Source of the DNA: Terriglobus sp. TAA 43 | GTDB taxonomy: Bacteria; Acidobacteriota; Terriglobia; Terriglobales; Acidobacteriaceae | DNA: 64,000 nt | Reading direction: 5' to 3' | Assembly (NCBI RefSeq): GCF_000800015.1 | Contig: NZ_JUGR01000001.1 | Span: 1,922,001-1,986,000, forward strand | Shown here: positions 1-64,000 of the stretch, one piece after another | Numbering within the stretch: the first letter of the stretch is position 1 | Layout of the letters: each line of letters opens with the position of its first letter | Made by a program: the position numbers and the translations under genes | Notes under the pieces: generated by a model | Told to the model about the DNA's origin: nothing | Seen by the model: only the letters and a program-made list of their open reading frames with translations | The model's database searches: none

Positions 1-9
1 ACCGACAAG

Positions 10-1341
10 CTACTGCAACAGCGAAACCGCCACCGCAGTCATCGTCACCACACCCGTTTCAATCGCTGGCTTGTAGTCCGGCGCATACAGCGGCGAGTGA
101 ATATCCGGCAGCGCTACGCCCTTCTTCTTCGCCTCTGCCACCTTTGCCGGGTCACCCGCACCCAGCCGGAAGAACGTCATCGGAATCTTGTATCCGTCGG
201 TCAGAAAGCCCACATCTTCGCTGCCCATCACCGCCTGCTGCGGCAACACCTTATCAGGGCCCAGCGTAGCAATCGCCACCTTACGCACGCGCTCCGTCAA
301 CGCCGCATCATTCACCGTCGGCGCAGTCGATTCAGGATGCGTAATCGTCGGCATCTTGTCTGCAGGCAACCCATATGCAACAGCCACGGCATTCGCTGCA
401 TTCGTAATACCCGTCAACAGCTTCTGCAACGTCGCTTCGTCATAGCTGCGCACAGTCAGGCCCAGCGTCGCCTCTGCCGGAATGATGTTGTTCTTCGTTC
501 CCGCATGGAACGTGCCCACCGTGATCACACCGGGCGACTGCGGAGAAATCTGCCGACTCACCACGCCCTGCAACAGCGTCACAAACTCCGCGCCCATAAA
601 GATGGGGTCCTTCGAGTTCTGCGGCTGCGATCCATGCGCGCCCACACCGTGAAACACCACCGTGATCGAATCCGAACTCGCCATCATCGGCCCCGAACTA
701 ATACCCACGGTGCCTGCAGCAATGTTGCCGAAGTCATGCATGCCCAGCACATAATCCGGTCGCGGAAAGCGAGTGTACAAGCCATCAGCCATCATCGCCT
801 TCGCGCCCTGGATCACCTCTTCCGCAGGCTGCCCCAGCATCAACACCGTGCCATGCCATGCATCCTTGTGCTTCGCCAGCTCCGTTGCAATGCCAATGAA
901 GGCTGACATGTGAATGTCATGCCCGCACGCCTGCATCACACCCACTTCCTCACCCTGCGCATTCTTCGCGCGCACCTTGCTGGCATACGCCACGCCAGTC
1001 TCTTCCGTCACCGGCAACGCATCCATATCCGTGCGGATCAGCACCGTCGGCCCGTTGCCATTCTTCAGCACACCAACAACGCCAAACGCGGGTTTCCCGT
1101 CCTCATACTTTCCAATGTGATCGGTAACCTGGTAGCCCAGCCCGCGAAGCTGCGACGCCACAAACGCAGACGTCTTCTCCTCCTGTCGCGACAGCTCAGG
1201 AGCCTGATGCAGCATCAGGTACGTCTTCTCCAGCGCAGGCATCTGCGCAGCCGCATCGCTCTGCAGCGTAGCTGTAGGAATCTGTGCAACGCAGGAGGTC
1301 GCCAGCAGCGCGGCGGAAAGGGCAAACGCAAATGTCTTCAT
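10..1341 (-). CDS. M20 family amidohydrolase (secreted, zinc)
   Basis: A 443-residue metallo-amidohydrolase of the M20D type (hippurate hydrolase / IAA-amino-acid hydrolase relatives), which cleaves N-acyl amino acids or similar amides. Visible metal ligands are the RTDMDALP segment (about 103-110), the CGHDIH motif (C139, H141) and the glutamate pair in PAEE (E174/E175). The hydrophobic N terminus is an export signal; ATSC17 could be a lipobox, so the protein may be a periplasmic lipoprotein. Length fits the family. The start is the only good methionine before the signal sequence. It ends at the window edge with no visible operon partner; a 64-residue gene lies upstream in the same direction. 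The substrate cannot be told from sequence. Confidence 0.9.
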   Translation of the reverse strand: MKTFAFALSAALLATSCVAQIPTATLQSDAAAQMPALEKTYLMLHQAPELSRQEEKTSAFVASQLRGLGYQVTDHIGKYEDGKPAFGVVGVLKNGNGPTVLIRTDMDALPVTEETGVAYASKVRAKNAQGEEVGVMQACGHDIHMSAFIGIATELAKHKDAWHGTVLMLGQPAEEVIQGAKAMMADGLYTRFPRPDYVLGMHDFGNIAAGTVGISSGPMMASSDSITVVFHGVGAHGSQPQNSKDPIFMGAEFVTLLQGVVSRQISPQSPGVITVGTFHAGTKNNIIPAEATLGLTVRSYDEATLQKLLTGITNAANAVAVAYGLPADKMPTITHPESTAPTVNDAALTERVRKVAIATLGPDKVLPQQAVMGSEDVGFLTDGYKIPMTFFRLGAGDPAKVAEAKKKGVALPDIHSPLYAPDYKPAIETGVVTMTAVAVSLLQ

Positions 1342-1389
1342 GGCGCGAGTATAAAGCGCGCCACGAAGACATTTTCCGAAAAGAAGAAA

Positions 1390-1584
1390 CTACGTAGCAG
1401 AAGGCAGCGAACGCTGCGACGCCGGCAACAGTGCCAGCCGAAGCTCCTCAGCCAGCGCGCCCAGTGGATTGCTCACAGTCTTCTTGATGATGGTCAGCAG
1501 CGATTCACCGCGCTTCTGCATGAGATAAGCGGCGGTCACACCCGCGGCCAGTGTCGCCAGAAATACAAAACGCTTCATGTTCAT
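1390..1584 (-). CDS. Small hypothetical protein with N-terminal membrane segment
   Basis: A 64-residue protein starting MNMKRFVFLA, with a hydrophobic stretch at about residues 5-21 followed by an amphipathic basic tail. The start at 1584 is chosen because GGAG lies about 10 nt upstream; longer in-frame starts would remove this spacing and add a non-hydrophobic leader. It could be a single-pass membrane or secreted peptide. It is co-directional with the M20 amidohydrolase, 48 nt upstream of it, so the two may be co-transcribed. I do not recognise the family. Confidence 0.55.
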   Translation of the reverse strand: MNMKRFVFLATLAAGVTAAYLMQKRGESLLTIIKKTVSNPLGALAEELRLALLPASQRSLPSAT

Positions 1585-1686
1585 AACTATCCATCTCCCA
1601 TGCTTCTCTTGTGTGGACGCGGGCAGCACCATGCCGGGTTGGTTCCCCGCGCAAAGCGTTAGCCCCATAATCGCATCCTACATTCC

Positions 1687-2826
1687 ATGGAAGCCACGCA
1701 GCCGGTCTCTCGCAGACCCTCCCTCCTGCCCTGGACACCGCTCATCGTCGCTGCATTCGCCAGTTACGGCCCCGTCGGCTGGAACTACGGCTTCGCACTG
1801 TACTTCCTCAACTACAACCACGGCTTCGTCAAACGCGGATTGGTGGGCGAACTCTTCTCGCACTTCACCTATCTCACACGCGGCCAGCTTCTGCTCGCGG
1901 AATACCTCTTTCTCGCCGCAGCCTACCTGCTCTGCTACGTCGTCTTCCGCCCCACACTCTTTCGCAATCGCGAAACCTCCTTGATCGCCGTGCTGCTGTT
2001 AAGCGCACCTGCAGCACTGCCACACATCGGCTATCTCTTCGCGCAACCCGACGTCACGCTGTTCCTTCTCTTGCTGCTTTGCATGTGGCTGCTGTTCACC
2101 ATGCCGCCGCTTACAGCCGCATGCGCAACCATCCCGCTCTGCATCATCGCTCTCTGCGCCCATGAAGCGTTCTCGCTTATGTTCTATCCGCTCGTGGTCG
2201 CCATCCTGATCGAGCAATGCAGAACACGCCGACTACCGTGGATCGCCCTCATCGCTCACGTGGCTATCATTGGCGCAGCCCTTCTCGCCATCCTGCACTT
2301 CGGCACATTGAAAGTCTCACCGGACACCATCCTTCAAGAGTCCACGGCAAGAACCGACGTTGGCGTTCAACGTCAGGTCTACGACGTAATGGCCTCCAGC
2401 TTCGCAGAACAGCGCGCTCTCGTTGTCCGCCTCTATACACCCGGCATATGGAGATCGTTTGCGCTTACGTTCTGCATCGCGGCGCCATACTTCTTTCTTC
2501 TTGGCAAACTTCTTCGCCGCTCCATGCGCGCAGCAGCCATGCCTTCATGGCAACAAGCCATCACATGCCTGCTCTTTCTTTCGCCACTCATGCTCTGCTA
2601 CCTGGGACATGACTTCACGCGATGGATCGGCGCAGCCTGCATGAGCACCAGCCTCTTCATCCTCGCCCTCGCACAAACCAACACCGCGGTCCGCGAATCA
2701 CTCACGCAATGGACAAACAATGAAAACATCGCTGCATGGCTGGCGTACCTGATCGCTGCGGGCCCCATGGGCGCCACGGGCATTCGCTCTGCGGAGTTGC
2801 TGCTCGCAGCATGGTCAGGCCGTTAA
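1687..2826 (+). CDS. Polytopic inner-membrane protein, unknown function
   Basis: A 379-residue hydrophobic protein with roughly eight to ten predicted membrane segments and an N-terminal loop containing NHGFVKRGLVGEL (about residues 44-56). The overall layout (short cytoplasmic N terminus, conserved charged loop after the first segment, alternating hydrophobic helices) resembles GT-C-like membrane glycosyltransferases or lipid-modifying enzymes, but I see no diagnostic acidic pair that would prove this. Its last 12 nt overlap the 3' end of the convergent DoxX-like gene. The start at 1687 has no clear ribosome site. Function unknown. Confidence 0.75.
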   Translation: MEATQPVSRRPSLLPWTPLIVAAFASYGPVGWNYGFALYFLNYNHGFVKRGLVGELFSHFTYLTRGQLLLAEYLFLAAAYLLCYVVFRPTLFRNRETSLIAVLLLSAPAALPHIGYLFAQPDVTLFLLLLLCMWLLFTMPPLTAACATIPLCIIALCAHEAFSLMFYPLVVAILIEQCRTRRLPWIALIAHVAIIGAALLAILHFGTLKVSPDTILQESTARTDVGVQRQVYDVMASSFAEQRALVVRLYTPGIWRSFALTFCIAAPYFFLLGKLLRRSMRAAAMPSWQQAITCLLFLSPLMLCYLGHDFTRWIGAACMSTSLFILALAQTNTAVRESLTQWTNNENIAAWLAYLIAAGPMGATGIRSAELLLAAWSGR

Positions 2827-3198
2827 GGCGTCGCGCTTCGTATACACCGCCGCCCATGCAATCAGTACAAACTGCAACGGAATACGCCCGTACAACAGCC
2901 ATGCAGGAATCCCGGCGAAACGCTCTGGATGCATTGCCATATAGATATGCACGTCGAAGTAAACCACCAACATGGCAATAATGCCCCACGCCGCAAACCG
3001 TCGGCTCTGCGGCATCAGCAAACCAACACCACCCAACACCTCTGCCACACCACTGATCTGCACCAGCGCGACCGGATGGCTGTAGTGCGGCGGCATGATC
3101 GCCACATACATCGCCGTATGCCAGAAATGATTCACCCCGGCAGCCACGTAGAAGATCGCCTGTACGACAAGTCCCGCAAGATATAGCCAACGGCGCAT
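2815..3198 (-). CDS. DoxX-like small membrane protein
   Basis: A 127-residue protein with four membrane segments, of the DoxX/DoxD-like type: a first helix (LAGLVVQAIFYVAAG) with a following NHF segment, a second around ISGVAEVLGGVGLL, a third around WGIIAMLVVYFDVHIY and a fourth near the C terminus. Family members are often linked to thiol or redox homeostasis, but none of that is shown here. The ATG at 3198 is preferred over a TTG at 3219 because AAAGGGAA lies just upstream. The 3' end overlaps the convergent membrane-protein gene by 12 nt. Confidence 0.8.
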   Translation of the reverse strand: MRRWLYLAGLVVQAIFYVAAGVNHFWHTAMYVAIMPPHYSHPVALVQISGVAEVLGGVGLLMPQSRRFAAWGIIAMLVVYFDVHIYMAMHPERFAGIPAWLLYGRIPLQFVLIAWAAVYTKRDALTA

Positions 3199-3222
3199 AG
3201 ATTTCCCTTTCAGCCGCAAACG

Positions 3223-3251
3223 AAAAAGCCTCGCCGAAGCGAGGCACTTTT
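3223..3251 (-). terminator. Rho-independent terminator after the DUF2383 gene
   Basis: Stem GCCTCGC (3228-3234) and GCGAGGC (3239-3245) around a CGAA loop. Read on the minus strand it is followed by five T, 24 nt after the stop of the four-helix-bundle gene. It has fewer T on the plus side. Confidence 0.8.
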
Positions 3252-3268
3252 CGCGCAGAGAGTCCCGT

Positions 3269-3721
3269 TTACTTACGGGAATCCCGGGCAGCCTTTACAT
3301 AGTCGTGGCTCGTCTGCACGTGAGCGGCCTGTGTGCTCAGCAACTGGTGAACCGGCAGCGGCAGGTCATGCTTCAGCGCATCGGCATACGCCTTCTTCGC
3401 CGCATCCTCGCCCTGTTCCGCAGTCTCCAGCAGGGTGTGATCGCCACCACCCAGCTTCGCCTTCAGATCGCCCCACGTGCGATGAATGGCTCCGGACACG
3501 CTGCCCGTCTCCTTGAATGCATCAGACACGCCGGACTTGATCAGCACATCTTCCAGCTCGCCCTTGAACGAGGCGCGCTTCAGACTCTCAGCCAGGAAGT
3601 AGCGCTTCAGAGTCTCGTCGTGCAGCTTCTCGCCAATTTCCTTGAAGCCTTCCTGCCCATCGATAAGTCGTTCGATGACGTCCTTCAGGACCGATTCCGT
3701 TTCCTTCAGCAGCTCTGCCAT
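3269..3721 (-). CDS. PA2169-type four-helix-bundle protein (DUF2383)
   Basis: A 150-residue, highly charged, all-helical protein that matches the ferritin-like PA2169/DUF2383 family in pattern: an N-terminal helix (LKDVIERLIDGQEGFKEIGE), a second helix with ESLKRASFKGELEDVL, the signature GSVSGAIHRTWGDLKAKLGG (about 73-92) and a helix beginning ETAEQGEDAAKKAYADAL. Family members are thought to be stress-associated and possibly metal-binding, without a firm reaction. The start has AAGGA about 10 nt upstream. It is a single-gene unit with its own terminator. Confidence 0.85.
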   Translation of the reverse strand: MAELLKETESVLKDVIERLIDGQEGFKEIGEKLHDETLKRYFLAESLKRASFKGELEDVLIKSGVSDAFKETGSVSGAIHRTWGDLKAKLGGGDHTLLETAEQGEDAAKKAYADALKHDLPLPVHQLLSTQAAHVQTSHDYVKAARDSRK

Positions 3722-4131
3722 TGCGTTCGTTTCCTTGCGGGCTGGTTGCCCTGTGTCGTTTTAGATTGATCCCCGCATGTTGCGAGAGAAACAAAATCCT
3801 TGCCATGGCCGTGGGCGATGTCCCCCGGTTGCATTGCGATTCTCCTTGGCCGGAGGCGAGGGGAGGAAATCGCGAAAACCCCCGCCACCGCCCTGCCATG
3901 GTCTTTGTGTCAAGGACCCGCGGCTCATGCTGCGGGTTCAGTGTGTAGACCGGAAACTTCCCGGCTTGTTCTGAACCTTAGGAGCCATCTGCTGCCGCGC
4001 GGGTTGCCCACGCGGGTTCCTCCCCCAGATTGCGCCCCCTTTCCGCTCCCCGCCAGTAGAGAATCGGGCATGATACCCTCCGTGTCCGCACTTCCGCGTA
4101 CAGGGAAAGGTTCGCAGGAGATTTGCTGCCT
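3722..4131. other. 410-nt non-coding region upstream of ftsK
   Basis: This stretch separates the minus-strand DUF2383 gene from plus-strand ftsK and should hold both promoters. ORFs across it are GC-driven shadows. A short hairpin ACCCGC/GCGGGT occurs near 3918-3940, with no T-tract. I see no tRNA, riboswitch or known small RNA in it. Confidence 0.5.
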
Positions 4132-6843
4132 ATGAAGCCGCTCCGCCTGGAGATGACCCCCACCCGCAGCCGTCGGCTGAACGAAGTCCTCGGCCTGCTG
4201 CTGCTGGCAACTGCTGTACTGCTGATACTTTCGCTGGTCAGCTACACCCCCGACGACCCCTCCCTCAACACCGTCGGCGGATTCAGCGGAGCCACCGCCC
4301 TCCGTCCCGTCCACAACTGGGTCGGACGCATCGGTGCGCTCCTGAGCGACCTCCTCCTGCAGATCCTCGGTATCGCCGCCTTCGTCTTCCCCCTCATGCT
4401 CGGTCGTCTGGGCATCTGCTGGATACGTTCGCAGGCGCAGGGCTCCCCCGCCGCCAAGACCATCGGCCTCGTCCTCTGGATCCTCGCCGCACCCACTGCC
4501 TTCGCACTCCTGCCCATGCACCTGCTGTGGCGCGGCGCTCTACCCATCGAAGGCGCACTCGGCCGCGTCCTCTCCGGCTTCATCGTCGGCCTGCTCAACT
4601 ACCCCGGCGCTTGCGTCGTCGTGGGCCTGCTCGTTCTTCTCAGCCTCTATCTCTCCACCACCTTCACCTTCAACACCGCGCAGGACTGGGCAGGCCAGCG
4701 CCTCGGCATCTTCGGCCGCCTCCGCGAGCGCTATCTCGCATGGCGCGGCGACCGTGGCGACCTGAAAGCCGCACGCGCCGCCAACAAGCTGGAAACCCGC
4801 CGCGAACGCGAAATCGCCCGGCAGGACGCCATCGACGCCAAGGCCGCAGCCGCAGCCCAACGCGCCGCCAGCGGCGGCTCGCTCATCACCAGCCTCTTCG
4901 CCAAGTGGAGCCTCTGGCGCAAGGGCATCCGTCCCGACGCCGAAGTCATCGACGACATGCCCGCCTCCCGCACCATGTGGTCCAAGATGCCGCGCACCAA
5001 CGTCGACGCAGCACCCGACCCCGAATTCGCGCCACTGCCTCACCACCTGCAGCAGGAAGCCGACGAAGCACTCCAGGCCGAAGTCACCGGCATCGACGCT
5101 CCGCTCAACGGCAGCCTGCTCGAAGCCGCACCCGCACAGGAAAACTTCGCCAACTGGCATCAATCCGCACCCAGCGCGCAGGACGACCAGCCCTTCGACT
5201 GGATGAACAGCCGCGGAGAACAGCAGCGCCCGCGCACCGCCGAAGTCGTTCCCTTCCCTGCTCCGGCAGCCGTTCGCATGGAACCCCCTGCACCGCCCGC
5301 TCCGCCGGAAGACAAGATCTCCTTCGGCAAGCGCGCCGACGAGTCCATCAAGACCGTCACGCTCACCGCCAAATCCGTCCACGGCTACAAGCTGCCGCCG
5401 TCGTCGCTGCTGCACCACGACAACAAGCACGCCGCCGTCCGCGAAGAAGCCCTGCGCGAAGAAGCCCGCGTCCTCGTTGAAAAGTGCGGCGAATTCGGCG
5501 TCGACGGCCAGGTCACCCAGATCAACCCCGGCCCCGTCGTCACCACCTTCGAGTTCCGTCCCGACGCCGGCGTCAAATACTCCCGCGTCACCGGCCTCGC
5601 CGACGACCTCTGCCTCGCCATGGCCGCCGAGTCCGTTCTCATCGAACGCATGCCCGGCAAATCCACAGTCGGCATCCAGGTCCCCAACAGCGACCGCGAA
5701 ACCATCTGGCTCCGCGACGTCGTCGAATCCGAAGGCTTCGCCAACTCCCGCTCCAAGGTCGAAATGGCCATGGGCAAGGACATCAACGGTCGCATCGTCA
5801 CCGCCAACCTCGCGGCCATGCCCCACGTCCTCATCGCAGGCTCAACCGGCTCCGGTAAATCGGTCGCCATCAACGCCATGATCATGAGCGTCCTCTTCAA
5901 GGCCACACCCGAAGAAGTCCGCATGATCCTCGTCGATCCCAAGCGCGTCGAACTCGGCATGTACGAGGGCATCCCGCACCTCTTCACGCCCATCATCACC
6001 GAGCCCAAACTCGCCGCCAACGCACTCCGCAACGCCGTCCGCGAAATGGAGCGCCGCCTAAAACTCCTCGCATCGCGCCATGTCCGCAACCTCGACCAGT
6101 ACAACAAACTCTTCGACAGCGGCCAGCTCTTCAACGAAGACGGCGAAGAGCAGCAGCCCCTGCCCTACATCATGATCATCATCGACGAGCTCGCCGACCT
6201 CATGATGCTCGACAAGGCCAACGTCGAAGAGTCCATCACCCGCCTCGCGCAGATGGCCCGCGCCGTCGGCATCCATCTCGTACTCGCCACACAGCGCCCC
6301 AGCGTCGACGTCATCACCGGCCTCATCAAGGCCAACGTCCCCACACGTATGTCCTTCCGCTTGGCGACGAAAGTCGACAGCCGCACCATCATCGACAGCA
6401 ACGGCGCGGAATCGCTCCTCGGCCGCGGCGACATGCTCTTCCTGCCGCCCGGCACATCACGCCTCCAGCGCGTCCACGCACCCTTCGTTACCGAGAAGGA
6501 AATCTCCGACGTGGTCGAGTTCTGGAAGCAGCAGGGCGAAGCCGAATACGCAGAAGGCTTCCTCGAAGGCCCCAAAGACGACAAGGGCAACAGCCTCTTC
6601 GACGGCGAAGGCAACAACGACCAGGACGAACTCTTCGACGACGCAGTCCGCCTCGTCTTCGAATTCGGCAAAGCAAGCACATCGCTACTGCAACGCCGCC
6701 TACGCATAGGCTACGGCCGAGCCGCCGCCCTAATCGACATGATGGAACGCGACGGCCTGGTAGGCCCAGCAGACGGCAGCAAACCCCGCGAAATCCTAAA
6801 ATCCCCAGACTTCTACCGCGAAGTAGACGAAGCCCTCCGCTAA
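4132..6843 (+). CDS. ftsK: DNA translocase FtsK/SpoIIIE
   Basis: A 903-residue septum-anchored DNA motor that pumps chromosome ends toward the dimer-resolution site during division. The N terminus has about four membrane helices within residues 1-185, followed by a charged, Pro/Ala-rich linker (about 200-420). The motor has Walker A GSTGSGKS near residue 570 and Walker B IIIDELADLM near 682, and the LATQRPSVDVITG segment follows. The C terminus is the gamma winged-helix domain (about 840-903) that reads KOPS-type polar sequences. The ATG at 4132 is chosen because GGAG ends 11 nt before it; the TTG at 4123 is too close. The last roughly 170 nt use A-ending codons unlike the rest, and this tail is repeated at 8231-8353. 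Confidence 0.97.
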   Translation: MKPLRLEMTPTRSRRLNEVLGLLLLATAVLLILSLVSYTPDDPSLNTVGGFSGATALRPVHNWVGRIGALLSDLLLQILGIAAFVFPLMLGRLGICWIRSQAQGSPAAKTIGLVLWILAAPTAFALLPMHLLWRGALPIEGALGRVLSGFIVGLLNYPGACVVVGLLVLLSLYLSTTFTFNTAQDWAGQRLGIFGRLRERYLAWRGDRGDLKAARAANKLETRREREIARQDAIDAKAAAAAQRAASGGSLITSLFAKWSLWRKGIRPDAEVIDDMPASRTMWSKMPRTNVDAAPDPEFAPLPHHLQQEADEALQAEVTGIDAPLNGSLLEAAPAQENFANWHQSAPSAQDDQPFDWMNSRGEQQRPRTAEVVPFPAPAAVRMEPPAPPAPPEDKISFGKRADESIKTVTLTAKSVHGYKLPPSSLLHHDNKHAAVREEALREEARVLVEKCGEFGVDGQVTQINPGPVVTTFEFRPDAGVKYSRVTGLADDLCLAMAAESVLIERMPGKSTVGIQVPNSDRETIWLRDVVESEGFANSRSKVEMAMGKDINGRIVTANLAAMPHVLIAGSTGSGKSVAINAMIMSVLFKATPEEVRMILVDPKRVELGMYEGIPHLFTPIITEPKLAANALRNAVREMERRLKLLASRHVRNLDQYNKLFDSGQLFNEDGEEQQPLPYIMIIIDELADLMMLDKANVEESITRLAQMARAVGIHLVLATQRPSVDVITGLIKANVPTRMSFRLATKVDSRTIIDSNGAESLLGRGDMLFLPPGTSRLQRVHAPFVTEKEISDVVEFWKQQGEAEYAEGFLEGPKDDKGNSLFDGEGNNDQDELFDDAVRLVFEFGKASTSLLQRRLRIGYGRAAALIDMMERDGLVGPADGSKPREILKSPDFYREVDEALR

Positions 6844-6866
6844 CTCAACAAGCATCTGCAAAACAA

Positions 6867-6900
6867 ACAGCCCTGCGCCAAGCGCAGGGCTGTTTTGTTT
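6867..6900 (+). terminator. ftsK rho-independent terminator
   Basis: A perfect 12-bp stem ACAGCCCTGCGC (6867-6878) / GCGCAGGGCTGT (6882-6893) with loop CAA, followed by TTTGTTT. It begins 23 nt after the ftsK stop. A related hairpin follows the duplicated ftsK tail at 8377. Confidence 0.93.
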
Positions 6901-7014
6901 GCTCATGGAAGAAAGCGATGAGAACAGGTTCCTCGAATTCCCTTCCGCAATTAAAACTCTCCATCTCGCAACGGGATGTACTATGGGGCGATCCGAACAA
7001 CTCAGGGGAATCGA

Positions 7015-8217
7015 ATGCTGTTTCAAGACGAACTTCATGACAGCTTTGGAACATGGCCGTTGGCTTATATCCCGTACGGCGGCGCAGATTACGGAGAAGT
7101 CAAAGCGGTAGCTGATGCCATCGGCAGCGGCGACGACGCAGCCTACTACACAGCCTGGCTACAGGCAGCAGACCGTCTCGCACAGCAGGCAGCAGACACA
7201 CTGGCGCATGGACATAAACAGAGCGCGCGCGATCTTTTCCTGCGTGCCAGCTCCTTCTACGCAGCTTCGTATCACCCACTCTACGGCGAGCCGGTTGATC
7301 CTCGCCTCATCCACGCTTTCCGCAAACAAATCGAAAGTATGAACAGTGGTCTAGCTCTGTTCGAACCAGCCATTCTGCCCCTCCGCATTCCTTTCGAATC
7401 GATCTCGATGCCCGCGTATCTGGTGCCAGCGGAAGGCCGCGCAAACGAAGTGCGACCGCTCATCATCCTCAATGGCGGATATGACTCGACAGTGACAGAC
7501 ACCTACTTCGCGTCTGCCGTAGCGGCGTCGCGTCGCGGCTATCACTGCTTGTTGTTCGACGGCCCAGGCCAGGGCGAAATGCTCTATGAACACGCCGTGC
7601 GTCTGCGTCCCGATTGGGAAACTGTAATCTCAGCAGTCGTCGATTTTGCAATACAGCAACCCATCGTCGATCCCACTCGCATCGCTCTAAGCGGAGCAAG
7701 TCTGGGCGGCTATCTTGCCCCTCGCGGAGCCTCCGGCGAACCCCGCATCGCGGCCCTCATTGCAGACCCCGGCACCTGGAGCATCGCTGGCGGTTTCAAA
7801 GAAGCTGCGATTCATAAGCTCGGCGTCTCCCCCGAGGCCGCCGCAAACCTCGGCACTCTTGACGACGCCACGATGCAACGCTTGGATTCCATGATCCAAA
7901 ACAACCGGGATCTTCGATGGAAGGTTGTGCAACGCGGTTTCTGGGTTCATGGAGTAAGCAATCTACGTGACTATTTCCGCGAAGCAGAACGTTACACAAT
8001 GGACGGCCGAGCTGAGAACATTCAATGTCCAACGCTTCTCACCGCCGCCGAAGACGATCGACTAAGTTTCTCCGCGCCATACTTCCTCGATGCCTTGCGC
8101 TGCCCGAAGACACTCATCAAGTTCTCGTCAGCAGAAGGAGCCGGAACCCATTGCGAAATGCAGAACCGTTCTCTGTTCAACCGCAAAGCTCTTGACTGGC
8201 TCGACGAGCAGTTCTAA
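7015..8217 (+). CDS. Alpha/beta hydrolase (FrsA/acyl-peptidase-like)
   Basis: A 400-residue serine hydrolase. A helical N-terminal cap domain (about 1-125) precedes an alpha/beta core. Visible features are the oxyanion region LIILNGGYDS, the strand motif LLFDGPGQGE, the nucleophile elbow SGASLGG, an acidic residue in TAAEDDR and a histidine in GTHCEMQ near the C terminus, together a plausible Ser-Asp-His triad. This layout is typical of cap-domain esterases and C-C bond hydrolases (FrsA, DHP-type); the substrate is unknown. The ATG at 7015 has AGGGGAA about 6 nt upstream and is preferred to the ATG at 6976. The gene lies between two copies of the ftsK 3' end, which suggests insertion at that locus. 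Confidence 0.87.
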   Translation: MLFQDELHDSFGTWPLAYIPYGGADYGEVKAVADAIGSGDDAAYYTAWLQAADRLAQQAADTLAHGHKQSARDLFLRASSFYAASYHPLYGEPVDPRLIHAFRKQIESMNSGLALFEPAILPLRIPFESISMPAYLVPAEGRANEVRPLIILNGGYDSTVTDTYFASAVAASRRGYHCLLFDGPGQGEMLYEHAVRLRPDWETVISAVVDFAIQQPIVDPTRIALSGASLGGYLAPRGASGEPRIAALIADPGTWSIAGGFKEAAIHKLGVSPEAAANLGTLDDATMQRLDSMIQNNRDLRWKVVQRGFWVHGVSNLRDYFREAERYTMDGRAENIQCPTLLTAAEDDRLSFSAPYFLDALRCPKTLIKFSSAEGAGTHCEMQNRSLFNRKALDWLDEQF

Positions 8218-8230
8218 CGCATACAGTCGC

Positions 8231-8353
8231 GCCGCCGCCCTAATCGACATGATGGAACGCGACAGCCTGGTAGGCCCCGCAGACGGCAGCAAGCCCCGCG
8301 AAATCCTAAAGTCCCCAGACTTCTACCGCGAAGTAGACGAAGCACTTCGCTAA
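8231..8353 (+). pseudogene. Detached C-terminal fragment of ftsK
   Basis: Forty codons plus stop that encode the end of the FtsK gamma domain (AALIDMMERDSLVGPADGSK onward), identical to the intact copy except for Gly to Ser in MERDSL. It has no start codon or ribosome site of its own, and the frame is open upstream only through part of the hydrolase gene. The mostly synonymous differences mean this tail diverged while it was still part of a working ftsK, not as a dead duplicate. It may be the original 3' end displaced by an incoming segment that carried its own tail. Confidence 0.88.
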
Positions 8354-8376
8354 CTCAATAACTTCTGTAAAAACAA

Positions 8377-8412
8377 ACTGCCCCTGCGCCACCAAGCGCA
8401 GGGCAGTTCTTT
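8377..8412. terminator. Bidirectional terminator between ftsK tail and acr3
   Basis: Stem ACTGCCCCTGCGC / GCGCAGGGCAGT with one bulged C and loop around CACCAA. Plus side ends TTCTTT; minus side ends TTTGTTTTT, so it probably ends the acr3 transcript too, 16 nt beyond its stop. Confidence 0.82.
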
Positions 8413-8427
8413 ATGCAGGTAAAACAC

Positions 8428-9534
8428 TTACAAGCCGACTTCCACCTTACGAACCGGAGCGGCGTACAGTCGTCCTCGCAACCAGAAGGCCACCTTCACT
8501 AACCCAATCAGCGCGGGCACTTCGATGAGCGGCCCAACAACCCCCACAAAAGCCTCGCCCGAGTTCAAACCAAAGACAGCCACAGCAACAGCAATCGCCA
8601 ACTCAAAGTTGTTGCCTGCCGCAGTGAACGACAACGTGGCAGATTGTGCGTAATCCGCTCCAAGCTGCTTGCCCATAAAGAAGCTCACCACAAACATGAT
8701 GAGGAAGTAAATCACCAGCGGAATCGTAATCCTCACCACATCCAGCGGAAGCCGCACAATCAAGTCGCCCTTAAGCGAGAACATCACAAGGATGGTGAAA
8801 AGGAGCGCCACAAGCGTAAGCGGACTGATGCGCGGCACAAAGCGAGTCCGATACCACTCCTCACCTCTAGCTCGAATCAGCACGAAGCGTGTCAGAAACC
8901 CCGCAACAAACGGCACGCCAAGATACAGGCCAACACTCTTCGCAATATCGACAATGCCAATCGAAACAACGCTTCCAGTCAGCCCGAACCACTTCGGCAA
9001 AACCGTCAGGAACATCCACGCATACACGCTATAAAACAGCACCTGAAAGACGCTATTAATGGCCACAAGCCCAGCGACATAATCTGTGTCGCCCTCTGCC
9101 AGTTCATTCCAAACAAGCACCATCGCAATGCAACGCGCAATACCAATCAGAATCAAGCCACGCATGTAGGCCGGTTCGCCACGCAGGAAAACAATGGCAA
9201 GCAGGAACATCAGCACCGGCCCAATCAGCCAGTTCTGCACCAGCGAAAGACCAAGCACGCGTTTGTTACGAAACACCTCGCCAAGTTTTTCGTAGCGCAC
9301 CTTTGCCAACGGCGGAAACATCATCACGATGAGGCCAATGGCAATAGGAATGTTTGTCGTTCCGCTCTGGAATCCATTCACGAAAGTCGCAGACGACGGC
9401 ATGAAGTGACCGATTGCAACGCCAATCGCCATCGCAAGAAAAATCCATAGCGTTAGAAAACGGTCCAGAAACGAAAGCCGCTTGCGCGCTGCAGGAGCGC
9501 AGATCTGGCCATTGGTAAAGGAAGCGGTGGCCAT
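8428..9534 (-). CDS. acr3: Arsenite efflux permease, ACR3 type
   Basis: A 368-residue inner-membrane carrier with about ten membrane helices that exports arsenite using the proton-motive force. The family-defining cysteine is in [14 protein letters not shown] (C135), and [19 protein letters not shown] near residues 61-79 is the conserved second-helix region. It is the second gene of arsR-acr3: the arsR stop and the acr3 start share one base (TAATG at 9532-9536), a layout that favours translational coupling. Regulation should be by ArsR at the dyads near 9968-10006. Often annotated arsB, but the sequence belongs to the ACR3/BASS fold group, not classical ArsB. Confidence 0.95.
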
Positions 9535-9944
9535 TAGCAGGTCTCACAGCACGGTTCAGAAATTGACGCAGGGATTGGCGCTCCATCCAGTGCGTACTTC
9601 GCCGGAGAGCAACAGGCCTTACTCAGCCGCGCTTTGTCCATCTGCATCGACTTCTCTTCTTTCAATGAAGCAAGTGTCTGCTTAAGAATCTGTGTCGCAC
9701 CAACATGCGCAGGCATCACGATGCGATAGTGCATCCACTTACCTTCGCGTCGCGCTGAAACAATTCCGGCCTTGCGAAGATAAGCAAGATGCCGCGAAAT
9801 CTTCGGCTGTGGCGCATCAAGAATTTCAACGAAGTAGCAGACGCAGACTTCCTGCTCCCCCATCAGGTTGAGCAATCGCAGGCGCGTCCTGTCCCCCAAC
9901 GCCTGAAAGAACTGCTCCATGTCGAATTCCGTTTTTCGTGCCAT
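9534..9944 (-). CDS. arsR: ArsR-family metalloregulator with Cys-rich tail
   Basis: A 136-residue winged-helix repressor expected to leave DNA when arsenite binds. The CVC pair (C34, C36) sits at the start of the recognition region, as in the classical ELCVCDL site, and the helix-turn-helix runs about residues 43-62. The C terminus adds CCSPA (C111, C112) and ends PCCETC (C132, C133, C136), which is longer and more Cys-rich than usual and may bind extra metalloid. The start has no ribosome site and the likely -10 box lies about 7 nt from the ATG, so the mRNA may be leaderless. The CCSPA motif recurs in ArsM. Confidence 0.95.
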
Positions 9945-9950
9945 GTTATA

Positions 9951-10006
9951 TATATACGCATTGACGAATATGTATGCAATACATATATTCGCTTTAGCAA
10001 ATATAT
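9951..10006. promoter_or_regulatory. Divergent ars promoters and ArsR operator dyads
   Basis: For arsM: -35 TTGACG (9961-9966), 17-nt spacer, -10 TATATT (9984-9989). For arsR on the minus strand: -35 TTGCAT (9974-9979), 17-nt spacer, -10 TATATA (9951-9956). Two dyads cover them. The first, ATATGTAT gca ATACATAT (9968-9986), spans the arsR -35. The second, ATATATTCGC ttta GCAAATATAT (9983-10006, one mismatch), spans the arsM -10 and start point. Both could be occupied by ArsR and silence the two units together. Assignment to ArsR is inferred from position. Confidence 0.75.
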
Positions 10007-10013
10007 GAGGAAC

Positions 10014-10892
10014 ATGTCAGAGATTCTGGATTCGGTAAAAGCAAAGTACGGCGCGGTGGCAGAGAGTTCCCTCTCCAGCAACCATGCGGGCGTGAAGGCC
10101 GTCGCGGAAGCCTTCGGTTACAGCGCCGAAGAGCTAACTTCCATTCCCGCAGAAGCCAACATGGGTCTCTCCTGCGGCAACCCAACAGCCACTGCAAACC
10201 TGCGAACCGGCGAAGTGGTTGTGGACCTGGGCTCTGGCGGTGGACTTGACGTGTTCCTCGCCTCCCAACAGATCGGACCAACAGGCAAGGCCATCGGCAT
10301 CGACATGACAGCCGCAATGATTGAACGTGCAAAGTCGAATGCGGAGAAGGGTGATTACACCAATGTCGAATTCCACTTGGCTAACATCGACAACATTCCG
10401 CTGCCTGACGCTTCGGTCGATTGCGTCATCTCCAACTGCGTTCTAAACCTTGCGCCAGATAAGCCCGCAGTCTTCCGCGAAATCGCACGCATCCTTAAGC
10501 CCGGAGGCCGCTTGGCAGTGAGCGATATCGCGCTCAAGAAAGAATTGCCAGAGGCTATCGCGACAAGCCTTGCTGCGTATGTCGGCTGTATAGCTGGAGC
10601 AATCCGCATTGAAACCTATCGCGAAGAACTATTGAAAGCCGGGTTCGAGTATGTCGAAATCGTCGACAACGGCTCCGATCTGAACGCATACAAGAAAGTT
10701 GAAAATCAAGCCGGGTGCTGCTCCCCCGCCATGAATGAGTCCAACCCGTTCGCCGTGGTTCAGGAAGCATGCTGTACACCTGAACCAACGGCCACCAGTT
10801 TGCATAATGACTTGTCTGCGCTGCTCGACACCTACGACGTAAATCAGGCCGCCGCCAGCGTAAAGGTCTACGCCATCAAACCCCGCCCTTAG
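10014..10892 (+). CDS. arsM: Arsenite S-adenosylmethionine methyltransferase
   Basis: A 292-residue class I methyltransferase that methylates arsenite to volatile or less toxic methylarsenicals. The SAM-binding loop is DLGSGGGLD (71-79). The arsenic-binding cysteines of the family appear at C54 (LSCGNP) and C192 (VGCIAG); further pairs C235-C236 (GCCSPA) and C253-C254 (ACCTP) lie in the C-terminal part. The ATG at 10014 gives the usual N terminus MSEIL; an in-frame ATG at 10005 adds three residues, and a far-upstream extension overlaps arsR and is not real. The ribosome site (GAGG, close spacing) is weak. The gene is followed by arsC after 19 nt. Confidence 0.93.
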
Positions 10893-10911
10893 TTCTGAGA
10901 GAACAGGAAAA

Positions 10912-11313
10912 ATGAAGACTGTAATTTTCGCTTGTGTTCACAATGCCGGCCGCTCACAGATGGCCGCTGCATTCTTCAATGCGCTTGCAGACCCATCCAA
11001 AGCGCGAGCGGTATCAACAGGAACCGAGCCCGGCACACACGTCCACCCTGAGGTTCTGGAAGTCATGCGCGAGATCGGTATCGACCTCAGCACCGCGCAG
11101 CCGCAAAAGCTCACTGAGGAGCTGGCTCGCACCGCCGATCTCCTCATCACCATGGGCTGCGGCGAGAAGTGCCCTTACGTGCCAGGGCTACGCCGTGACG
11201 ACTGGCCACTACGCGATCCCAAAGGACTCCCCATCGAACAGGTCCGTACGATTCGCGAGGAAGTGAAACAAAGAGTCGAGAACCTTTTGCAAGCCGAGGC
11301 CATTTCCACTTAA
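10912..11313 (+). CDS. arsC: Arsenate reductase, thioredoxin-coupled LMW-phosphatase type
   Basis: A 133-residue cytoplasmic enzyme that reduces arsenate to arsenite, the form exported by ACR3 and methylated by ArsM. The low-molecular-weight phosphatase P-loop is C8-VHNAGR-S (C8, R14). The redox cysteines that shuttle the disulfide are C83 and C87 in MGCGEKCP, spaced by three residues and so closer than the classical C82/C89 pair. The conserved acid lies in RRDDWPLRDPKG. AGGAAAA directly precedes the ATG. It is co-transcribed with arsM. Confidence 0.95.
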   Translation: MKTVIFACVHNAGRSQMAAAFFNALADPSKARAVSTGTEPGTHVHPEVLEVMREIGIDLSTAQPQKLTEELARTADLLITMGCGEKCPYVPGLRRDDWPLRDPKGLPIEQVRTIREEVKQRVENLLQAEAIST

Positions 11314-11331
11314 GTTGCGGGGGAACATCGT

Positions 11332-11590
11332 CGTAACGGCACGAGTGCCTGTCAAGCCCCGATACCATTCAAACCCAACAATCCAAAAGAAATAGAGTTG
11401 GCATGGTATTTCCGCCAAATCGCTAAAATAGAAACAAAGAGGAAAAGGGCCGCGCATTTGCGCGGCCCTAACTCTTTTAGAAAGACGATTTTGCCCCTAA
11501 CCCCAATGGGCAGACGATTTTACAGCCACTCCAGCCGTAACCCCAATAGAAAGACGATTTTAGAAAAACGAGGGGGAGGGGGTACCCCAC
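11332..11590 (+). repeat. Interspersed repeat, copy A
   Basis: This non-coding element is matched in reverse orientation by 28767-28990. Shared blocks in order are AACGGCACGA...GTGC..GTCAAGCCC, then CCAAAAGAAATA followed by AGTTGGCATGGTATTTCC (11383-11413), then three 24-nt units that each run from TAAC to AGACGATTTT (11469-11492, 11498-11521, 11538-11561), then AGAAAAAC and a GGGGTACCCC end. The spacers between units are 5 and 16 nt in both copies. Copy A also carries about 40 extra nt with a strong hairpin at 11447-11468. It fills most of the 339-nt gap after arsC. Confidence 0.92.
11447..11478 (+). terminator. Hairpin inside repeat copy A, probable arsC terminator
   Basis: Perfect stem GGGCCGCGC (11447-11455) / GCGCGGCCC (11460-11468), loop ATTT, followed by TAACTCTTTT. 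It lies 134 nt after the arsC stop and is absent from repeat copy B. Confidence 0.65.
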
Positions 11591-11652
11591 CTTACGGTGT
11601 CGTAGGAAGACACTTCTGAATCGTTTCAGAATGCTGGTAGGATTGCTGCGCC

Positions 11653-12141
11653 ATGCGATTCGCTTCCACTGCGCTGCTGATCTTCCTTGCCGCTCCTCTT
11701 CTCCACGCGCAGGGTCGCGGCGGTGACGACGACCACAAACCCGTCAACGACACCGCGACGATCCATTACACCTGCGCGGTTGACGGCGTACAGATCGTCT
11801 CCGACAGCGAGTCCGGCCAACACTACACGGACACATCACCCAAGGTGAAGTACATCCTTCCCATCGAAGGCGCACGCGCACGCGGCGAGTGGAATGAGGT
11901 GGAACGCCTCGCGCAACTCTCCATCGTAGCCGCGCCCAAGTGCTATCGACCCTACTTCAGCCACGCGCAGTACCTCATGCACCAGTGCAAGCTGCCCGAG
12001 GCAAAGGTAGCCCTGGAAGACTTCCTCCAGAAGGCCGAACACGCGCCAGGATATGAGCAGTATGTGACCGTAGCGAAGAGCGCCATGGAGACGATCGATA
12101 GCGGCCGCGATCCAACAGGCTGCACTGCACCGCCGAAGTAG
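11653..12141 (+). CDS. Secreted hypothetical protein
   Basis: A 162-residue protein with a clear signal peptide (LLIFLAAPLLHAQ, cleavage after about residue 20). The mature part starts with an acidic GRGGDDDH stretch and contains four cysteines (in YTCAV, KCYRP, HQCKL and TGCTA) that could form two disulfides. The helical middle (residues about 75-150, EGARARGEWNEVERLAQLSI onward) resembles one or two TPR-like repeats. No family recognised. It lies between the repeat element and a convergent gene, with 7 nt to the latter's stop. Confidence 0.75.
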   Translation: MRFASTALLIFLAAPLLHAQGRGGDDDHKPVNDTATIHYTCAVDGVQIVSDSESGQHYTDTSPKVKYILPIEGARARGEWNEVERLAQLSIVAAPKCYRPYFSHAQYLMHQCKLPEAKVALEDFLQKAEHAPGYEQYVTVAKSAMETIDSGRDPTGCTAPPK

Positions 12142-12148
12142 GACGGAC

Positions 12149-13141
12149 TTACTTCCGCCGCAGCTCCACAATGGCAAACGCCATCACAGCCAGCGACCCC
12201 AGCGCAATCACCAGCATCACCGCGGTGCGCACTCCTGCACTTACCCGCAGCACAGGCGCTGGCGTCTGCGGCATCTGGTAAGACGGGTTGGCCGCCATCG
12301 GCCCCATCGCAGCCAGCAGAGGTTGCGCGCTGGGCCGGAAGCGTAGCGCATAGTCATAACGCGGTGGAACCGCCGTCGCATCACCCAGCAGCATATGCAC
12401 CGCTGACATGGACCGTGGCTGGTAGCAGATCTCCCTCCGCCGCATCTCCAGCACAATGGCCTGCGGCGCGCCGCCATGATCCACCACGTGCACCAGTATG
12501 TCCGCAGGCTCCTGCAGGTTAGCCCCAATGGTGAACGGCACAACCGGATGGTCTGCAGTCAGCACCGCACGCAGCTCCTCCGCCTGTCCCAGGTTCATGC
12601 GGGCCGACGCACGTAACTCCACCTTTGCCTCCGCCTTGGGCGCAGGTACGATCCGCACACGTTCCACCGGCACATGCGCGGAGAGCAGGGTCTCGTTGTA
12701 GTAGGTATCGGGCACATCTCCCATCTGCAGTCCAGCGACACCCGCCGCAGGTTGCGGCAGTAGCCGTATGGTCTGCACCGGCTCATACAGGGCGCGGTCG
12801 TCCGTAGGTGGCGCGGCAGCATCACCCACGCGGGTGTCGAAGCTCACATCCATGGCATACGGCAGTTCCTGCCCATCCTGCACCAGCCGCACATCCCGCA
12901 ACCCCGGCGCGGCATGGGCATACAGGTCGGCGTCCACTACCACGCACTGCTCCGCCATGGGAGTAGCAGCAGGCGGCAACAGCACCCTCTGCCACCGCGC
13001 AGCCGTCCCATCCACCGGGCTTGACACGGACGCCTCGGGAGCAGCCCCATCCTGCGCCGTCACCCCTACCGCCCCCATCACAGCCACGGAAGCAAAAGCA
13101 ATGAAAGCAAAGGAACCGGCAATGGCAACGGAAAACTTCAT
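12149..13141 (-). CDS. DUF3999-like envelope protein
   Basis: A 330-residue exported protein: signal peptide at 1-29, a large beta-rich extracytoplasmic region, and a single membrane helix near the C terminus (VMLVIALGSLAVMAFAIVEL) followed by LRRK. The early segment WQRVLLPPAA and then LRDVRLVQDGQELPYAMD has the layout of DUF3999 proteins, which have no known activity. The ATG at 13141 is used; a longer frame to 13444 runs through the divergent regulator gene and is rejected. It is divergent from the REC-HPt gene with 43 nt between them. Confidence 0.78.
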   Translation of the reverse strand: MKFSVAIAGSFAFIAFASVAVMGAVGVTAQDGAAPEASVSSPVDGTAARWQRVLLPPAATPMAEQCVVVDADLYAHAAPGLRDVRLVQDGQELPYAMDVSFDTRVGDAAAPPTDDRALYEPVQTIRLLPQPAAGVAGLQMGDVPDTYYNETLLSAHVPVERVRIVPAPKAEAKVELRASARMNLGQAEELRAVLTADHPVVPFTIGANLQEPADILVHVVDHGGAPQAIVLEMRRREICYQPRSMSAVHMLLGDATAVPPRYDYALRFRPSAQPLLAAMGPMAANPSYQMPQTPAPVLRVSAGVRTAVMLVIALGSLAVMAFAIVELRRK

Positions 13142-13184
13142 CACACTCGATTCAGCCGATTGTAGAACCCTGTACAGTGCTTGC

Positions 13185-13874
13185 ATGGAACGCCTTCTCC
13201 TGATTGACGACGACGAGACCACTCGGGAAGTGCTGACGCTCCTACTCACCGCCGAAGGATGGGTTGTAACCGAAGCCGCCAGCGGCGAGGAAGCCCTGGC
13301 AATGGCGCCGTCAATCGCACCCGAAGTCATCCTCAGCGACCTCCAGATGCCCGGTATAAGCGGGGAGGAACTAGCCTCCCATCTGCGCTCCGCCTGTCCC
13401 AACAAGCCCATGCTGCTGGCCATGACCGCCACACCCAAGGGCAACGTCCCAGGCTACGACGGCATCCTGACCAAGCCCTTCGCCCCCTCCGAAGTCCGCC
13501 GTATCTCCAAGCCCCCAACTACTCTGGAACAGGACCAGACCATCGACCCGACCACCTTCCAGCGCATCCGGAGGGCCATGACCATGCCCCAGCTCCGTGC
13601 CCTCTACGACTTCGCCCTCACCGACGCGGAGCAGCGGGTACACCGTATGGAGGCCGCCGCCACCGCCGACGACCCCACCACCCTCCACAACGAAGCCCAC
13701 GCCATGAAGGGCTCCTGCGGCATGATCGGTGCCACCCGTCTGCGCACATTAGCATCCACGCTAGAAGACGTCGGATTGGCGAGTTCGATGCCACCCCCCG
13801 TCTTTCCGGAATTTCTTCGGGAAATCAATCACATACGCCGTATGCTGGATGAGCTTCTTTTGCGCGAGTTCTAG
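13185..13874 (+). CDS. Response regulator receiver fused to HPt domain
   Basis: A 229-residue phosphorelay protein. The receiver (1-108) has the acidic pair D8-D10, phosphoacceptor D52 in ILSDLQMPG and K97 in TKPF. After a short linker an HPt four-helix bundle (about 118-229) carries H172 in AHAMKGSCG, the phosphotransfer site. There is no kinase and no DNA-binding domain, so it should relay phosphate between partners encoded elsewhere. The NarL-type regulator starts 46 nt downstream and is the obvious candidate partner. The true start is the ATG at 13185; the frame extends 417 nt upstream only as a shadow. Confidence 0.88.
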   Translation: MERLLLIDDDETTREVLTLLLTAEGWVVTEAASGEEALAMAPSIAPEVILSDLQMPGISGEELASHLRSACPNKPMLLAMTATPKGNVPGYDGILTKPFAPSEVRRISKPPTTLEQDQTIDPTTFQRIRRAMTMPQLRALYDFALTDAEQRVHRMEAAATADDPTTLHNEAHAMKGSCGMIGATRLRTLASTLEDVGLASSMPPPVFPEFLREINHIRRMLDELLLREF

Positions 13875-13919
13875 CGCCGTCAGAGAAAGCATTGGCGATA
13901 ACCGTTGGAGACCAGGACT

Positions 13920-14633
13920 TTGCAGAAGAGCGCACCGAGCGGTAGTTCCCAGACGAGTCCCCGTTCCGGCACACCCAGCATCCGGCTGGTAGTCGCGGAC
14001 GATCATCCCGTAGTCCGTTTTGGCGTGAAGAACATGCTGATGATGGATCCGGGCTTTGAAGTGGTTGCCGAGGCTGAAGACGGCGAGGACGCCATTACCC
14101 AAACCCTGGAGCATGAGCCAGACCTCCTGCTGCTGGACCTGCAGATGCCCAAACTGCCTGGTCTGGAGGCAATGCGCGCGATCATGTCGAAGTCACCGCG
14201 GGTAAAAATCATCCTGCTGACCAGCACAATCTCCACGCAACAGGTCATCGAAGCCCTACAGATTGGCGCACGCGGCATTGTGTTGAAGGATTCCGTTGCG
14301 GGCGATCTGAGCGAAGCGATCCGCGCCGTTGCAAGCGGAGATTATTGGATCGGCGGCGAGCGCGTCGTGAACCTGCTGCAGGCACTGCATGGCCTGATGA
14401 TGCAGGCATCTGCCGTGCCCGAGAAGAAGACCTTCGGCCTCACGCCACGTGAGCTGGAAGTGGTGCAGTGCATTGTCGAAGGTTGCTCTAACAAGGACAT
14501 TGCGAAGCAGTTCACCATTAGCGAAGAGACGGTGAAGCGTCATCTCTCGAACACGTTCGATAAGACAGGCGTATCCACACGACTGGAACTGGCACTGTTC
14601 GCCATCTCGCACAAGCTGGTAGAGCCGGTTTAG
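13920..14633 (+). CDS. NarL/FixJ-type response regulator
   Basis: A 237-residue DNA-binding regulator: receiver domain (about 20-140) with D27/D28, phosphoacceptor D73 in LLLLDLQMP and K123, then a LuxR-type helix-turn-helix (about 168-230; LTPRELEVVQCIVEGCSNKD, SEETVKRHLSNTFDK). The start is a TTG at 13920 with GGAG 9 nt upstream; TTG 13905 is the alternative. It probably works with the REC-HPt protein just upstream, since no sensor kinase is nearby. Confidence 0.9.
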   Translation: MQKSAPSGSSQTSPRSGTPSIRLVVADDHPVVRFGVKNMLMMDPGFEVVAEAEDGEDAITQTLEHEPDLLLLDLQMPKLPGLEAMRAIMSKSPRVKIILLTSTISTQQVIEALQIGARGIVLKDSVAGDLSEAIRAVASGDYWIGGERVVNLLQALHGLMMQASAVPEKKTFGLTPRELEVVQCIVEGCSNKDIAKQFTISEETVKRHLSNTFDKTGVSTRLELALFAISHKLVEPV

Positions 14634-14665
14634 TCAACCCGTCCAACGGTCGTAGACTGTTAGGG

Positions 14666-15952
14666 ATGCCGATTTCGCTTTTCAACTCGGACGACAAGCC
14701 GAGAAAGCCAAGTTTCTTTGAACGTGTTCGCTCTGCCGTAACCGGCGAGAGCGCTGAATCTGCCACGCCTGCTGAGGAACTACCTTCCATTCCTGCGGAA
14801 GCCGCAGCTTCGCAAAACGCATACGAACTGCCCGCAAGCGAGGTTGAAGAGGCTCTGCCAGTCGAAGCGTTGGCGGACCCCGTTTCCGCAACTACCAGCG
14901 AAGCCGTTGAATACATACCGGCACCGCAGGCGACGACGCCTGCTCCCGCCCGCGTAGCAGATACTCAACGCAACGAGTTTGGTCTGAAGCCCATGACCTC
15001 CACATTTTCCTTTGGAGGCTATGCCAGCGAAGCCGAGGAAGACGCCAGCTTCATGGGCAAGATGCGTGATGCTGTGGAACGCACACGCTCGCAATTAGGA
15101 GCAGGGCTGGACAACGTTCTTGCCCTGGGCCGTACTGTTGATGAGGACACACTCGATGAGCTGGAAGCCGTTCTTCTAACCGCGGATATTGGCAGTACAA
15201 CGACCAGCGAAATCATGCGAAACCTGCGTCAGCGCGCACTCCGTGAGAAGGCAACCACGGACGAGCTGAAGCAGATGCTCAAGGAAGAGCTTCGCGCCAT
15301 CCTCGACTCCGTGGAACAGCCCACGAATCATCCTGCGCAATCGCCCGAAGTCATCATGATGGTTGGCGTGAACGGCACGGGCAAGACCACCACCAGTGGC
15401 AAGCTGGCTGCGCTGTATGGCACGCATGGACGCAAGGCACTCCTATGCGCAGCTGATACTTTTCGCGCTGCGGCAATTGAGCAGCTTGAGGTGTGGGCAC
15501 AGCGTTCCGGCGTAGACATCATCAAGACCAAACAGGGTGGCGATCCCTCTGCCGCGCTCTATGACTCGCTGACTGCAGGCAAAGCGCGCGGTGCGGATAT
15601 CGTCATTGTCGATACCGCAGGGCGCCTGCACAACAAGGCCGGCCTGATGGCCGAGTTGGACAAGATGCGGCGCACCGCGCAGAAGCTGGTGCCGGGCGCT
15701 CCTCATCAGGTGTTCCTCGTGCTCGACGCGACGACCGGACAGAACGGTATGCAGCAGGCTCGCCTGTTTACTGAGAGTGCAGGCGTTACTGGCATTGTGC
15801 TGACAAAATTGGATGGAACCGCAAAAGGCGGCATCGTTATCGCCATTGCGCGCGAACTCAAGCTTCCCGTGGTCTTTGCAGGTGTGGGTGAAAAGATGGA
15901 AGACATTCTCCCGTTCAACAGCGACGCATTTCTCGATTCACTGCTGGGGTAA
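14666..15952 (+). CDS. ftsY: Signal recognition particle receptor FtsY
   Basis: A 428-residue SRP receptor GTPase that docks ribosome-SRP complexes at the inner membrane for co-translational insertion. An acidic, low-complexity A domain (about 20-110) precedes the NG domain (about 125-428). GTPase motifs are GVNGTGKTTT (G1), the DTFRAAA segment, DTAGRLHNK (G3) and TKLDGTAKGG (G4). The C terminus ends FNSDAFLDSLLG, a normal FtsY ending. The next gene begins 3 nt after the stop. Confidence 0.97.
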   Translation: MPISLFNSDDKPRKPSFFERVRSAVTGESAESATPAEELPSIPAEAAASQNAYELPASEVEEALPVEALADPVSATTSEAVEYIPAPQATTPAPARVADTQRNEFGLKPMTSTFSFGGYASEAEEDASFMGKMRDAVERTRSQLGAGLDNVLALGRTVDEDTLDELEAVLLTADIGSTTTSEIMRNLRQRALREKATTDELKQMLKEELRAILDSVEQPTNHPAQSPEVIMMVGVNGTGKTTTSGKLAALYGTHGRKALLCAADTFRAAAIEQLEVWAQRSGVDIIKTKQGGDPSAALYDSLTAGKARGADIVIVDTAGRLHNKAGLMAELDKMRRTAQKLVPGAPHQVFLVLDATTGQNGMQQARLFTESAGVTGIVLTKLDGTAKGGIVIAIARELKLPVVFAGVGEKMEDILPFNSDAFLDSLLG

Positions 15953-15955
15953 CGC

Positions 15956-16363
15956 ATGGCACCTTTCACCATCAGCCTTCAGGTGCATCACGTATCGCGC
16001 GATCTGCACTTCCTCACAGAATCACTCGCCACACAACCAGTCTTCTGCATGAGCGCGGGCCAACAAGTTGGAGGTTCCGTCCGAAAGACGAGCGTGTGGC
16101 ATGCTCCGTTATTTCAGGGCGCCAATCAGCAGCACTTTGATCTGGCATTGGAGGGGCTTCTTCACTTTGTGAAGGAGCACGAGACAACACTCGCGGAATT
16201 TGCCGGTGAAGACGGATTGCTGGAGATGATCTTCACTTTCAAGCTGGACCCGTCAGCTGCGAAAACAGGCGACCTGGCTCATTCGGTAAATCTGCTTCCA
16301 CTTCTGCTGTACGAGCTGGCCTCGCGGCAGGTCGGCGTAAAGGTGCAGACGGCCTACGCATAA
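15956..16363 (+). CDS. Hypothetical protein, possibly DUF4279-like
   Basis: A 135-residue soluble protein with alternating strands and helices. The run from VWHAPLFQGANQQ through LALEGLLHFVKEHETTLAEF to a strand LLEMIFTFKL is reminiscent of DUF4279 (immunity-like) proteins, but the match is by eye only. The ATG lies 3 nt after the ftsY stop, so it is surely translated from the ftsY mRNA. ribD follows 36 nt later. Function unknown. Confidence 0.7.
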   Translation: MAPFTISLQVHHVSRDLHFLTESLATQPVFCMSAGQQVGGSVRKTSVWHAPLFQGANQQHFDLALEGLLHFVKEHETTLAEFAGEDGLLEMIFTFKLDPSAAKTGDLAHSVNLLPLLLYELASRQVGVKVQTAYA

Positions 16364-16399
16364 GCGTCGTTCCGCCGTGCGGTAGCATCACATGCACGG

Positions 16400-17620
16400 A
16401 TGCCTTTTTCTGCGACAGACAAAGCCCACATGCAGCGAGCGCTGGAACTGGCGCGCGCGACGCTGGGACTGGCCTCACCAAACCCACAGGTGGGCTGCGT
16501 CATTGCGCATGGCAACGAGATCGTAGGCGAGGGCGCACACCGCTACGACCTGCGCGATCACGCGGAAATCGTTGCCATGAAGCAGGCCGGCGAACGCGTG
16601 CGCGGCGCAACCGCATACGTGACACTGGAGCCGTGTTCACACCATGGACGCACCGGCCCATGCTCTAACGCTCTACTCGATGCGGGCATTGCTCGAGTCG
16701 TAGCAGCGACGCTTGACCCGAATCCGCTGGTTGCTGGTAAGGGCATGGCAATTCTCGAAGACGGCGGCGTCATCGCAGAACACGGCTTGCTGCAACGTGA
16801 AGCACGACGCATGAACGATGCGTTTGCGCGGCACATTCTTACAGGTATGCCACTGGTCACCCTGAAGTCCGCATTGAGTGTGGACGGGATGCTGGCTCCT
16901 CTGCCTGTGCAACGCACTGCGAACGCACCGTTCTGGCTCACCGGCACTGCCGCACGCGAAGAGGTGCACCGCTTCCGTCACGCAAGCGATGCAATTCTTA
17001 CTGGCATTGGCACTGTGCTGGCAGACGATCCGATGATGACCGACCGCAGTAACCTGCAACGCCGTAGGCGTCTGTTGCGCATAGTTCTGGACACGCATTG
17101 CCGCTTGCCGCTGTCATCACGCCTTGCGGAAAGCGTGAATGACGATCTGATCGTCTTCTGCGCGAAGAGCGCGCCAAATGATCGTCAACGTGCGTTGCGT
17201 CAGCGCGGCGTTACCGTAGAAACTATTCCCACGCTGACACCCGCACAGCGCGGCACACAAGGACGCAGACTGGAGTTGGATTTGCGCGCCGTGCTGAAGC
17301 GGCTTGGTGACTTGGACATTCTTAGCGTTTTATTGGAAAGCGGCTCCGGATTGAACGGCGCATTTCTCAATGCAGGACTTGTCGATAAAGCCGTACTCTT
17401 CTTCTCCGAAACAGAACTCGGTAGCAACGCGATTCCGTTTGCCTCGCATGGGCCAACAGCGTTTGGTTTGATTGAGCAACTTTCCGATATAGACCGCTGT
17501 GATTTTGTAAGCGACCTAAGCAATGGCGCGCGGCAGGTTGACGCGTGTGTACGCGGCACACTGCACGATCCGTGGGCCGAGACGTTCACGCTCACACCTA
17601 CTTCCGCCGCAAGTCGCTAA
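16400..17620 (+). CDS. ribD: Bifunctional riboflavin deaminase/reductase RibD
   Basis: A 406-residue enzyme for two consecutive steps of riboflavin synthesis: deamination of the pyrimidinone amine, then reduction of the ribosyl side chain. The N-terminal zinc deaminase has H54-A-E56 and the cysteines C79 and C88 of EPCSHHGRTGPC. The C-terminal reductase domain (about 150-400) includes VTLKSALSVDGM, the ITGIGTVLADDP-like segment and a Gly-rich LLESGSGLNG. Length is slightly above the usual 360-380. ribE follows after 9 nt, confirming the pathway context. No FMN riboswitch is visible upstream. Confidence 0.96.
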   Translation: MPFSATDKAHMQRALELARATLGLASPNPQVGCVIAHGNEIVGEGAHRYDLRDHAEIVAMKQAGERVRGATAYVTLEPCSHHGRTGPCSNALLDAGIARVVAATLDPNPLVAGKGMAILEDGGVIAEHGLLQREARRMNDAFARHILTGMPLVTLKSALSVDGMLAPLPVQRTANAPFWLTGTAAREEVHRFRHASDAILTGIGTVLADDPMMTDRSNLQRRRRLLRIVLDTHCRLPLSSRLAESVNDDLIVFCAKSAPNDRQRALRQRGVTVETIPTLTPAQRGTQGRRLELDLRAVLKRLGDLDILSVLLESGSGLNGAFLNAGLVDKAVLFFSETELGSNAIPFASHGPTAFGLIEQLSDIDRCDFVSDLSNGARQVDACVRGTLHDPWAETFTLTPTSAASR

Positions 17621-17629
17621 AATAGAGCT

Positions 17630-18298
17630 ATGTTCACTGGGCTGATTGCAGAGACGGGCACCGTAGTTTCGCTGGAGAAAAAGGTAGGCGTTACACGCAT
17701 ACGTGTTGCCGCCCCCACTCTGGCCGCGCAGCTTGGCACAGGTGATTCGATTGCCGTGTCCGGCGTATGCCTGACGGCGCTAAATATCACTCCGGAGAGC
17801 TTTGAAGCCGACCTTCTGGAAGAGACCATCCGGCGGACGTCGCTGACGCACCTTTCACCGGGAACGCATGTGAATCTGGAACTGCCAACACCTGCGGGAA
17901 CTCCGCTGGGTGGCCATGTTGTGCAGGGACACGTGGATGGCGTGGGTTATCTGCTATCACTCACAGCGGTAACATCCGACGCAGACTACACCGACTGGAC
18001 ATTAAAGATCGCCGCGCCTGCCTCGCTGTCGCCCTACATCGTGGAAAAAGGGTCCATTGCTATCAACGGCATTTCCCTGACTGTCGCGAAGACAGAACCT
18101 GCAGCAGACGGCGCAAAAGAAGTCGTAGTGGCCGTCATCCCACACACTTACGCAGTGACCAATTTGCACACGTTACAGGCAGGCGATCCTGTAAACCTGG
18201 AAGTGGATGTGCTGGCGAAATACGCGGAACAGCGTGCAGCGAAGAAGAACGAGGCCGAAACGATTACCGAACTCTCATTGATCGCTGCGGGATTCTGA
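17630..18298 (+). CDS. ribE: Riboflavin synthase alpha chain
   Basis: A 222-residue enzyme that dismutates two lumazines to riboflavin. It shows the family's internal duplication: the N-terminal barrel begins MFTGLIAETGTV with SIAVSGVCLTAL and GGHVVQGHVDGVG; the second barrel has GSIAINGISLTVAK and PHTY. The start codon overlaps the usual MFTG sequence exactly. It is the second gene of a ribD-ribE pair. The C terminus extends slightly (ITELSLIAAGF). Confidence 0.97.
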   Translation: MFTGLIAETGTVVSLEKKVGVTRIRVAAPTLAAQLGTGDSIAVSGVCLTALNITPESFEADLLEETIRRTSLTHLSPGTHVNLELPTPAGTPLGGHVVQGHVDGVGYLLSLTAVTSDADYTDWTLKIAAPASLSPYIVEKGSIAINGISLTVAKTEPAADGAKEVVVAVIPHTYAVTNLHTLQAGDPVNLEVDVLAKYAEQRAAKKNEAETITELSLIAAGF

Positions 18299-18362
18299 AA
18301 CACAGTTCTGCATTCGAGAAGCGACTACCCGGCTTAACGCAGTCATTCGTGTTTGGAACTAT

Positions 18363-19736
18363 CTATTTTGTTCCGGCACGAGACTTCGTCAACGCAGCAG
18401 CACGCACAGCTGCTTCATAAAGATTGATGCGGGAATAGAGACCGAAAGCAGAGCCATCATCCAGGAAACCACCGCCTGGGCCTTCGGTCTCTGTCAGAAT
18501 TTGGTCAGCCTCTGCCAGCGTCAGCGATGGATAAGCTACCGTGAGAAGATAACCCGCTTCCGGTGCAACCTTGCCCACATCCTCCACCTTCGCTGCAATC
18601 TCCGGGTGAACCACAGGCAAGCCATACGTCTGCGTCACCGCGTAAAAAGCAGACACGGCGGACGCGTCACTGTAGCGGCTGGTGTCTTCTGTAGCGCATT
18701 CCGCCACAGTCTTGCCACAAGCACTTTCCAACACATGAGCGAGGTCTGTACGAGCCTGAACAACTGACGCACGAAAATCAGGAATCTTGCTGTTCTTCAG
18801 GTAAGCAGGATCATTCGCCAACAGATGCGCCATGTCATGCAGCGCAAGCGTGCGTCCACCCAGCACATCCATTGCATAGTGCGCACCAACAATGATGCGG
18901 CTATTCCCATACTCGGCACCACGCGCAATCATCTGCGAATAACGCTCCGGCACTAATAGTCCAAGTACCAGCGACGCCGTATAACCATACGTCGTGTGCC
19001 CACTGGGATACGACGGGCTGTTGGTCAGGTCCATCACAGGACCACGTGTGTACACCGTGTTATCTGTAACCAGATTGAAGTAGTCGCGGCCCACGATGCG
19101 GCGAAATTCCGGCTCGGTTTGAAACGGACGCGAGTTGCCATACATGTCTGCATTCGGACTGCCCGCAGGCAGATGATACGCACGGCCAAACGGATCAGTT
19201 ACACCATTCGCTGCATGCATCGCATCTGCCGCAGGGCCCGTGGCTACAGTCTTGCCATCAGTAGTGCCGTTAGCAAAGAAGAACTTCGCGACAGCCGAAT
19301 GCGCGCCGCTGGTGGTAAGCGCGACGCTAAGTACTTGCGTGACACTCTGCGACGCTACGGTGAAATGCGAGCGATCAATGTAATGCGCGCGCGCCACATA
19401 CGCTGAGCCAAGCGCTGTGCCTAATGCATCCGCAAGCTGCGCCGCATTCGCCGAAGTAATCGCCGCATCGCGCAAGGCGAGCTGACGCTGTTCTTCCGTC
19501 GGAAGCAACGTCGGTTGCGGAATAGCGCCCGTCTGGATACCACCCGTGACGGTAAGGTTCGCGCTCAGCGCCGCCTGTCCGTCCGCCGTTTTGTGGAGGG
19601 TCGTTACGGGAGACAGGCCACGGAGCGCAGTGTCATTGGGCGATTGCGCAATCGCAGAGACACAAGCAATGGAAAGCGATGCGATCGCTACAAAGCGAAA
19701 TAGACCTGTGGCAATTCGATAAGGACGATTCAGCAT
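18363..19736 (-). CDS. Exported PAP2-superfamily phosphatase
   Basis: A 457-residue periplasmic or outer-surface enzyme of the PAP2 / vanadium haloperoxidase fold. Signal peptide at 1-30. The two strongest motifs are PSYPSGHTTYGY, with the catalytic histidine, and SRIIVGAHYAMDVLGG, with the second histidine and Asp. The N-terminal helical domain (about 60-150) is typical of class A acid phosphatase-like members, but the protein is almost twice their length; the extra C-terminal 130 residues hold two cysteines (CGKTVAEC). Likely removes phosphate from lipid or small phosphate esters. Confidence 0.88.
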   Translation of the reverse strand: MLNRPYRIATGLFRFVAIASLSIACVSAIAQSPNDTALRGLSPVTTLHKTADGQAALSANLTVTGGIQTGAIPQPTLLPTEEQRQLALRDAAITSANAAQLADALGTALGSAYVARAHYIDRSHFTVASQSVTQVLSVALTTSGAHSAVAKFFFANGTTDGKTVATGPAADAMHAANGVTDPFGRAYHLPAGSPNADMYGNSRPFQTEPEFRRIVGRDYFNLVTDNTVYTRGPVMDLTNSPSYPSGHTTYGYTASLVLGLLVPERYSQMIARGAEYGNSRIIVGAHYAMDVLGGRTLALHDMAHLLANDPAYLKNSKIPDFRASVVQARTDLAHVLESACGKTVAECATEDTSRYSDASAVSAFYAVTQTYGLPVVHPEIAAKVEDVGKVAPEAGYLLTVAYPSLTLAEADQILTETEGPGGGFLDDGSAFGLYSRINLYEAAVRAAALTKSRAGTK

Positions 19737-19774
19737 GACAAACGACTCCCGCGTACCATGGTAGTCGCAGAAAC

Positions 19775-20413
19775 CTACACTGCGGCGACGACTGGCAAAT
19801 CCATCTGCTCGGCAGGCTCTTCCACGTAGGGCTGAAAATGCGCCCGGCAGCGCGCTTCATACATGCCGACTGCACCCACCACAACCAGTTCCTGTGAATG
19901 GCCCAGCCGCTGCGTGTGAATGGCAGGTTGCCCGCAAACCATACACACGGCATTCAGCTTCGTCACTTTGTCCGCGAGCGCCATCAGGTTCGGCACAGGG
20001 CCGAAAGGCTCATTGGCAAAGGTCGTATCCAACCCCGCAAGAATCACCCGCTTGCCCAGATTGATCAGTTCCATCGTCAGCGGCAGGATACCTTCATCAA
20101 AGAACTGCACCTCGTCCAGCCCAACCACCTCAACGCGATCCACCAATCCCGTGGCGAACAGCTCTTCACGGAGGCGGTCAGAATTCGGTGTCACCACAGA
20201 AGCTTCGTGCGTCTGCTCCGAATGCGATGCAATAGCTGTACGGTGGTAGCGCAGATCGATATCGGGCTTGAAGCAGCCCACACGCTGCTTTGCAATGCGC
20301 GCACGCTTCAGCCGCCGGATGAGCTCTTCACTCTTACCGGAAAACATGGGTCCAACGATCACTTCCAGCACACCCGGCGTCGCCGGGCAGGGAGAACTGG
20401 TTTCAACCTGCAT
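19775..20413 (-). CDS. tdk: Thymidine kinase
   Basis: A 212-residue type II thymidine kinase for salvage of thymidine to dTMP. The P-loop is GPMFSGKS (21-28), the catalytic/Walker B segment is VVGLDEVQFF, and a structural zinc site is formed by CMVCG together with the cysteine of YEARCRAHF. The lasso-loop region and length agree with bacterial Tdk. It lies 38 nt upstream of the PAP2 phosphatase gene in the same direction. Confidence 0.96.
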   Translation of the reverse strand: MQVETSSPCPATPGVLEVIVGPMFSGKSEELIRRLKRARIAKQRVGCFKPDIDLRYHRTAIASHSEQTHEASVVTPNSDRLREELFATGLVDRVEVVGLDEVQFFDEGILPLTMELINLGKRVILAGLDTTFANEPFGPVPNLMALADKVTKLNAVCMVCGQPAIHTQRLGHSQELVVVGAVGMYEARCRAHFQPYVEEPAEQMDLPVVAAV

Positions 20414-20464
20414 TGGCCTATCGTACCGGCAAGCGGCTTGTGAAAAATTAGGTGAAAATCTTCG

Positions 20465-20947
20465 CTACTTCGCCCGCACTTTTACGACGAAATAACGGAA
20501 GGTGCTGCCCGGCTTCAGGATCATCTGATGCGGCACGCCTGGTTCAATGCGAATGGCGTCACCTGCATGAAACGGCTGGCGTTTGCCACCACTTACACTG
20601 TCGCCGCGCTTTTCTCCCGGCGCCGTGTCTTTCGCGTTCACCACCGTACCGCCGGTCACTACTTCCGCTTCACCTTCCAGGCCGATCAAGACATCTGCAA
20701 AGTCGCGATGCCATTCTCCCTGGCCACTTTTCACCCGCACCGCAAGCTGTTCTGCACCATCCGGGCGCGTCAGCAGAACCTTAAACGCGATGCCATCTTT
20801 CGACGCGAGCGCCTGCTTCAACAGATCGTCACCCGTGCTGCGAAGCGTGGTGGCGGTAATCATTTCGCTGGGCGGCGTAGCGGTTTGCGCGACGAGTGGC
20901 GATGCAATAACAGCAAGCGCAAATGCAGCGCCAGAAAGACACTTCAT
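20465..20947 (-). CDS. Exported cupin-domain protein
   Basis: A 160-residue single-cupin protein with a signal peptide (SGAAFALAVIASPLVAQ, cleavage about residue 21). The barrel includes GEWHRDFADVLIGLEGEAEV (the first cupin motif with a histidine and a glutamate) and the second motif GDAIRIEPGVPHQMIL, so one metal site is likely. Reaction unknown; single cupins of this type often bind small molecules. GGGAG sits 7 nt before the ATG at 20947. It precedes tdk by 51 nt in the same direction. Confidence 0.85.
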   Translation of the reverse strand: MKCLSGAAFALAVIASPLVAQTATPPSEMITATTLRSTGDDLLKQALASKDGIAFKVLLTRPDGAEQLAVRVKSGQGEWHRDFADVLIGLEGEAEVVTGGTVVNAKDTAPGEKRGDSVSGGKRQPFHAGDAIRIEPGVPHQMILKPGSTFRYFVVKVRAK

Positions 20948-20972
20948 GTTCAAACTCCCTGTTTTTTTCAAT

Positions 20973-21374
20973 CTATGACGAAGCATTGTCTGCAAGCGGC
21001 TGCCAGAGTTCCACACGATTGCCTTCAGGGTCAACAATCCATGCGAAACGACCATAACTTGCGTCGTCGCGGTGCGGATCAATCTCCACGCCAGCCGCCT
21101 TCAACTTGTCCAGCAGAGCATCCATATCGTCCACGCGATAGTTGATCATCACGGCCTGATGGCTGCCTTTGCCGAAGTAGTCCGTACTTTCCTTGAAGGC
21201 GCTCCACGCCGTCATGCCTGTGCCTTTGGGGACTTCATCGGTCCACATAAACGTGATGCCGTGATCGGTCAGCGGAAACCCAAGGTGTTTGTGATACCAG
21301 TCCGTAAGTGCCTTCGGATCACGCGCACGTAAGAAAACGCCGCCGACGCCAGTAACTCTGCCCGCTGAAGCCAT
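20973..21374 (-). CDS. VOC/glyoxalase-superfamily protein
   Basis: A 133-residue vicinal-oxygen-chelate protein made of two beta-alpha-beta-beta-beta modules. The N-terminal strand GVGGVFLRARDPKALTDWY and the C-terminal RFAWIVDPEGNRVELWQP are the family hallmarks, the last containing the metal-ligand glutamate. The substrate is not predictable. The ATG at 21374 has AGGAG with 7-nt spacing, and that AGGAG overlaps the stop codon of the upstream ybjQ-like gene, so the two are probably translated together. A longer start at 21419 is rejected. Confidence 0.88.
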   Translation of the reverse strand: MASAGRVTGVGGVFLRARDPKALTDWYHKHLGFPLTDHGITFMWTDEVPKGTGMTAWSAFKESTDYFGKGSHQAVMINYRVDDMDALLDKLKAAGVEIDPHRDDASYGRFAWIVDPEGNRVELWQPLADNASS

Positions 21375-21384
21375 GTGTAGTCTC

Positions 21385-21723
21385 CTAGGAAAGTGGTTCC
21401 ACAACAACTGCAGTGCCATACGCCAACACTTCTGTGACGCCTTGCATTACTTCATTCGCGTCATAGCGAAAAGCAACAACAGCATTCGCGCCCATGGCAA
21501 CGGCATGTTCTTCCATGCGCAAAAGCGCGTCATGTCGCGTGCGTTCGCAAAGATTGGTGAAGAGCGTAATGTCGCCGCCCACCAGCGTTTGCAAGCTGGC
21601 GCCGATAGTACCAAACACCGAACGCGACCGGACCACGATGCCTCGTACCAGACCAAGGCTGCGGACAATGCGATAACCGGGAAGATCAAGAGCGGTAGTG
21701 ACGAAAGCCGGGTGAAGTGCCAC
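21385..21723 (-). CDS. YbjQ/UPF0145 family protein
   Basis: A 112-residue member of the YbjQ (DUF74, heavy-metal-binding-domain-like) family, which forms pentameric rings but has no known activity. Diagnostic segments are TTALDLPGYRIVRSLGLVRG, the central GASLQTLVGGD, helix ARHDALLRMEEHA-like and GANAVVAFRYDANEVMQG near the end. The start is a GTG at 21723 with AGAGAGGAG 5 nt upstream; the longer frame to 21762 has no ribosome site. Confidence 0.87.
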   Translation of the reverse strand: MALHPAFVTTALDLPGYRIVRSLGLVRGIVVRSRSVFGTIGASLQTLVGGDITLFTNLCERTRHDALLRMEEHAVAMGANAVVAFRYDANEVMQGVTEVLAYGTAVVVEPLS

Positions 21724-21788
21724 GCGGACTCCTCTCTGATTTGCACCGCAATTGTAGAGCAAACGCGTGATAGCGTAGGGGTACGCGT

Positions 21789-22124
21789 ATGAAATCCCCT
21801 GCGACTCATCTTCGGAAGCATCACTTTGTCACGGCACTCGCGGTATCCGGCATCGTCTTGCTGGGTTGCGCCAGCAAGGTGCAGATTCAGGTGCCCGCGA
21901 ACTTTCACGGTCACGTGCACATTGTCTGCACCGGCATGACAAAAGACGCTTCGGCGAAGATCCTGGTGGATGACAGCGGCGCAGCTCAGGTAAATGATTG
22001 TCCGCTTCGCCAGACGGACGCGGTGGTGACACAACCCGGTGCCGCCACTCCACTCAACACGGCCATCATGTGGACCACCACGGGTGACGGCCTGGTACGC
22101 GAAATCAACTTCGACATTCGCTAA
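21789..22124 (+). CDS. Small putative lipoprotein
   Basis: A 111-residue exported protein with a hydrophobic leader (VTALAVSGIVLLGCASK) and a good lipobox LLGC, so a lipid anchor on that cysteine is expected. The mature domain is about 85 residues of beta-type sequence with two cysteines (VCTG, NDCP). No family recognised. It is divergent from the ybjQ-like gene and is followed after 57 nt by the PQQ dehydrogenase. Confidence 0.72.
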   Translation: MKSPATHLRKHHFVTALAVSGIVLLGCASKVQIQVPANFHGHVHIVCTGMTKDASAKILVDDSGAAQVNDCPLRQTDAVVTQPGAATPLNTAIMWTTTGDGLVREINFDIR

Positions 22125-22181
22125 CGATCGAAAACACAAACGTTCAAAATGAGAAACGGGCAGGCTACAATTCTGGCCTCC

Positions 22182-24332
22182 ATGAAACTGTTTCCTTCAT
22201 TGCTGCGAACCGGTGCAATTACCTCTCTGGCGTGTGTCTTCCTCCTTCCGCACACCACCATCGCGCACGCCTCCAGTGATCCGCAATCAACGGACTGGAA
22301 TGTGTACGGCGGCAACAAGGCTGGCCAACGCTATTCTCCCCTCACGCAGATCAACCGCGCCAACGTGAAGAAGCTTCGCGTGGCCTGGACGTTTGATACA
22401 GGCGAATCGCTGGCGGGATTGCAGACGCACCCTTTGATCGCTCAAGGAAGAATGTTCGTCTACTCACCTCAACAGATCGTATTCGGGCTGGATGCGGCCA
22501 CGGGAAAACAGTTATGGAAGTTTGACTCCGGCATCCACACCGGCCAACCTGCGCGTGGATTTGCGTACTGGAAAAGCTCCGAAGGTTCGCATGACATCCT
22601 CTTCGCGCAGACACTCTACGCAATTTGGGCACTCGATCCATCCACCGGCAAACCAATGCAGCCTTTCGGCAAAGATGGACACATCGATCTGCGCAATGAC
22701 CTTGGCCCCGAATCGCCGCAAGGCACCGTCGCCATCACCACGCCAGGGATGATCTACAAAGACGTCCTCATTACTGGCTTCCGTACTGGTGAAACGGAAC
22801 CTTCACCACACGGCGATATCCGCGCTTACAACATCCACACGGGAGCGCTCGTCTGGAGCTTTCACACGATTCCGCATCCCGGCGAACCGGGCTACGAAAC
22901 ATGGCCGAAAGACGCATGGAAATACACCGGCGGCGCCAATAACTGGACAGGCGGAGTGCTCGATGAAGCGCGCGGCATCTTCTATGCGCCAACCGGTTCC
23001 GCAGTCAGCGATTTCTACGGTGCAGATCGCGTAGGCAACGATCTGTACGCAAACTCGTTACTGGCGCTCGACGCCGCAACCGGCAAACTGCTGTGGCACT
23101 TTCAAGCCGTGCATCACGACATGTGGGATCGTGATTTCCCCTCGCCGCCAGTGCTCTTGACATTGCATCGGGATGGCAAATCTATCGATGCTGTAGCGCA
23201 GGTAACAAAGCATGGTCAGGTCTTCGTCTTTGATCGTGTCACGGGCAAGCCGCTGTTCCCTATCGAAGAGAAACCGTTCCCGGCAAGCACAGTGCCCGGC
23301 GAAATTGCATCACCCACTCAACCCACGTCGACAGCAATTGAGCCATTCGCGCGGCAGCGTCTAACAGCGGAGATGCTGACCAGCCGCACGCCGGAGGCGC
23401 ATGCATGGGCCGCTGAGAAATTCAGCACCTTCATCAGCGATGGCCAATTCATTCCCTTCCGCGTAGATCAGGAAACGGTGGTGTTCCCCGGCTTCGATGG
23501 CGGCGCGGAGTGGGGTGGCGAAGCAGCCGATCCCCGCACCGGCGTGCTCTATATCAATGCAAACGATGTCGCCTGGACTGGAGGTCTGACCGCAGTAAAG
23601 AGTGGTGAAAGCGCGGGCGCAACGCTCTACAATGCACAATGCGCTGTATGCCACGGCACTGACCGCAAAGGTCAGGCAGACGTTTTTCCATCATTGCTTG
23701 AGGCGACAAAGAAACTCACCGCACAACAGATGACGGAGGTGATTCACAATGGCCGCGGACGCATGCCGGGATTCACCAACCTGACGGGCGATTCGCTGAA
23801 CGCACTCCTCTCCTACGTGCGCAGCGGCGACCTCACACCAACCGACCGCAGCGACAAACAGGAAGCAGCTTCCGGCGACGGCAAGAATGCCGCGCCGCCA
23901 GCGAAATATCGCTTCACGGGATATCACAAGTTCCTCGACCCTGATGGCTATCCCGCCATCCAGCCACCATGGGGAACGCTGAATGCACTGGACCTGAACA
24001 CCGGCAAGTACCTATGGCATGTACCGCTGGGTGAATATCCGGAACTCGCTGAAAAGGGCATGAAAAACACCGGTAGCGAGAACTACGGTGGCCCCGTGCT
24101 CACGGCAACTGGTCTGCTGTTCATTGGCGCAACTAACTTCGACAACAAGCTGCGTTGCTTCGACGCAAAGACTGGCAAAGTGCTGTGGGAGTACACCATG
24201 GACTACGCTGGCAACGCCACACCTGCCACATATATGGTGAATGGCAAGCAGTATGTCGTCATCGCAAACAGTAGCGCGCACAACAGCAAGGCGAAACACG
24301 GCACGAAGTATGTCGCGTTTGCGCTGCCATAA
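22182..24332 (+). CDS. PQQ-dependent dehydrogenase with inserted cytochrome c domain
   Basis: A 716-residue periplasmic quinoprotein that oxidises an alcohol or sugar and passes electrons to its own haem. Signal peptide at 1-29. Propeller blades carry the repeated tryptophan-docking pattern (for example DAATGKQLWKFDSG, DAATGKLLWHFQAV, DLNTGKYLWHVPLG). A single haem-binding CAVCH lies near residue 486, with a likely axial methionine in GRMPGF near 527; propeller blades continue after it, so the haem domain is inserted rather than terminal. The start at 22182 gives a clean signal sequence; a methionine at 22149 is the alternative. Substrate unknown. Confidence 0.93.
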   Translation: MKLFPSLLRTGAITSLACVFLLPHTTIAHASSDPQSTDWNVYGGNKAGQRYSPLTQINRANVKKLRVAWTFDTGESLAGLQTHPLIAQGRMFVYSPQQIVFGLDAATGKQLWKFDSGIHTGQPARGFAYWKSSEGSHDILFAQTLYAIWALDPSTGKPMQPFGKDGHIDLRNDLGPESPQGTVAITTPGMIYKDVLITGFRTGETEPSPHGDIRAYNIHTGALVWSFHTIPHPGEPGYETWPKDAWKYTGGANNWTGGVLDEARGIFYAPTGSAVSDFYGADRVGNDLYANSLLALDAATGKLLWHFQAVHHDMWDRDFPSPPVLLTLHRDGKSIDAVAQVTKHGQVFVFDRVTGKPLFPIEEKPFPASTVPGEIASPTQPTSTAIEPFARQRLTAEMLTSRTPEAHAWAAEKFSTFISDGQFIPFRVDQETVVFPGFDGGAEWGGEAADPRTGVLYINANDVAWTGGLTAVKSGESAGATLYNAQCAVCHGTDRKGQADVFPSLLEATKKLTAQQMTEVIHNGRGRMPGFTNLTGDSLNALLSYVRSGDLTPTDRSDKQEAASGDGKNAAPPAKYRFTGYHKFLDPDGYPAIQPPWGTLNALDLNTGKYLWHVPLGEYPELAEKGMKNTGSENYGGPVLTATGLLFIGATNFDNKLRCFDAKTGKVLWEYTMDYAGNATPATYMVNGKQYVVIANSSAHNSKAKHGTKYVAFALP

Positions 24333-24383
24333 ATCGCTGACCATGATTTGCCGATGTTTCCTCTACGGTGTCATGCTGTAGTC

Positions 24384-24833
24384 ATGAAGCGTCTCGTCAT
24401 CACCGCGATCGCCCTACTGTTGTCTGCATCTGCCGTAGCGCAGGACAACGGCTACTGGAAAGCCACAAGCAATACTGCGCGTTCCGTGACAGGTGACATC
24501 ATCATCTCTGGTGAACGACTGTCCATTTACTTCCAGCCCTTCACCATCGCAGACCTGCGTGAACTGAATGCGGAAGAGATTGCAGCGGTGTTCAACTTCG
24601 ACAGTCCCGACGGCGTGCATGGCAAGCTGTATCGCCTAAGCATCGCGGGCGACCGCAAATTCCTGCACAAGAACACGCTGTGCGGAGCTGAAGAGACGCA
24701 GTACATGGCGACTGCAGTGCAAGGCAAAACCATGCAGGTAGCCTTCTTCTCTGGCAGCAAGATGCCGAGTATGAAGGCAGAGGATCTGAATAACTCCTCC
24801 GCGCTGTGTGGCACATACACTTATTCGAAGTAA
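24384..24833 (+). CDS. Secreted hypothetical protein
   Basis: A 149-residue protein with a signal peptide (MKRLVITAIALLLSASAVAQ). The mature domain has a beta-sandwich look (TGDIIISGERLSIYFQPFTI, LYRLSIAGDRKFL) and two cysteines (LCGAEE, LCGTYTY) that may pair. I do not recognise the family. It ends in a strong bidirectional terminator shared with the convergent PepSY gene. No clear ribosome site precedes the ATG at 24384. Confidence 0.78.
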   Translation: MKRLVITAIALLLSASAVAQDNGYWKATSNTARSVTGDIIISGERLSIYFQPFTIADLRELNAEEIAAVFNFDSPDGVHGKLYRLSIAGDRKFLHKNTLCGAEETQYMATAVQGKTMQVAFFSGSKMPSMKAEDLNNSSALCGTYTYSK

Positions 24834-24836
24834 CGG

Positions 24837-24865
24837 AAAGGCTGGAGAGTTATTCTCCAGCCTTT
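24837..24865. terminator. Bidirectional terminator between convergent genes
   Basis: A perfect 12-bp stem AAAGGCTGGAGA (24837-24848) / TCTCCAGCCTTT (24854-24865), loop GTTAT, lying 4 nt beyond the plus-strand stop and 4 nt beyond the minus-strand stop. Confidence 0.88.
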
Positions 24866-24869
24866 CTAC

Positions 24870-26288
24870 TTATGCCATGGCAGTAAGTCCAAGCCAGCGA
24901 CTAACTGACGGGACTCGTGATAACACCGTCCATTCCAGCAGCAATATCGCAATCAGCGAGAACGCCATCGCTGGCAGATAGATTGCAAGCGCGACCACTG
25001 CGGCCACCAATCCAAAGCTCCAGCGCGGACGTGCCAGCGGCAACGGCGCACCTAACACTCCGACATACCGTCTTCTCCACCAGACGACAACTGCGCTCAC
25101 GCAAAGCAGCACTAATCCCATTGCCGTGATCAATCCCAGCAACTGGTTCATCAGGCCGAAGAGTTGTCCTTCGTGCGCGGCGATACCAGTACCAACAATG
25201 CGATCAAGGATCATTCCCTGGTTGAAGTTCTTCCGGCTTACGATAGCTCCCGTCTCCGGATTGGCCTGCAACACATCGCGTAGTGTGCGGTTCTGTGCGT
25301 CAGACTTGATCGTCCAGGTACCGCCAGTCTTCATGGCAGGCATGATCTCCACCGGGGCGGCCAGATGCAGTGTTGCTGCAACTGGGACGAGTACGTTGAA
25401 TGGTTGGTACGGATCGGTGCCCATATCCATGCCGTCCATATAGTGGCCCATGTGGCCGGAGTGATCCATGCCCGGCATGTCGTCCATGGCATTGCTCAGA
25501 CTATTGCTGTTCTGCGCCATGCGATCGTTCAGCGCATCTGCACGGCTTATCGTCCAATCCTGCTTGGCGACAGATGTACCTGTCACTTGGCGGACCTTCT
25601 TGAAGTAGCCGCCCCAACCTTTGGCCCATGGGAGTCCGGTGAGTATGAGGAACAGTGCCAGGGCTGAGATCCACACGCCAGTGACAGCGTGGAGGTCTCG
25701 CCAGAAGATGCGGCTGCCGCTGCGTGTGCGTATCCACAGAACACCCGCAAGCTTCTCCGTCTGTCGCGGCCACCACAGATACAAGCCGGTAAGCAGCAGG
25801 ACGATCGCCCATGAAGCAGCAAGCTCAACCAGGTACGAACCTGGTGTTCCCACCAGCAACTCACCATGCAGATGCTGAATAACCGTCATGAAGCGTTGGT
25901 CCTCGCTGATGGTGTGCAGAATGGCGAGCGTCTGCGGGTTTACGTAGACGCGATACTCCTTCTTGCCCATGCCCACGATCACACGCACCGCCGCATCGTC
26001 GCTTGGTGGCAATTCGTAGTAATGCAGCGTTGAACCTGGAACTGCAATAACAGCAGTGCGAGCGATCTGTTCGGGTGTAGCTCGCGGACCAGTGAGATGC
26101 AGACGGTTGTAGGGACGATCCATCCAGCGTTCGATCTGCGGCTTGAACAGATAGATGGAACCTGTAATCGATAGCCAGATGACAAGAGGGATGCAGAAGA
26201 TGCCGGCGTAAAAATGCCAGCGCCAGATAGTGCGATACAAACGACGTCCTCGTTCTTCGACAGGGACGTTTGCGGGAGCGGTTGCCAT
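24870..26288 (-). CDS. PepSY-associated membrane protein with Met/His-rich insert
   Basis: A 472-residue inner-membrane protein of the PepSY/PiuB type, with four or more membrane helices (about 27-48, 155-173, 198-220 and the C-terminal pair 400-455) around an extracytoplasmic domain. Family members are usually linked to siderophore or metal uptake and reduction. Unusually, residues 268-290 hold seven methionines and three histidines (MPGMDHSGHMGHYMDGMDMG), the kind of sequence used for copper(I) or silver coordination. The ATG at 26288 has AAGGA upstream; the longer frame to 26447 is rejected. The Cys/His-rich gene upstream is co-directional. Confidence 0.87.
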   Translation of the reverse strand: MATAPANVPVEERGRRLYRTIWRWHFYAGIFCIPLVIWLSITGSIYLFKPQIERWMDRPYNRLHLTGPRATPEQIARTAVIAVPGSTLHYYELPPSDDAAVRVIVGMGKKEYRVYVNPQTLAILHTISEDQRFMTVIQHLHGELLVGTPGSYLVELAASWAIVLLLTGLYLWWPRQTEKLAGVLWIRTRSGSRIFWRDLHAVTGVWISALALFLILTGLPWAKGWGGYFKKVRQVTGTSVAKQDWTISRADALNDRMAQNSNSLSNAMDDMPGMDHSGHMGHYMDGMDMGTDPYQPFNVLVPVAATLHLAAPVEIMPAMKTGGTWTIKSDAQNRTLRDVLQANPETGAIVSRKNFNQGMILDRIVGTGIAAHEGQLFGLMNQLLGLITAMGLVLLCVSAVVVWWRRRYVGVLGAPLPLARPRWSFGLVAAVVALAIYLPAMAFSLIAILLLEWTVLSRVPSVSRWLGLTAMA

Positions 26289-26361
26289 GCAAGGTTTCCT
26301 TCCTTCTATGTAAGCGGAGACGAAGACTCTGCTGCATTGCCAGGCAGCAGAACTCGACGCG

Positions 26362-26748
26362 TTACCGAGTAAGTAAGGAAGGAGGCCCTCGTTTTCCGCG
26401 AGCACGATCGTGCGCAATGCGTTGGCTGACTTCCGCCTGTACGACAACCGCTGATTGTCCTTGAAGAGCCGTGAACAACATCGGCGCAGAAGGAGGTGCG
26501 AGCAGATTGGGTATGCTGCCCAGGCTTAGCACTGCCGGGCAGCAGGGGCACTTCTCCTGCACCACTGAGATGTGCCGGTGTTCCGTCGGCTGTGAATCCT
26601 GTTCCGCCATCTGTGTGCAGTGGTGCAGGCCGGCGCGGCGGCAGCAGGCAGGCAATGACGCCTCACTGCTCGGTGTGAGCGCGAAGAGCGACGATGCCAA
26701 CGGCAGGCCGAAGACAACCAGCAACAGAATGGCGAGAAGCTTACGCAA
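26362..26748 (-). CDS. Exported Cys/His-rich small protein
   Basis: A 128-residue protein with a signal peptide (LLAILLLVVFGLPLASSLFA). The mature N-terminal half has PACCRRAGLHHC and KCPCCP, giving seven cysteines in total and a cluster of histidines, so metal binding is likely. The start is a TTG (26748), without a clear ribosome site. It sits 73 nt upstream of the Met/His-rich PepSY protein and both point the same way, which suggests a joint role in metal (perhaps copper) handling. No named family recognised. Confidence 0.7.
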   Translation of the reverse strand: MRKLLAILLLVVFGLPLASSLFALTPSSEASLPACCRRAGLHHCTQMAEQDSQPTEHRHISVVQEKCPCCPAVLSLGSIPNLLAPPSAPMLFTALQGQSAVVVQAEVSQRIAHDRARGKRGPPSLLTR

Positions 26749-26804
26749 TATCGCTATGGAACCACACGCGTGCGTTCACGGCAACGGATTGCGTGTAGAA
26801 GTCC

Positions 26805-26831
26805 AAAGGGACGCCCGAAGGCGTCCCTTTT
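26805..26831 (-). terminator. Terminator downstream of the helicase gene
   Basis: Stem AAAGGGACGCC (26805-26815) / GGCGTCCCTTT (26820-26830), loop CGAA. It lies 87 nt beyond the helicase stop on the minus strand; the T-run is better on the plus side (TTTTAT). Confidence 0.75.
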
Positions 26832-26917
26832 ATACGGAGAGAACTAGGCTGGTTTGCGAGGAAGTGATGCGATCGTCGCCGCCCTTCGCAAGGGGTCCGC
26901 GCGAAATCAACCATTCT

Positions 26918-28366
26918 TTACCGGCTACGACGACGGCGGAAACCGCCACCACCACCGCGTCCACCATTGCCGCTACTGCGGCTGTTGCCGTTGCCGCGGC
27001 CCGAGTGATTGCGGCCCTGCGGTACGGGTGCGTCTTCCAGACTGGTGCCCTGCGGATTGGTCTTCCAAGCCCGGGTCTCCAGTTGCATCATGTCGCTCAC
27101 CTTGCTCAGGTCGACCGGTGAGTTCCGTTCTTCCTTAGCCAGATTCTTATCTGCCTCCCGCCAGATGAACGAGATCTTCAGTTCCCGCTCAATACGGCGC
27201 GCATCGCTGCGCTCCTGTGGCATGACAAAGGTGGTAGCGAGGCCTTCCTTGCCTGCTCGGCCGGTACGACCGATGCGGTGGACAAAGTCCTCACTTGCGT
27301 TGGGAAGATCATAGTTCACAACGTGCGCAATGTGGGAAATATCTATTCCGCGCGCTGCGACGTCCGTTGCGACCAGAATGCGGCTCTTGCCGGTGGCGAA
27401 CGCCTTCAGGGCCGAGGTGCGCTGGGACTGCGAGCGGTCGCCGTGGATGATGCTGGCGGTGTAGCCCAGCTTCTCCAGCTTGCGGCCGATGCGGTCTGCG
27501 CCGTGCTTGGTGCGGCTGAAGACCAGGAACGTTCCCTCTTCCTCGTTCAGCATCTGCTCCAGCAGGCCCAGCTTCTGGTCCTGCATCACGGTATAAGCAC
27601 GCAGTTCTACACGCTCGTTCGGCTTGGAGGTGGTGCCAATCTGGATGCGGACAGGCTTCTGCACGTAGTCGCGCACGATCTCGGCGATGTTGGCGTCGAG
27701 GGTGGCGGAGTAGCACATGGTCTGGCGGGTCTTCGGCAGAGCGCCGACGATGCGGCGGATGGCCGGAAGGAAGCCCATGTCGAGCATGCGGTCCACTTCG
27801 TCCAGTACCAGCATCTCCACGTTTCGGATGCTGATCTCACCGCGCTTCAGGTAGTCCTCAAGGCGTCCGGGCGTGGCAACGACCAGGCGCGGGCCACGGC
27901 GGAGGGCGTCAAGCTGTGCGCCTTCGCTCAGACCACCGCAGACCAGCACGGCATCGTTCTTCTGGCCAGGCATCAGCTTGGCGTAGTTGTCGAGCACCTG
28001 CATGGCCAGCTCGCGCGTGGGCAGCAGGATAAGGGCGCGGATGGGCTTGTTCTGGCGCTTGCCCTGCTTCTCGCCCGGTGCGGGAGCCTGGAGCGGGTTC
28101 GCGTCCATGCGCTCGATCATCGGGATGAGGAAGCTGAGGGTCTTACCGGTGCCTGTAGCTGCGGTGGCGAGTACGTCACGGCCTTCCAGAGCGGGAGCGA
28201 TTGCCTTCGCCTGCACGGGCGTCGGCGTGACATAACCTGCCGCAGCGAGACGGTCCTGCAGACGCTGGGAGAGGTTGAAGTCGGTGAAAAGGGGGGAAGA
28301 AGTGGTGGTTTCGGTAGAGGTTGCCGGAGCGTTCTGCTCAGCGACTGCAGTATTGCCAGTGTTCAA
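26918..28366 (-). CDS. DEAD-box-type RNA helicase (RhlE-like)
   Basis: A 482-residue ATP-dependent RNA helicase. Q-motif region TDFNLSQRLQDRLAAAGY leads to Walker A ATGTGKT (69-75), PTREL, the TPGRL motif, and motif II as DEVD (189-192) where the family norm is DEAD; motif III is SAT. The second RecA domain has LVATDVAARGIDI and HRIGRTGRAG. The C-terminal tail is Gly/Arg/Asn-rich (SGRGNGNSRSSGNGGRGGGG), an RNA-binding RGG-like end. Start is a TTG with no ribosome site (see leader region). Confidence 0.93.
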   Translation of the reverse strand: MNTGNTAVAEQNAPATSTETTTSSPLFTDFNLSQRLQDRLAAAGYVTPTPVQAKAIAPALEGRDVLATAATGTGKTLSFLIPMIERMDANPLQAPAPGEKQGKRQNKPIRALILLPTRELAMQVLDNYAKLMPGQKNDAVLVCGGLSEGAQLDALRRGPRLVVATPGRLEDYLKRGEISIRNVEMLVLDEVDRMLDMGFLPAIRRIVGALPKTRQTMCYSATLDANIAEIVRDYVQKPVRIQIGTTSKPNERVELRAYTVMQDQKLGLLEQMLNEEEGTFLVFSRTKHGADRIGRKLEKLGYTASIIHGDRSQSQRTSALKAFATGKSRILVATDVAARGIDISHIAHVVNYDLPNASEDFVHRIGRTGRAGKEGLATTFVMPQERSDARRIERELKISFIWREADKNLAKEERNSPVDLSKVSDMMQLETRAWKTNPQGTSLEDAPVPQGRNHSGRGNGNSRSSGNGGRGGGGGFRRRRSR

Positions 28367-28766
28367 GTGTGATCTTTCTCTGTCTGTGTGCGGCGGCGGT
28401 CCTCGTTCAGTGCGGACTGCCTGCCTGCCAGTTCGTTGTAGTGATGCAGGTGTGTTTTCACTCCTTAGGCGTGGAGCGGAACACTATGGATCGATTCGAT
28501 CAGCATTGACTTGATAGGCCTTTGCTGCTGCACGGCGAGATCGTTATCCCTGCTGCTCCGGTCTGGTAAACGTCTGATGCGTTTATCTCTCGAGAGTCCA
28601 GGTGATCTTCAAAGCCAGAGCAACCAACGCTTCCCTCTCTCTTGTTCAAGGGATGGCATGCAGCGGTGGGACAGAACATCGCGGTCTCTGGCCAGCCCCA
28701 ATCCACTTCGGGCCGTTCCCTGCGACGTACAGAGCAGAATCACTCTGTGGAAATTGTAGCACAAGT
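28367..28766 (-). other. 400-nt leader region upstream of the helicase gene
   Basis: No gene with coding character is visible. Just upstream of the helicase there are two possible leader ORFs: ATG at 28506 to TAA at 28465 (13 codons), and, after an AAGGAG at 28461-28466, a CTG-started frame from 28449 whose TGA (28363-28365) overlaps the helicase TTG. They may couple translation, which would explain the missing ribosome site. A long leader is common for helicases under cold or growth control; this is inference. Confidence 0.4.
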
Positions 28767-28990
28767 CAGGGGTACCCCCCTCCCCCTGTTTTTCTAAAAT
28801 CGTCTTTCTATTGGGGTTAGGGCTCTAGTGTCCGTAAAATCGCCTATTGATTGGAGTTAGAGGAAAAATCGTCTATCTAAAAGAGTTAGCTGATTAGGTT
28901 CGGGGAAATACCATGCCAACTGTATTTCTTTTGGTTTGTTGGGGTTGGGTGGTTTGAGGGCTTGACAGCACTTCGTGCCGTTCTCGACGC
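28767..28990 (-). repeat. Interspersed repeat, copy B (inverted relative to copy A)
   Basis: Reading on the minus strand, the order of blocks is the same as in copy A at 11332-11590. The three 24-nt units lie at 28865-28888, 28836-28859 and 28796-28819, with spacers of 5 nt (28860-28864) and 16 nt (28820-28835), exactly as in copy A. The left outer block contains GCACTTCGTGCCGTTCTCG (28968-28986), which is also found in the tandem repeat at 32291-32357. Copy B lacks the extra GGGCCGCGC hairpin of copy A. Confidence 0.92.
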
Positions 28991-29002
28991 CTTCGGCGGA
29001 AC

Positions 29003-29902
29003 CTAGTTCTCGGACGGTCGTTCGATGTGATCGATGACAAGCGTCTCAACCTGCTCTTTCGCGGAGACCAGCTTGAGTCCGAACTTTTCCTGCAGCATGG
29101 TGAAGATGTAGGACTCGGTCTCGTCTGTGTGTGGCTCCGGAGCGTCAAGGTGGATGTCATAGAGGCCGGTGAGCCCGGTCCTGTCGACGACCAATCGTCC
29201 GGCTCTGTTCGACAGGACGGTTGAGAGCGTCCTCATCGAAACGCCGTAGAGAGCCATGCTGCCGCCGGGACCCACTGCAAACATGCCGCCACTGCCGGGA
29301 ACGGCGCCCACGCCCGGATGTTTCGCGAGGATGTCCGCAGGCAGGGTGGATTCTGCCGATGACAGCTTGGGCCCGTTTTTCGCGATCACCAGATCGTATA
29401 CAGCCCGTTCCCGCAGTTCGCGGTGGACAGTGAGTTTGCAGCGTTCCTCTAGGAGAGCCTGCAGAAGCGTAGGAAACATTTTTTTCTGCGCGGCGGAGTT
29501 CTGCCATTCCGCTCGATCGGCCTCTTCCAGGCGCGCTTCAATGTCGTACCGCTCGGATGACATCCATTCCGGTGCGCCGACGGTGCGGCCACTGGTCGAA
29601 AAGCCAAGCGTGGTGCCGTCGGATGGGACCTCGGCAAAGAACAGGACAGCGATCAACGGGCAGTTGGCCATGTGGAAGCCGTCGGGCAATAGGCTGAAGT
29701 GCTCCGGATCACAGGACCCTGTGCCGGTGATGTTTCGGCGTACCGACGCAACGGCGAATGTCAGCGGTGTACCGTTCTCACCGAGAGCTGGATTTGGGGA
29801 TGCCAATGGAGCGGCGGGAGGTTGGGCGTGGACAGACGAAGATGGAACAACGAATAAGCCCATTGCTGCAGAGAACAACAGACTCCTAGAAGACGTGCGC
29901 AT
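29003..29902 (-). CDS. TIGR03435-type secreted protein
   Basis: A 299-residue exported protein with a signal peptide (SLLFSAAMGLFVVPSSSVHAQ). The family signature is present: an opening FAVASVRRN segment, a central PEWMSSERYDIEARLEEA, LLQALLEERCKLTVHRE, and the end VVDRTGLTGLYDIHLD, then FGLKLVSAKEQVETLVIDHI. This family is expanded in soil Acidobacteriota and has no known activity. The ATG at 29902 has a GAGGG-like site upstream. It stands alone between repeat copy B and murI; a second member is at 52792-53904. Confidence 0.87.
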   Translation of the reverse strand: MRTSSRSLLFSAAMGLFVVPSSSVHAQPPAAPLASPNPALGENGTPLTFAVASVRRNITGTGSCDPEHFSLLPDGFHMANCPLIAVLFFAEVPSDGTTLGFSTSGRTVGAPEWMSSERYDIEARLEEADRAEWQNSAAQKKMFPTLLQALLEERCKLTVHRELRERAVYDLVIAKNGPKLSSAESTLPADILAKHPGVGAVPGSGGMFAVGPGGSMALYGVSMRTLSTVLSNRAGRLVVDRTGLTGLYDIHLDAPEPHTDETESYIFTMLQEKFGLKLVSAKEQVETLVIDHIERPSEN

Positions 29903-29993
29903 GCCCCGACCCTCGCTCTCGATTATGTTCTGGTACGGAGAATCGGGCACGACGGTTCCAGTGATACAGAAGGGATTCGCGCTTGAGGATGGA

Positions 29994-30809
29994 TCAGTCT
30001 TCCAGGGTGATGAGTTCTACCGTGGGGATTTCGCGGCCGAGGAAGCGGGGGGCGAAGCGCTGGAACTTGGCGGCTGCGTCTGTGGCCAGGAAGTGCAGTT
30101 TGGGTTCCGCGCTGCCGGGGGTTGTTGCGGCGGGTAGCAGGGTGACGGTGTGACGGGCGGTTGCTTCGGCGGAGTCGACGATGGGGATGTTGCTGTCGAG
30201 TTTCGCTATTTCCCTTTGCAACAGTGGTCGAAGCAGAGGGTAATGCGTGCAGCCGAGGACGATGGCCTGCGGCGGTTGTGGTGCGGCGGCGAGCGCCTCC
30301 TGCAGGTACACGTCGGCGATCTGTTCGGTGATGGGGCCGTCGGTCCAGCCCTCTTCTACCAGCGGGACGAAGAGTGGGCAGGGTTTTTCTACGGCTTGAA
30401 GACCGTGGGTGGCGCACGCTTCCGCATAGGCGTGGGAGTTGCAGGTGCCTTCTGTGGCCAGTACCAGAACGGTTGCGCCTGGAGGAACGATGGCGGCTGC
30501 GGCTTCTGCTCCGGGGCCGACGACGCCGACGAGTGGCACGGGAGCGTTGTCCTGAAGGGATGGCAGTGCCAATGCCGAGGCTGTGTTGCAGGCGATGACG
30601 ACGAGTTCTGCGCCGCGGCTTACGAGTTCGCGGATGGCCGCGCGGGTGTAGCGGGTGATGGCGGCCTGTGATTTGGAGCCGTAGGGAAGATGGGCGGTGT
30701 CGCCGAGGTAGAGGAAGTCTGCGCCGGGGAGATGGTGCAGGAGTTCGCGCAGCACGGTGAGGCCGCCGAAGCCTGAATCGAAGACGCCGATGAGCGGGCG
30801 GTTAGTCAT
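29994..30809 (-). CDS. murI: Glutamate racemase
   Basis: A 271-residue enzyme that makes D-glutamate for peptidoglycan. N-terminal GVFDSGFGGLTVL with the DSGFGG motif, catalytic C70-region as VVIACNTASALALP, and the second catalytic cysteine in IVLGCTHYPLLRP. The ATG at 30809 is used; the longer frame to 30905 is poor. It overlaps the stop of the upstream GerMN gene by 8 nt, so it is the third gene of a tightly packed amidase-fold / GerMN / murI unit. Confidence 0.95.
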   Translation of the reverse strand: MTNRPLIGVFDSGFGGLTVLRELLHHLPGADFLYLGDTAHLPYGSKSQAAITRYTRAAIRELVSRGAELVVIACNTASALALPSLQDNAPVPLVGVVGPGAEAAAAIVPPGATVLVLATEGTCNSHAYAEACATHGLQAVEKPCPLFVPLVEEGWTDGPITEQIADVYLQEALAAAPQPPQAIVLGCTHYPLLRPLLQREIAKLDSNIPIVDSAEATARHTVTLLPAATTPGSAEPKLHFLATDAAAKFQRFAPRFLGREIPTVELITLED

Positions 30810-31485
30810 GTGTGGCGGTCTGCACCGGGGCGGTGATGGAGGTATCTGCATCGAAGATGCGATCGAACTCCACGCTGCCTGCGAGGGTGTCGCGCGGTTT
30901 GCCATCGACGAGGAACTTCACCTTGGTGATGTCAGGCAGGTTGGCGCGGAGGGTACCGACGATGGACTGGATGGTGAGCGTCTCCGAGGTGATGCCGGCG
31001 GGGTGGCCGTCGACCCAGGAGGAGCGCAGGTTCACTACGGCGAGTTCGCCGGTGGCCTGTGTCAAAGGGTCGGCCTGCGCGTCTTTTGTGAGTGGGGCGC
31101 GCTGCAATGAGGAACCCGTTGAGGAGCCGAGCGGGAGTGGGACGAGGAAGACATCGTCGACCGCGATACCACCGTCGAGCGGATGGTTTGAGCGCGGCAG
31201 GGAGTATTCCGCCAGCAGATGCTCCACGAGAGCGCGTGCGCGGACGGCGGCGTTCTGCGGCAGTGCGATGGAACGCACGGTGGGCGTGAGGGTGAAGTCG
31301 GAGTCGTCTGCGAGGTCCAGCGTGACCTGTTCCGACGCGGAATAGACGGGCGCTTCGAGGGGTGTGTGGTCGGCGTTCTTCACATCTGCAAAGTTTTTGC
31401 GGTGCATGTAGACGAGGAAGATGGCCATGAAGACCGATGCGCTTAGCAACACGATGAACAGGATGCGCTGGTAACGAGGGATCAT
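30802..31485 (-). CDS. GerMN-domain membrane-anchored protein
   Basis: A 227-residue protein with an N-terminal membrane helix (ILFIVLLSASVFMAIFLVYM) and an extracytoplasmic domain matching the GerMN (sporulation/germination GerM) fold by pattern: VTLDLADDSDFTLTPTVRSI, ALVEHLLAEYSLP, TGELAVVNLRSSWVDG and TIQSIVGTLRANLPDITKVKFLVDG. GerMN proteins bind or help remodel cell wall in sporulating bacteria and also occur in non-sporulators. It overlaps the amidase-fold gene by 4 nt (ATGA) and murI by 8 nt. Confidence 0.82.
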   Translation of the reverse strand: MIPRYQRILFIVLLSASVFMAIFLVYMHRKNFADVKNADHTPLEAPVYSASEQVTLDLADDSDFTLTPTVRSIALPQNAAVRARALVEHLLAEYSLPRSNHPLDGGIAVDDVFLVPLPLGSSTGSSLQRAPLTKDAQADPLTQATGELAVVNLRSSWVDGHPAGITSETLTIQSIVGTLRANLPDITKVKFLVDGKPRDTLAGSVEFDRIFDADTSITAPVQTATHD

Positions 31486-32267
31486 TGCTGCGCTGCTCCT
31501 GTGGGTTTGGGTGTTGCCGGTTTTGGTTGCGCCGGGACTGCGGGCTTGGGCGCAGGCTGTGTTGCCTGCGGGGTGGCTGGCTTGGGTGCGGGTGTTGGTA
31601 CGACAGGCTCCGGCTTGGGTGGAGCAGGTGGCGTCATGTTGCCGACCTTGTTGCGCCAGAAAAGAAGAACGTCTGCGATCGTTTCGGCTACGCGGTTTTG
31701 ATACGGCGGATCGTCGGCTGCGGTGCCGTCTTTCTGAGGCCCCATTTCAATGGCGACTGCCGGGCACTGCATGTTGTCGAGTGGGCGCGTCCATGTGGTT
31801 CCGCTGGCGATGGGGATGCGTGTGCGGCCGAAGGCTTCACGCAAGCCGCTGGCCAGTGCCTGCGAACGCGCGGCGTAGGCGGATTGTGCTTCGTCCCACA
31901 CGACGGGCGCGGCAGGGTCAACCATTGACGGCTGCGGCAGCGTGGTGGTGAAGAGATGGATTCCGTTGCCAGTGCTGGAGGCGTACAGCAGGATGCAGGC
32001 GATGGGATGCGTCGTGTTGGCGATGGCGGCGCGCTGGTCGTTGGTGGTGTCCACGTCGGATTCGCGAGTCATCTGCACGGCGAAGCCGCGGGCGCGCAGG
32101 AGATTGCCGAGATGCTGCGCCACCTGCAGCGTGACCTGCTTTTCTTCGACACGGTCTGCGATGTGCGAGCCACCTTTGGACCCTCCGCGTGCGGGATCGA
32201 TGAGCACTAGCGGCTGCTGGGCGGCGGCGCTGACAGCGAGCAGGAGGGATGGGATAAGCAGCTTCAC
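31482..32267 (-). CDS. Amidase_3-fold protein with degenerate zinc site
   Basis: A 261-residue exported protein with the N-acetylmuramoyl-L-alanine amidase (AmiA/B/C, Amidase_3) layout: VLIDPARGG, EEKQVTLQVAQHLGNLL, a strand CILLYASSTG, and PAVAIEMGP. In active enzymes the metal ligands are His in DxGHGG, Glu in EKxxNL, His in SxHAN, and a catalytic Glu. Here the first His is R27, the second is Y95, while E42 and E174 remain. It therefore probably cannot bind zinc normally and may be a binding or regulatory pseudoenzyme. The tail (about 205-261) is Pro/Lys/Ala-rich, as in wall-crossing proteins. Confidence 0.8.
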   Translation of the reverse strand: MKLLIPSLLLAVSAAAQQPLVLIDPARGGSKGGSHIADRVEEKQVTLQVAQHLGNLLRARGFAVQMTRESDVDTTNDQRAAIANTTHPIACILLYASSTGNGIHLFTTTLPQPSMVDPAAPVVWDEAQSAYAARSQALASGLREAFGRTRIPIASGTTWTRPLDNMQCPAVAIEMGPQKDGTAADDPPYQNRVAETIADVLLFWRNKVGNMTPPAPPKPEPVVPTPAPKPATPQATQPAPKPAVPAQPKPATPKPTGAAQQ

Positions 32268-32290
32268 GTGATGGCTATGTGATTGTAGCT

Positions 32291-32357
32291 GGTACTTCGT
32301 ACCGTACTCGACGCTTCGCGTGTTGCACTTCGTGCCGTTCTCGACGCTTCGCGTGTT
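32291..32357. repeat. Two tandem 33-34-nt hairpin repeats
   Basis: Units at 32291-32324 and 32325-32357, each a short hairpin followed by a CTCGACGCTTCGCGTGTT-type tail. The stem is GGTAC/GTACC in the first and GCAC/GTGC in the second, each around TTC: one stem base pair changes on both sides together (T-A to C-G). A further stem CTTCGC/GCGAAG follows at 32358-32372. The same core occurs in repeat copy B (28968-28990), and the CCGTTCTCGACGC part at 61265-61277. Confidence 0.8.
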
Positions 32358-32384
32358 CTTCGCTTTGCGAAGGATTGGGGACTT

Positions 32385-33494
32385 TTACTTTTGGTTTTCC
32401 GGTTTCAGGCCGGGTGCGGGGCCAGCTGGCTGGGAACCCTTGGGGAAGTAGCCGCTGCGGGTGCGGACCGTGAGTTTGCCGAAGCCTTTGGCCTGCGCGG
32501 TAACGTGGACTGTACGGTAGCCGCCGAGGCGCGCGGACTTGGTGGAGCTGTAGGAGATGGTGTACTGCTGGCGGATGTCTGCGGCGACCTGCGCGGCGAT
32601 GGCGTCCACGTCTTCGAGCTTCTTGGGGAAGTAGGCGACGCCGCCGGTTTGTTCTGCGAGCGTTTCCAGAACGCGACGGGCGTGGCGGCTTTCGCGCTTG
32701 TCTTCATCGGGGCCGAAGAGCAGGCCGACGCAATAGATGACGGGGCCATCGAGTTCCTGCACTCGGCGGATGGTTTCTTCCAGCGTGGAGGACGAGGCGT
32801 TGTCGTCGCCGTCGGTGATGAGCAGGATGACCTGCTTTGGTTCTTTGGCGTTGCGCGAGAGATAGTCGGCGGAAGCGATGACGGCGTCGTAAAGCGCGGT
32901 GCCGCCGCTGGCTTTTACGTAGTTGAGGCCGTCTTCGAGCTTCTTGATGTCGTGGGTGAAGTCAGCGTCGATGTAGGGGTCGAAGGAGAAATCGACGAGG
33001 AAGGCTTCGTCCTTGGGGTTGGACAGCTTGATGAGGTCGAGCGAGGCTTTGCCGACGGCGGCGCGCTTGTCGTACATGGAGCCTGACGAATCGATGAGGA
33101 GGCCGAGTGAGACGGGAAGATCTTCATGGCGCAGGCTGGCTACGGTCTGCTGGACGCCGTCTTCGAACACGGTGAATGCGGAGGGCTGCAGCGTTTGCAC
33201 GGAGCGTCCGCTGCCGTCGATGACGCTGGCGTTGAGGCGGACTTCGCCGACTTCAGTGTGCAGCGTGTATGTGCCACCGGCGCGCTGAATCTGGTCGATG
33301 GAGGGCTGCTGTCCGTTGGTGTCGGCACCGGCAGCGGTGGGGGCTGTCTCAGGGTCGGGCGAGGGGATGGGATCGCGGTCGACGTTGAGAGATGGAGCCG
33401 AGGGCGCGGGGGCTTGCTGCGCAGAGAGCGCGGGAAGCATCGTCAGAGTGGAAGCGAACAAAAGTGGTGCAAAACAGTTAATCCGACGGTGCAT
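32385..33494 (-). CDS. VWFA-related protein (TIGR03436 type)
   Basis: A 369-residue exported protein with a signal peptide and a von Willebrand A domain. The MIDAS motif DSSGSM is at 135-140 in SLGLLIDSSGSM; the TALYD segment and LLITDGDD follow. The region before it (EVRLNASVIDGSGRSVQTLQ, FTVFEDGVQQTVASL) and the end (TVRTRSGYFPKG) match the acidobacterial VWFA-related family TIGR03436. Such proteins are envelope or secreted adhesion or protein-protein interaction modules of unknown partner. It overlaps the preceding VWFA gene by 17 nt. Confidence 0.9.
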   Translation of the reverse strand: MHRRINCFAPLLFASTLTMLPALSAQQAPAPSAPSLNVDRDPIPSPDPETAPTAAGADTNGQQPSIDQIQRAGGTYTLHTEVGEVRLNASVIDGSGRSVQTLQPSAFTVFEDGVQQTVASLRHEDLPVSLGLLIDSSGSMYDKRAAVGKASLDLIKLSNPKDEAFLVDFSFDPYIDADFTHDIKKLEDGLNYVKASGGTALYDAVIASADYLSRNAKEPKQVILLITDGDDNASSSTLEETIRRVQELDGPVIYCVGLLFGPDEDKRESRHARRVLETLAEQTGGVAYFPKKLEDVDAIAAQVAADIRQQYTISYSSTKSARLGGYRTVHVTAQAKGFGKLTVRTRSGYFPKGSQPAGPAPGLKPENQK

Positions 33495-34509
33495 AGTAAC
33501 CCTGGCGATTGTGTACGGAGAGCTGTGGCAATCCGGGTGGCGGATTCAGCTTCACCTTCAGCTTACGCCAGTTGCCATCGTGATGAAGGTCCGTTGGCTT
33601 GTATCCGATGACGTATTCGTTTCGGAGCTCTGCGGAAATTCGCGACGCGATGTCACCCAGCTCTGCTACGTCTGTGACGTGAAAAAGGCGTCCGCCGGTT
33701 TGATCGCACATGTCCATTAACAGCGCCGGGCCGTTGCGTTCTTCTTCGGTTGGCGCGTTTTGTTCGAAGATGCCGATGGCGTACATCTGCACGTCGCTTT
33801 CCCGGACGGCTTTGCGCAGTTCCCCTTCGGTGTAGCGCGAACGATTGTCGCCGCCGTCAGAGATCACCAGTAGCGCCTTGCGTTCGTACTTGGCGTCTTT
33901 CAGCTTGTCGAGGCCGAGATAGACGGCGTCAATGAGCGCGGTGCGGTTCTGCGGCTTGAGCATGACCATGCGCGCGTCTACGTCGTCGACGTTATTGGTG
34001 TAGTCGACAACGATGTTGGGGCGGTCATTGAAGGCGACGACGAAGAACTCGTCCTGCGGGTTGCTGGTGCGCATGAACTCGCTAAGGGCGCGGCGGGAGC
34101 GGGTGTACTTGTTGTTCATGCTGCCGCTGAGATCGAAGATGATGCCGATGGAGATGGGCGCGTCGTCTGTGGAGAAGGTGCGGATGGTCTGCGGCTGGTT
34201 GTTCTCGTAGACGTAGAAGTTTTCGCGCTCGAGGCCGGTGACGAGGCGGTTCTGGTCGTCAGTGACCGTCATTGGGACGAGGACGAGGTTCGCTTCGACC
34301 CGGAGGGGGGCGCCGGGGCGGAGCGCGCCTTTGGCTGTCACGTCCTTGCCGGTGATGACTTCGCCCGCAGGCGGCTTGGGGGGATCCGGCTTGGTGGGAG
34401 TGTGGGGGTTCTGCAACGGGTTTTCCTGCGCACGCAGGGTTCCTGCTGCAGGAAACAGCAGCAAGGAGAAGAACAGTAACGCAACGACATTACGGCCACG
34501 TGTTGACAT
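33478..34509 (-). CDS. VWFA-related protein (TIGR03436 type)
   Basis: A 343-residue exported paralogue of the next gene. Signal peptide at 1-28, a Pro-rich linker (about 31-50), then the family core: RVEANLVLVPMTVTDDQNRL, ENFYVYENNQPQTIRTF, MIDAS DLSGSM (126-131), LLVISDGGDN and the C-terminal NRQGYYAPSD. The ATG at 34509 follows a GGGGGCG sequence; the longer frame to 34545 is not preferred. Overlap with the downstream VWFA gene implies coupled translation, and the two proteins may act as a pair. Confidence 0.9.
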   Translation of the reverse strand: MSTRGRNVVALLFFSLLLFPAAGTLRAQENPLQNPHTPTKPDPPKPPAGEVITGKDVTAKGALRPGAPLRVEANLVLVPMTVTDDQNRLVTGLERENFYVYENNQPQTIRTFSTDDAPISIGIIFDLSGSMNNKYTRSRRALSEFMRTSNPQDEFFVVAFNDRPNIVVDYTNNVDDVDARMVMLKPQNRTALIDAVYLGLDKLKDAKYERKALLVISDGGDNRSRYTEGELRKAVRESDVQMYAIGIFEQNAPTEEERNGPALLMDMCDQTGGRLFHVTDVAELGDIASRISAELRNEYVIGYKPTDLHHDGNWRKLKVKLNPPPGLPQLSVHNRQGYYAPSD

Positions 34510-34814
34510 ATATCGCCCCCGGCTGTCCCTTACAGCGTTCGGCAAACCGTCTCGTCATTACTTGGACGGTTTCGGCCCGCAGAGGTTTTCTACGCCCCCG
34601 TGGGAAGACGATTGTACGCGATGGGGTTAGTGCCTTTGTCACAGTTTTTCTTCGGCATGTTGCCGGATAAGGTGACAAAGAGTTGGCATGCGCCGGCGAC
34701 GTACAGTGTGGCTAAAGCACTTCCGGCGAGGGGTTTCCAGACGGGTGCGCGGGCTGACGATCGATCCGATCAGAAGAGAAACAGGCATACGGATCGCTCG
34801 CAGAAGTGATGCGT
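34510..34814. other. 305-nt intergenic region with nested inverted repeats
   Basis: Contains a 9-bp inverted repeat CTTTGTCAC (34634-34642) / GTGACAAAG (34672-34680) enclosing a second stem CGGCA/TGCCG (34653-34665), and an 8-bp pair AAACCGTC/GACGGTTT (34544-34572). No T-tract follows, so these are not obvious terminators. A fragment AGTTGGCATG (34681-34690) and GGGGTTAG (34623-34630) echo parts of the interspersed repeat, so a decayed copy is possible. It should hold the VWFA operon promoter. No gene seen. Confidence 0.45.
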
Positions 34815-36398
34815 TTAGTGCACGGCGCCCTCGGGTGCCTTTTCGCCACCCTTTGGTTTGCTGAGGAGGAAGGCGAGAAAGAACATGCCTGCTGTCATCC
34901 ACGCCAGCATGCGATAGACATCGGCATAGCCCATGACGGCGGCTTGTTGGTTGAGCTGCTGGTACACGTTGGCCTGTGCGGCATACGGCCCTTGCGCCTG
35001 CCCCGCATGAATGCCGAGAAAACTGCCGACCTGCTGAACGCTGCTATTGAACTGGTCGTTGGCGTAGTTCATGTAGTTCTGCAGGCGTGCTTCGTGGAAC
35101 AGTGTGCGATTGGTGACCTGCGCACCGGAGAGGGCGATAAGGATGGAACCGCCGATGTTACGTGCGAAGTTCACAAGGCCGCTGACCTGATTCGACGCTT
35201 CGCGCGGCAAGCCCACGTATGCCGCATTCGTGATGGCGATGAAGCAGAACGGGATGGGTATGACCTGGATGACGCGCAGGAATGAGTTCTGGCCAAAGCT
35301 GATGCCCAGCGTGATGTGCGTGGACATGTACCAGTAGGCGCAGGCGAAGAAGACAAAGGCGCAGGCGACCAACGTTCGCGCAGGAAGTTTGTCAGACAGG
35401 ATTCCGGCGATGGGTGCGCACACCAGAAGCACGCATCCGCCCGCCGTAAGCGCCAGACCCGCGTTGGTGGCGTCGTAACCGAGCAGTTGCTGGGTGAATT
35501 GGGGTTGCAGCACCGTTCCGGCGTTGAGGATGCCGCCGACCAACATCATGAGAAAGCAGCAGATGGCGAAGTTTCGGAAACGGAAGAGACGCAGGTTCAT
35601 GATGGGATTTTTGGCACGCAGTTCCCACCAGATGAGCGCGATCATGCCGAAGACGAACATGGCCGCGAAGGTACGGATGAAGTTGGAGGCGAACCAGTCG
35701 TTTTCTTCGCCCTTGTCCAAAGCAATCTGAAGACCCGCCATGGAGATGGTGAGGAACGTCAGGCCGATGTAGTCGACGTTCAGCAGGTTTTTCCTGTCGC
35801 CCTTAATCCATGGCGGATCGTCTACGAGGCGCGATACGAGCAGGAAAGCAAGGATGCCGACGGGGATGTTGATGTAAAAAATCCATCGCCAGGAGTAGTT
35901 GTCGGTAATCCAACCGCCGAGGGTGGGACCGATGGAAGGTGCGAGGACCGCCACCAGCGCGTAAAGCGAAAACGCCGTTCCACGCTGTTTGGGGTCGAAA
36001 GAGTCGGCCATGATGGCCTGCGCCATGGGTTGCAGACCGCCGCCGCCTGCGCCCTGCAAGACGCGGAATAGCAACAACAAAGGCAGCGAGGGAGCGATGC
36101 CGCAGAGGAAGCTGGCGATGGTGAAGATGGTGATGCAGAGCAGGAAGAAGTTTTTCCGGCCGATGACGCTGGAGGCCCAGCCGCCCAGGGGCAACACAAT
36201 GGCGTTGGACACCAGATAACTGGTGAGCACCCATGTTCCCTGGTCCTGGCTGGCAGCAAGTGAACCGGAAATGTGGGGCAGGGCCACGTTGGCAATGGAG
36301 GTGTCCAGCACCTCCATAAAGGCGGCGAGCGCGACGGTACCAGCGATGAGCCAGGGATTGACCCGCGGTTTCCATTGTTCGTGCGCCACGTCTGCCAT
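34815..36398 (-). CDS. DHA2-family multidrug efflux MFS transporter (EmrB-like)
   Basis: A 527-residue inner-membrane drug:H+ antiporter with about 14 membrane helices. Motif D1 appears as VLDTSIANVALPHISGSLAA, motif A as GGWASSVIGRKNFF, and motif C as APSIGPTLGGWITDN. An expanded periplasmic loop near the end (NRTLFHEARLQNYMNYANDQ region) is typical of EmrB partners. There is no EmrA membrane-fusion gene beside it. It is paralogous to the pump at 57849-59441, which has a MarR regulator; this one has none nearby. Confidence 0.92.
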   Translation of the reverse strand: MADVAHEQWKPRVNPWLIAGTVALAAFMEVLDTSIANVALPHISGSLAASQDQGTWVLTSYLVSNAIVLPLGGWASSVIGRKNFFLLCITIFTIASFLCGIAPSLPLLLLFRVLQGAGGGGLQPMAQAIMADSFDPKQRGTAFSLYALVAVLAPSIGPTLGGWITDNYSWRWIFYINIPVGILAFLLVSRLVDDPPWIKGDRKNLLNVDYIGLTFLTISMAGLQIALDKGEENDWFASNFIRTFAAMFVFGMIALIWWELRAKNPIMNLRLFRFRNFAICCFLMMLVGGILNAGTVLQPQFTQQLLGYDATNAGLALTAGGCVLLVCAPIAGILSDKLPARTLVACAFVFFACAYWYMSTHITLGISFGQNSFLRVIQVIPIPFCFIAITNAAYVGLPREASNQVSGLVNFARNIGGSILIALSGAQVTNRTLFHEARLQNYMNYANDQFNSSVQQVGSFLGIHAGQAQGPYAAQANVYQQLNQQAAVMGYADVYRMLAWMTAGMFFLAFLLSKPKGGEKAPEGAVH

Positions 36399-36532
36399 GT
36401 ATTTAGGTAGATGCAGAAACTTTTCCCAGAGTATTTACGGCTTTTGTGAACACTTGGAAAGAAGCGGGATTTCCGGCCCGATAGAATGGAGTGGCAACGA
36501 AAATCGCAAGGAGCACCCCTCTCAAGGCACGC

Positions 36533-37975
36533 ATGCGTATTTATCCTTTCCGCGCCCTCCGTTACAACACGCAAAAAGTACAGCTGGAAGACGTTGTTAC
36601 ACAGCCGTACGACAAGATTTCGCCTGCGATGCAGGAAGCGTATTACGAGAAAAGCCCGTACAACCTGATCCGTGTGATCCTGGGCAAGCGCTTCCCCGCT
36701 GATACAGAGACGGAGAATGTGTACAGCCGCGCGGCGAAGACGCTGCAGGACTGGCGCAAGGAAGCCGTGCTGGTGGAAGAGCGTGAACCCGCGCTGTTTG
36801 GCTATGCGCAGCGCTACACCGTGCCGGGCACCAACGAAGTGCGCGAGCGCCGCGGCCTGATCTGCCTGGGCCACCTGTACGACTATGCCGAGCAGGTGGT
36901 GTATCGCCACGAACAGACGCTGGCGAAGCCGAAGAGCGATCGTCTTTCGCTGTTCAAGTCGACGCGTACTTACTGCGAACAGATTTACATGCTGTACAGC
37001 GATCCCTCGTTCACGGTGGAGAGTCTGGTGTTTGGCAACCGTTCCGGCGAGCCGACGATTGTTGCGGATGAGACCGTAACCGATGAGTACGGCGTGGTTC
37101 ATTCCGTATGGAAGGTGACCGATCCGCATGTGCTGAACCTGCTGGTGGGCGCGCTATCTGACAAGAAGCTGATCATTGCGGATGGACACCATCGCTACGA
37201 GACGTCGACTGCGTATGCGCGTGAGCGCGCTGCAGAGCTGGGCGTTGCGGACTCGACGCGTCAGCATGAACACAGTGAGAAGCAGGTGGGTGAGTCAGAC
37301 GAATCGCCGTCGAACGATGCGGACATGAAGATGGGACCGCAGTTGCCGGTGCCTCCGTTCCCCGAAGCCGCGATGATGATGACGCTGGTGAACACGGATG
37401 CTCCGGGCATCACGATTCTGCCGACGCACCGCATTGTGTATGGACTGAAGAATTTCTCGTCGCAGGCGTTTTTGGATAAGGCTGCGGAGTTCTTCGATGT
37501 GAGCAAGGTGGAAGCGAAGGCTGTGGCTGCGGGTTCTGACGCCGAAGGTGTTGAGAGTGCCGCGGAACGTCTTGCACCGCTGAATGGTACGGAAGGCGTT
37601 GCGTTCCTGGCTGTGATGGCTGATGGAACGTGGCTGCTGAAGGCGAAGAAGGCTGCGGTGGAAGGCGCGCTACAGCATGTGCCGCCGCGTCAGCGTGTGA
37701 TGGATGTGGTTCAGTTGCATGCGCTGGTGCTGGAGCAGTTGCTGGAGCTCACGCCGGAATCGATTCGTCAGCAGGAGAATCTGCGTTATCTGCGTAGTGC
37801 GGAAGATGCAGCAGCACAGGTTGCGCGTGGTGAAGCAGACATTGCTTTCCTGATCAAGCCCGTAACGCTGGACCAGATGAAGGAAGTGTCGCTGGGTGGC
37901 GAAGTGATGCCGCAGAAATCGACCGACTTTTATCCGAAGCTGCTGAGTGGACTTGCTTTCTACGCATTGGACTAA
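36533..37975 (+). CDS. DUF1015 family protein
   Basis: A 480-residue soluble protein. It starts MRIYPFRALRYN with the family opening (KVQLEDVVTQPYDKISPAMQ) and has the motif IIADGHHRYETSTAY about residue 216-230, the best conserved part of DUF1015. Some DUF1015 members have been proposed to phosphorylate free serine, but I cannot confirm that here. An acidic, low-complexity insert (about 243-270, HEHSEKQVGESDESPSNDAD) follows the GHHRYE motif. AAGG lies 6 nt before the ATG at 36533. tsaE follows 9 nt after its stop. Confidence 0.88.
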   Translation: MRIYPFRALRYNTQKVQLEDVVTQPYDKISPAMQEAYYEKSPYNLIRVILGKRFPADTETENVYSRAAKTLQDWRKEAVLVEEREPALFGYAQRYTVPGTNEVRERRGLICLGHLYDYAEQVVYRHEQTLAKPKSDRLSLFKSTRTYCEQIYMLYSDPSFTVESLVFGNRSGEPTIVADETVTDEYGVVHSVWKVTDPHVLNLLVGALSDKKLIIADGHHRYETSTAYARERAAELGVADSTRQHEHSEKQVGESDESPSNDADMKMGPQLPVPPFPEAAMMMTLVNTDAPGITILPTHRIVYGLKNFSSQAFLDKAAEFFDVSKVEAKAVAAGSDAEGVESAAERLAPLNGTEGVAFLAVMADGTWLLKAKKAAVEGALQHVPPRQRVMDVVQLHALVLEQLLELTPESIRQQENLRYLRSAEDAAAQVARGEADIAFLIKPVTLDQMKEVSLGGEVMPQKSTDFYPKLLSGLAFYALD

Positions 37976-37984
37976 TTGAAGTAG

Positions 37985-38422
37985 ATGATTGAAAAACGGC
38001 TGAAAACACGCAGCGTGAATGGCACGATGGCGTTGGCGCAGAACATCATGGAATTGATGTTGCCTGCGCCGCGCCTCGTGATTCTGAAGGGCGACCTGGG
38101 CGCGGGTAAGACCACGTTGGTGAGAGGCATTGCGCAGTGCATTGGCGCAAATGCTGAGGACGTGACGAGTCCCACGTTCACGCTGGTGCATGAGTACCAA
38201 GGCACGAAGCTGAAGCTGTATCACCTGGATTTGTATCGTCTTGAAAAAGACGAGCAACTGCTTTCGCTGGGCATTGAGGAGATGGAAGCCGATCCGAATG
38301 CGCTGGTGCTGGTGGAGTGGGGCGATAAGTTTCCGTCGCTGCTGCAGCGGGCGCGCGGCGCGGTGGTGATCACGCAGGGCGAGGAGCCGGATGAGCGCTG
38401 GTTCTTTGTGCAGATGCTGTAG
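37985..38422 (+). CDS. tsaE: tRNA threonylcarbamoyladenosine ATPase TsaE
   Basis: A 145-residue P-loop ATPase that activates the TsaBD complex making the essential t6A37 tRNA modification. Walker A GDLGAGKTT (36-44), the switch-like SPTFTLVHEYQG and the HLDLYRL strand match the family, as does LVLVEWGDKFP. It is co-directional with DUF1015 and the ABC-F gene. The other tsa genes are not in the window. Confidence 0.95.
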   Translation: MIEKRLKTRSVNGTMALAQNIMELMLPAPRLVILKGDLGAGKTTLVRGIAQCIGANAEDVTSPTFTLVHEYQGTKLKLYHLDLYRLEKDEQLLSLGIEEMEADPNALVLVEWGDKFPSLLQRARGAVVITQGEEPDERWFFVQML

Positions 38423-38460
38423 GCACGTTCTCCCTTGCATAAAACCGATAAACTAGAACG

Positions 38461-40257
38461 ATGCCGCCGATTCTTAACGCGCAATCCGTCTCGAAGCGCT
38501 ATGGCGCACGTGTCCTGTTTCAGAATGTTTCGCTGGTTGTTTCCGATGGCGAACGACTTGGCCTGGTAGGGCCGAATGGCGCTGGCAAGTCCACGCTACT
38601 GAACATTCTTGCTGGACGCGAAGATGCTGACAGCGGCGAAGTAGCAGTGCGCAAGCGCGCGCGTGTTGGTGTGATCCACCAGATCAGCGAGTTCCCTGCC
38701 GGTGTGACTGTGCGCGGCGTTCTGGAACGTGCGCTGGTGGACGGCAACGTGCCGGAAAACGAGCATGAACAGCGACTGCGCGAGCTGATGGGCCGCACTG
38801 GATTTCCTGACGAAGACGCGGAGGCGCGGAGCCTTTCGGGCGGCTGGCGCAAGCGGCTGGCGATCTGCGAAGGCGTAATCGTTGAGCCCGACGTATTGCT
38901 GCTGGACGAGCCGACGAACCATCTTGATCTGGGTGGCATTGAGTGGCTGGAAGACTTACTCAACTACATCCCCAGCGCGTGCGTGATTATTTCGCATGAT
39001 CGCTATTTTCTTGAGGCTGTGAGCAACGAAACGGCAGAGTTGAACCGTGTGTATCCTGACGGCATCTTCCGTGTGCATGGTGCGTACTCAAAGTTTTTGG
39101 AAGAGCGCGAGTTGTACCTGGCAGCGCAGGCGAAACAGACGGAGAGTCTGCGTAACCAGGTGAAGACGGAGATTGAGTGGCTGCGCCGCGGACCGAAGGC
39201 TCGTACGACGAAGAGCAAGGCACGCATTGATAAAGCGCACGAGATGATTGGCGAACTGGCTGATCGTAATGCGCGTGCGCAGAAGTCTTCTGCGAATATT
39301 GATTTTGTTGCCACGGACCGTCAGACGAAACGGCTGATTGAAGCAGAGAACGTGTCGCTTGAGCTCGATGGGAAGACGGTCGTTCGTGATCTTAACTATG
39401 TGATGACAGCGCGTGCGCGCGTTGGTTTGGTTGGGCCGAATGGCAGTGGCAAGACTACGATTCTGCGTTTGCTAACCGGTGAGTTGGAACCGACCAGCGG
39501 AACGATCAAACGGGCACATCAGCTTCGCGTGGTGTATTTCTCGCAGGCTCGTGAGATTGATACGAAGCTGACGCTGCGGCAGGCACTGTCACCTGAAGGT
39601 GATTCGGTTGTTCACAATGGTCGGCAGATCCATGTGGCCAGTTGGGCTGCGCGCTTTCTGTTTACGGGTGAGCAGTTGAATCAGCCGGTTGAACGATTGA
39701 GCGGTGGCGAGAGGGCGCGCGTGTTGATTGCGCGCTTAATGCTGCAGCCTGCGGATTTGCTGCTGCTGGATGAGCCTACGAACGATCTGGATATTCCTAC
39801 GCTGGAGATTCTGGAAGAGAGCCTGCTGGAGTATCCCGGTGCACTGATGCTGGTGACGCACGATCGCTACATGCTGAACCGCGTGGCGACGACGGTGCTT
39901 GGTCTGGATGGCAACGGCAACACGGAACAGTTTGCGGACTTTGCGCAGTGGGAAGACTGGATGAATACGAAGCCAGTTGTGGTTGCGGAAGTTGCGAAGG
40001 TCGCAGAGCCTGTCGTGGAAGCTCCTGTTGCCAAGAAGAAGCTCAGCTTCAACGAGCAGCGTGAGTGGTCAACGCTGGAAGAGCGCATTGCCACTGCAGA
40101 ATCGCGTGTCGCGGCGGCCGAGCTTATATTGGCAACCCCCGCGATTGCAGTGGATGCCGCGGCGCTGCAGGATGCGCTGATGGAGCAGACGAATGCGCAG
40201 GGCGAGTTGGCGGAACTGTATGCGCGATGGGAAGTGCTGGCCGATCGCGCGATGTGA
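38461..40257 (+). CDS. ABC-F family ATPase (Uup-like)
   Basis: A 598-residue soluble protein with two tandem ABC ATPase domains and no membrane part, acting on ribosomes or replication. Domain 1 has GPNGAGKST, the signature LSGGWRKRL and DEPTNHLDL; domain 2 has GPNGSGKTT, RLSGGERARV and DEPTNDLDI. An arm linker of charged helices (about 210-270) joins the domains, and the last roughly 100 residues form a coiled coil (EQREWSTLEERIATAESRVA) as in Uup. Its stop codon touches the stop of the convergent zinc-ribbon gene. Confidence 0.93.
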   Translation: MPPILNAQSVSKRYGARVLFQNVSLVVSDGERLGLVGPNGAGKSTLLNILAGREDADSGEVAVRKRARVGVIHQISEFPAGVTVRGVLERALVDGNVPENEHEQRLRELMGRTGFPDEDAEARSLSGGWRKRLAICEGVIVEPDVLLLDEPTNHLDLGGIEWLEDLLNYIPSACVIISHDRYFLEAVSNETAELNRVYPDGIFRVHGAYSKFLEERELYLAAQAKQTESLRNQVKTEIEWLRRGPKARTTKSKARIDKAHEMIGELADRNARAQKSSANIDFVATDRQTKRLIEAENVSLELDGKTVVRDLNYVMTARARVGLVGPNGSGKTTILRLLTGELEPTSGTIKRAHQLRVVYFSQAREIDTKLTLRQALSPEGDSVVHNGRQIHVASWAARFLFTGEQLNQPVERLSGGERARVLIARLMLQPADLLLLDEPTNDLDIPTLEILEESLLEYPGALMLVTHDRYMLNRVATTVLGLDGNGNTEQFADFAQWEDWMNTKPVVVAEVAKVAEPVVEAPVAKKKLSFNEQREWSTLEERIATAESRVAAAELILATPAIAVDAAALQDALMEQTNAQGELAELYARWEVLADRAM

Positions 40258-40473
40258 TCAGCGCCACTCAGCTGGGTCTTCCGCGTTGCGGCGCAACGGG
40301 CGGTAGAAAGTCAGATTGCAGATGACGCAGCGCCAGGGATACTGGTGGAAGAACGGCATGATGTGCGTCTGCAGGATGCCTTCGCGGAGGACGCGCTCGA
40401 AGCGGTCGCTGCCGCAACGAGCGCAGATGCGCTTTCCTTTTTTGTCGTAGCGTGCGCGGGTAAAGAGGCTCAT
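40258..40473 (-). CDS. Small zinc-ribbon-like protein
   Basis: A 71-residue basic protein with two CxxC knuckles (ICARCGS and RCVICNL) separated by about 30 residues, a typical structural zinc ribbon. It is rich in Arg and aromatic residues. Function unknown. Its ATG overlaps the stop of the upstream amidohydrolase gene (ATGA at 40470-40473) and its stop abuts the stop of the convergent ABC-F gene (40257/40258) with no gap. Confidence 0.75.
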   Translation of the reverse strand: MSLFTRARYDKKGKRICARCGSDRFERVLREGILQTHIMPFFHQYPWRCVICNLTFYRPLRRNAEDPAEWR

Positions 40474-41738
40474 CGTTTGATCACCTCGCCGTTTTTCATT
40501 ACGAACTGCACATGTTCTAGTGCCGTAATGTCTTTGACGGGGTCGCCGGGTACAGAGATGACATCGGCGAAGAAGCCAGGCTTCAACTGACCGATGCTGT
40601 TTTCCCAGTCGAGAAGCTTTGCGCCGTTGATGAGATCTGCGCGCAGGACGTCTGCAGGACTCATGCCGTACTTCACCATGAGTTCCATCTCGCGTGCCTG
40701 TGTGCCGTGCGGGAATGGGCCTACGTCAGAACCTACGGCGAAGGGTACGCCTGCTGCGATTTGCTTCTTGAACTCCGCAGCGTGAAAGGCTTCGCTTTCG
40801 CGGCGACGCTGCGTGGCGGTGGGTGATTCCGCGTGTTCTGCGAAGTATTCGCTGATGGCGAAGGTGGGCACAGCGAAGATGGCTTTCTCCTTCATCTGCT
40901 TCATGGTTTCGGCAGAAAGAAAATCGGCGTGATCGACGGATGCTACGCCGGCGGCGACAGCGTAGCCTGTGCCGGGTTCTGCTGTGGCGTGGACGGCGAC
41001 TCGGCTGCCGGTGCGTTTGGCTTCTGCGACGGCTGCGGTGAGTTGTTCCTGCGTGTATTGATAGGGCGATGTGAAGACACCGTCATGCAGGCTGTCGCGG
41101 CCCGTTTCGTAGATCTTCACGAAGTCAGCACCCTGCTTGCGCTGTTCGCGGATGGTGTGCATGACTTCGTCGGTGCTGTCGGCGCGGTCGGCGTTGCTTA
41201 ACAGATGTTGGTCAGGATTTTTGCCGCTGTTGTCTTCGTGGCCGCCGGTGATGTCGATGGCGTTGCAGGAGACGCGCATGCGCGGGCCGGGGATCAGGCC
41301 GCGGTTGATAGCATTGCGCACCGCAACATCTGCGCAGCCCGCGCCTTCGGTGCCCATGTCGCGTTCGGCGGTGAATCCTGCGAGGAGATCGTGCTTTGCG
41401 GCGTCGGCGGCGATGAGTGTGCGCTCCGGAACGCTTTCGTCCACAGTTTGGTTAGCTTCGTTACCTACATGAAGGAAGAGATGCGTGTGCGCGTCAATGA
41501 GGCCGGGCATGAGTGTTGTTTCGCCAAGGTCAATGACTTCTGCACCGGCAGGATGTGTGACGTGCGTTCCTGCTTCCTTAATTTTGTTGCCTTCTACAAG
41601 GATTTCGCCGGGAGTGAGCGTCTTTCCTGCTGCTACATCGAGGATGCGTGCTGCGTGCAACACGACGGTGTGAGGCGGCTGTTGTGCCAGCAGCGCCGCG
41701 GGACAAAGCAGGGCGAAGGCTACGGAAGCAATCTTCAT
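40470..41738 (-). CDS. Exported amidohydrolase (imidazolonepropionase-like)
   Basis: A 422-residue metal-dependent hydrolase with a signal peptide (ASVAFALLCPAALLAQ), so it acts outside the cytoplasm. Metal-site motifs of the amidohydrolase superfamily are seen: HxH in DAHTHL (H84, H86), lysine in FVKIYETG, histidines in AVHATA and VDHADF, and the final Asp in VGSDVGPF. These proteins are often prolidase- or imidazolonase-related; the substrate is unknown. Its stop overlaps the start of the zinc-ribbon gene. Confidence 0.9.
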   Translation of the reverse strand: MKIASVAFALLCPAALLAQQPPHTVVLHAARILDVAAGKTLTPGEILVEGNKIKEAGTHVTHPAGAEVIDLGETTLMPGLIDAHTHLFLHVGNEANQTVDESVPERTLIAADAAKHDLLAGFTAERDMGTEGAGCADVAVRNAINRGLIPGPRMRVSCNAIDITGGHEDNSGKNPDQHLLSNADRADSTDEVMHTIREQRKQGADFVKIYETGRDSLHDGVFTSPYQYTQEQLTAAVAEAKRTGSRVAVHATAEPGTGYAVAAGVASVDHADFLSAETMKQMKEKAIFAVPTFAISEYFAEHAESPTATQRRRESEAFHAAEFKKQIAAGVPFAVGSDVGPFPHGTQAREMELMVKYGMSPADVLRADLINGAKLLDWENSIGQLKPGFFADVISVPGDPVKDITALEHVQFVMKNGEVIKR

Positions 41739-41868
41739 GCGTGTTTTCGCAGCATACCGGAGGCGACGTCAGTTTTCTATGAAAGCTTTTCGCCCGAACG
41801 GCTTCAGCCTTTTGTCGCAACAAGCAGCGCAGCAAGACCACGTGAGTGTTATGTACGTTGAAAAATTT

Positions 41869-42981
41869 CTAGCGACGAAGCTTGGAGGCTATCCAGAACT
41901 GCTGCAGGATGTAGTTGTCTGTCATGCCTGCGATGTAGTCGGCGACGGTGCGGGGAAGGCCGTCGACAGCGCTTTCTTCCACGTAGCCTGTGGGCATGCG
42001 CGAGGGATCCTGCGTGTAGAAGTGGAAGAGCGTGCTGACGACATGCTCAGCCTTGGCATGTTCCGCTTCGAGGAAGTCGCAGGTGTAAAGCTTGCCGTAG
42101 AGATACGCTTTTTCTTCCTGCCGTTGCGCTTCCATTGCAAGAGAGAAAGTGGCGACACGCTCGGGGCAGTTGCGCACATCGTCGAGTGAACGCAGGCGAT
42201 GCTGCATGACATTGGCGGCGGTGTTTTCAACGAGGTCGCAGGTGAGTTCGCTCTGCATGACCTGCAGTGCCTCGTGGAAGTGGAACTTTTGCGAGACGCC
42301 GGGATGAATCTCCTGCACCTTTTCGTAGGCACGCCCCATGATGCCGATGTTGGCGCAGATGTGTTCGATATCGAGAAGGCCACTCTCCACGCCATCGTCA
42401 AGATCGGCGGTGAGGTATGCGATCTCATCTGCAAGGTCGATGACCTGTGCTTCCAGCGGCGGACGCTGATTGAGAAAGTATGGCTGCAGCGCGGGATAGT
42501 CGATGGCGCTGTAGTCGCGCGAGTGCTTCACGATGCCTTCGCGCACACCGAGTGTGAGATTCAAACCGCGATGCGCAGCGTACCAGTCTTCAAAGTGTTC
42601 GACGATGCGGAGCGCGTGGAGATTGTGATCGAAGCGAAGGCCGTGTTTCCGCAGGCATTGATCCAGCGCACGTTCGCCCGCGTGACCGAAGGGTGGATGA
42701 CCAATGTCATGAACGAGTGCGAGGGTTTCAACGAGTTCTTCATTGAGGCCCAGGCATCGCGCTACTTCGCGCGCGATCTGCACCACTTCAATGGTGTGGG
42801 TGAGGCGTGAGCGGAAGTGGTCCGACTCGCGGCTGGTGAAGACCTGTGTCTTTCCTGCGAGGCGACGGAAGGCGCGCGCCTGCACCACGCGTTCGCGGTC
42901 ACGCTCAAAGCCGGGGGCACGAACCTCTGCAGTCTCAGACCACTCGCGCTGCAGGAGTGCCTGCTCTGCTACGCCACGCAC
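41869..42981 (-). CDS. dgt: dGTPase-like HD-domain triphosphohydrolase
   Basis: A 370-residue enzyme that cleaves deoxynucleoside triphosphates to the nucleoside and triphosphate. N-terminal part RDRERVVQARAFRRLAGKTQV is the family hallmark; the HD site has H62, H91 and D92 in LVHDIGHPPFGHAGE, with the second Asp in VIDLADEIAYLTADLDDG. The start is the GTG at 42981; the frame stays open upstream but offers no other plausible start before the TPR gene. It lies 47 nt after that gene's stop. Confidence 0.9.
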   Translation of the reverse strand: MRGVAEQALLQREWSETAEVRAPGFERDRERVVQARAFRRLAGKTQVFTSRESDHFRSRLTHTIEVVQIAREVARCLGLNEELVETLALVHDIGHPPFGHAGERALDQCLRKHGLRFDHNLHALRIVEHFEDWYAAHRGLNLTLGVREGIVKHSRDYSAIDYPALQPYFLNQRPPLEAQVIDLADEIAYLTADLDDGVESGLLDIEHICANIGIMGRAYEKVQEIHPGVSQKFHFHEALQVMQSELTCDLVENTAANVMQHRLRSLDDVRNCPERVATFSLAMEAQRQEEKAYLYGKLYTCDFLEAEHAKAEHVVSTLFHFYTQDPSRMPTGYVEESAVDGLPRTVADYIAGMTDNYILQQFWIASKLRR

Positions 42982-43028
42982 GCTACAGGCGCGCAGGTCA
43001 TAGCAGGCGTCGATTGGAGCGACTGTGC

Positions 43029-45152
43029 CTACGGCATCACCTTCGTTCCCGCTGCGTTCTTCGCGAGCTTCACCTTGGCGGAGTCAAGACGCTTGTGCAA
43101 ATTGCTGACGTCATCGGGTTCAATATCCGCGGGCAAGGAGCGGCTGTATTCCATCAGCGCGCGTTCCCACTGCGCGACGGCAGGCTTCAGCTTGCCCTGC
43201 TTTTCCAACGCCTGCCCGAGATGATCGTGGACGGTGGGATCTGTGGCGTTGCGTTCCACGGCCTTCTGCAACAGATCTTCCGCCAGGGCGTATTCGCCCA
43301 TCTTGAAGTAGACCCAACCCTCGGTGTCCAGATAAGCGTAGTTCTGCGGATCAAGCTCCACGGCCTTCTTCACCATGCTGAGCGCTTCCGGCAGCTTCAC
43401 GCCGCGCTCCGCGAACATGTACGCGAGATAGTTGAGCGTCTGCGCGTTGGTGGGATCGACGTCGAGCGACTTCCGGAACCATGTTTCCGCTTCGTCCTTC
43501 TTGTTTTCCTTGTCGTCAATGGTGCCGCGCAGGAACCAGAGGTAAAGCTTGTCTTCATTGCGCGAGGAGAGCGGTTCGGCTTTGTCCAGCGCTGCGTTCG
43601 CATCGTCATACTTGCGCAGACGAAGGTATGCCTGTGCCAGTGTGAGGTATGTGATGCGATCGTCTGGCCCCTTGCCGTTCAACTGCTTCTTCAGTAGCGC
43701 AATGCCTTCCTCTGCCTTGCCGGTGTCTGCAAGCTGACCAGCCCAGAGCATCTGCGCATCGCGATCCTGCGGCGCTGCCTTGGCTGCCGCAGCAGCAACG
43801 GCTTCTGCCTTATCCCACTCGTGTGCGTCGCGATAGGCATCGACTGCACCGCCGACGCCGCGCGACTTGAACTCGCCGCCGAGTGCCGTCATTTGCTTGT
43901 AAACATCCACGGCCATGTCGATCTTGTTCTCTTCGCGATAGAGCGTGGCGAGGCGATCGAGGAAGATGGCGCGGTTGTTCCGTTCGCCGTCGGTGTAGCT
44001 GTTGTCTGATTTTGCGGTGGTCTGGAGGACGCCCTTCAGCGCAGCTTCTGCGTCGGCATAACGGCCGAGAGCGTCGTACAGTAGAGCTTCGTTGAAGATG
44101 AGTTCTTCATTGTCCGGAATGGAGGCTTTCGCCTTCTGCAGCGTGGCGAGAGCCGTATCGTAATGACCCTGGCGACGCTGAATTTCCGAGATCTTGATGT
44201 ATGTCTGAGCATCTTGCGGTTCGGCGGCAAGGATGTCGTTGTATACCTTCAGCGCATCGTCCAGCTTGTCCTGCGCGAGAAGCGCGTTCGCAAGACCATG
44301 CATGGCGTCCATGTTGTCGCCTTCGTTGTCCAGCGCGCGCTGGTAGGCGGCGGCGGCATCCTTGGGCTTATGCAGTTGGTCGTAGCTGGCGCCGATGGCG
44401 AGTTCGATGCGTGCGGTGCGGTCTTCCACCGGCAAAGCGGAGAGCGTGTTGACGACGCGCTGCGTGTCGCCCTGTTCGCTATAGAGACGCGCGAGGTTCA
44501 GCAGAGATTCTTCCGTGCCACCGTCGAGGTTTTGCGCGGCTTTGAACTGTTCCTCAGCCTTTGCCGAGTCGTGACTAACTTCGTAAAGCTGACCGAGCAG
44601 AAGATGATTCTCCGCAACGTTGGGCTCGAGTTTGACGAGCATCTCGTATTCCGCACGCGCGAGATCGACCATCTGTTGCTGCTGCGGACCCTGCGCGTCG
44701 CCAAGTGAACGGTAGTAGATGCGACCGAGGAGGCGATGGGCTTCGAGGTCGTCGTTATTCTTCTTGATCTGGTCCTGCGAAACCTGCACGGCTTCGCGGA
44801 TGCGGCCCAGTTTGAAGTACAGACCAGCGAGACCATCCTGAAGATAGACGGAATTGGGGTCAGCACCGAGCGCGAGCTTGTACTGTTCAATGGCCTGCGT
44901 GGCGTAATCGCTGCGACCCTGCGCGGTGGCGAGTTCCTCGTAGATGTGTGCCAGGCCGTAGTGGTAATAAGCCGCGCTGGGGCCTGAGGCGTCTTGCGAC
45001 GCCGCGACCGGGGGCAGCGGTGCGGGAGCGTTCGTGTTCTTCTGGGCAGACAGCGGCGCCGCGGACACGATGAGTGCCGCGGCGACCAGAGGCATCCAGC
45101 GCGAGACGCGCCGGAGGGAAGACGATAAAACAGCGTTCTGCGGACCAATCAT
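43029..45152 (-). CDS. Large exported TPR-repeat protein
   Basis: A 707-residue protein with an N-terminal signal sequence (PLVAAALIVSAAPLSAQ) and TPR helices almost throughout (for example DYATQAIEQYKLALGADPNS, YLQDGLAGLYFKLGRIREA, AEEQFKAAQNLDGGTEESLL). The repeats cover about residues 60-690 and scaffold protein-protein contacts, probably in the periplasm. The ATG at 45152 is preferred to a TTG at 45164, which would touch the AGGA. Partner unknown. It is upstream of dgt. Confidence 0.9.
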   Translation of the reverse strand: MIGPQNAVLSSSLRRVSRWMPLVAAALIVSAAPLSAQKNTNAPAPLPPVAASQDASGPSAAYYHYGLAHIYEELATAQGRSDYATQAIEQYKLALGADPNSVYLQDGLAGLYFKLGRIREAVQVSQDQIKKNNDDLEAHRLLGRIYYRSLGDAQGPQQQQMVDLARAEYEMLVKLEPNVAENHLLLGQLYEVSHDSAKAEEQFKAAQNLDGGTEESLLNLARLYSEQGDTQRVVNTLSALPVEDRTARIELAIGASYDQLHKPKDAAAAYQRALDNEGDNMDAMHGLANALLAQDKLDDALKVYNDILAAEPQDAQTYIKISEIQRRQGHYDTALATLQKAKASIPDNEELIFNEALLYDALGRYADAEAALKGVLQTTAKSDNSYTDGERNNRAIFLDRLATLYREENKIDMAVDVYKQMTALGGEFKSRGVGGAVDAYRDAHEWDKAEAVAAAAAKAAPQDRDAQMLWAGQLADTGKAEEGIALLKKQLNGKGPDDRITYLTLAQAYLRLRKYDDANAALDKAEPLSSRNEDKLYLWFLRGTIDDKENKKDEAETWFRKSLDVDPTNAQTLNYLAYMFAERGVKLPEALSMVKKAVELDPQNYAYLDTEGWVYFKMGEYALAEDLLQKAVERNATDPTVHDHLGQALEKQGKLKPAVAQWERALMEYSRSLPADIEPDDVSNLHKRLDSAKVKLAKNAAGTKVMP

Positions 45153-45276
45153 CAGAAGAACCAATCCTTCTGCCCGGCGTCCGCTCGCTCGCGCGACCAG
45201 GCTTGCAACAGATGTGTGCTAGCAGGTTAGACGAAGACGGGGCTCCGGTGGATGCGTACCTGTACGTACAGACATC

Positions 45277-46857
45277 TCAGCCGTGACGGAAGTGTCGCAT
45301 TCCCGTGAAAATCATGGCAATGCCTAATTTGTCCGCAGCTTCGATGACTTCATTGTCGCGCACACTGCCACCCGGCTGAATGATGGCCGTTGCGCCAGCG
45401 TGTGCCACTGTTTCCAGGCCGTCAGGGAACGGGAAGAATGCGTCAGACGCGGCGACCGTGCCGGTGAGCGGAAGAACTGCCTTCTGCGCGCCGAACTTTG
45501 CTGCGTCAACGCGGCTCATCTGACCTGCGCCGATGCCGACGGACTGACCGTGGCGCTCGTGTGTGCGGGCGTAGACAATAGCGTTTGATTTCACGTACTT
45601 GCAGACTGTCCACGCGAACTTCAGAGCGGTCAGTTCTTCGGGCGTGGGCTGACGCTTGGTGACGACTTTCAGTTCCACGTCGGCCAGCGAGCCGCGATCG
45701 GCGTCCTGCAGCAGCATGCCACCGGAGATCTGCTTGAGAGCGATCTTTGCGGGTGCCGGATCGATTTCGATGAGACGAAGATTTTTCTTCTTTGCGAAAA
45801 CTTCGACTGCTTCCGCCGTGAACTTGGGAGCGACGATGGCTTCCACGAAGAGCTTGGCGATTTCTTCTGCCGCGTCAGCGCCGACTTCGCGATTGATGCC
45901 GATGACGCCACCGAAGGCCGAGATGGGGTCAGCGGCGAGGGCGTTGCGGTAGGCGTCGGCTACGGTGTCGCCCGTGGCTACGCCGCAGGGGTTGGTGTGC
46001 TTGATGATGGCGACGGCGGGTTCGGTGAACTCGCTGGCGAGATCCCAGCAGGCGTCAAGGTCGACGAGGTTGTTGAAGGAGAGTTCCTTGCCCTGGAGCT
46101 GCTTCGCGTTGGCGATGCCCTTGTCCGTGCCGTCGGTGTAGACGGCGGCCTTCTGGTGCGGGTTCTCGCCGTAACGCAGCGTTCCCTTCAAAGGCAGGTT
46201 CAGGCGGAGGGACTTGGGCAGGACGTCTTCGAACGTAGCGGCCTGTTCGTGGGTGCCGTCGGGCTCGGGGAGCTTCTCCAGTGAATTGGCGATGGCGGTG
46301 TCATACGCAGCGGTGGTGGCGAAGGCTGCCTTGGCGAGACGCCACTTGGTGGGCAGCGAGAGCGAGCCGCCGTTGGCTTCCATCTCGTCAGCGATGGCTG
46401 CGTAGTCTGCTGCGTCGGTGACGATGGCGACGTCCTGGTAGTTCTTGGCGGCGCTGCGGACCATGCTGGGACCGCCGATGTCGATGTTTTCGACGATCTC
46501 CGCCAGCTTGACGCCGGGCTTGGAGGCGGTCTTTTCAAAGGCGTAGAGATTGACCACGACCATATCGATGGGCTGGATGGCGTGCTCGCTCACCGCGGCA
46601 ACGTGCTCGGCGTTGGAACGGATGTGCAGGATGCCGCCGTGGACCTTGGGGTGCAGAGTCTTCACGCGGCCGTCGAGCATCTCAGGGAAACCGGTGAGAT
46701 CGCTGATGTCGCGGACGGCGAGGCCGCCGTCACGCAGCATCTTGGCGGTGCCGCCGGTGGAGACCAGTTCCACTCCCTGCGCGTCGAGGCGCTTTGCAAA
46801 ATCGAGAAGTCCTGTCTTGTCCGTAACGCTCAGCAGTGCGCGTGTAATCTTACCCAT
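45277..46857 (-). CDS. purH: Bifunctional AICAR transformylase/IMP cyclohydrolase
   Basis: A 526-residue enzyme for the last two steps of IMP synthesis. The N-terminal cyclohydrolase (about 1-190) begins [20 protein letters not shown] with [16 protein letters not shown]; the transformylase (about 200-526) has [25 protein letters not shown] and the [12 protein letters not shown] segment. The start lies 6 nt after the stop of the hepT gene, and the ribosome site is inside the hepT end, so purH translation depends on that junction. Confidence 0.97.
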
Positions 46858-46863
46858 TTCCAG

Positions 46864-47208
46864 TTATCCAATCCTGTCGAGTTCAGCTTGTACTGCATTA
46901 AGAAAGTCCGGCAGTTGCTCCCGCACAGCTTTCCAGAGAATTTCGTGATCCACTACGCCGTATTCATGCGCGAGGATGTTGCGGAGTCCAATGATCTTGC
47001 CAGCATCCGGAAGTTGCTGAACAAACTCTTCGTCGATACGGCGAATGCGGATAAGGCCCTCTCCCACGATTTCAAGACAGCGTTCCACACTGCGGCGACG
47101 CATGCCATCGGCCATATAGGAAACGAAGGTTTGGCCGGATGTGTACTCCACAACCTCACTCGCCGCACCTACTACCTCAGAGAGATACAGCCTGATTTCA
47201 GGCAGCAT
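46864..47208 (-). CDS. hepT: HEPN-domain toxin (HepT-like, DUF86)
   Basis: A 114-residue helical RNase toxin. The RX4HXY catalytic motif is intact: R76-NILA-H81-E-Y83, followed by GVVDHEILW. It is a partner of the MntA-like nucleotidyltransferase upstream, whose role is to AMPylate the tyrosine of the motif and so silence the toxin. The ATG at 47208 overlaps the antitoxin stop by 11 nt; the longer frame to 47241 is not preferred. The pair sits between pyrD and purH in the same direction. Confidence 0.9.
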   Translation of the reverse strand: MLPEIRLYLSEVVGAASEVVEYTSGQTFVSYMADGMRRRSVERCLEIVGEGLIRIRRIDEEFVQQLPDAGKIIGLRNILAHEYGVVDHEILWKAVREQLPDFLNAVQAELDRIG

Positions 47209-47512
47209 AGAGAAGCTCTTTGTCTTGATCGACGCTCTCAATCATGTAGGGATTTTTTAGAGCACGTTCACTGATAACGTCGACCTTTCGTCCGAAGAGT
47301 TTTTGAAGAGCCTCTTTCAGATCCGTAAACTCGGACATCCATCCCCTTTCGGCACCTGGGAGGAACTGCACGAGAAAATCGATGTCGCTGGTCTCAGGAT
47401 TGAAGTCGTCGCGGGTGACGGAGCCGAAGACGAGAAGGCGTGCGACGCCGTGTTCGCGGCAGATGGCTACTATCTGTTCGCGCCGCGATTCGATCTCGTG
47501 ACGGCCGTTCAT
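47198..47512 (-). CDS. mntA: MntA-like nucleotidyltransferase antitoxin
   Basis: A 104-residue minimal nucleotidyltransferase. The active site GS...DxD pattern is present: G30-S31 followed by DIDFLV with D43 and D45 (SVTRDDFNPETSDIDFLVQF), so it should be catalytically competent. It neutralises HepT by AMPylation in characterised pairs. The gene overlaps hepT by 11 nt and lies 29 nt after the pyrD stop. Whether the pair here defends against phage or stabilises the locus is unknown. Confidence 0.9.
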   Translation of the reverse strand: MNGRHEIESRREQIVAICREHGVARLLVFGSVTRDDFNPETSDIDFLVQFLPGAERGWMSEFTDLKEALQKLFGRKVDVISERALKNPYMIESVDQDKELLYAA

Positions 47513-47541
47513 AGCAATAGTTTAGCAAGCGGAAATAGACG

Positions 47542-48462
47542 CTATGTGCGCAGACCGCCGGTTAGATCGGCTGCGTTGGCCACTCCGTTGGCGGCGCACC
47601 AGCGCTCGAGGCCGGTGCTGATCTTCTCTACGGCGCGGGGGTCGGCGTAGCTGGCGGTGCCCACCTCTACGGCGGTTGCGCCTGCGAGTAGGAACTCTAC
47701 CGCGTCTTCCGGCTTGACGATTCCGCCCATGCCCACAATGGGGATGTTGACGGAGCGCGCTACTTCCCACACCATGCGGACGGCGATGGGCTTGATGGCC
47801 GGGCCGCTAAGACCGCCGGTTACGTTGGCGATCTTGGGTTTGCGGGTTTTCACGTCGATGGCCAGTGACAGGAAGGTGTTCACCAGAGAGACGGCGTTTG
47901 CACCTGCTGCCTGGGCTACGCGCGCCATGCCGCCGATGTTGGTGACGTTGGGCGAGAGCTTCACCATGAGCGGGCGCCTGGAGATGCTTTTGCACTGGTG
48001 GACGAGATCGCCGAGAGAGTCGGGGTCTGTGCCGAAGACCATGCCGCCGTGTTTGGTGTTGGGGCAGCTTGCGTTCAGTTCGTACATGGCGATGCCTTCG
48101 GCGTCGTTCAGGCGCTCGATGACACCGAGACAGTCTTCAATGGTGTAGCCGAAGACGTTTGCGATGCAGACGACGCCGGGCATGCGGCGAATGCCTGGCA
48201 TCTTGTCTTTGATAAATGCATCGACGCCGATGTTCTGCAGGCCGATGGCGTTCATCATGCCGGAGGCGGTTTCGATGATGCGGGGCGCCTTGTTGCCGTC
48301 CATGGGGTGGAGGGACAGGCCCTTGGTGACGAAAGCGCCGATTTTTGCGAGATCGAGGATTTCCTCGAACTCCACGCCATAGCCGAAGGTTCCACTTGCA
48401 GCGATGACCGGCGATCGCATTGCGACGCCGGCCACCTCTACTGTCATGTTTGGCTTGCTCAC
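47542..48462 (-). CDS. pyrD: Dihydroorotate dehydrogenase, class 1B
   Basis: A 306-residue FMN enzyme for the oxidation of dihydroorotate in pyrimidine synthesis. It has the catalytic cysteine C133 in ELNASCPNTKHGG, the VKLSPNVTNI segment and a C-terminal GMGGIVKPEDAVEFLLAGA phosphate-binding region. A cysteine, not a serine, base marks class 1, and the length fits the 1B catalytic subunit. PyrK, the electron-transfer partner of 1B enzymes, is not in the window. The start overlaps the stop of the phosphatase gene (ATGA). Confidence 0.95.
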   Translation of the reverse strand: MSKPNMTVEVAGVAMRSPVIAASGTFGYGVEFEEILDLAKIGAFVTKGLSLHPMDGNKAPRIIETASGMMNAIGLQNIGVDAFIKDKMPGIRRMPGVVCIANVFGYTIEDCLGVIERLNDAEGIAMYELNASCPNTKHGGMVFGTDPDSLGDLVHQCKSISRRPLMVKLSPNVTNIGGMARVAQAAGANAVSLVNTFLSLAIDVKTRKPKIANVTGGLSGPAIKPIAVRMVWEVARSVNIPIVGMGGIVKPEDAVEFLLAGATAVEVGTASYADPRAVEKISTGLERWCAANGVANAADLTGGLRT

Positions 48463-50138
48463 TTCTTCAGTGTAGTAGCTGGCACCGTGGTCCGTTCGGG
48501 TTTCAATGCTTCGATGCGTACCGTTCCCACCGCCGCGGACGGGCGGTTGATTCGCAGCAGCGAGGCGAACGTTGCTGCGATGTCCACCGGCTGCACCATG
48601 TTGCGATAGGTGCCGGGCTGGAAGGGAGCGCCGTAGAAGTCCAGCGGCACGTGGCGGTCGTAAGAGTTCTGCGAATAGTGCGTGGTACCGGTTTCCGAGC
48701 CGTAGTACTGGTATGCGCCGAAGTTCAGATGGACGGCCCAGCGAACGACCGGCGAGTAGCTGTGAAGTTCGCGGCGGCCCTGATCGGTGTCGGGGACCTG
48801 ACCGTTGCGAAGCTGGGTTGCGGTGTAAACGTACTGCACGCGCATGGGTTCGGGGAGGCGTCCGCCAACGGCACCGGCGTGCTGCGCTGTGTCGCGCGGC
48901 TGGCTGCCGAAGTAGTCAAAGACCGCCTTGGAAGTAGCTTCTTCTGCCTGCTCTTCCGTAATGCCCTGCGCCTCAAACGGTTCGGGATCGATTTGCAGCC
49001 AGGGCGATTCGCCGCCCAGCACGTACTTCACGCTGTTCTTGGGCTTGAACTTGTCGTGCAGCGCCTTCTCCACGAAGTCATACAGCGGCTTGGTGGCGAT
49101 GCCGCGTGCGGGCATGCCCATGCCGATGGCCGCGTTGACGCTGGCGGAAACGCCATGGTCGCCGGTGAGGGAGACGTACACGTTCTTCAGGCCGACGGTC
49201 TGGTCGATCCAGGTGAAGAAGCGGTCAAGCTCCACGTCTGTGCCGTCAACCAGAGCGCGCTGGTGGCCTTCGTCTGGGCCGTAGCGGTGACCGGCAATGT
49301 CAGTGGACGAGATGGAGATGGTGATGAGGTCAGTCACGCCATCGGGGTTGTGGCCCAGGTGCTCGTTCTGGATGAGTGCCTTCGCGAAGTCGAGCTGGTA
49401 GCCCACGCCCTGCTGCGTTGCGCCCACGAGTTCGTAGAAGCTGCCTTTCGGGATATTCGAGGCGGCGCGTGCCTTTGCGACTTCCTCACCCTTATTGAAG
49501 TCTTCCACCCACGATGGAAGCTGGTTCATCCAGTACGTGGAGGTGATCCAGCGACCGGATTCGTGGTCGGTCCAGAAAGCGGCCTTAGTGGCGTGGCCGC
49601 TGGTGAGGATGGCGGCGCGGTCTTTCAGCGAGACGCCGTAGACGCGGGCCTTGCCGCCGGTGGCGAGAACAAGTTCATCGCCCAGTGTGGATGCCACCTG
49701 AAAGTGTGGCGAGGCGCCGGGGGACGTCTTGGCGCCGGGCGCTTCGCCCACGATGGTGTAGCGGTCGTCGTCGATGGACTGGACGGAACGGATCTTGCCG
49801 TCGGGGCCTTTCTCATACCAATCGTTCACGGGGATGCCGTGACCATCGGTATATGCGCCGGTGCCGATGGTGGAGTGGCCGGGGCCGGTGACGAGGTTTG
49901 CGTAGTCGTAATAGCAGTCGGTGTAATGCACGCCCTGCTTCAGGAACAGGTTCCAGCCGTTCTTTGCCTTGAAGTCGGCGCGCCAGCGGTCCAGATAGTC
50001 GCCGCGGAACTGGTCGAAGACGAGTTCAACGACGAGTTTGGGCGAGCCGGTGTAAGCCTGTGCGTGGAGCGCGGGCACGGCTGCAGACGCAAGGGCAGCA
50101 ACGAGCAGAGAGGCAGCAAAAGATCGGAACGAACGCAT
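48459..50138 (-). CDS. Exported PafA-like alkaline phosphatase/phosphodiesterase
   Basis: A 559-residue periplasmic enzyme of the alkaline phosphatase superfamily, closer to the PafA (Chryseobacterium) type than to PhoA. Signal peptide at 1-27. VELVFDQFRGDY contains the first metal-ligand Asp (D42); LVTGPGHSTIGTGAYTDGHG contains the likely threonine nucleophile T84. The remaining ligands are in STDIAGHRYG and SLTGDHGVS. The start at 50138 gives a clean signal peptide. Overlap with pyrD by 4 nt makes an operon with pyrimidine synthesis likely. Confidence 0.9.
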   Translation of the reverse strand: MRSFRSFAASLLVAALASAAVPALHAQAYTGSPKLVVELVFDQFRGDYLDRWRADFKAKNGWNLFLKQGVHYTDCYYDYANLVTGPGHSTIGTGAYTDGHGIPVNDWYEKGPDGKIRSVQSIDDDRYTIVGEAPGAKTSPGASPHFQVASTLGDELVLATGGKARVYGVSLKDRAAILTSGHATKAAFWTDHESGRWITSTYWMNQLPSWVEDFNKGEEVAKARAASNIPKGSFYELVGATQQGVGYQLDFAKALIQNEHLGHNPDGVTDLITISISSTDIAGHRYGPDEGHQRALVDGTDVELDRFFTWIDQTVGLKNVYVSLTGDHGVSASVNAAIGMGMPARGIATKPLYDFVEKALHDKFKPKNSVKYVLGGESPWLQIDPEPFEAQGITEEQAEEATSKAVFDYFGSQPRDTAQHAGAVGGRLPEPMRVQYVYTATQLRNGQVPDTDQGRRELHSYSPVVRWAVHLNFGAYQYYGSETGTTHYSQNSYDRHVPLDFYGAPFQPGTYRNMVQPVDIAATFASLLRINRPSAAVGTVRIEALKPERTTVPATTLKK

Positions 50139-50255
50139 GCAGACATGGTACTGCGATGCTTGCGGCGAATCCTTACAGGATTCTGACAATTGCGTCAGAG
50201 ACTGCCATCGGCGAGTTCTGACGCCTAAAGCGCCCGGAACCGATACCATAGAGGA

Positions 50256-51575
50256 ATGCTTGATCTTGCATACGTCCGGGGCAATCTCCCGGAGGTGGAA
50301 GCTGCGCTTCGCCGCCGTAACGCTGACCCCGCCGCCCTGCTGGGCGATTTTGCCGCCATCGACTCCGCCCGCCGCGAGGCCATTACTGCCGTGGAGCAGT
50401 TGAAGGCGAAGCGTAACCGCCTGTCAGAAGAGATTGGCAAGCTAAAGCGCACGGGCGGCGATGCCTCTGCGCTAACCGAGGAAGTCCGCGCGCTGCGCGA
50501 GGAATCGGAATCACTGGAAGCCGCTGCCACTGCGCATGATGCGAAGCTGCGCAACATTCTGGAAGCCATCCCAAACATCCCCGACGCCAGCGTTCCTGAT
50601 GGTAAGGATGAGACCGGCAACAAGCTGGAAAAGAGCTGGGGTGAGCCGAAGGCGCTGGCTCACGCGAAGCCGCACTGGGAGATTGGCGAAGCGCTGGGTG
50701 TTCTGGACTTTCAGCGTGCCGCGAAGATCTCTGGCTCACGTTTTGTGGTGCAGGTGGGCGCGGGTGCTCGTCTGGAGCGCGCGCTGGCGAACTTCATGTT
50801 GGACCTACACATCAACGAGCATGGCTACACCGAAGTGATGCCGCCGGTGATGGTGAATTCGCAGAGCCTGTTTGGAACGGGCCAGTTGCCCAAGTTTGCC
50901 GAAGACCTGTTCCATTGCGACGACAAGGGCGCTTACGTCCCCGGCGAGTTGCAAGACAACGATCACTGGCTGATTCCGACTGCCGAAGTGCCGGTGACGA
51001 ATCTGTATCGCGACGAAACGATTGAGCTGAATCCGACGATCAGCTATTGCGCTTACACGCCTTGCTTTCGTAGCGAAGCGGGCAGCTATGGGCGCGATGT
51101 GCGCGGCATGATTCGGCAGCACCAGTTTCAGAAAGTCGAACTTGTAAAGTTCACCACGCCGGATAACAGCATGGCTGAACTGGATAAGCTGACGCTGAAT
51201 GCTGAGGCGGTTCTGGAGAAGCTGGGACTTCCCTATCGCCGCATGTTGCTCTGCACCGGCGACATGGGTTTTGGATCGATGAAGACCTACGATCTGGAAG
51301 TGTGGTTACCGAGCCAGAACACCTATCGCGAGATTTCTTCGTGCAGCAACATGGGCAGCTTCCAGGCGCGTCGTGCGAATATCCGCTATCGTCCTGCGGG
51401 GCAGAAGAAGACAGAATATGTGCACACGCTGAACGGCAGCGGTCTGGCCGTGGGCCGCACGTATCTTGCGATTCTGGAAAACTATCTGCAGGAAGATGGC
51501 AGCGTCCGTGTGCCGGATGTGCTGGTGCCGTACATGGGCGGATTGACCGTAATTACCAAGCAGGCAGGGCTATAA
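50256..51575 (+). CDS. serS: Seryl-tRNA synthetase
   Basis: A 439-residue class II aminoacyl-tRNA synthetase. The N-terminal coiled-coil arm (about 30-100) reads tRNA-Ser; class II motif 2 is [20 protein letters not shown] and motif 3 is [14 protein letters not shown]. The start [15 protein letters not shown] is standard; GAGGA lies directly before the ATG. It is followed after 4 nt by a small membrane protein gene. Confidence 0.97.
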
Positions 51576-51579
51576 AACG

Positions 51580-51960
51580 ATGCTGAAGACACTACGCAGC
51601 TACCTGTTCTGGACGTATGAACGTGGCAGCTTTCACTATGACGTGATGGTGACGCTGATTCTGTTGTTCATCTTTGTGTCGCCGCATGTGATCAATTTCC
51701 GCGACCGGCCGGTGTACAACCTGCCGTCGCAGATCATGGTGCAGAACGATGGCACGGGCAGCATTACCTACGAGGTGAAGGCATCCGATGTGCAGCAGAG
51801 CCTTCAGCATGTCTCCAGCAACGATTCGGAAAAGCGTATGCGCCGGGCGTTGCGCCGATTGATTGAGCCGATTGCGGGTGATGTTCTGATTGAGCGCTAT
51901 GAGCCGGTCACTGGCGCCGATGGGCAGACTACGGCGTACCGCGTCTGGGCTCATCGTTAA
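51580..51960 (+). CDS. Small single-pass membrane protein
   Basis: A 126-residue protein with one membrane helix (DVMVTLILLFIFVSPHVINF, about 22-41) after a basic, aromatic N terminus, and a soluble domain of about 80 residues with EVKASDVQQSLQHVSSNDSE and a strand-rich end. The layout (short cytoplasmic N terminus, one helix, small periplasmic domain) resembles biopolymer-transport accessory proteins, but no family is recognised. The start is 4 nt after the serS stop. Confidence 0.75.
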   Translation: MLKTLRSYLFWTYERGSFHYDVMVTLILLFIFVSPHVINFRDRPVYNLPSQIMVQNDGTGSITYEVKASDVQQSLQHVSSNDSEKRMRRALRRLIEPIAGDVLIERYEPVTGADGQTTAYRVWAHR

Positions 51961-52036
51961 TATCGCAACGCCACCGACGCAGCCATCCCGCTCAAACCTG
52001 TGTCTAATGAATTGGTTTGAGGGCCACAGGAGCAAG

Positions 52037-52708
52037 ATGACTTTTTTCGCACGCACAACCGCCACAGCCGCCATTGTTCTGAGCACCTTCACCGCCGCAC
52101 ACGCGGCCACCGATCCGGCACTGGATAAGACATTGCGCGATCTGGATGCGGCCTCCGCGAAGTTTCAGAGCGCCGAGGCGGATCTGCGTTGGGATCAGTT
52201 TGAGAAGGTAGTGCGCGAGACGACGTCGCAGTTTGGCTCGGTGTACGTGATCCGTAAGGGCAGTTCCACAGAGTATGGTGCGACGTTGACCTCGAAACAG
52301 GGTACGCCGCCTACAAAGTATCTCCACTTTGCGAATGGCAAGGGCGACATGTACGACGTGATCGCTAAAAAGGACACGCCGCTGAATGCGGGGCAGGACA
52401 AGGCGCGCGTGGAGAGCTTTATCACGCTGGGTTTTGGCGGTAGCGGCAAGGACCTCGAAAAGCAGTGGACTATTACGCAGCAGGGCACAGAGACAGTGGA
52501 CAACGTCTCGACTGTGAAGTTGGATCTGGTGCCGAAGGATCCGTCAGTGGCGAACATGTTCACGCATGTGACGATCTGGATCGACACGACGCGTGGTATT
52601 TCGCTGAAGCAGCTTTCGTACACGCCTGAGGGCGATACGCGTACCGCGTTCTACACAAACATTCGCTACAACAAGTCGGTGGATACAAAGAAGTACGCGA
52701 AGAAGTAG
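52037..52708 (+). CDS. LolA-like outer-membrane lipoprotein carrier family protein
   Basis: A 223-residue periplasmic protein with a signal peptide (ATAAIVLSTFTAAHA). Strand patterns such as FGSVYVIRKGSSTEYGATLT, FANGKGDMYDVIAKK, VSTVKLDLVPKDPSVANMF and FTHVTIWIDTTRGISLKQLS follow the LolA/LolB half-barrel, which shuttles lipoproteins across the periplasm. As a second LolA-type copy would be unusual, a related sorting-like role is equally possible. AGGAG precedes the ATG at 52037. Confidence 0.82.
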   Translation: MTFFARTTATAAIVLSTFTAAHAATDPALDKTLRDLDAASAKFQSAEADLRWDQFEKVVRETTSQFGSVYVIRKGSSTEYGATLTSKQGTPPTKYLHFANGKGDMYDVIAKKDTPLNAGQDKARVESFITLGFGGSGKDLEKQWTITQQGTETVDNVSTVKLDLVPKDPSVANMFTHVTIWIDTTRGISLKQLSYTPEGDTRTAFYTNIRYNKSVDTKKYAKK

Positions 52709-52750
52709 TTACGCGAAACTCTTTCATTTTTTCTGAGCGAAAACGCGTAG

Positions 52751-52793
52751 AGGGCGTCTTTTCTGGTGACAGCACCCGAGAGGACGCCCTTTT
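52751..52793 (+). terminator. Probable terminator after the LolA-like gene
   Basis: Stem AGGGCGTC (52751-52758) / GACGCCCT (52783-52790) with a 24-nt loop, then TTT. It overlaps the TTG start of the next gene, so either the terminator or the start may be altered in vivo. Confidence 0.5.
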
Positions 52794-53904
52794 GACATTT
52801 CCGCACCGTTGGTTCGGCATCTGCCTTCTGCTTCTTAGTCTGCTGACTGAGGCGCTGCAGGCACAAACACCGAATGGGGTGTGGCAAGGTACGCTGCCTG
52901 TGGACCATGACGCCCGTTTGGTGCTTCGGTTGGACCTGCCTGTAGAAGGTGCACCAAGGGGTACGTTTCAGTGGGTGGATCGCGAGCCGGCCGGTATCGC
53001 ATTCTCTTCCGTGAAGCTGCATGCCGGTGAATTGGCGGCGGAGTCTGATGTTGTCGGTGTTTCGTTTCACGGCAAGCTGTCAGCAGATGGACAATCGCTG
53101 GTCGGCGCGTGGATGCAGGACCAAAAGAGCTATTCCCTGACGCTGATGCGAACGGCGCCGGAACAGGCTTGGCAGCATGGCGGCGCGGCTGTTGCCGCGA
53201 TGGCGAGGACAGCCGATCCGGCGTTTGAGGTGGCGAGCATTCGTCCGAGTGCGCCTGGAACGAAGGGGCATCGCTATGACATTCGGACGCGGGATTTCGG
53301 TGCGCACAATGCTTCCCTGTCCGATCTTGTGAAGTTTGCGTTTCAGGTGCGGGCGCGACAGATTTCTGGTGCACCGGCGTGGATGGACGAGGAGAAGTTC
53401 GACATCACGGCCAAGCCGGATACTCCTGGCCAGCCGAACGTGGATCAGTACCGCACCATGGTTAAGAAGCTGCTGGCGGAACGATTCGGCTTCCGCTTTC
53501 ATACGGTGCAGCAAGCCTTTCCCGTGTATGCGCTCACGTTGGCCGCCCCACATCCCGGACTGAACAAAAGCAATCCGGGCCTAAACAGCTATGGCATTTC
53601 GCTAAAGCAGGACCCCGGCGGCGATACGACCCAAGTCCGTTTCACGTACGAAACCATGCCGGAGTTTGTGGATATCCTGATGAACTTCATTGAGGGTCGG
53701 CAGGTTGTGGACGAGACGGGGCTGGGCGGGGCATTCGATTTCAGCATGGTGTTGCCGTCTGCTGCGTTGGACAGCGCGGATAGCGGCGAAAAGACAACAG
53801 CATTTCTACGCGCTGTGCAGCCGTTGGGATTCCGGCTTGTGCCAAAATCCGCGCCGGTTCCGGTCATGGTGATTGACCAGGTGACGCGGCCTTCTCCGAA
53901 CTGA
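52792..53904 (+). CDS. TIGR03435-type protein with N-terminal extra domain
   Basis: A 370-residue exported protein. Signal peptide at 1-25. Residues about 27-125 form a beta-rich domain (GVWQGTLPVDHDARLVLRLD, GTFQWVDREP, FHGKLSADGQSLVGAWMQDQ) that is absent from the other TIGR03435 copy here. The family core starts at FEVASIRPSA (about 145) and continues DEEKFDITAKPDTPGQP, LLAERFGFRFHTVQQ, VVDETGLGGAFDFSM and a C-terminal VPVMVIDQVTRPSPN. Start is a TTG that overlaps a hairpin, so the exact start is uncertain. Confidence 0.85.
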   Translation: MTFPHRWFGICLLLLSLLTEALQAQTPNGVWQGTLPVDHDARLVLRLDLPVEGAPRGTFQWVDREPAGIAFSSVKLHAGELAAESDVVGVSFHGKLSADGQSLVGAWMQDQKSYSLTLMRTAPEQAWQHGGAAVAAMARTADPAFEVASIRPSAPGTKGHRYDIRTRDFGAHNASLSDLVKFAFQVRARQISGAPAWMDEEKFDITAKPDTPGQPNVDQYRTMVKKLLAERFGFRFHTVQQAFPVYALTLAAPHPGLNKSNPGLNSYGISLKQDPGGDTTQVRFTYETMPEFVDILMNFIEGRQVVDETGLGGAFDFSMVLPSAALDSADSGEKTTAFLRAVQPLGFRLVPKSAPVPVMVIDQVTRPSPN

Positions 53905-53914
53905 ACTTTTCTCG

Positions 53915-54787
53915 CTATTTCAATCCGAATAGTTTGGCGGCGTTGTCGTGCAGGATGGATTGTTCTTCCTGCGCGGTGAAGCCCATGGAGCGGACGGCTT
54001 TGAGCGCATCGCCGGGGTTGTCGACTGGCCAATCGGAGCCGAAGAGGAAGTGATCAGTGCCTATCTTTCGGATTGTCCAGACGAGTTCCGGCACGACGGG
54101 CGAGCCTTGATAAGCGACGGCGATGGCGGACAGATCGAACGAGACGTTTGCCGCCATGCCTAGTTTGCTCATCTGCGCGAAGGTGAGCGCTTCGCGAAAC
54201 TCTGAGAAAAACATGTGCGCCAGCACGATGTGCGTCTGCGGATGCTGCACGGCCAGGAGCAGGAATTTGCCCGGCTGGCTGGGGTCCCATGGTTTGTAGG
54301 AGTCGAAGAGGATGGCGATATTCAGCTTGCCGCATTCCTCGACTACTGTTCCGACTGCTGGATCGGAGACGTCGAAGTTCTGGGAGTTGGGGTGGAGTTT
54401 GATCTCGCGAACACCAAGTTTTGCAAGGCGACGCAGTTCTTCCAGGGCGGCTTCGCCATCCAGTGGGTGCACCGACGGGACGGCGTAGAAACGTCCCTGC
54501 GAAGCAGCCGCTACCGCTAATACCTTGTCATTGTTGGCGCGGGTCTGTTCCGGCTGGCCTTTGGACGCGATCACGATCAGGGCGCTTTGCCGGATGCCGG
54601 CCTGCGAATCCAGTTGCAGCAGTTTTTCCGTGCCGATGGGCTGATCCACTTTTACCGCGTCGCCGTCGCTAAAACGGATGTGGGCGTGGGCGTCAATCAC
54701 GGGCCCTTTGTACTGCTGCGCGAATCCTTGACCACCGGAAACACCGAATATCAGAAGTGCAACTGCTGCAGGGAGGATTCGTTTCAT
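53915..54787 (-). CDS. Exported amidohydrolase-2 family protein
   Basis: A 290-residue metal hydrolase with a signal peptide (PAAVALLIFGVSGGQGFAQ). The HxH motif is in VIDAHAHIRF (H34, H36), REIKLHPNSQ and VLAHMF follow, and the final ligand is in FLFGSDWPVDNP. This is the amidohydrolase_2 (decarboxylase/lactonase-type) subgroup; the substrate is unknown. It is convergent with the TIGR03435 gene (10 nt between stops) and divergent from the sigma factor gene. Confidence 0.88.
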   Translation of the reverse strand: MKRILPAAVALLIFGVSGGQGFAQQYKGPVIDAHAHIRFSDGDAVKVDQPIGTEKLLQLDSQAGIRQSALIVIASKGQPEQTRANNDKVLAVAAASQGRFYAVPSVHPLDGEAALEELRRLAKLGVREIKLHPNSQNFDVSDPAVGTVVEECGKLNIAILFDSYKPWDPSQPGKFLLLAVQHPQTHIVLAHMFFSEFREALTFAQMSKLGMAANVSFDLSAIAVAYQGSPVVPELVWTIRKIGTDHFLFGSDWPVDNPGDALKAVRSMGFTAQEEQSILHDNAAKLFGLK

Positions 54788-54930
54788 AGCTCGCGGATAC
54801 GTTTGGGATGGTGGTGAGGTTCCTGATTTTTCTTCTGATGTGCTGAGGTACGGACTGGAACTAACCTTTTTGCGATTGCCGGGTCTATCACAACAAGATC
54901 GGATCTTCTGGCTTCCGGAGTCAGCGCACG

Positions 54931-55701
54931 ATGGGTACACAGATTGTTGGCAGTGGTTTGGCGGCGGGCACTTTGAACGACCCGGCCGTAGGAAGTGTTT
55001 TCAATGCAGGCGGTGCGTTCGCGCCGGGCGTGGTCGCGGTAGAATCGCCAGCAGTGGCGAAAGTAGCGGCAGGTCGGGCAGGGCGAGCGGCGCTGACACC
55101 AGCGCAGATGGAAGCGCGGGCGCAGCAACGTCTGGAAGATGACGAGCTGATCCGGCAGGCCCAAAAGGGCCAGCGCGGTGCGTTTGACCAGCTTGTGCGG
55201 CGGTACGATGGCGCGGTATTGCGCCTGGCGCTGCATATGCTTGGAAATGAACAAGATGCGCAGGACGTGCATCAGGAAGCGTTCCTGAAGGCATACCGGC
55301 ATCTGCAGAATTTTCGGTTTGAGTGCTCGTTTTATACGTGGCTCTACCGGATTGTGACGAACCTTTGCCTGGACGCGCTGCGTCGGCGTAAGAGCCGCCG
55401 CGAAGATCCGAGCATCGTCACCGACAGTTCGGGCGACACGATTGACCTGATGAGCAGCGTGAGCGACGACCGCGCCGGGGCCAATCCGGACCTGGAACTG
55501 CGACGCAAGACTTTGAACCGGCGCATTCAGGAAGCGCTGGACCAACTGACACCGCGCGAGCGGACGGTGTTTGAACTGAAGCACTACCAGGGTCTGAAGC
55601 TTCGCGCCATTGGCGAGATGCTGCAGACCACGGAAGAGACGGCGAAGAACACACTCTTTCGAGCAACGCGTAAATTGCGCGCCAATCTGGCAGACGCATA
55701 A
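54931..55701 (+). CDS. RNA polymerase sigma factor, ECF/SigE type
   Basis: A 256-residue alternative sigma factor. The N-terminal 60 residues are a Gly/Ala-rich extension with no known role. Region 2 is about 75-145 (GAFDQLVRRYDGAVLRLALH, AQDVHQEAFLKAYRHLQNFR, FYTWLYRIVTNLCLDALRRR) and region 4 about 190-250 (LDQLTPRERTVFELKHYQGL, LRAIGEMLQTTEETAKN). It is the first gene of a sigma, anti-sigma, PDZ unit and is presumably released by the membrane protein encoded next. Confidence 0.92.
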   Translation: MGTQIVGSGLAAGTLNDPAVGSVFNAGGAFAPGVVAVESPAVAKVAAGRAGRAALTPAQMEARAQQRLEDDELIRQAQKGQRGAFDQLVRRYDGAVLRLALHMLGNEQDAQDVHQEAFLKAYRHLQNFRFECSFYTWLYRIVTNLCLDALRRRKSRREDPSIVTDSSGDTIDLMSSVSDDRAGANPDLELRRKTLNRRIQEALDQLTPRERTVFELKHYQGLKLRAIGEMLQTTEETAKNTLFRATRKLRANLADA

Positions 55702-55866
55702 AGCACCAAGAACGCATCAAGACGTTCCCCCAGTACGACGCAGCAACACCCCACCGGCAAAGCCGGGGGCAAATCAGACGACAGGCGATAGCGTTTTCGA
55801 AACGTTACGACCCGCCGCCGCAAAAGCAACAACTTTCAGGAAGCCATACACAAGGAACACAGCGTC

Positions 55867-56832
55867 ATGAAGTGCGATGAGGTAAAAGATCAACTGATTC
55901 TGCTGGCTTACGACGAGATCCCGGAAGAGGATCACGCGGAGCTTCAGCTGCATCTGCGGAACTGTAGCGATTGCCAGGCCGAGGCGGATGCCATGGCCGA
56001 GTTGACCGCCATTCTTTCCGAACAGACTCGACCGGAGGTTCCCGCGAACCTGCTGGCTGCGAGCCGTCTGCGACTGGATGAAGCGCTGGACGAAGCCAGC
56101 CAGAGCACCTGGCGAATGCGTCTGCGAAACACCCTGGTGGGTACGTGGCAGCATCTTTATGCCGCGCCCGCACTGGCGACGCTGCTGGTGGGTGTTGGAT
56201 TTTTGAGCGGCAACCTGCTCACGCGTTATCAATTGGCCAGCACCCCGATTCCCCAGCCCGCCGTGGTCTCCATGAACGACACGGAAGGCGCTGTGAGCAA
56301 TATCAGCGGCATTCTTCCCTTGCCTGATGCTGACCGCGTGGAAGTTCGTTATAACCGCGTTGTTCCCATGACCATGCAGGGCCGTCTGGATGATCCGCAG
56401 GTGCGTCAGTTACTGACGCTGGCGGCGCAGAAGGGCCTGAACAACGATGTGCGCGAAACCAGCGTCGACCTGCTGGCAAAAGAATGCGTTGCAGGACATC
56501 ACTGTGAACATGGCGATGGCGACCGCACGGGCGTTCGCGATGCGCTGCTGGTAAGCCTGCGTTATGACAAGAGCGCGACGGTTCGCCTGCGTGCCCTGGA
56601 AGGTTTGCAGCGTTTCATTGGTGAAGACCTGCGCGTACGCGATGCTGTGCTGGAAAGCCTGATGCACGATTCCAATGCCGATGTGCGTACACGCGCCATT
56701 GCGATGCTGGAGCCGGTGGAAGGCGACACCAGCGTACGGCAGGTGCTGCACACGGTTTCCACACAGGACGATAACCCCTACATCCGCAATGCATCCATGC
56801 AAGCGCTGGGGAATATCGATGGCATTCAATAA
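55867..56832 (+). CDS. ZAS-type anti-sigma factor with HEAT repeats
   Basis: A 321-residue membrane protein that should hold the upstream sigma factor inactive. The zinc-finger anti-sigma (ZAS) motif is HLRNCSDC, with H29, C33 and C36, and C3 as likely fourth ligand. One membrane helix (about 99-117, PALATLLVGVGFLSGNLLTR). The periplasmic part is unusual: from about 170 it has HEAT/PBS-lyase-type repeats (LRYDKSATVRLRALEGLQRF, LMHDSNADVRTRAIAMLEPV, DNPYIRNASMQALGNIDGIQ). It overlaps the PDZ gene by 14 nt. Confidence 0.9.
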   Translation: MKCDEVKDQLILLAYDEIPEEDHAELQLHLRNCSDCQAEADAMAELTAILSEQTRPEVPANLLAASRLRLDEALDEASQSTWRMRLRNTLVGTWQHLYAAPALATLLVGVGFLSGNLLTRYQLASTPIPQPAVVSMNDTEGAVSNISGILPLPDADRVEVRYNRVVPMTMQGRLDDPQVRQLLTLAAQKGLNNDVRETSVDLLAKECVAGHHCEHGDGDRTGVRDALLVSLRYDKSATVRLRALEGLQRFIGEDLRVRDAVLESLMHDSNADVRTRAIAMLEPVEGDTSVRQVLHTVSTQDDNPYIRNASMQALGNIDGIQ

Positions 56833-57748
56833 CCTGGCTGCGGCCGCGATCTCCCTCACGTTGCTGGCGGTACCGGTTGCGCATGCGCAGGAAGTGCTGG
56901 TGTGTTCCCTGGAACCGCCACCGATGTATGGTGCGGGAGCTGGCGGACACAGCACACCTGTGCAGGGCTACCTGGGCATCATGTTTCATGATGTTTCGGA
57001 CTCCACGTACAACTCGCAACATCTGAGAGACAAACGTGGCGCTGAGATCGTGATGGTGGATCATGACGGGCCTGCCGGCAAGGCTGGCTTGCGTGAGCAC
57101 GACGTTGTTCTAAGCATGAACGGAACGACCGTGGAAGGCGAAGAGCAACTGCGGAAGCTGCTGCACGATATGCCATCCGGTAGAACGATTTCGCTTACCG
57201 TGTGGCGCGATGGCATGGAGCGTTCCTTGTCGGCCACGCTCTCTACTCGTGAAGAAGTGGATAAGCAGGCACGGTTGCAACGCTGGACTGTTCCGAATCC
57301 CGACGAGAGTACGGCTTCCGCAGAACCCGCTCCTCCACCGGCAGCGCCGAAGAGTAGCGGCGTGTTTGGTCATTCGTTCATGTCAAGCCATCTGTTGCCG
57401 CTGTTGCCTGTTTACACCGGCGCTACGGTGGACACGATGGGCGCACAGCTTGCGGATTACTTTGGCGTGAAGGATGGCAATGGTTTGTTGGTGCATGCCG
57501 TAGAAGGCAACAGCCCTGCTGCTGCTGCGGGCCTTCATGCGGGCGATGTGATCACACGCATGAATGGGAACCGCGTGAATACCGAGAAGGACTGGACACG
57601 CGCGTTGCATGACGGCAAAGGCAAGCCCATCACCATGGTGATTGTGCGCGATCGTAAGGAACAGACGCTGACGATGGTATCTGATGGCAAGAAACGCAGT
57701 TCAGTGGAAATGCCCGCGTCTGAAGAACCTATGCTGATGATGCCCTAG
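56819..57748 (+). CDS. Exported protein with two PDZ domains
   Basis: A 309-residue periplasmic protein with a signal peptide (LAAAAISLTLLAVPVAHAQ) and two PDZ domains: PDZ1 about 45-125 (GYLGIMFHDVSD, GPAGKAGLREHDVVLSMNGT) and PDZ2 about 200-290 (GNGLLVHAVEGNSPAAAAGL, AGDVITRMNGNRVNTEKDW). There is no protease domain. It starts inside the last codons of the anti-sigma gene. PDZ pairs of this kind can bind exposed C termini and may act as the unfolded-protein sensor of this unit. Confidence 0.9.
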   Translation: MAFNNLAAAAISLTLLAVPVAHAQEVLVCSLEPPPMYGAGAGGHSTPVQGYLGIMFHDVSDSTYNSQHLRDKRGAEIVMVDHDGPAGKAGLREHDVVLSMNGTTVEGEEQLRKLLHDMPSGRTISLTVWRDGMERSLSATLSTREEVDKQARLQRWTVPNPDESTASAEPAPPPAAPKSSGVFGHSFMSSHLLPLLPVYTGATVDTMGAQLADYFGVKDGNGLLVHAVEGNSPAAAAGLHAGDVITRMNGNRVNTEKDWTRALHDGKGKPITMVIVRDRKEQTLTMVSDGKKRSSVEMPASEEPMLMMP

Positions 57749-57796
57749 ACCGTTTCCGACCTGATTCTGAGGGCAAAGAAAAATGACAGCATTCGA

Positions 57797-57830
57797 AAGG
57801 GGGGCGGATATTCTCCGCGCCCCTTCTCTT
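57797..57830 (+). terminator. Terminator after the sigma/anti-sigma/PDZ unit
   Basis: Stem AAGGGGGGCGGA (57797-57808) / TCCGCGCCCCTT (57814-57825) with one mismatch, loop TATTC, followed by CTCTTTT. It lies 48 nt after the PDZ stop. Confidence 0.78.
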
Positions 57831-57848
57831 TTCCGTTTGCCAGAAGGT

Positions 57849-59441
57849 TTAGTGACCGGCCATCTGTTCCGGATCGACCTTGGCATTCTTGGGTGGCAGT
57901 CGCATCAACCACACCAGCGGTGACAGAGCCATGACCACCCACGCGAGCATAGCGAAGGCGTTCTTGTACGCGATCATGGTGGCCTGCTGCGCCATCTGTC
58001 CGTAGGCCGATGCCATGGCCATGGATTGTGCCTGCGCGTAGGTTGTGTGCGTGGCTGCGGCAAAGCGGCTGACGTATGCCTGCAATGCGTAACTGCCTGC
58101 TGTGATGTTCGCGCCGAGGTTGCTCATGTGCACCTGCGCAGAACGCGCCAGATACGTGGTGAGCAGCGCCGTGCCCGCCGATCCACCGATGTTTCGAGCG
58201 AAGTTGGAGAGCGACGAAATCTGGTTGCTCTTCTCGCGCGGCACACCCACGTAATTCAGCGTGGAGATGGGAATAAAGATAAACGGCAGGCCGATGACCT
58301 GCAGCATGCGCCACAGCGTTACTGTTCCGAAAGACGAGTACAGATCGAGCCGTGTGAGGTTATACAAACCTGCAGCGACCGCGAGATAGCCAAGCATTAC
58401 GGTGAGGCGCGGATCTCCCTTGCCCAGTGTTTTGCCTGCGACGGCCATCATGACCATCATGACCAGACCGGCTGGACTTAGCACTTTACCTGCGAGCTCC
58501 GCAGTGTAGCCAAGCATCGTTTGCAGATACTGCGGGATCAGCACCGTCGATCCGAACAAAACCATGCCGAGCACCAATTGCAGGAAGACGGCAGTGCCGA
58601 AGTTACGGTTCTTCAACAGCTTCAAGTCCACGATGGGGTCGGGGTGGTTCCACTCCCAGAAGACGAAGAAGATGAGGATAATGACGGCGAGCGCCGCGGT
58701 GAGTTGAATCTCACCGGAGCCGAACCAGTCCTTCTCCTGTCCCTTGTCCAGTGTGAATTCCAGCAGGCCCACGCCGAGTGCGACGCTGATAAGACCGATG
58801 AAGTCGACGGGGTCTTTGCGCTTGGTGCGCTCCACCAGTTCCGGTGGGTCCTCGACCATGCGGTTCGACAGATACAGCGACAGCAGGCCGAAGGGCAGGT
58901 TGATGAAGAAGATCCAGTGCCAGTTGTAGTTGTCGGTGAGCCATCCGCCCAGTGTGGGGCCGATGGCAGGCGCGACGACGACGGCAGCGCCATACATGGC
59001 AAAGGCCTGGCCGCGCTTTTCAATGGGGAAGGTATCGGCCAGGATGGCCTGCTCACTGGGAGCGAGACCGCCGCCGCCAAGTCCCTGAAGGATACGCGCG
59101 ACGATAAGGAACGGCAGCGTGGGCGCGAGACCGCACAGCAGCGAGCACGCCGTAAACATCACGACGCACATCATGTAAAAACGCTTGCGCCCGATGCGAT
59201 TGGAGATCCATCCGGAGATAGGAAGGATGACGGCCGACGCAACCAGGTAGCTGGTAAGCACCCAGGTGGCTTCATCCTGCGAGGCGCCTACGGAGCCCGC
59301 AATATGTGGCAACGCGACGTTTGCAATGGAGGTATCCAGCACTTCCATAAACGTGGCGATGGTAACGGTCATGGCCACGAGCCACGGGTTGTGCTTCGGC
59401 TTCCAGACAGCTTCGTGATGAGTTGTGGTCGTTGCAGCCAT
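57849..59441 (-). CDS. DHA2-family multidrug efflux MFS transporter (EmrB-like)
   Basis: A 530-residue inner-membrane antiporter with about 14 membrane helices. Motif D1 VLDTSIANVALPHIAGSVGA, motif A SGWISNRIGRKRFY and motif C APAIGPTLGGWLTDN are present. It is divergent from a MarR-family regulator, and its ATG overlaps the first of two MarR-type operators (59441-59456), so repression relieved by a drug ligand is likely. No EmrA is next to it. It is paralogous to the pump at 34815-36398. Confidence 0.93.
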   Translation of the reverse strand: MAATTTTHHEAVWKPKHNPWLVAMTVTIATFMEVLDTSIANVALPHIAGSVGASQDEATWVLTSYLVASAVILPISGWISNRIGRKRFYMMCVVMFTACSLLCGLAPTLPFLIVARILQGLGGGGLAPSEQAILADTFPIEKRGQAFAMYGAAVVVAPAIGPTLGGWLTDNYNWHWIFFINLPFGLLSLYLSNRMVEDPPELVERTKRKDPVDFIGLISVALGVGLLEFTLDKGQEKDWFGSGEIQLTAALAVIILIFFVFWEWNHPDPIVDLKLLKNRNFGTAVFLQLVLGMVLFGSTVLIPQYLQTMLGYTAELAGKVLSPAGLVMMVMMAVAGKTLGKGDPRLTVMLGYLAVAAGLYNLTRLDLYSSFGTVTLWRMLQVIGLPFIFIPISTLNYVGVPREKSNQISSLSNFARNIGGSAGTALLTTYLARSAQVHMSNLGANITAGSYALQAYVSRFAAATHTTYAQAQSMAMASAYGQMAQQATMIAYKNAFAMLAWVVMALSPLVWLMRLPPKNAKVDPEQMAGH

Positions 59442-59479
59442 ATCAGGTTACTGATATATAGAGTATCAGGGACCTGATA
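59441..59479. promoter_or_regulatory. Twin MarR-type operators and marR promoter
   Basis: Two perfect dyads of the same 16-bp type, TATCAG gtta CTGATA (59441-59456) and TATCAGG ga CCTGATA (59464-59479), start 23 bp apart. A promoter for the MarR gene reads -35 TTGCAG (59432-59437), 17-nt spacer, -10 TATATA (59455-59460). The first dyad covers the efflux-pump start codon, the second covers the marR transcription start. Occupancy of both should repress pump and regulator together. Confidence 0.85.
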
Positions 59480-59482
59480 CGG

Positions 59483-59980
59483 ATGCGGAAATCGAAGCAG
59501 GAAATTCGGGATGAAGCGGCACTCCGCATTTCGCTTGCGATGAAGCGGCTGGTCAGCACAGGGCGCCTGCTGCTGGAGGCGGAACTGGAGCCCGATGGCA
59601 TTACGCTGGCACAGTTGCGCATGCTGAAGACGCTGGAGGAGACCGCGGAGCTCTCGTCCGCGGAACTGTCACGCGCTTGTTTTGTCACGCCGCAGAGCAT
59701 GCAGACCCTGGTAGCGCGGGCTGAACGCGAAGGATGGATCAAGCGCTCCCCTTCTCCGCAGAACCGTCGCATCCTGACCACCACGCTGACAGCGAAGGGG
59801 CGAGGCGTGTTGGAGCGCGGCATGGAGCTGTGGACCATCATTAGCAGGGAGATGTGGGGCGGAATTCAGCTCTCTGAGATGGAAGAACTGCACCGGATTC
59901 TGAATCTGGCTGTGGACCACCTCCAGCCTCGCCTGAACAGCCTGCATGACCGCCCCATGCTGAAACATGGTCCTGTTTAG
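59483..59980 (+). CDS. MarR-family transcriptional regulator
   Basis: A 165-residue winged-helix regulator. The DNA-binding core includes ITLAQLRMLKTLEETAELSS, ELSRACFVTPQSMQTLVARA and the wing EREGWIKRSPSPQNRRILTT. Divergent pump and twin palindromic operators identify it as the repressor of the neighbouring MFS gene. The start codon lies 3 nt after the second operator, so the leader is only about 16 nt. Ligand unknown. Confidence 0.92.
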   Translation: MRKSKQEIRDEAALRISLAMKRLVSTGRLLLEAELEPDGITLAQLRMLKTLEETAELSSAELSRACFVTPQSMQTLVARAEREGWIKRSPSPQNRRILTTTLTAKGRGVLERGMELWTIISREMWGGIQLSEMEELHRILNLAVDHLQPRLNSLHDRPMLKHGPV

Positions 59981-60026
59981 GTTCCCCCTGTCTGCGTAGG
60001 CGATTTACCCTAGAAGGTAGACGCAC

Positions 60027-61259
60027 ATGCCATCCGTAAAAACTGAACTCGCCATTACACTTGCCGACGTGGAGGCAGCGCGCGAGCGCGTGCGCGACGC
60101 CGTGTACTATACGCCGTGTGCCTTCTCGCACACGCTGACAGAACTGACCGGGCAGCAAGTTCACCTGAAGCTGGAGAACCTGCAGATGACCGGCGCGTTT
60201 AAAGAACGCGGCGCGCTGAACCGAATTAGCCTGCTGACACCGGAACAGGCTGGGCGCGGCGTGATTGCGGCATCCGCTGGAAACCATGCGCAGGGCGTGG
60301 CTTATCACGCGACACGTCGCGGAATTAAGTCGACCATTGTGATGCCCGAGCCGACACCGATGGTGAAGGTGAATGCGACTCGCCGCTTTGGCGCAAACGT
60401 GATTCTGCATGGGCCGAACTACGACGCCGCGTACGCGGAAGCGCGCAGGCTGTGCGATGCCGAGGGGCTTACGTTCATTCATCCTTTCGATGATGCGGAG
60501 GTCATCGCTGGTCAGGGCACCATTGGCCTGGAGCTGCTGGAGCAGGTGGATGGGCTGGAAGCCGTGGTCGTCCCCATTGGCGGCGGCGGTCTGATCGGCG
60601 GCATTGCCTGCGCGGTGAAGTCGCGCAACCCGAACATCCGCGTGGTGGGTGTGCAGACCTCGCGGCTGCCCAGCATGAAGGCTGCTGTGGAAGCGGGGCA
60701 TCCTGTCACGATTGATGCTGCGACGACTATCGGCGACGGCATTGCCGTGCGTCGCAGCGGCGACATCACGCTACCGCTGGTGCAGAAGTATGTCGATGAA
60801 ATTGTCACGGTAGATGAAGACGAAATTGCTGCGGCAATCCTTGTTCTGCTGGAACGTGAGAAGACGCTCGCAGAGGGCGCCGGTGCTACTGCTCTTGCTG
60901 CGCTGCTGCAAAAACGGACTTCGCTGAAGAATGCAAAGACTGCGGTTTTGGTGTGCGGCGGCAACATCGACGTCACATTGCTGAGCCGCATAATTGAACG
61001 CGGTTTGGTGCAGGATGGACGTTTGATCCGGCTGCGCATTCACCTGCTTGACCGCGCTGGTGCGTTGCAGGACCTGACCACGCTGATTGCGAAACATGGC
61101 GTCAATATTGTGGATACGCTCTATAACCGCGCTTACTATGGAGTGAATTTGGGTGATACGACCATTGACATCACCATGGAAACGCGCGGACGCGATCAGG
61201 TGGAAGAACTGCTGAATGCGTTGACCGAGGGTGGCTATCGGCACTCGCGAGTGCTTTAA
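60027..61259 (+). CDS. ilvA: Threonine ammonia-lyase with ACT domain
   Basis: A 410-residue PLP enzyme that deaminates threonine to 2-oxobutanoate. K59 in TGAFKERGA carries PLP; SAGNHAQGVA and the PIGGGGLIGG loop hold the cofactor phosphate. Residues about 330-410 (LIRLRIHLLDRAGALQDLTT) form one ACT regulatory domain, shorter than the double ACT of classical biosynthetic IlvA. It could serve biosynthesis or catabolism (tdcB-like). A strong terminator follows. Confidence 0.93.
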   Translation: MPSVKTELAITLADVEAARERVRDAVYYTPCAFSHTLTELTGQQVHLKLENLQMTGAFKERGALNRISLLTPEQAGRGVIAASAGNHAQGVAYHATRRGIKSTIVMPEPTPMVKVNATRRFGANVILHGPNYDAAYAEARRLCDAEGLTFIHPFDDAEVIAGQGTIGLELLEQVDGLEAVVVPIGGGGLIGGIACAVKSRNPNIRVVGVQTSRLPSMKAAVEAGHPVTIDAATTIGDGIAVRRSGDITLPLVQKYVDEIVTVDEDEIAAAILVLLEREKTLAEGAGATALAALLQKRTSLKNAKTAVLVCGGNIDVTLLSRIIERGLVQDGRLIRLRIHLLDRAGALQDLTTLIAKHGVNIVDTLYNRAYYGVNLGDTTIDITMETRGRDQVEELLNALTEGGYRHSRVL

Positions 61260-61298
61260 CTTCCCCGTTCTCGACGCAGTCGGCGTGATGACAAACGA

Positions 61299-61329
61299 AA
61301 AGGGATGCGAGTTGATCGCATCCCTTTTT
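61299..61329. terminator. Terminator after threonine ammonia-lyase
   Basis: Stem AAAGGGATGCGA (61299-61310) / TCGCATCCCTTT (61316-61327), loop GTTGA, followed by TTCTTTTTG. It lies 39 nt after the stop and also 3' of the convergent SDR gene. Confidence 0.9.
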
Positions 61330-61351
61330 CTTTTTGTTGAGGATTGGGTGA

Positions 61352-62152
61352 TCAGAGGTTCAGCTTTTTGAAAACGGAGTCCGGGATGGCGCGGACGACA
61401 GCCATGATGGGACGCCACTTGGCGGGGACGTACATGACACCGCCTTCGCCCTTGGCGATCGCATTGGCGATGTCCTTTGCTACGGCATTTACATCTGCGA
61501 ACTTTTCGCTGCCGGGCATGCCTGCCGTCATCGCGGTTTTCACAGGGCCGGGCTTGATGGTGAGCACCCCTACGCCATCGCGGTCGATGCGGTTGCGGAG
61601 GCCGTCGACGAAAGCTGTCAGGCCAGCTTTTGACGCGCCGTAGACGTAGTTGCTCTTACGGCCACGGTCACCTGCCACAGACGACAGCACTGCCAGCGTT
61701 CCGCGGCCCTGCTTCAGGCAGAAGTTTGCCAGCCATGTGAGCATGCTTACCGGGGCTGTGAGGTTGGTGTGCAGAATCTGTTCGGCGTGGGCCACGTCCG
61801 TTTCTGCTTTGGGCTGGTCTCCCAGGATGCCAAAGGCGAGATAGGCCACGTCCAGGCCGCCGAGTTGGGTGATGGCGTGGGCAAGCAGGCCGGGATGATC
61901 TTCAAGACGATCCAGGTCGGTGGCGGCAATATCGACAAAGGCCGCACCACGGACGCGGAGATCGCCCGCCATGGCGCGCAGTTTCTCCTCAGAACGGCCT
62001 ACGAGGAAGATGTTGGCTCCCTCTGCGGCCCAGATGCGGCAGGTGGCTTCTGCGATGCCACTGGTGGCACCTAAAACCAGGTAACGCTTGGGGTTATGCG
62101 AAAGATCGCGCGTTGGTAGGGGTGTTTCCAATGCGGTTGTTGTCTCAGACAT
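61352..62152 (-). CDS. Short-chain dehydrogenase, DprE2-like
   Basis: A 266-residue NAD(P)H oxidoreductase. The cofactor loop is VLGATSGIAEATC, the catalytic residues are S157/S158, Y171 and K175 in VLSSVAGDRGRKSNYVYGAS, and the C-terminal VKTAMT and PAKWRPIMAVVRAIPDSVFKK resemble mycobacterial DprE2, which reduces the 2-keto-arabinose intermediate of decaprenyl-phospho-arabinose. DprE1 is not in the window, so the substrate is uncertain and a general SDR is possible. It lies 25 nt after the stop of the MarR gene in the same direction. Confidence 0.82.
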   Translation of the reverse strand: MSETTTALETPLPTRDLSHNPKRYLVLGATSGIAEATCRIWAAEGANIFLVGRSEEKLRAMAGDLRVRGAAFVDIAATDLDRLEDHPGLLAHAITQLGGLDVAYLAFGILGDQPKAETDVAHAEQILHTNLTAPVSMLTWLANFCLKQGRGTLAVLSSVAGDRGRKSNYVYGASKAGLTAFVDGLRNRIDRDGVGVLTIKPGPVKTAMTAGMPGSEKFADVNAVAKDIANAIAKGEGGVMYVPAKWRPIMAVVRAIPDSVFKKLNL

Positions 62153-62177
62153 CGTTCGTTGTCCCTCAAAGAGGAGA

Positions 62178-62663
62178 CTAACAAACGTCCTTTGCAGGAG
62201 GGTTATAGCCCGCCTTGCGCAGCAGAGTGATCAGGGTTTGCTGGTCGTCGCGGCCAAGCTTCTCCAGCAGCAATTTGCTGGCTTCCAGATGGACTTCCAG
62301 CATGCGCTGGCTGAGTCGCTGGCCTGCAGGTGTGAGGTGAACACGCACAATGCGGCGATCTTCCTCCGAGCGCTGGCGCACAACCTGCTTCTTTTCCACA
62401 AGGCGGTTCACGAGGCTGGTGGCAGTGCTGAGTGGGATGTCCATAAAGTCTGCCAGCTCGGACATGAGCGCAGGCCCGTGCTGGTTAAGCCAGCCGAGAG
62501 CGCGGCCTTCCTGCGGCGTGGTCTTGATCTTTTGCAGTGAACGCGAACCGGGCGCCATCGACATCTGCCGAAACATACCGTACAGGGCAATCAGGAACTC
62601 CATGGGAGTTTTGTCTTCAACGGGCGGTGTTTTCGGCGTGCGCGACATCTCTTGGCTCAGCAT
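62178..62663 (-). CDS. MarR-family transcriptional regulator
   Basis: A 161-residue winged-helix regulator. The core is SLQKIKTTPQEGRALGWLNQ, HGPALMSELADFMDIPLSTA, NRLVEKKQVVRQRSEEDRRI. The C-terminal half is a helical dimer region with a final cysteine. The ATG at 62663 has GGGGAG about 12 nt upstream; an inner ATG at 62648 is the alternative. It is divergent from the ECF sigma gene, and an inverted repeat between them is a good target. The downstream SDR is probably in its operon. Confidence 0.9.
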   Translation of the reverse strand: MLSQEMSRTPKTPPVEDKTPMEFLIALYGMFRQMSMAPGSRSLQKIKTTPQEGRALGWLNQHGPALMSELADFMDIPLSTATSLVNRLVEKKQVVRQRSEEDRRIVRVHLTPAGQRLSQRMLEVHLEASKLLLEKLGRDDQQTLITLLRKAGYNPPAKDVC

Positions 62664-62739
62664 AAGCGTAGTTCTCCCCGCTTGGAAAGGTTCGATGCCG
62701 TAATGACACAAAATTTTCCAAATTAATACGGAACCGGGA

Positions 62740-62774
62740 TACTTCGATTGTCGTACTATTGAAAAATCGAAGTA
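62740..62774. promoter_or_regulatory. 10-bp inverted repeat between marR and sigma gene
   Basis: TACTTCGATT (62740-62749) and AATCGAAGTA (62765-62774) are perfect inverted repeats separated by 15 nt, in the promoter region of both divergent genes. Just outside, CCGG flanks each arm with a 2-nt offset. The spacing would suit a dimer of a regulator such as the adjacent MarR, or a sigma-specific promoter element. Confidence 0.65.
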
Positions 62775-62790
62775 CCGGAGTTGCTTCGCC

Positions 62791-63426
62791 ATGGCCCAAA
62801 CGGAAACTGTACTTTCCCCCGCCGAAATTCTTACCGAACGCCGCCGCATTTCCGCCGGGCTCCGCCGCCAAGATCCGGACCTGCTGCAGGAATTGATCAA
62901 CCGTTACCAACACCGCCTTTTGCGCTACCTTTGCAGCCTGACCGGACGCACGGATCTGGCCGAAGACCTGTTTCAGGAAACGTGGATCCGCGTGCTGGAA
63001 CGCGGCCATCTGTATGACGACCGCGGCGACTTTGATGCGTGGCTGTTTACGGTGGCACGCAATCGCGCGCTGGATCATTTCCGCCGCCGCAGCACGGTTT
63101 CGCTGGACGAGATGATGCATCCCGACGAGGAAGGTTCGGCCGCATTCGACCCGCCGGCTGCTGATTTGTCTCCGTTGGAAGCCTTTCGGCTGGCCGAACA
63201 GGCCTGCCTGCTGCATGCCACGATGGACCGGCTGCAACCCATCCACCGCGAAGTGTTGCAGATGCACTTTTATGAAGACCTGACGATGCGTGAAATTGCC
63301 GAAAAGACCGGCATTCACATGCCGACAGTGAAATCGCGCCTGTACCGTGCGATTGGATTCTTTGAGCAGTTTTTGCGGGAAGCGCTGACCGGCAGCAGCG
63401 TCCCGGTGGCGGCTGCGCAGCACTAA
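62791..63426 (+). CDS. ECF-type RNA polymerase sigma factor
   Basis: A 211-residue extracytoplasmic-function sigma factor. Region 2 is about 35-100 (LLQELINRYQHRLLRYLCSL, DLAEDLFQETWIRVLERGH, FDAWLFTVARNRALDHFRRR) and region 4 about 145-200 (DRLQPIHREVLQMHFYEDL, TMREIAEKTGIHMPTVKSRL). GGAG lies about 10 nt before the ATG. No anti-sigma factor is visible directly after it; serA follows. Confidence 0.92.
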   Translation: MAQTETVLSPAEILTERRRISAGLRRQDPDLLQELINRYQHRLLRYLCSLTGRTDLAEDLFQETWIRVLERGHLYDDRGDFDAWLFTVARNRALDHFRRRSTVSLDEMMHPDEEGSAAFDPPAADLSPLEAFRLAEQACLLHATMDRLQPIHREVLQMHFYEDLTMREIAEKTGIHMPTVKSRLYRAIGFFEQFLREALTGSSVPVAAAQH

Positions 63427-63553
63427 ATGTGCCTTCTGCGGACAAGACGGAACGGTTGGCTACAATAAGAGGGGACCTGTTTCATTCCGGACCGGCGATT
63501 TCCGCCGTGTTCTTGCACCCGTTCCGTCATCCAAGAAGGAAAATATTGCAGCG

Positions 63554-64000
63554 ATGAAGATCGTACTTGCCGAGAAGGTTTCGCCCGCCACCCTTGCCGT
63601 CTTCCAGCAGGAACCAAGCTGGAAGGTAGTCACCGCAGACAAGATCACCAACCTGGAAGCTGAACTGGCCGATGCTGATGCGCTGGTTGTCCGCTCTGCT
63701 GTACAGGTGACGGCGGAGTTGCTGGAGCATGCGCCGAAGCTGCGTGTGATTGGTCGCGCCGGTGTGGGTGTGGACAACATTGATGCGGACGCTGCAACCA
63801 AGCGCGGCATTGTGGTGATGAACACGCCGGGCGCAAACGCCGTGGCGGTCGCCGAGCTGACGCTGGGCCTGATGATCACCATGGCGCGCCAGATCCCCAA
63901 GGCAAACGCCGCGCTGCACAACGGCAAGTGGGAGAAGAAGTCGCTACAGGGCACCGAACTGCGCGGCAAGACGCTGGGCATTGTGGGCCTGGGTCGCATT
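63554..64000 (+). CDS. serA: D-3-phosphoglycerate dehydrogenase, 5' part (cut by window)
   Basis: The first 149 codons of an NAD-dependent enzyme for the first step of serine synthesis. It starts MKIVLAEKVSPATLAVF and reaches the start of the NAD loop (LGIVGLGRI) at the window end. GRAGVGVDNIDADAATKRGI and the VAVAELTLGLMI segment are the family hallmarks of the substrate-binding domain. Gene continues beyond 64000. Confidence 0.92.
   Translation, partial: MKIVLAEKVSPATLAVFQQEPSWKVVTADKITNLEAELADADALVVRSAVQVTAELLEHAPKLRVIGRAGVGVDNIDADAATKRGIVVMNTPGANAVAVAELTLGLMITMARQIPKANAALHNGKWEKKSLQGTELRGKTLGIVGLGRI

Follow-up and report, generated by a model that had tools for sequence, protein, structure and literature searches.

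Two copies of an interspersed element in the window

A repeat occurring twice, in opposite orientations, in the 64,000-nucleotide stretch of Terriglobus sp. TAA 43 DNA analysed here (the window) raised the question of what an element with strictly spaced internal units is, and of what might read it. The initial annotation described three 24-nt units separated by 5 and 16 nt in each copy, together with conserved outer blocks. Reading of both strands confirmed the units and spacers in both copies, and the outer blocks were likewise present in each. Copy A, located on the plus strand at 11349..11590 by sequence reading, own-genome BLAST and alignment, extends from CTGTCAAGCCCC to GGGGTACCCC. Unit 1 was placed at 11469..11492 by sequence reading and position matrix; unit 2, 5 nt further on (11498..11521), and unit 3, after another 16 nt (11538..11561), were placed by sequence reading and pattern search. 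Upstream of the units, alignment identified a conserved box, TTGGCATGGTATTTCC (11398..11413), followed by a −10-like TAnAAT box (11424..11429). A terminator scan identified a GC hairpin (11446..11469) that resembles a terminator in either direction, the T tail being longer on the minus strand. The right end consists of a G-run and GGGGTACCCC (11572..11588; sequence reading and alignment). Copy B (28769..28968, minus strand; sequence reading) has no hairpin or TAnAAT box. Its units 1, 2 and 3 are at 28865..28888, 28836..28859 and 28796..28819, respectively, by sequence reading and pattern search.

The sequence TAACCCCAATAGAAAGACGATTTT, with up to three mismatches, was matched three times in the window and not at all in 100 shuffles. 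GGGGTACCCC alone, with one mismatch, was found twice, which is not significant (shuffle mean of 0.94, with 27 of the 100 shuffles reaching two). The extent first given for copy A, from 11332, was too long: the conserved element starts at CTGTCAAG (11349 in A, 28968 in B), and positions 11332-11348 are part of a separate short repeat. This repeat, GCCGAAGGCGTCGAGAACGGCACGAAGTGC and variants of it, stands directly to the left of the element at window positions 11332-11348 and 28969-29001. Repeats of the same type were noted in the left flanks of L002, L009, L012 and L021, and parts of it recur elsewhere in these genomes. An apparent arsenic cluster (window 8428-11313) ends just before copy A; we take its ORFs to be transporter-like, ArsR-like, methyltransferase-like and arsenate-reductase-like.

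A wide family with fixed spacing

The two copies reported at first are real, but they belong to a far larger family. BLAST of the window's own genome (G000) with copy A gave 54 aligned pieces, and the best 40 of 53 candidates were aligned, placing a family of ~240 bp at at least 40 sites in this genome. The analysis also included two relatives, G003 (40 copies studied; 54 first-look candidates) and G008 (35 copies; 44 first-look candidates), and Terriglobus roseus (G012; 30 copies, with the right end placed in 24). In the 40-copy alignment, the left half of the element is comprised of CTGTCAAGCCCC, a variable stretch, TTGGCATGGTATTTCC, a spacer, CTAnAATAGAA and, in most copies, a GC-rich hairpin. 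The right half is comprised of unit 1, 5 nt, unit 2, 16 nt, unit 3, AGAAAAACA, a G-run and TACCCC.

The units were searched for in the four genomes using a position matrix without fixed spacing. All three units were identified in 39 of the 40 G000 copies, with spacers of 5+16 nt in 33, 5+17 nt in five and 5+18 nt in one. They were present in 40/40 copies in G003 (5+16 nt in 31), in 33/35 in G008 (5+16 nt in 24) and in 29/30 in T. roseus (5+17 nt in 27), where the unit sequence differs from that of the own-genome unit (e.g., TAAGTCCTTTGGAATCTAATTTTT). The initial annotation had named random spacing in other genomes, or a total of two copies, as the outcomes that would speak against it. Neither was observed: the family is large, and its spacing is constant in all four genomes for which it was determined, although the spacer sequences differ.

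A degenerate two-unit pattern with a 5-nt spacer, allowing up to two mismatches, was used to search 300 genomes of the bacterial family (79 genera), with the reversed pattern as the control. Matches were present in 36 genomes and 12 genera, and the control gave none. There were 43 matches in G000, 44 in G003, 19 in G008 and 33 in T. roseus. An exact-pattern scan of genome contigs gave no matches, in a set from which near genomes were possibly left out and with a pattern from which the T. roseus motif differs. The distal motif was common within one lineage and different between lineages (AGACGATTTT, ATCTAATTTTT, GACATTTTT and others), while the frame TAANNCC..T..A......TTTT that is common to the lineages is fixed by the search pattern itself. 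Among 30 loci read, the third unit was inverted in several, and modules can stand in tandem; inverted third units with complementarity to unit 2 were seen in several other genera. Unit 2 was more complementary to its own downstream stretch or third unit than to those of other loci (permutation p of 4 × 10−4, n = 54), and unit 1 gave a p of 0.026 for complementarity to the third unit. As it rests on related sequences, the unit 2 result is only suggestive.

A chance origin of the units was ruled out by the shuffles, the reversed-pattern control and the search of CQH loci described below. Coding units were ruled out by the unit offsets of 29 and 40 nt, which are not multiples of three.

Sequence constraint and folding

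Divergence was counted over 35 orthologous G000/G003 copy pairs, with the parts labelled on the 36th copy (L002). It was low in units 1, 2 and 3 (4.8%, 7.3% and 6.3%, respectively) and in the 11 nt that surround the TAnAAT box (6.3%). Low to intermediate values were obtained for the TTGGC box within TTGGCATGGTATTTCC and the left end (7.9% and 8.1%), as well as for the A tail (9.3%) and the 5-nt spacer (12.0%). It was high in the G-run region (16.1%), the left variable part (19.0%) and the hairpin stretch (21.8%), and highest in the 16-nt spacer (21.9%) and the spacer that adjoins the TTGGC box and leads to the TAnAAT box (24.8%). Only one of the compared copies (L011) precedes a CQH gene, so the maintenance of boxes and units extends to copies without the gene. 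The earlier view that the repeat is not junk is supported by units and boxes that diverge less than most of the intervening sequence, and selection seems to keep these parts of the copies working.

The hairpin region contained a stem of at least eight pairs in 59 of the 103 copies used (of 115), compared to 3 of 103 mononucleotide shuffles; 44 of the 103 had no such stem. Paired variants were observed (AGGGCCGCGA/TCGCGGCCCT and AGAGCAGCGAATC/GATTCGCTGCTCT), and the conserved hairpin stands outside the units. In copy A, two terminator-like hits, one on each strand, were found (shuffle mean of 0.7). The plus strand of copy A folded better than its shuffles (z of −4.5), and more so than the minus strand (z of −2.4), mainly through the hairpin. 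The units alone folded little better than shuffles (z of −1.35) and were largely unpaired. A simple sigma-70 scan of copy A found no promoter at the TAnAAT box.

Genomic placement and possible mobility

Where the gene to the right is convergent, its stop codon was within 14 nt of the right end of the element in 15/26 (G000), 12/24 (G003), 14/19 (G008) and 12/18 (T. roseus) copies; these counts derive from a crude codon-based gene caller and are uncorrected for random placement. Most copies were common to G000 and G003: a match to the right flank was obtained for 36/40 copies and one to the left flank for 25, a number that includes one match to another copy. In the comparison with G008, the right flank was matched in 25 copies and the left in 12. 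Ten of the 11 copies matched to G003 by the right flank only were re-examined with 16-kb left flanks. Synteny resumed in 10/10, with differing sequence at the left end of the element in one or both genomes. An insertion hotspot at the left flank is not claimed, given the breaks elsewhere in the same stretches and the closeness of the right end to a gene.

Mobility is thinly documented, as a joined-flank test for empty sites in nine copies gave one clean case (L010) in a close relative. G003 lacks this copy and has two abutting convergent stop codons at the site, and G008 has unrelated sequence at this position. No target duplication was visible by eye at this one site, and the pattern fits a lineage-specific gain without visible target duplication. 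Another copy, L038, is missing in G008 (unrelated sequence), and a match across the junction in G017 was only 65% identical. Five of the 16 genes for Y1 tyrosine transposases that scored over the cut-off are within ~2 kb of an element (G008 C2:17557 and C1:1548259; G012 C1:3272824 and C1:4463886; G000 C3:226007), a proximity that looks more than copy density would give.

Orthologous elements were mutual best matches in 26/36 pairs with G003, and in only 4/25 pairs with G008, a low reciprocity that fits saturation or conversion. Most T. roseus copies have other neighbours than the G000 copies, and the copies therefore seem to have multiplied separately. A conserved regulon was rejected, as only 2 of 24 T. 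roseus right-hand genes have a G000 right-hand counterpart of >50% identity over most of their length; identity is 52% for one of the two, the CQH gene, and 94% for the other.

The CQH gene downstream of the element

A dedicated encoded partner was among the things that the initial annotation proposed to look for, and a candidate was found by position and co-occurrence. The route to it was a left module in G018, through which small ORFs were found. One such ORF was searched for in 18 chosen genomes and was present in 12/12 with elements or the left module and in 0/6 without. We use CQH protein as a working name for this small undescribed protein, which has a conserved C-C-C-H set.

In G000, G003, G008 and G012, an element and the CQH gene are neighbours on one strand, with the gene just behind the right end of the element. 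In G000 the element is at 3472266-3472457 and the CQH gene match starts at 3472521. G012 was assigned to T. roseus DSM 18391 on the ground that the CQH leader and protein of locus L273 are the same in sequence as copy L074 and protein L248 of G012. The gene also follows a unit pair in G005, G200 and G229, is ~0.5 kb downstream of one in G081, and in G145 a weak CQH match (E of 6 × 10−4) follows a unit pair. Among the matches listed, 70 named CQH loci (401 kb) were searched for the unit pair with up to four mismatches. The pair was identified in 14 of these 70 loci, once each, 133-598 nt upstream of the match start and co-oriented. The 401 kb contained no other unit-pair match on either strand, and the reversed control gave none. 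The remaining 56 listed loci were without the pair, a few of them having too little upstream sequence to tell. Six of the 14 unit-bearing loci come from genomes of the 18-genome test (identical proteins), and the two tests overlap to that extent. Many of the 22 CQH leaders read keep one order of parts: TTGTCAAGCCCC and boxes like those of a promoter come first, then a hairpin of terminator type and sites resembling the units, and finally a G-run with TACCCC and the ATG. The remaining leaders are without some of these parts.

The CQH family was present in 154 of the 300 genomes. At E ≤ 1 × 10−10 it was found in 35/36 unit-positive and 119/264 unit-negative genomes (Fisher p of 1.8 × 10−10, which is not a true probability in related genomes), G124 being the sole unit-positive genome without a match at this cut-off. 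Within the genus, the family was present in 6/6 unit-positive and 3/13 unit-negative genomes (p of 0.003). In the 119 unit-negative genomes that carry it, either CQH needs no such units or the units have diverged beyond the search pattern. In other CQH subfamilies (L303, L321, L335 and L339), the leaders were noted to have single unit-like sites, ..TTCGAAGACTTTGCAC.. and near variants, and not the spaced pair.

Residues C6, C16, C27 and H30 are invariant, and a C-terminal R-A-x-x-x-L-Y-x-L-Q is kept, in the family alignment and in a 53-row alignment of named relatives. No family in Pfam, NCBIfam, PHROGs or PADLOC was matched over the cut-off, with zf-primase (E = 0.011) and DUF5763 (E = 0.006) as sub-cut-off matches, and PDB sequences gave no credible match. 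An AlphaFold model from 53 relatives was small, with a mean pLDDT of 83 and a pTM of 0.68, and Foldseek returned no significant fold match for it (best E of 1.1). CQH is a widespread unannotated protein family of soil Acidobacteria. The C-C-C-H set and the sub-cut-off zinc-finger matches suggest that the protein may bind nucleic acid.

Interpretation and alternative explanations

We consider it probable that the element is leader-derived, i.e., a dispersed form of the complete 5' leader of the CQH gene, with the units as putative sites of the cognate CQH protein. This reading starts from the observed leader identity, spacing, co-occurrence and constraint. In several genomes one copy is directly before the CQH gene, and dozens are elsewhere without the gene, many of them close to gene ends. 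The CQH protein would bind the units and, when bound to those in its own leader, would regulate its own expression. The gene-less copies, with their promoter boxes and units, could serve as decoys or as local control sites for the same protein, and would have come about as the leader spread to junctions where genes end. A distal motif that is common within a lineage and different between lineages would be expected if the units follow one trans-acting partner, although a common motif within a lineage could also stem from amplification of one master copy. As the third unit occurs in either orientation across lineages, duplex DNA is slightly favoured over RNA as the form in which the units would be read.

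More tentatively, the Acidobacteriaceae may contain a new class of genome-wide control system, in which a small zinc-finger-like protein of fast-changing specificity has its leader scattered as dozens of promoter-bearing, selected satellites without coding sequence; these would provide the cell with tens of cognate triple sites as a distributed decoy or control array, with the motif re-matched in each lineage. We regard this as a possibility that has the odds against it. Either reading, if true, would tie a widespread unannotated protein family of Acidobacteria to a concrete set of candidate sites, and would make it testable how a gene without a recognisable transposase domain gains tens of leader-only copies that are kept by selection. 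The parallel change of spaced sites in several lineages would provide a natural data set for protein-site co-evolution.

Multi-site Csr/Rsm RNAs sequester CsrA, and by analogy each copy might be a small RNA gene whose transcript, a hairpin with three single-stranded units, would sequester CQH, while sites in the CQH mRNA leader would provide autoregulation. Copies without the gene show constraint on their promoter-like boxes (6-8% compared to 16-25%), so selection may be acting on transcription, and the largely unpaired units of copy A and the better fold of its plus strand, mainly through the hairpin, are consistent with this account. However, an inverted third unit, as found in several genera, could be read by a reader of duplex DNA and not by one of single-stranded RNA, and the units of some T. 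roseus copies have a hairpin of terminator type before them; we would give such an RNA a real but minor chance. The placement of the right end could instead indicate a 3'-end device, at which transcription of the convergent neighbour would be stopped or blocked, the G-run being placed immediately behind the stop codon of that gene. The counts within 14 nt of convergent stop codons (15/26 in G000 and 14/19 in G008, for example) and a hairpin with a T tail that reads as a terminator on that strand would agree with such a device. We think it unlikely, however, as 13 of the 39 genes called to the right of G000 copies have a different orientation from convergent, and the constrained promoter-like boxes and the downstream CQH gene would be left unexplained; in addition, a site beside stop codons is the safest for any insertion, and the gene calls are crude.

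Two further accounts treat the copies as parts of transposons. Miniature elements of the REP/RAYT or IS200 type, moved by a Y1 tyrosine transposase, would be consistent with the clean empty site of L010, at which no target duplication was visible. All six genomes searched contained Y1 genes (five with a total of 16 over the cut-off, and G006 with one match below it), at ~0.6 kb from an element in G008 (C2:17557) and G012 (C1:3272824) and at 1-2 kb in three other cases. However, the Y1 genes of G000 (C3:226007 and C1:1566687) adjoin no element, the nearest being ~1.8 kb away, and the gene that is repeatedly behind the element is CQH, which has no Y1 domain in Pfam. We judge movement by Y1 improbable. 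The ends of Tn7/Mu resemble the left end of the element, TGTCAAG, and three ~24-bp sites with fixed unequal spacing near one end could be the transposase sites of such a transposon end. An inverted unit was found in the left 170 nt of 0/40 own-genome copies, however, at a score that forward units reach in 40/40; the copies are too short for a transposase gene, and no target duplication was visible at the one site. A Tn7/Mu-like end is hardly credible on these grounds.

Comparison with known systems

The three diverged units with spacers of 5 and 16 nt are unlike a CRISPR array, in which spacers of equal length separate near-identical repeats. If the RNA account were right, the resemblance to Csr/Rsm RNAs would include several short motifs in one RNA and sites in the regulator's own leader; in contrast to those RNAs, the units here have no recurrent GGA, and the motif is lineage-specific, occurs at tens of loci per genome and has an inverted third unit in other genera. 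As in MITEs, the copies are non-autonomous and dispersed, with a single-gene relative. Unlike MITEs, the ends CTGTCAAGCCCC and GGGGTACCCC are not inverted repeats (alignment by eye), there is no inverted unit at the left end, and no transposase was identified for the element. As to a target duplication, none was visible by eye at the single clean empty site.

REPs are described as palindromes of 20-40 bp with a Y1 transposase, interspersed in extragenic space (PMC3733652). By that description the element is similar to REP/RAYT systems, as a short extragenic interspersed repeat with many gene-less copies and a gene adjoining one copy. It differs from them in its length of ~240 bp and its three direct 24-nt units, and it is not a palindrome of 20-40 bp with a GTAG or CGTC tag. 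The gene here, moreover, encodes an undescribed C-C-C-H protein and is placed behind the element as behind a leader. Acido-1 and Acido-Lenti-1 (RF01686 and RF01687) are presented as structured RNA candidates of Acidobacteria (PMC2864571). Neither matched copy A at E ≤ 1 in Rfam. None of 4227 Rfam families reached the gathering score over the window; copy A gave 10 matches at E ≤ 1, all far below gathering scores and none credible, and a tRNA scan found none. Neither the element nor CQH gave a match over the cut-off in the family libraries and fold search used. Among the listed titles and abstracts on repeats and small RNAs of Acidobacteria, Terriglobus and Edaphobacter, in a collection with few subscription papers, none describes the element.

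Variant forms of the element

Seven T. roseus copies (L075, L078, L082, L088, L090, L097 and L099) were of a compact type, in which CTTGACA, 7 nt and TAnAAT (TAAACT in L088) stand in place of the left module. Behind the box comes a GC-rich hairpin that has a T tail in most of these copies, and the arrangement reads as a second promoter-like type with unusual spacing. In G001, what comes after the left module of L046 is not a CQH gene but an ORF of 72 codons, together with paired sites of the type TAAGTTC/GAACTTAG. This locus ends in a G-run at an apparent convergent stop codon, and the ORF is possibly another cargo.
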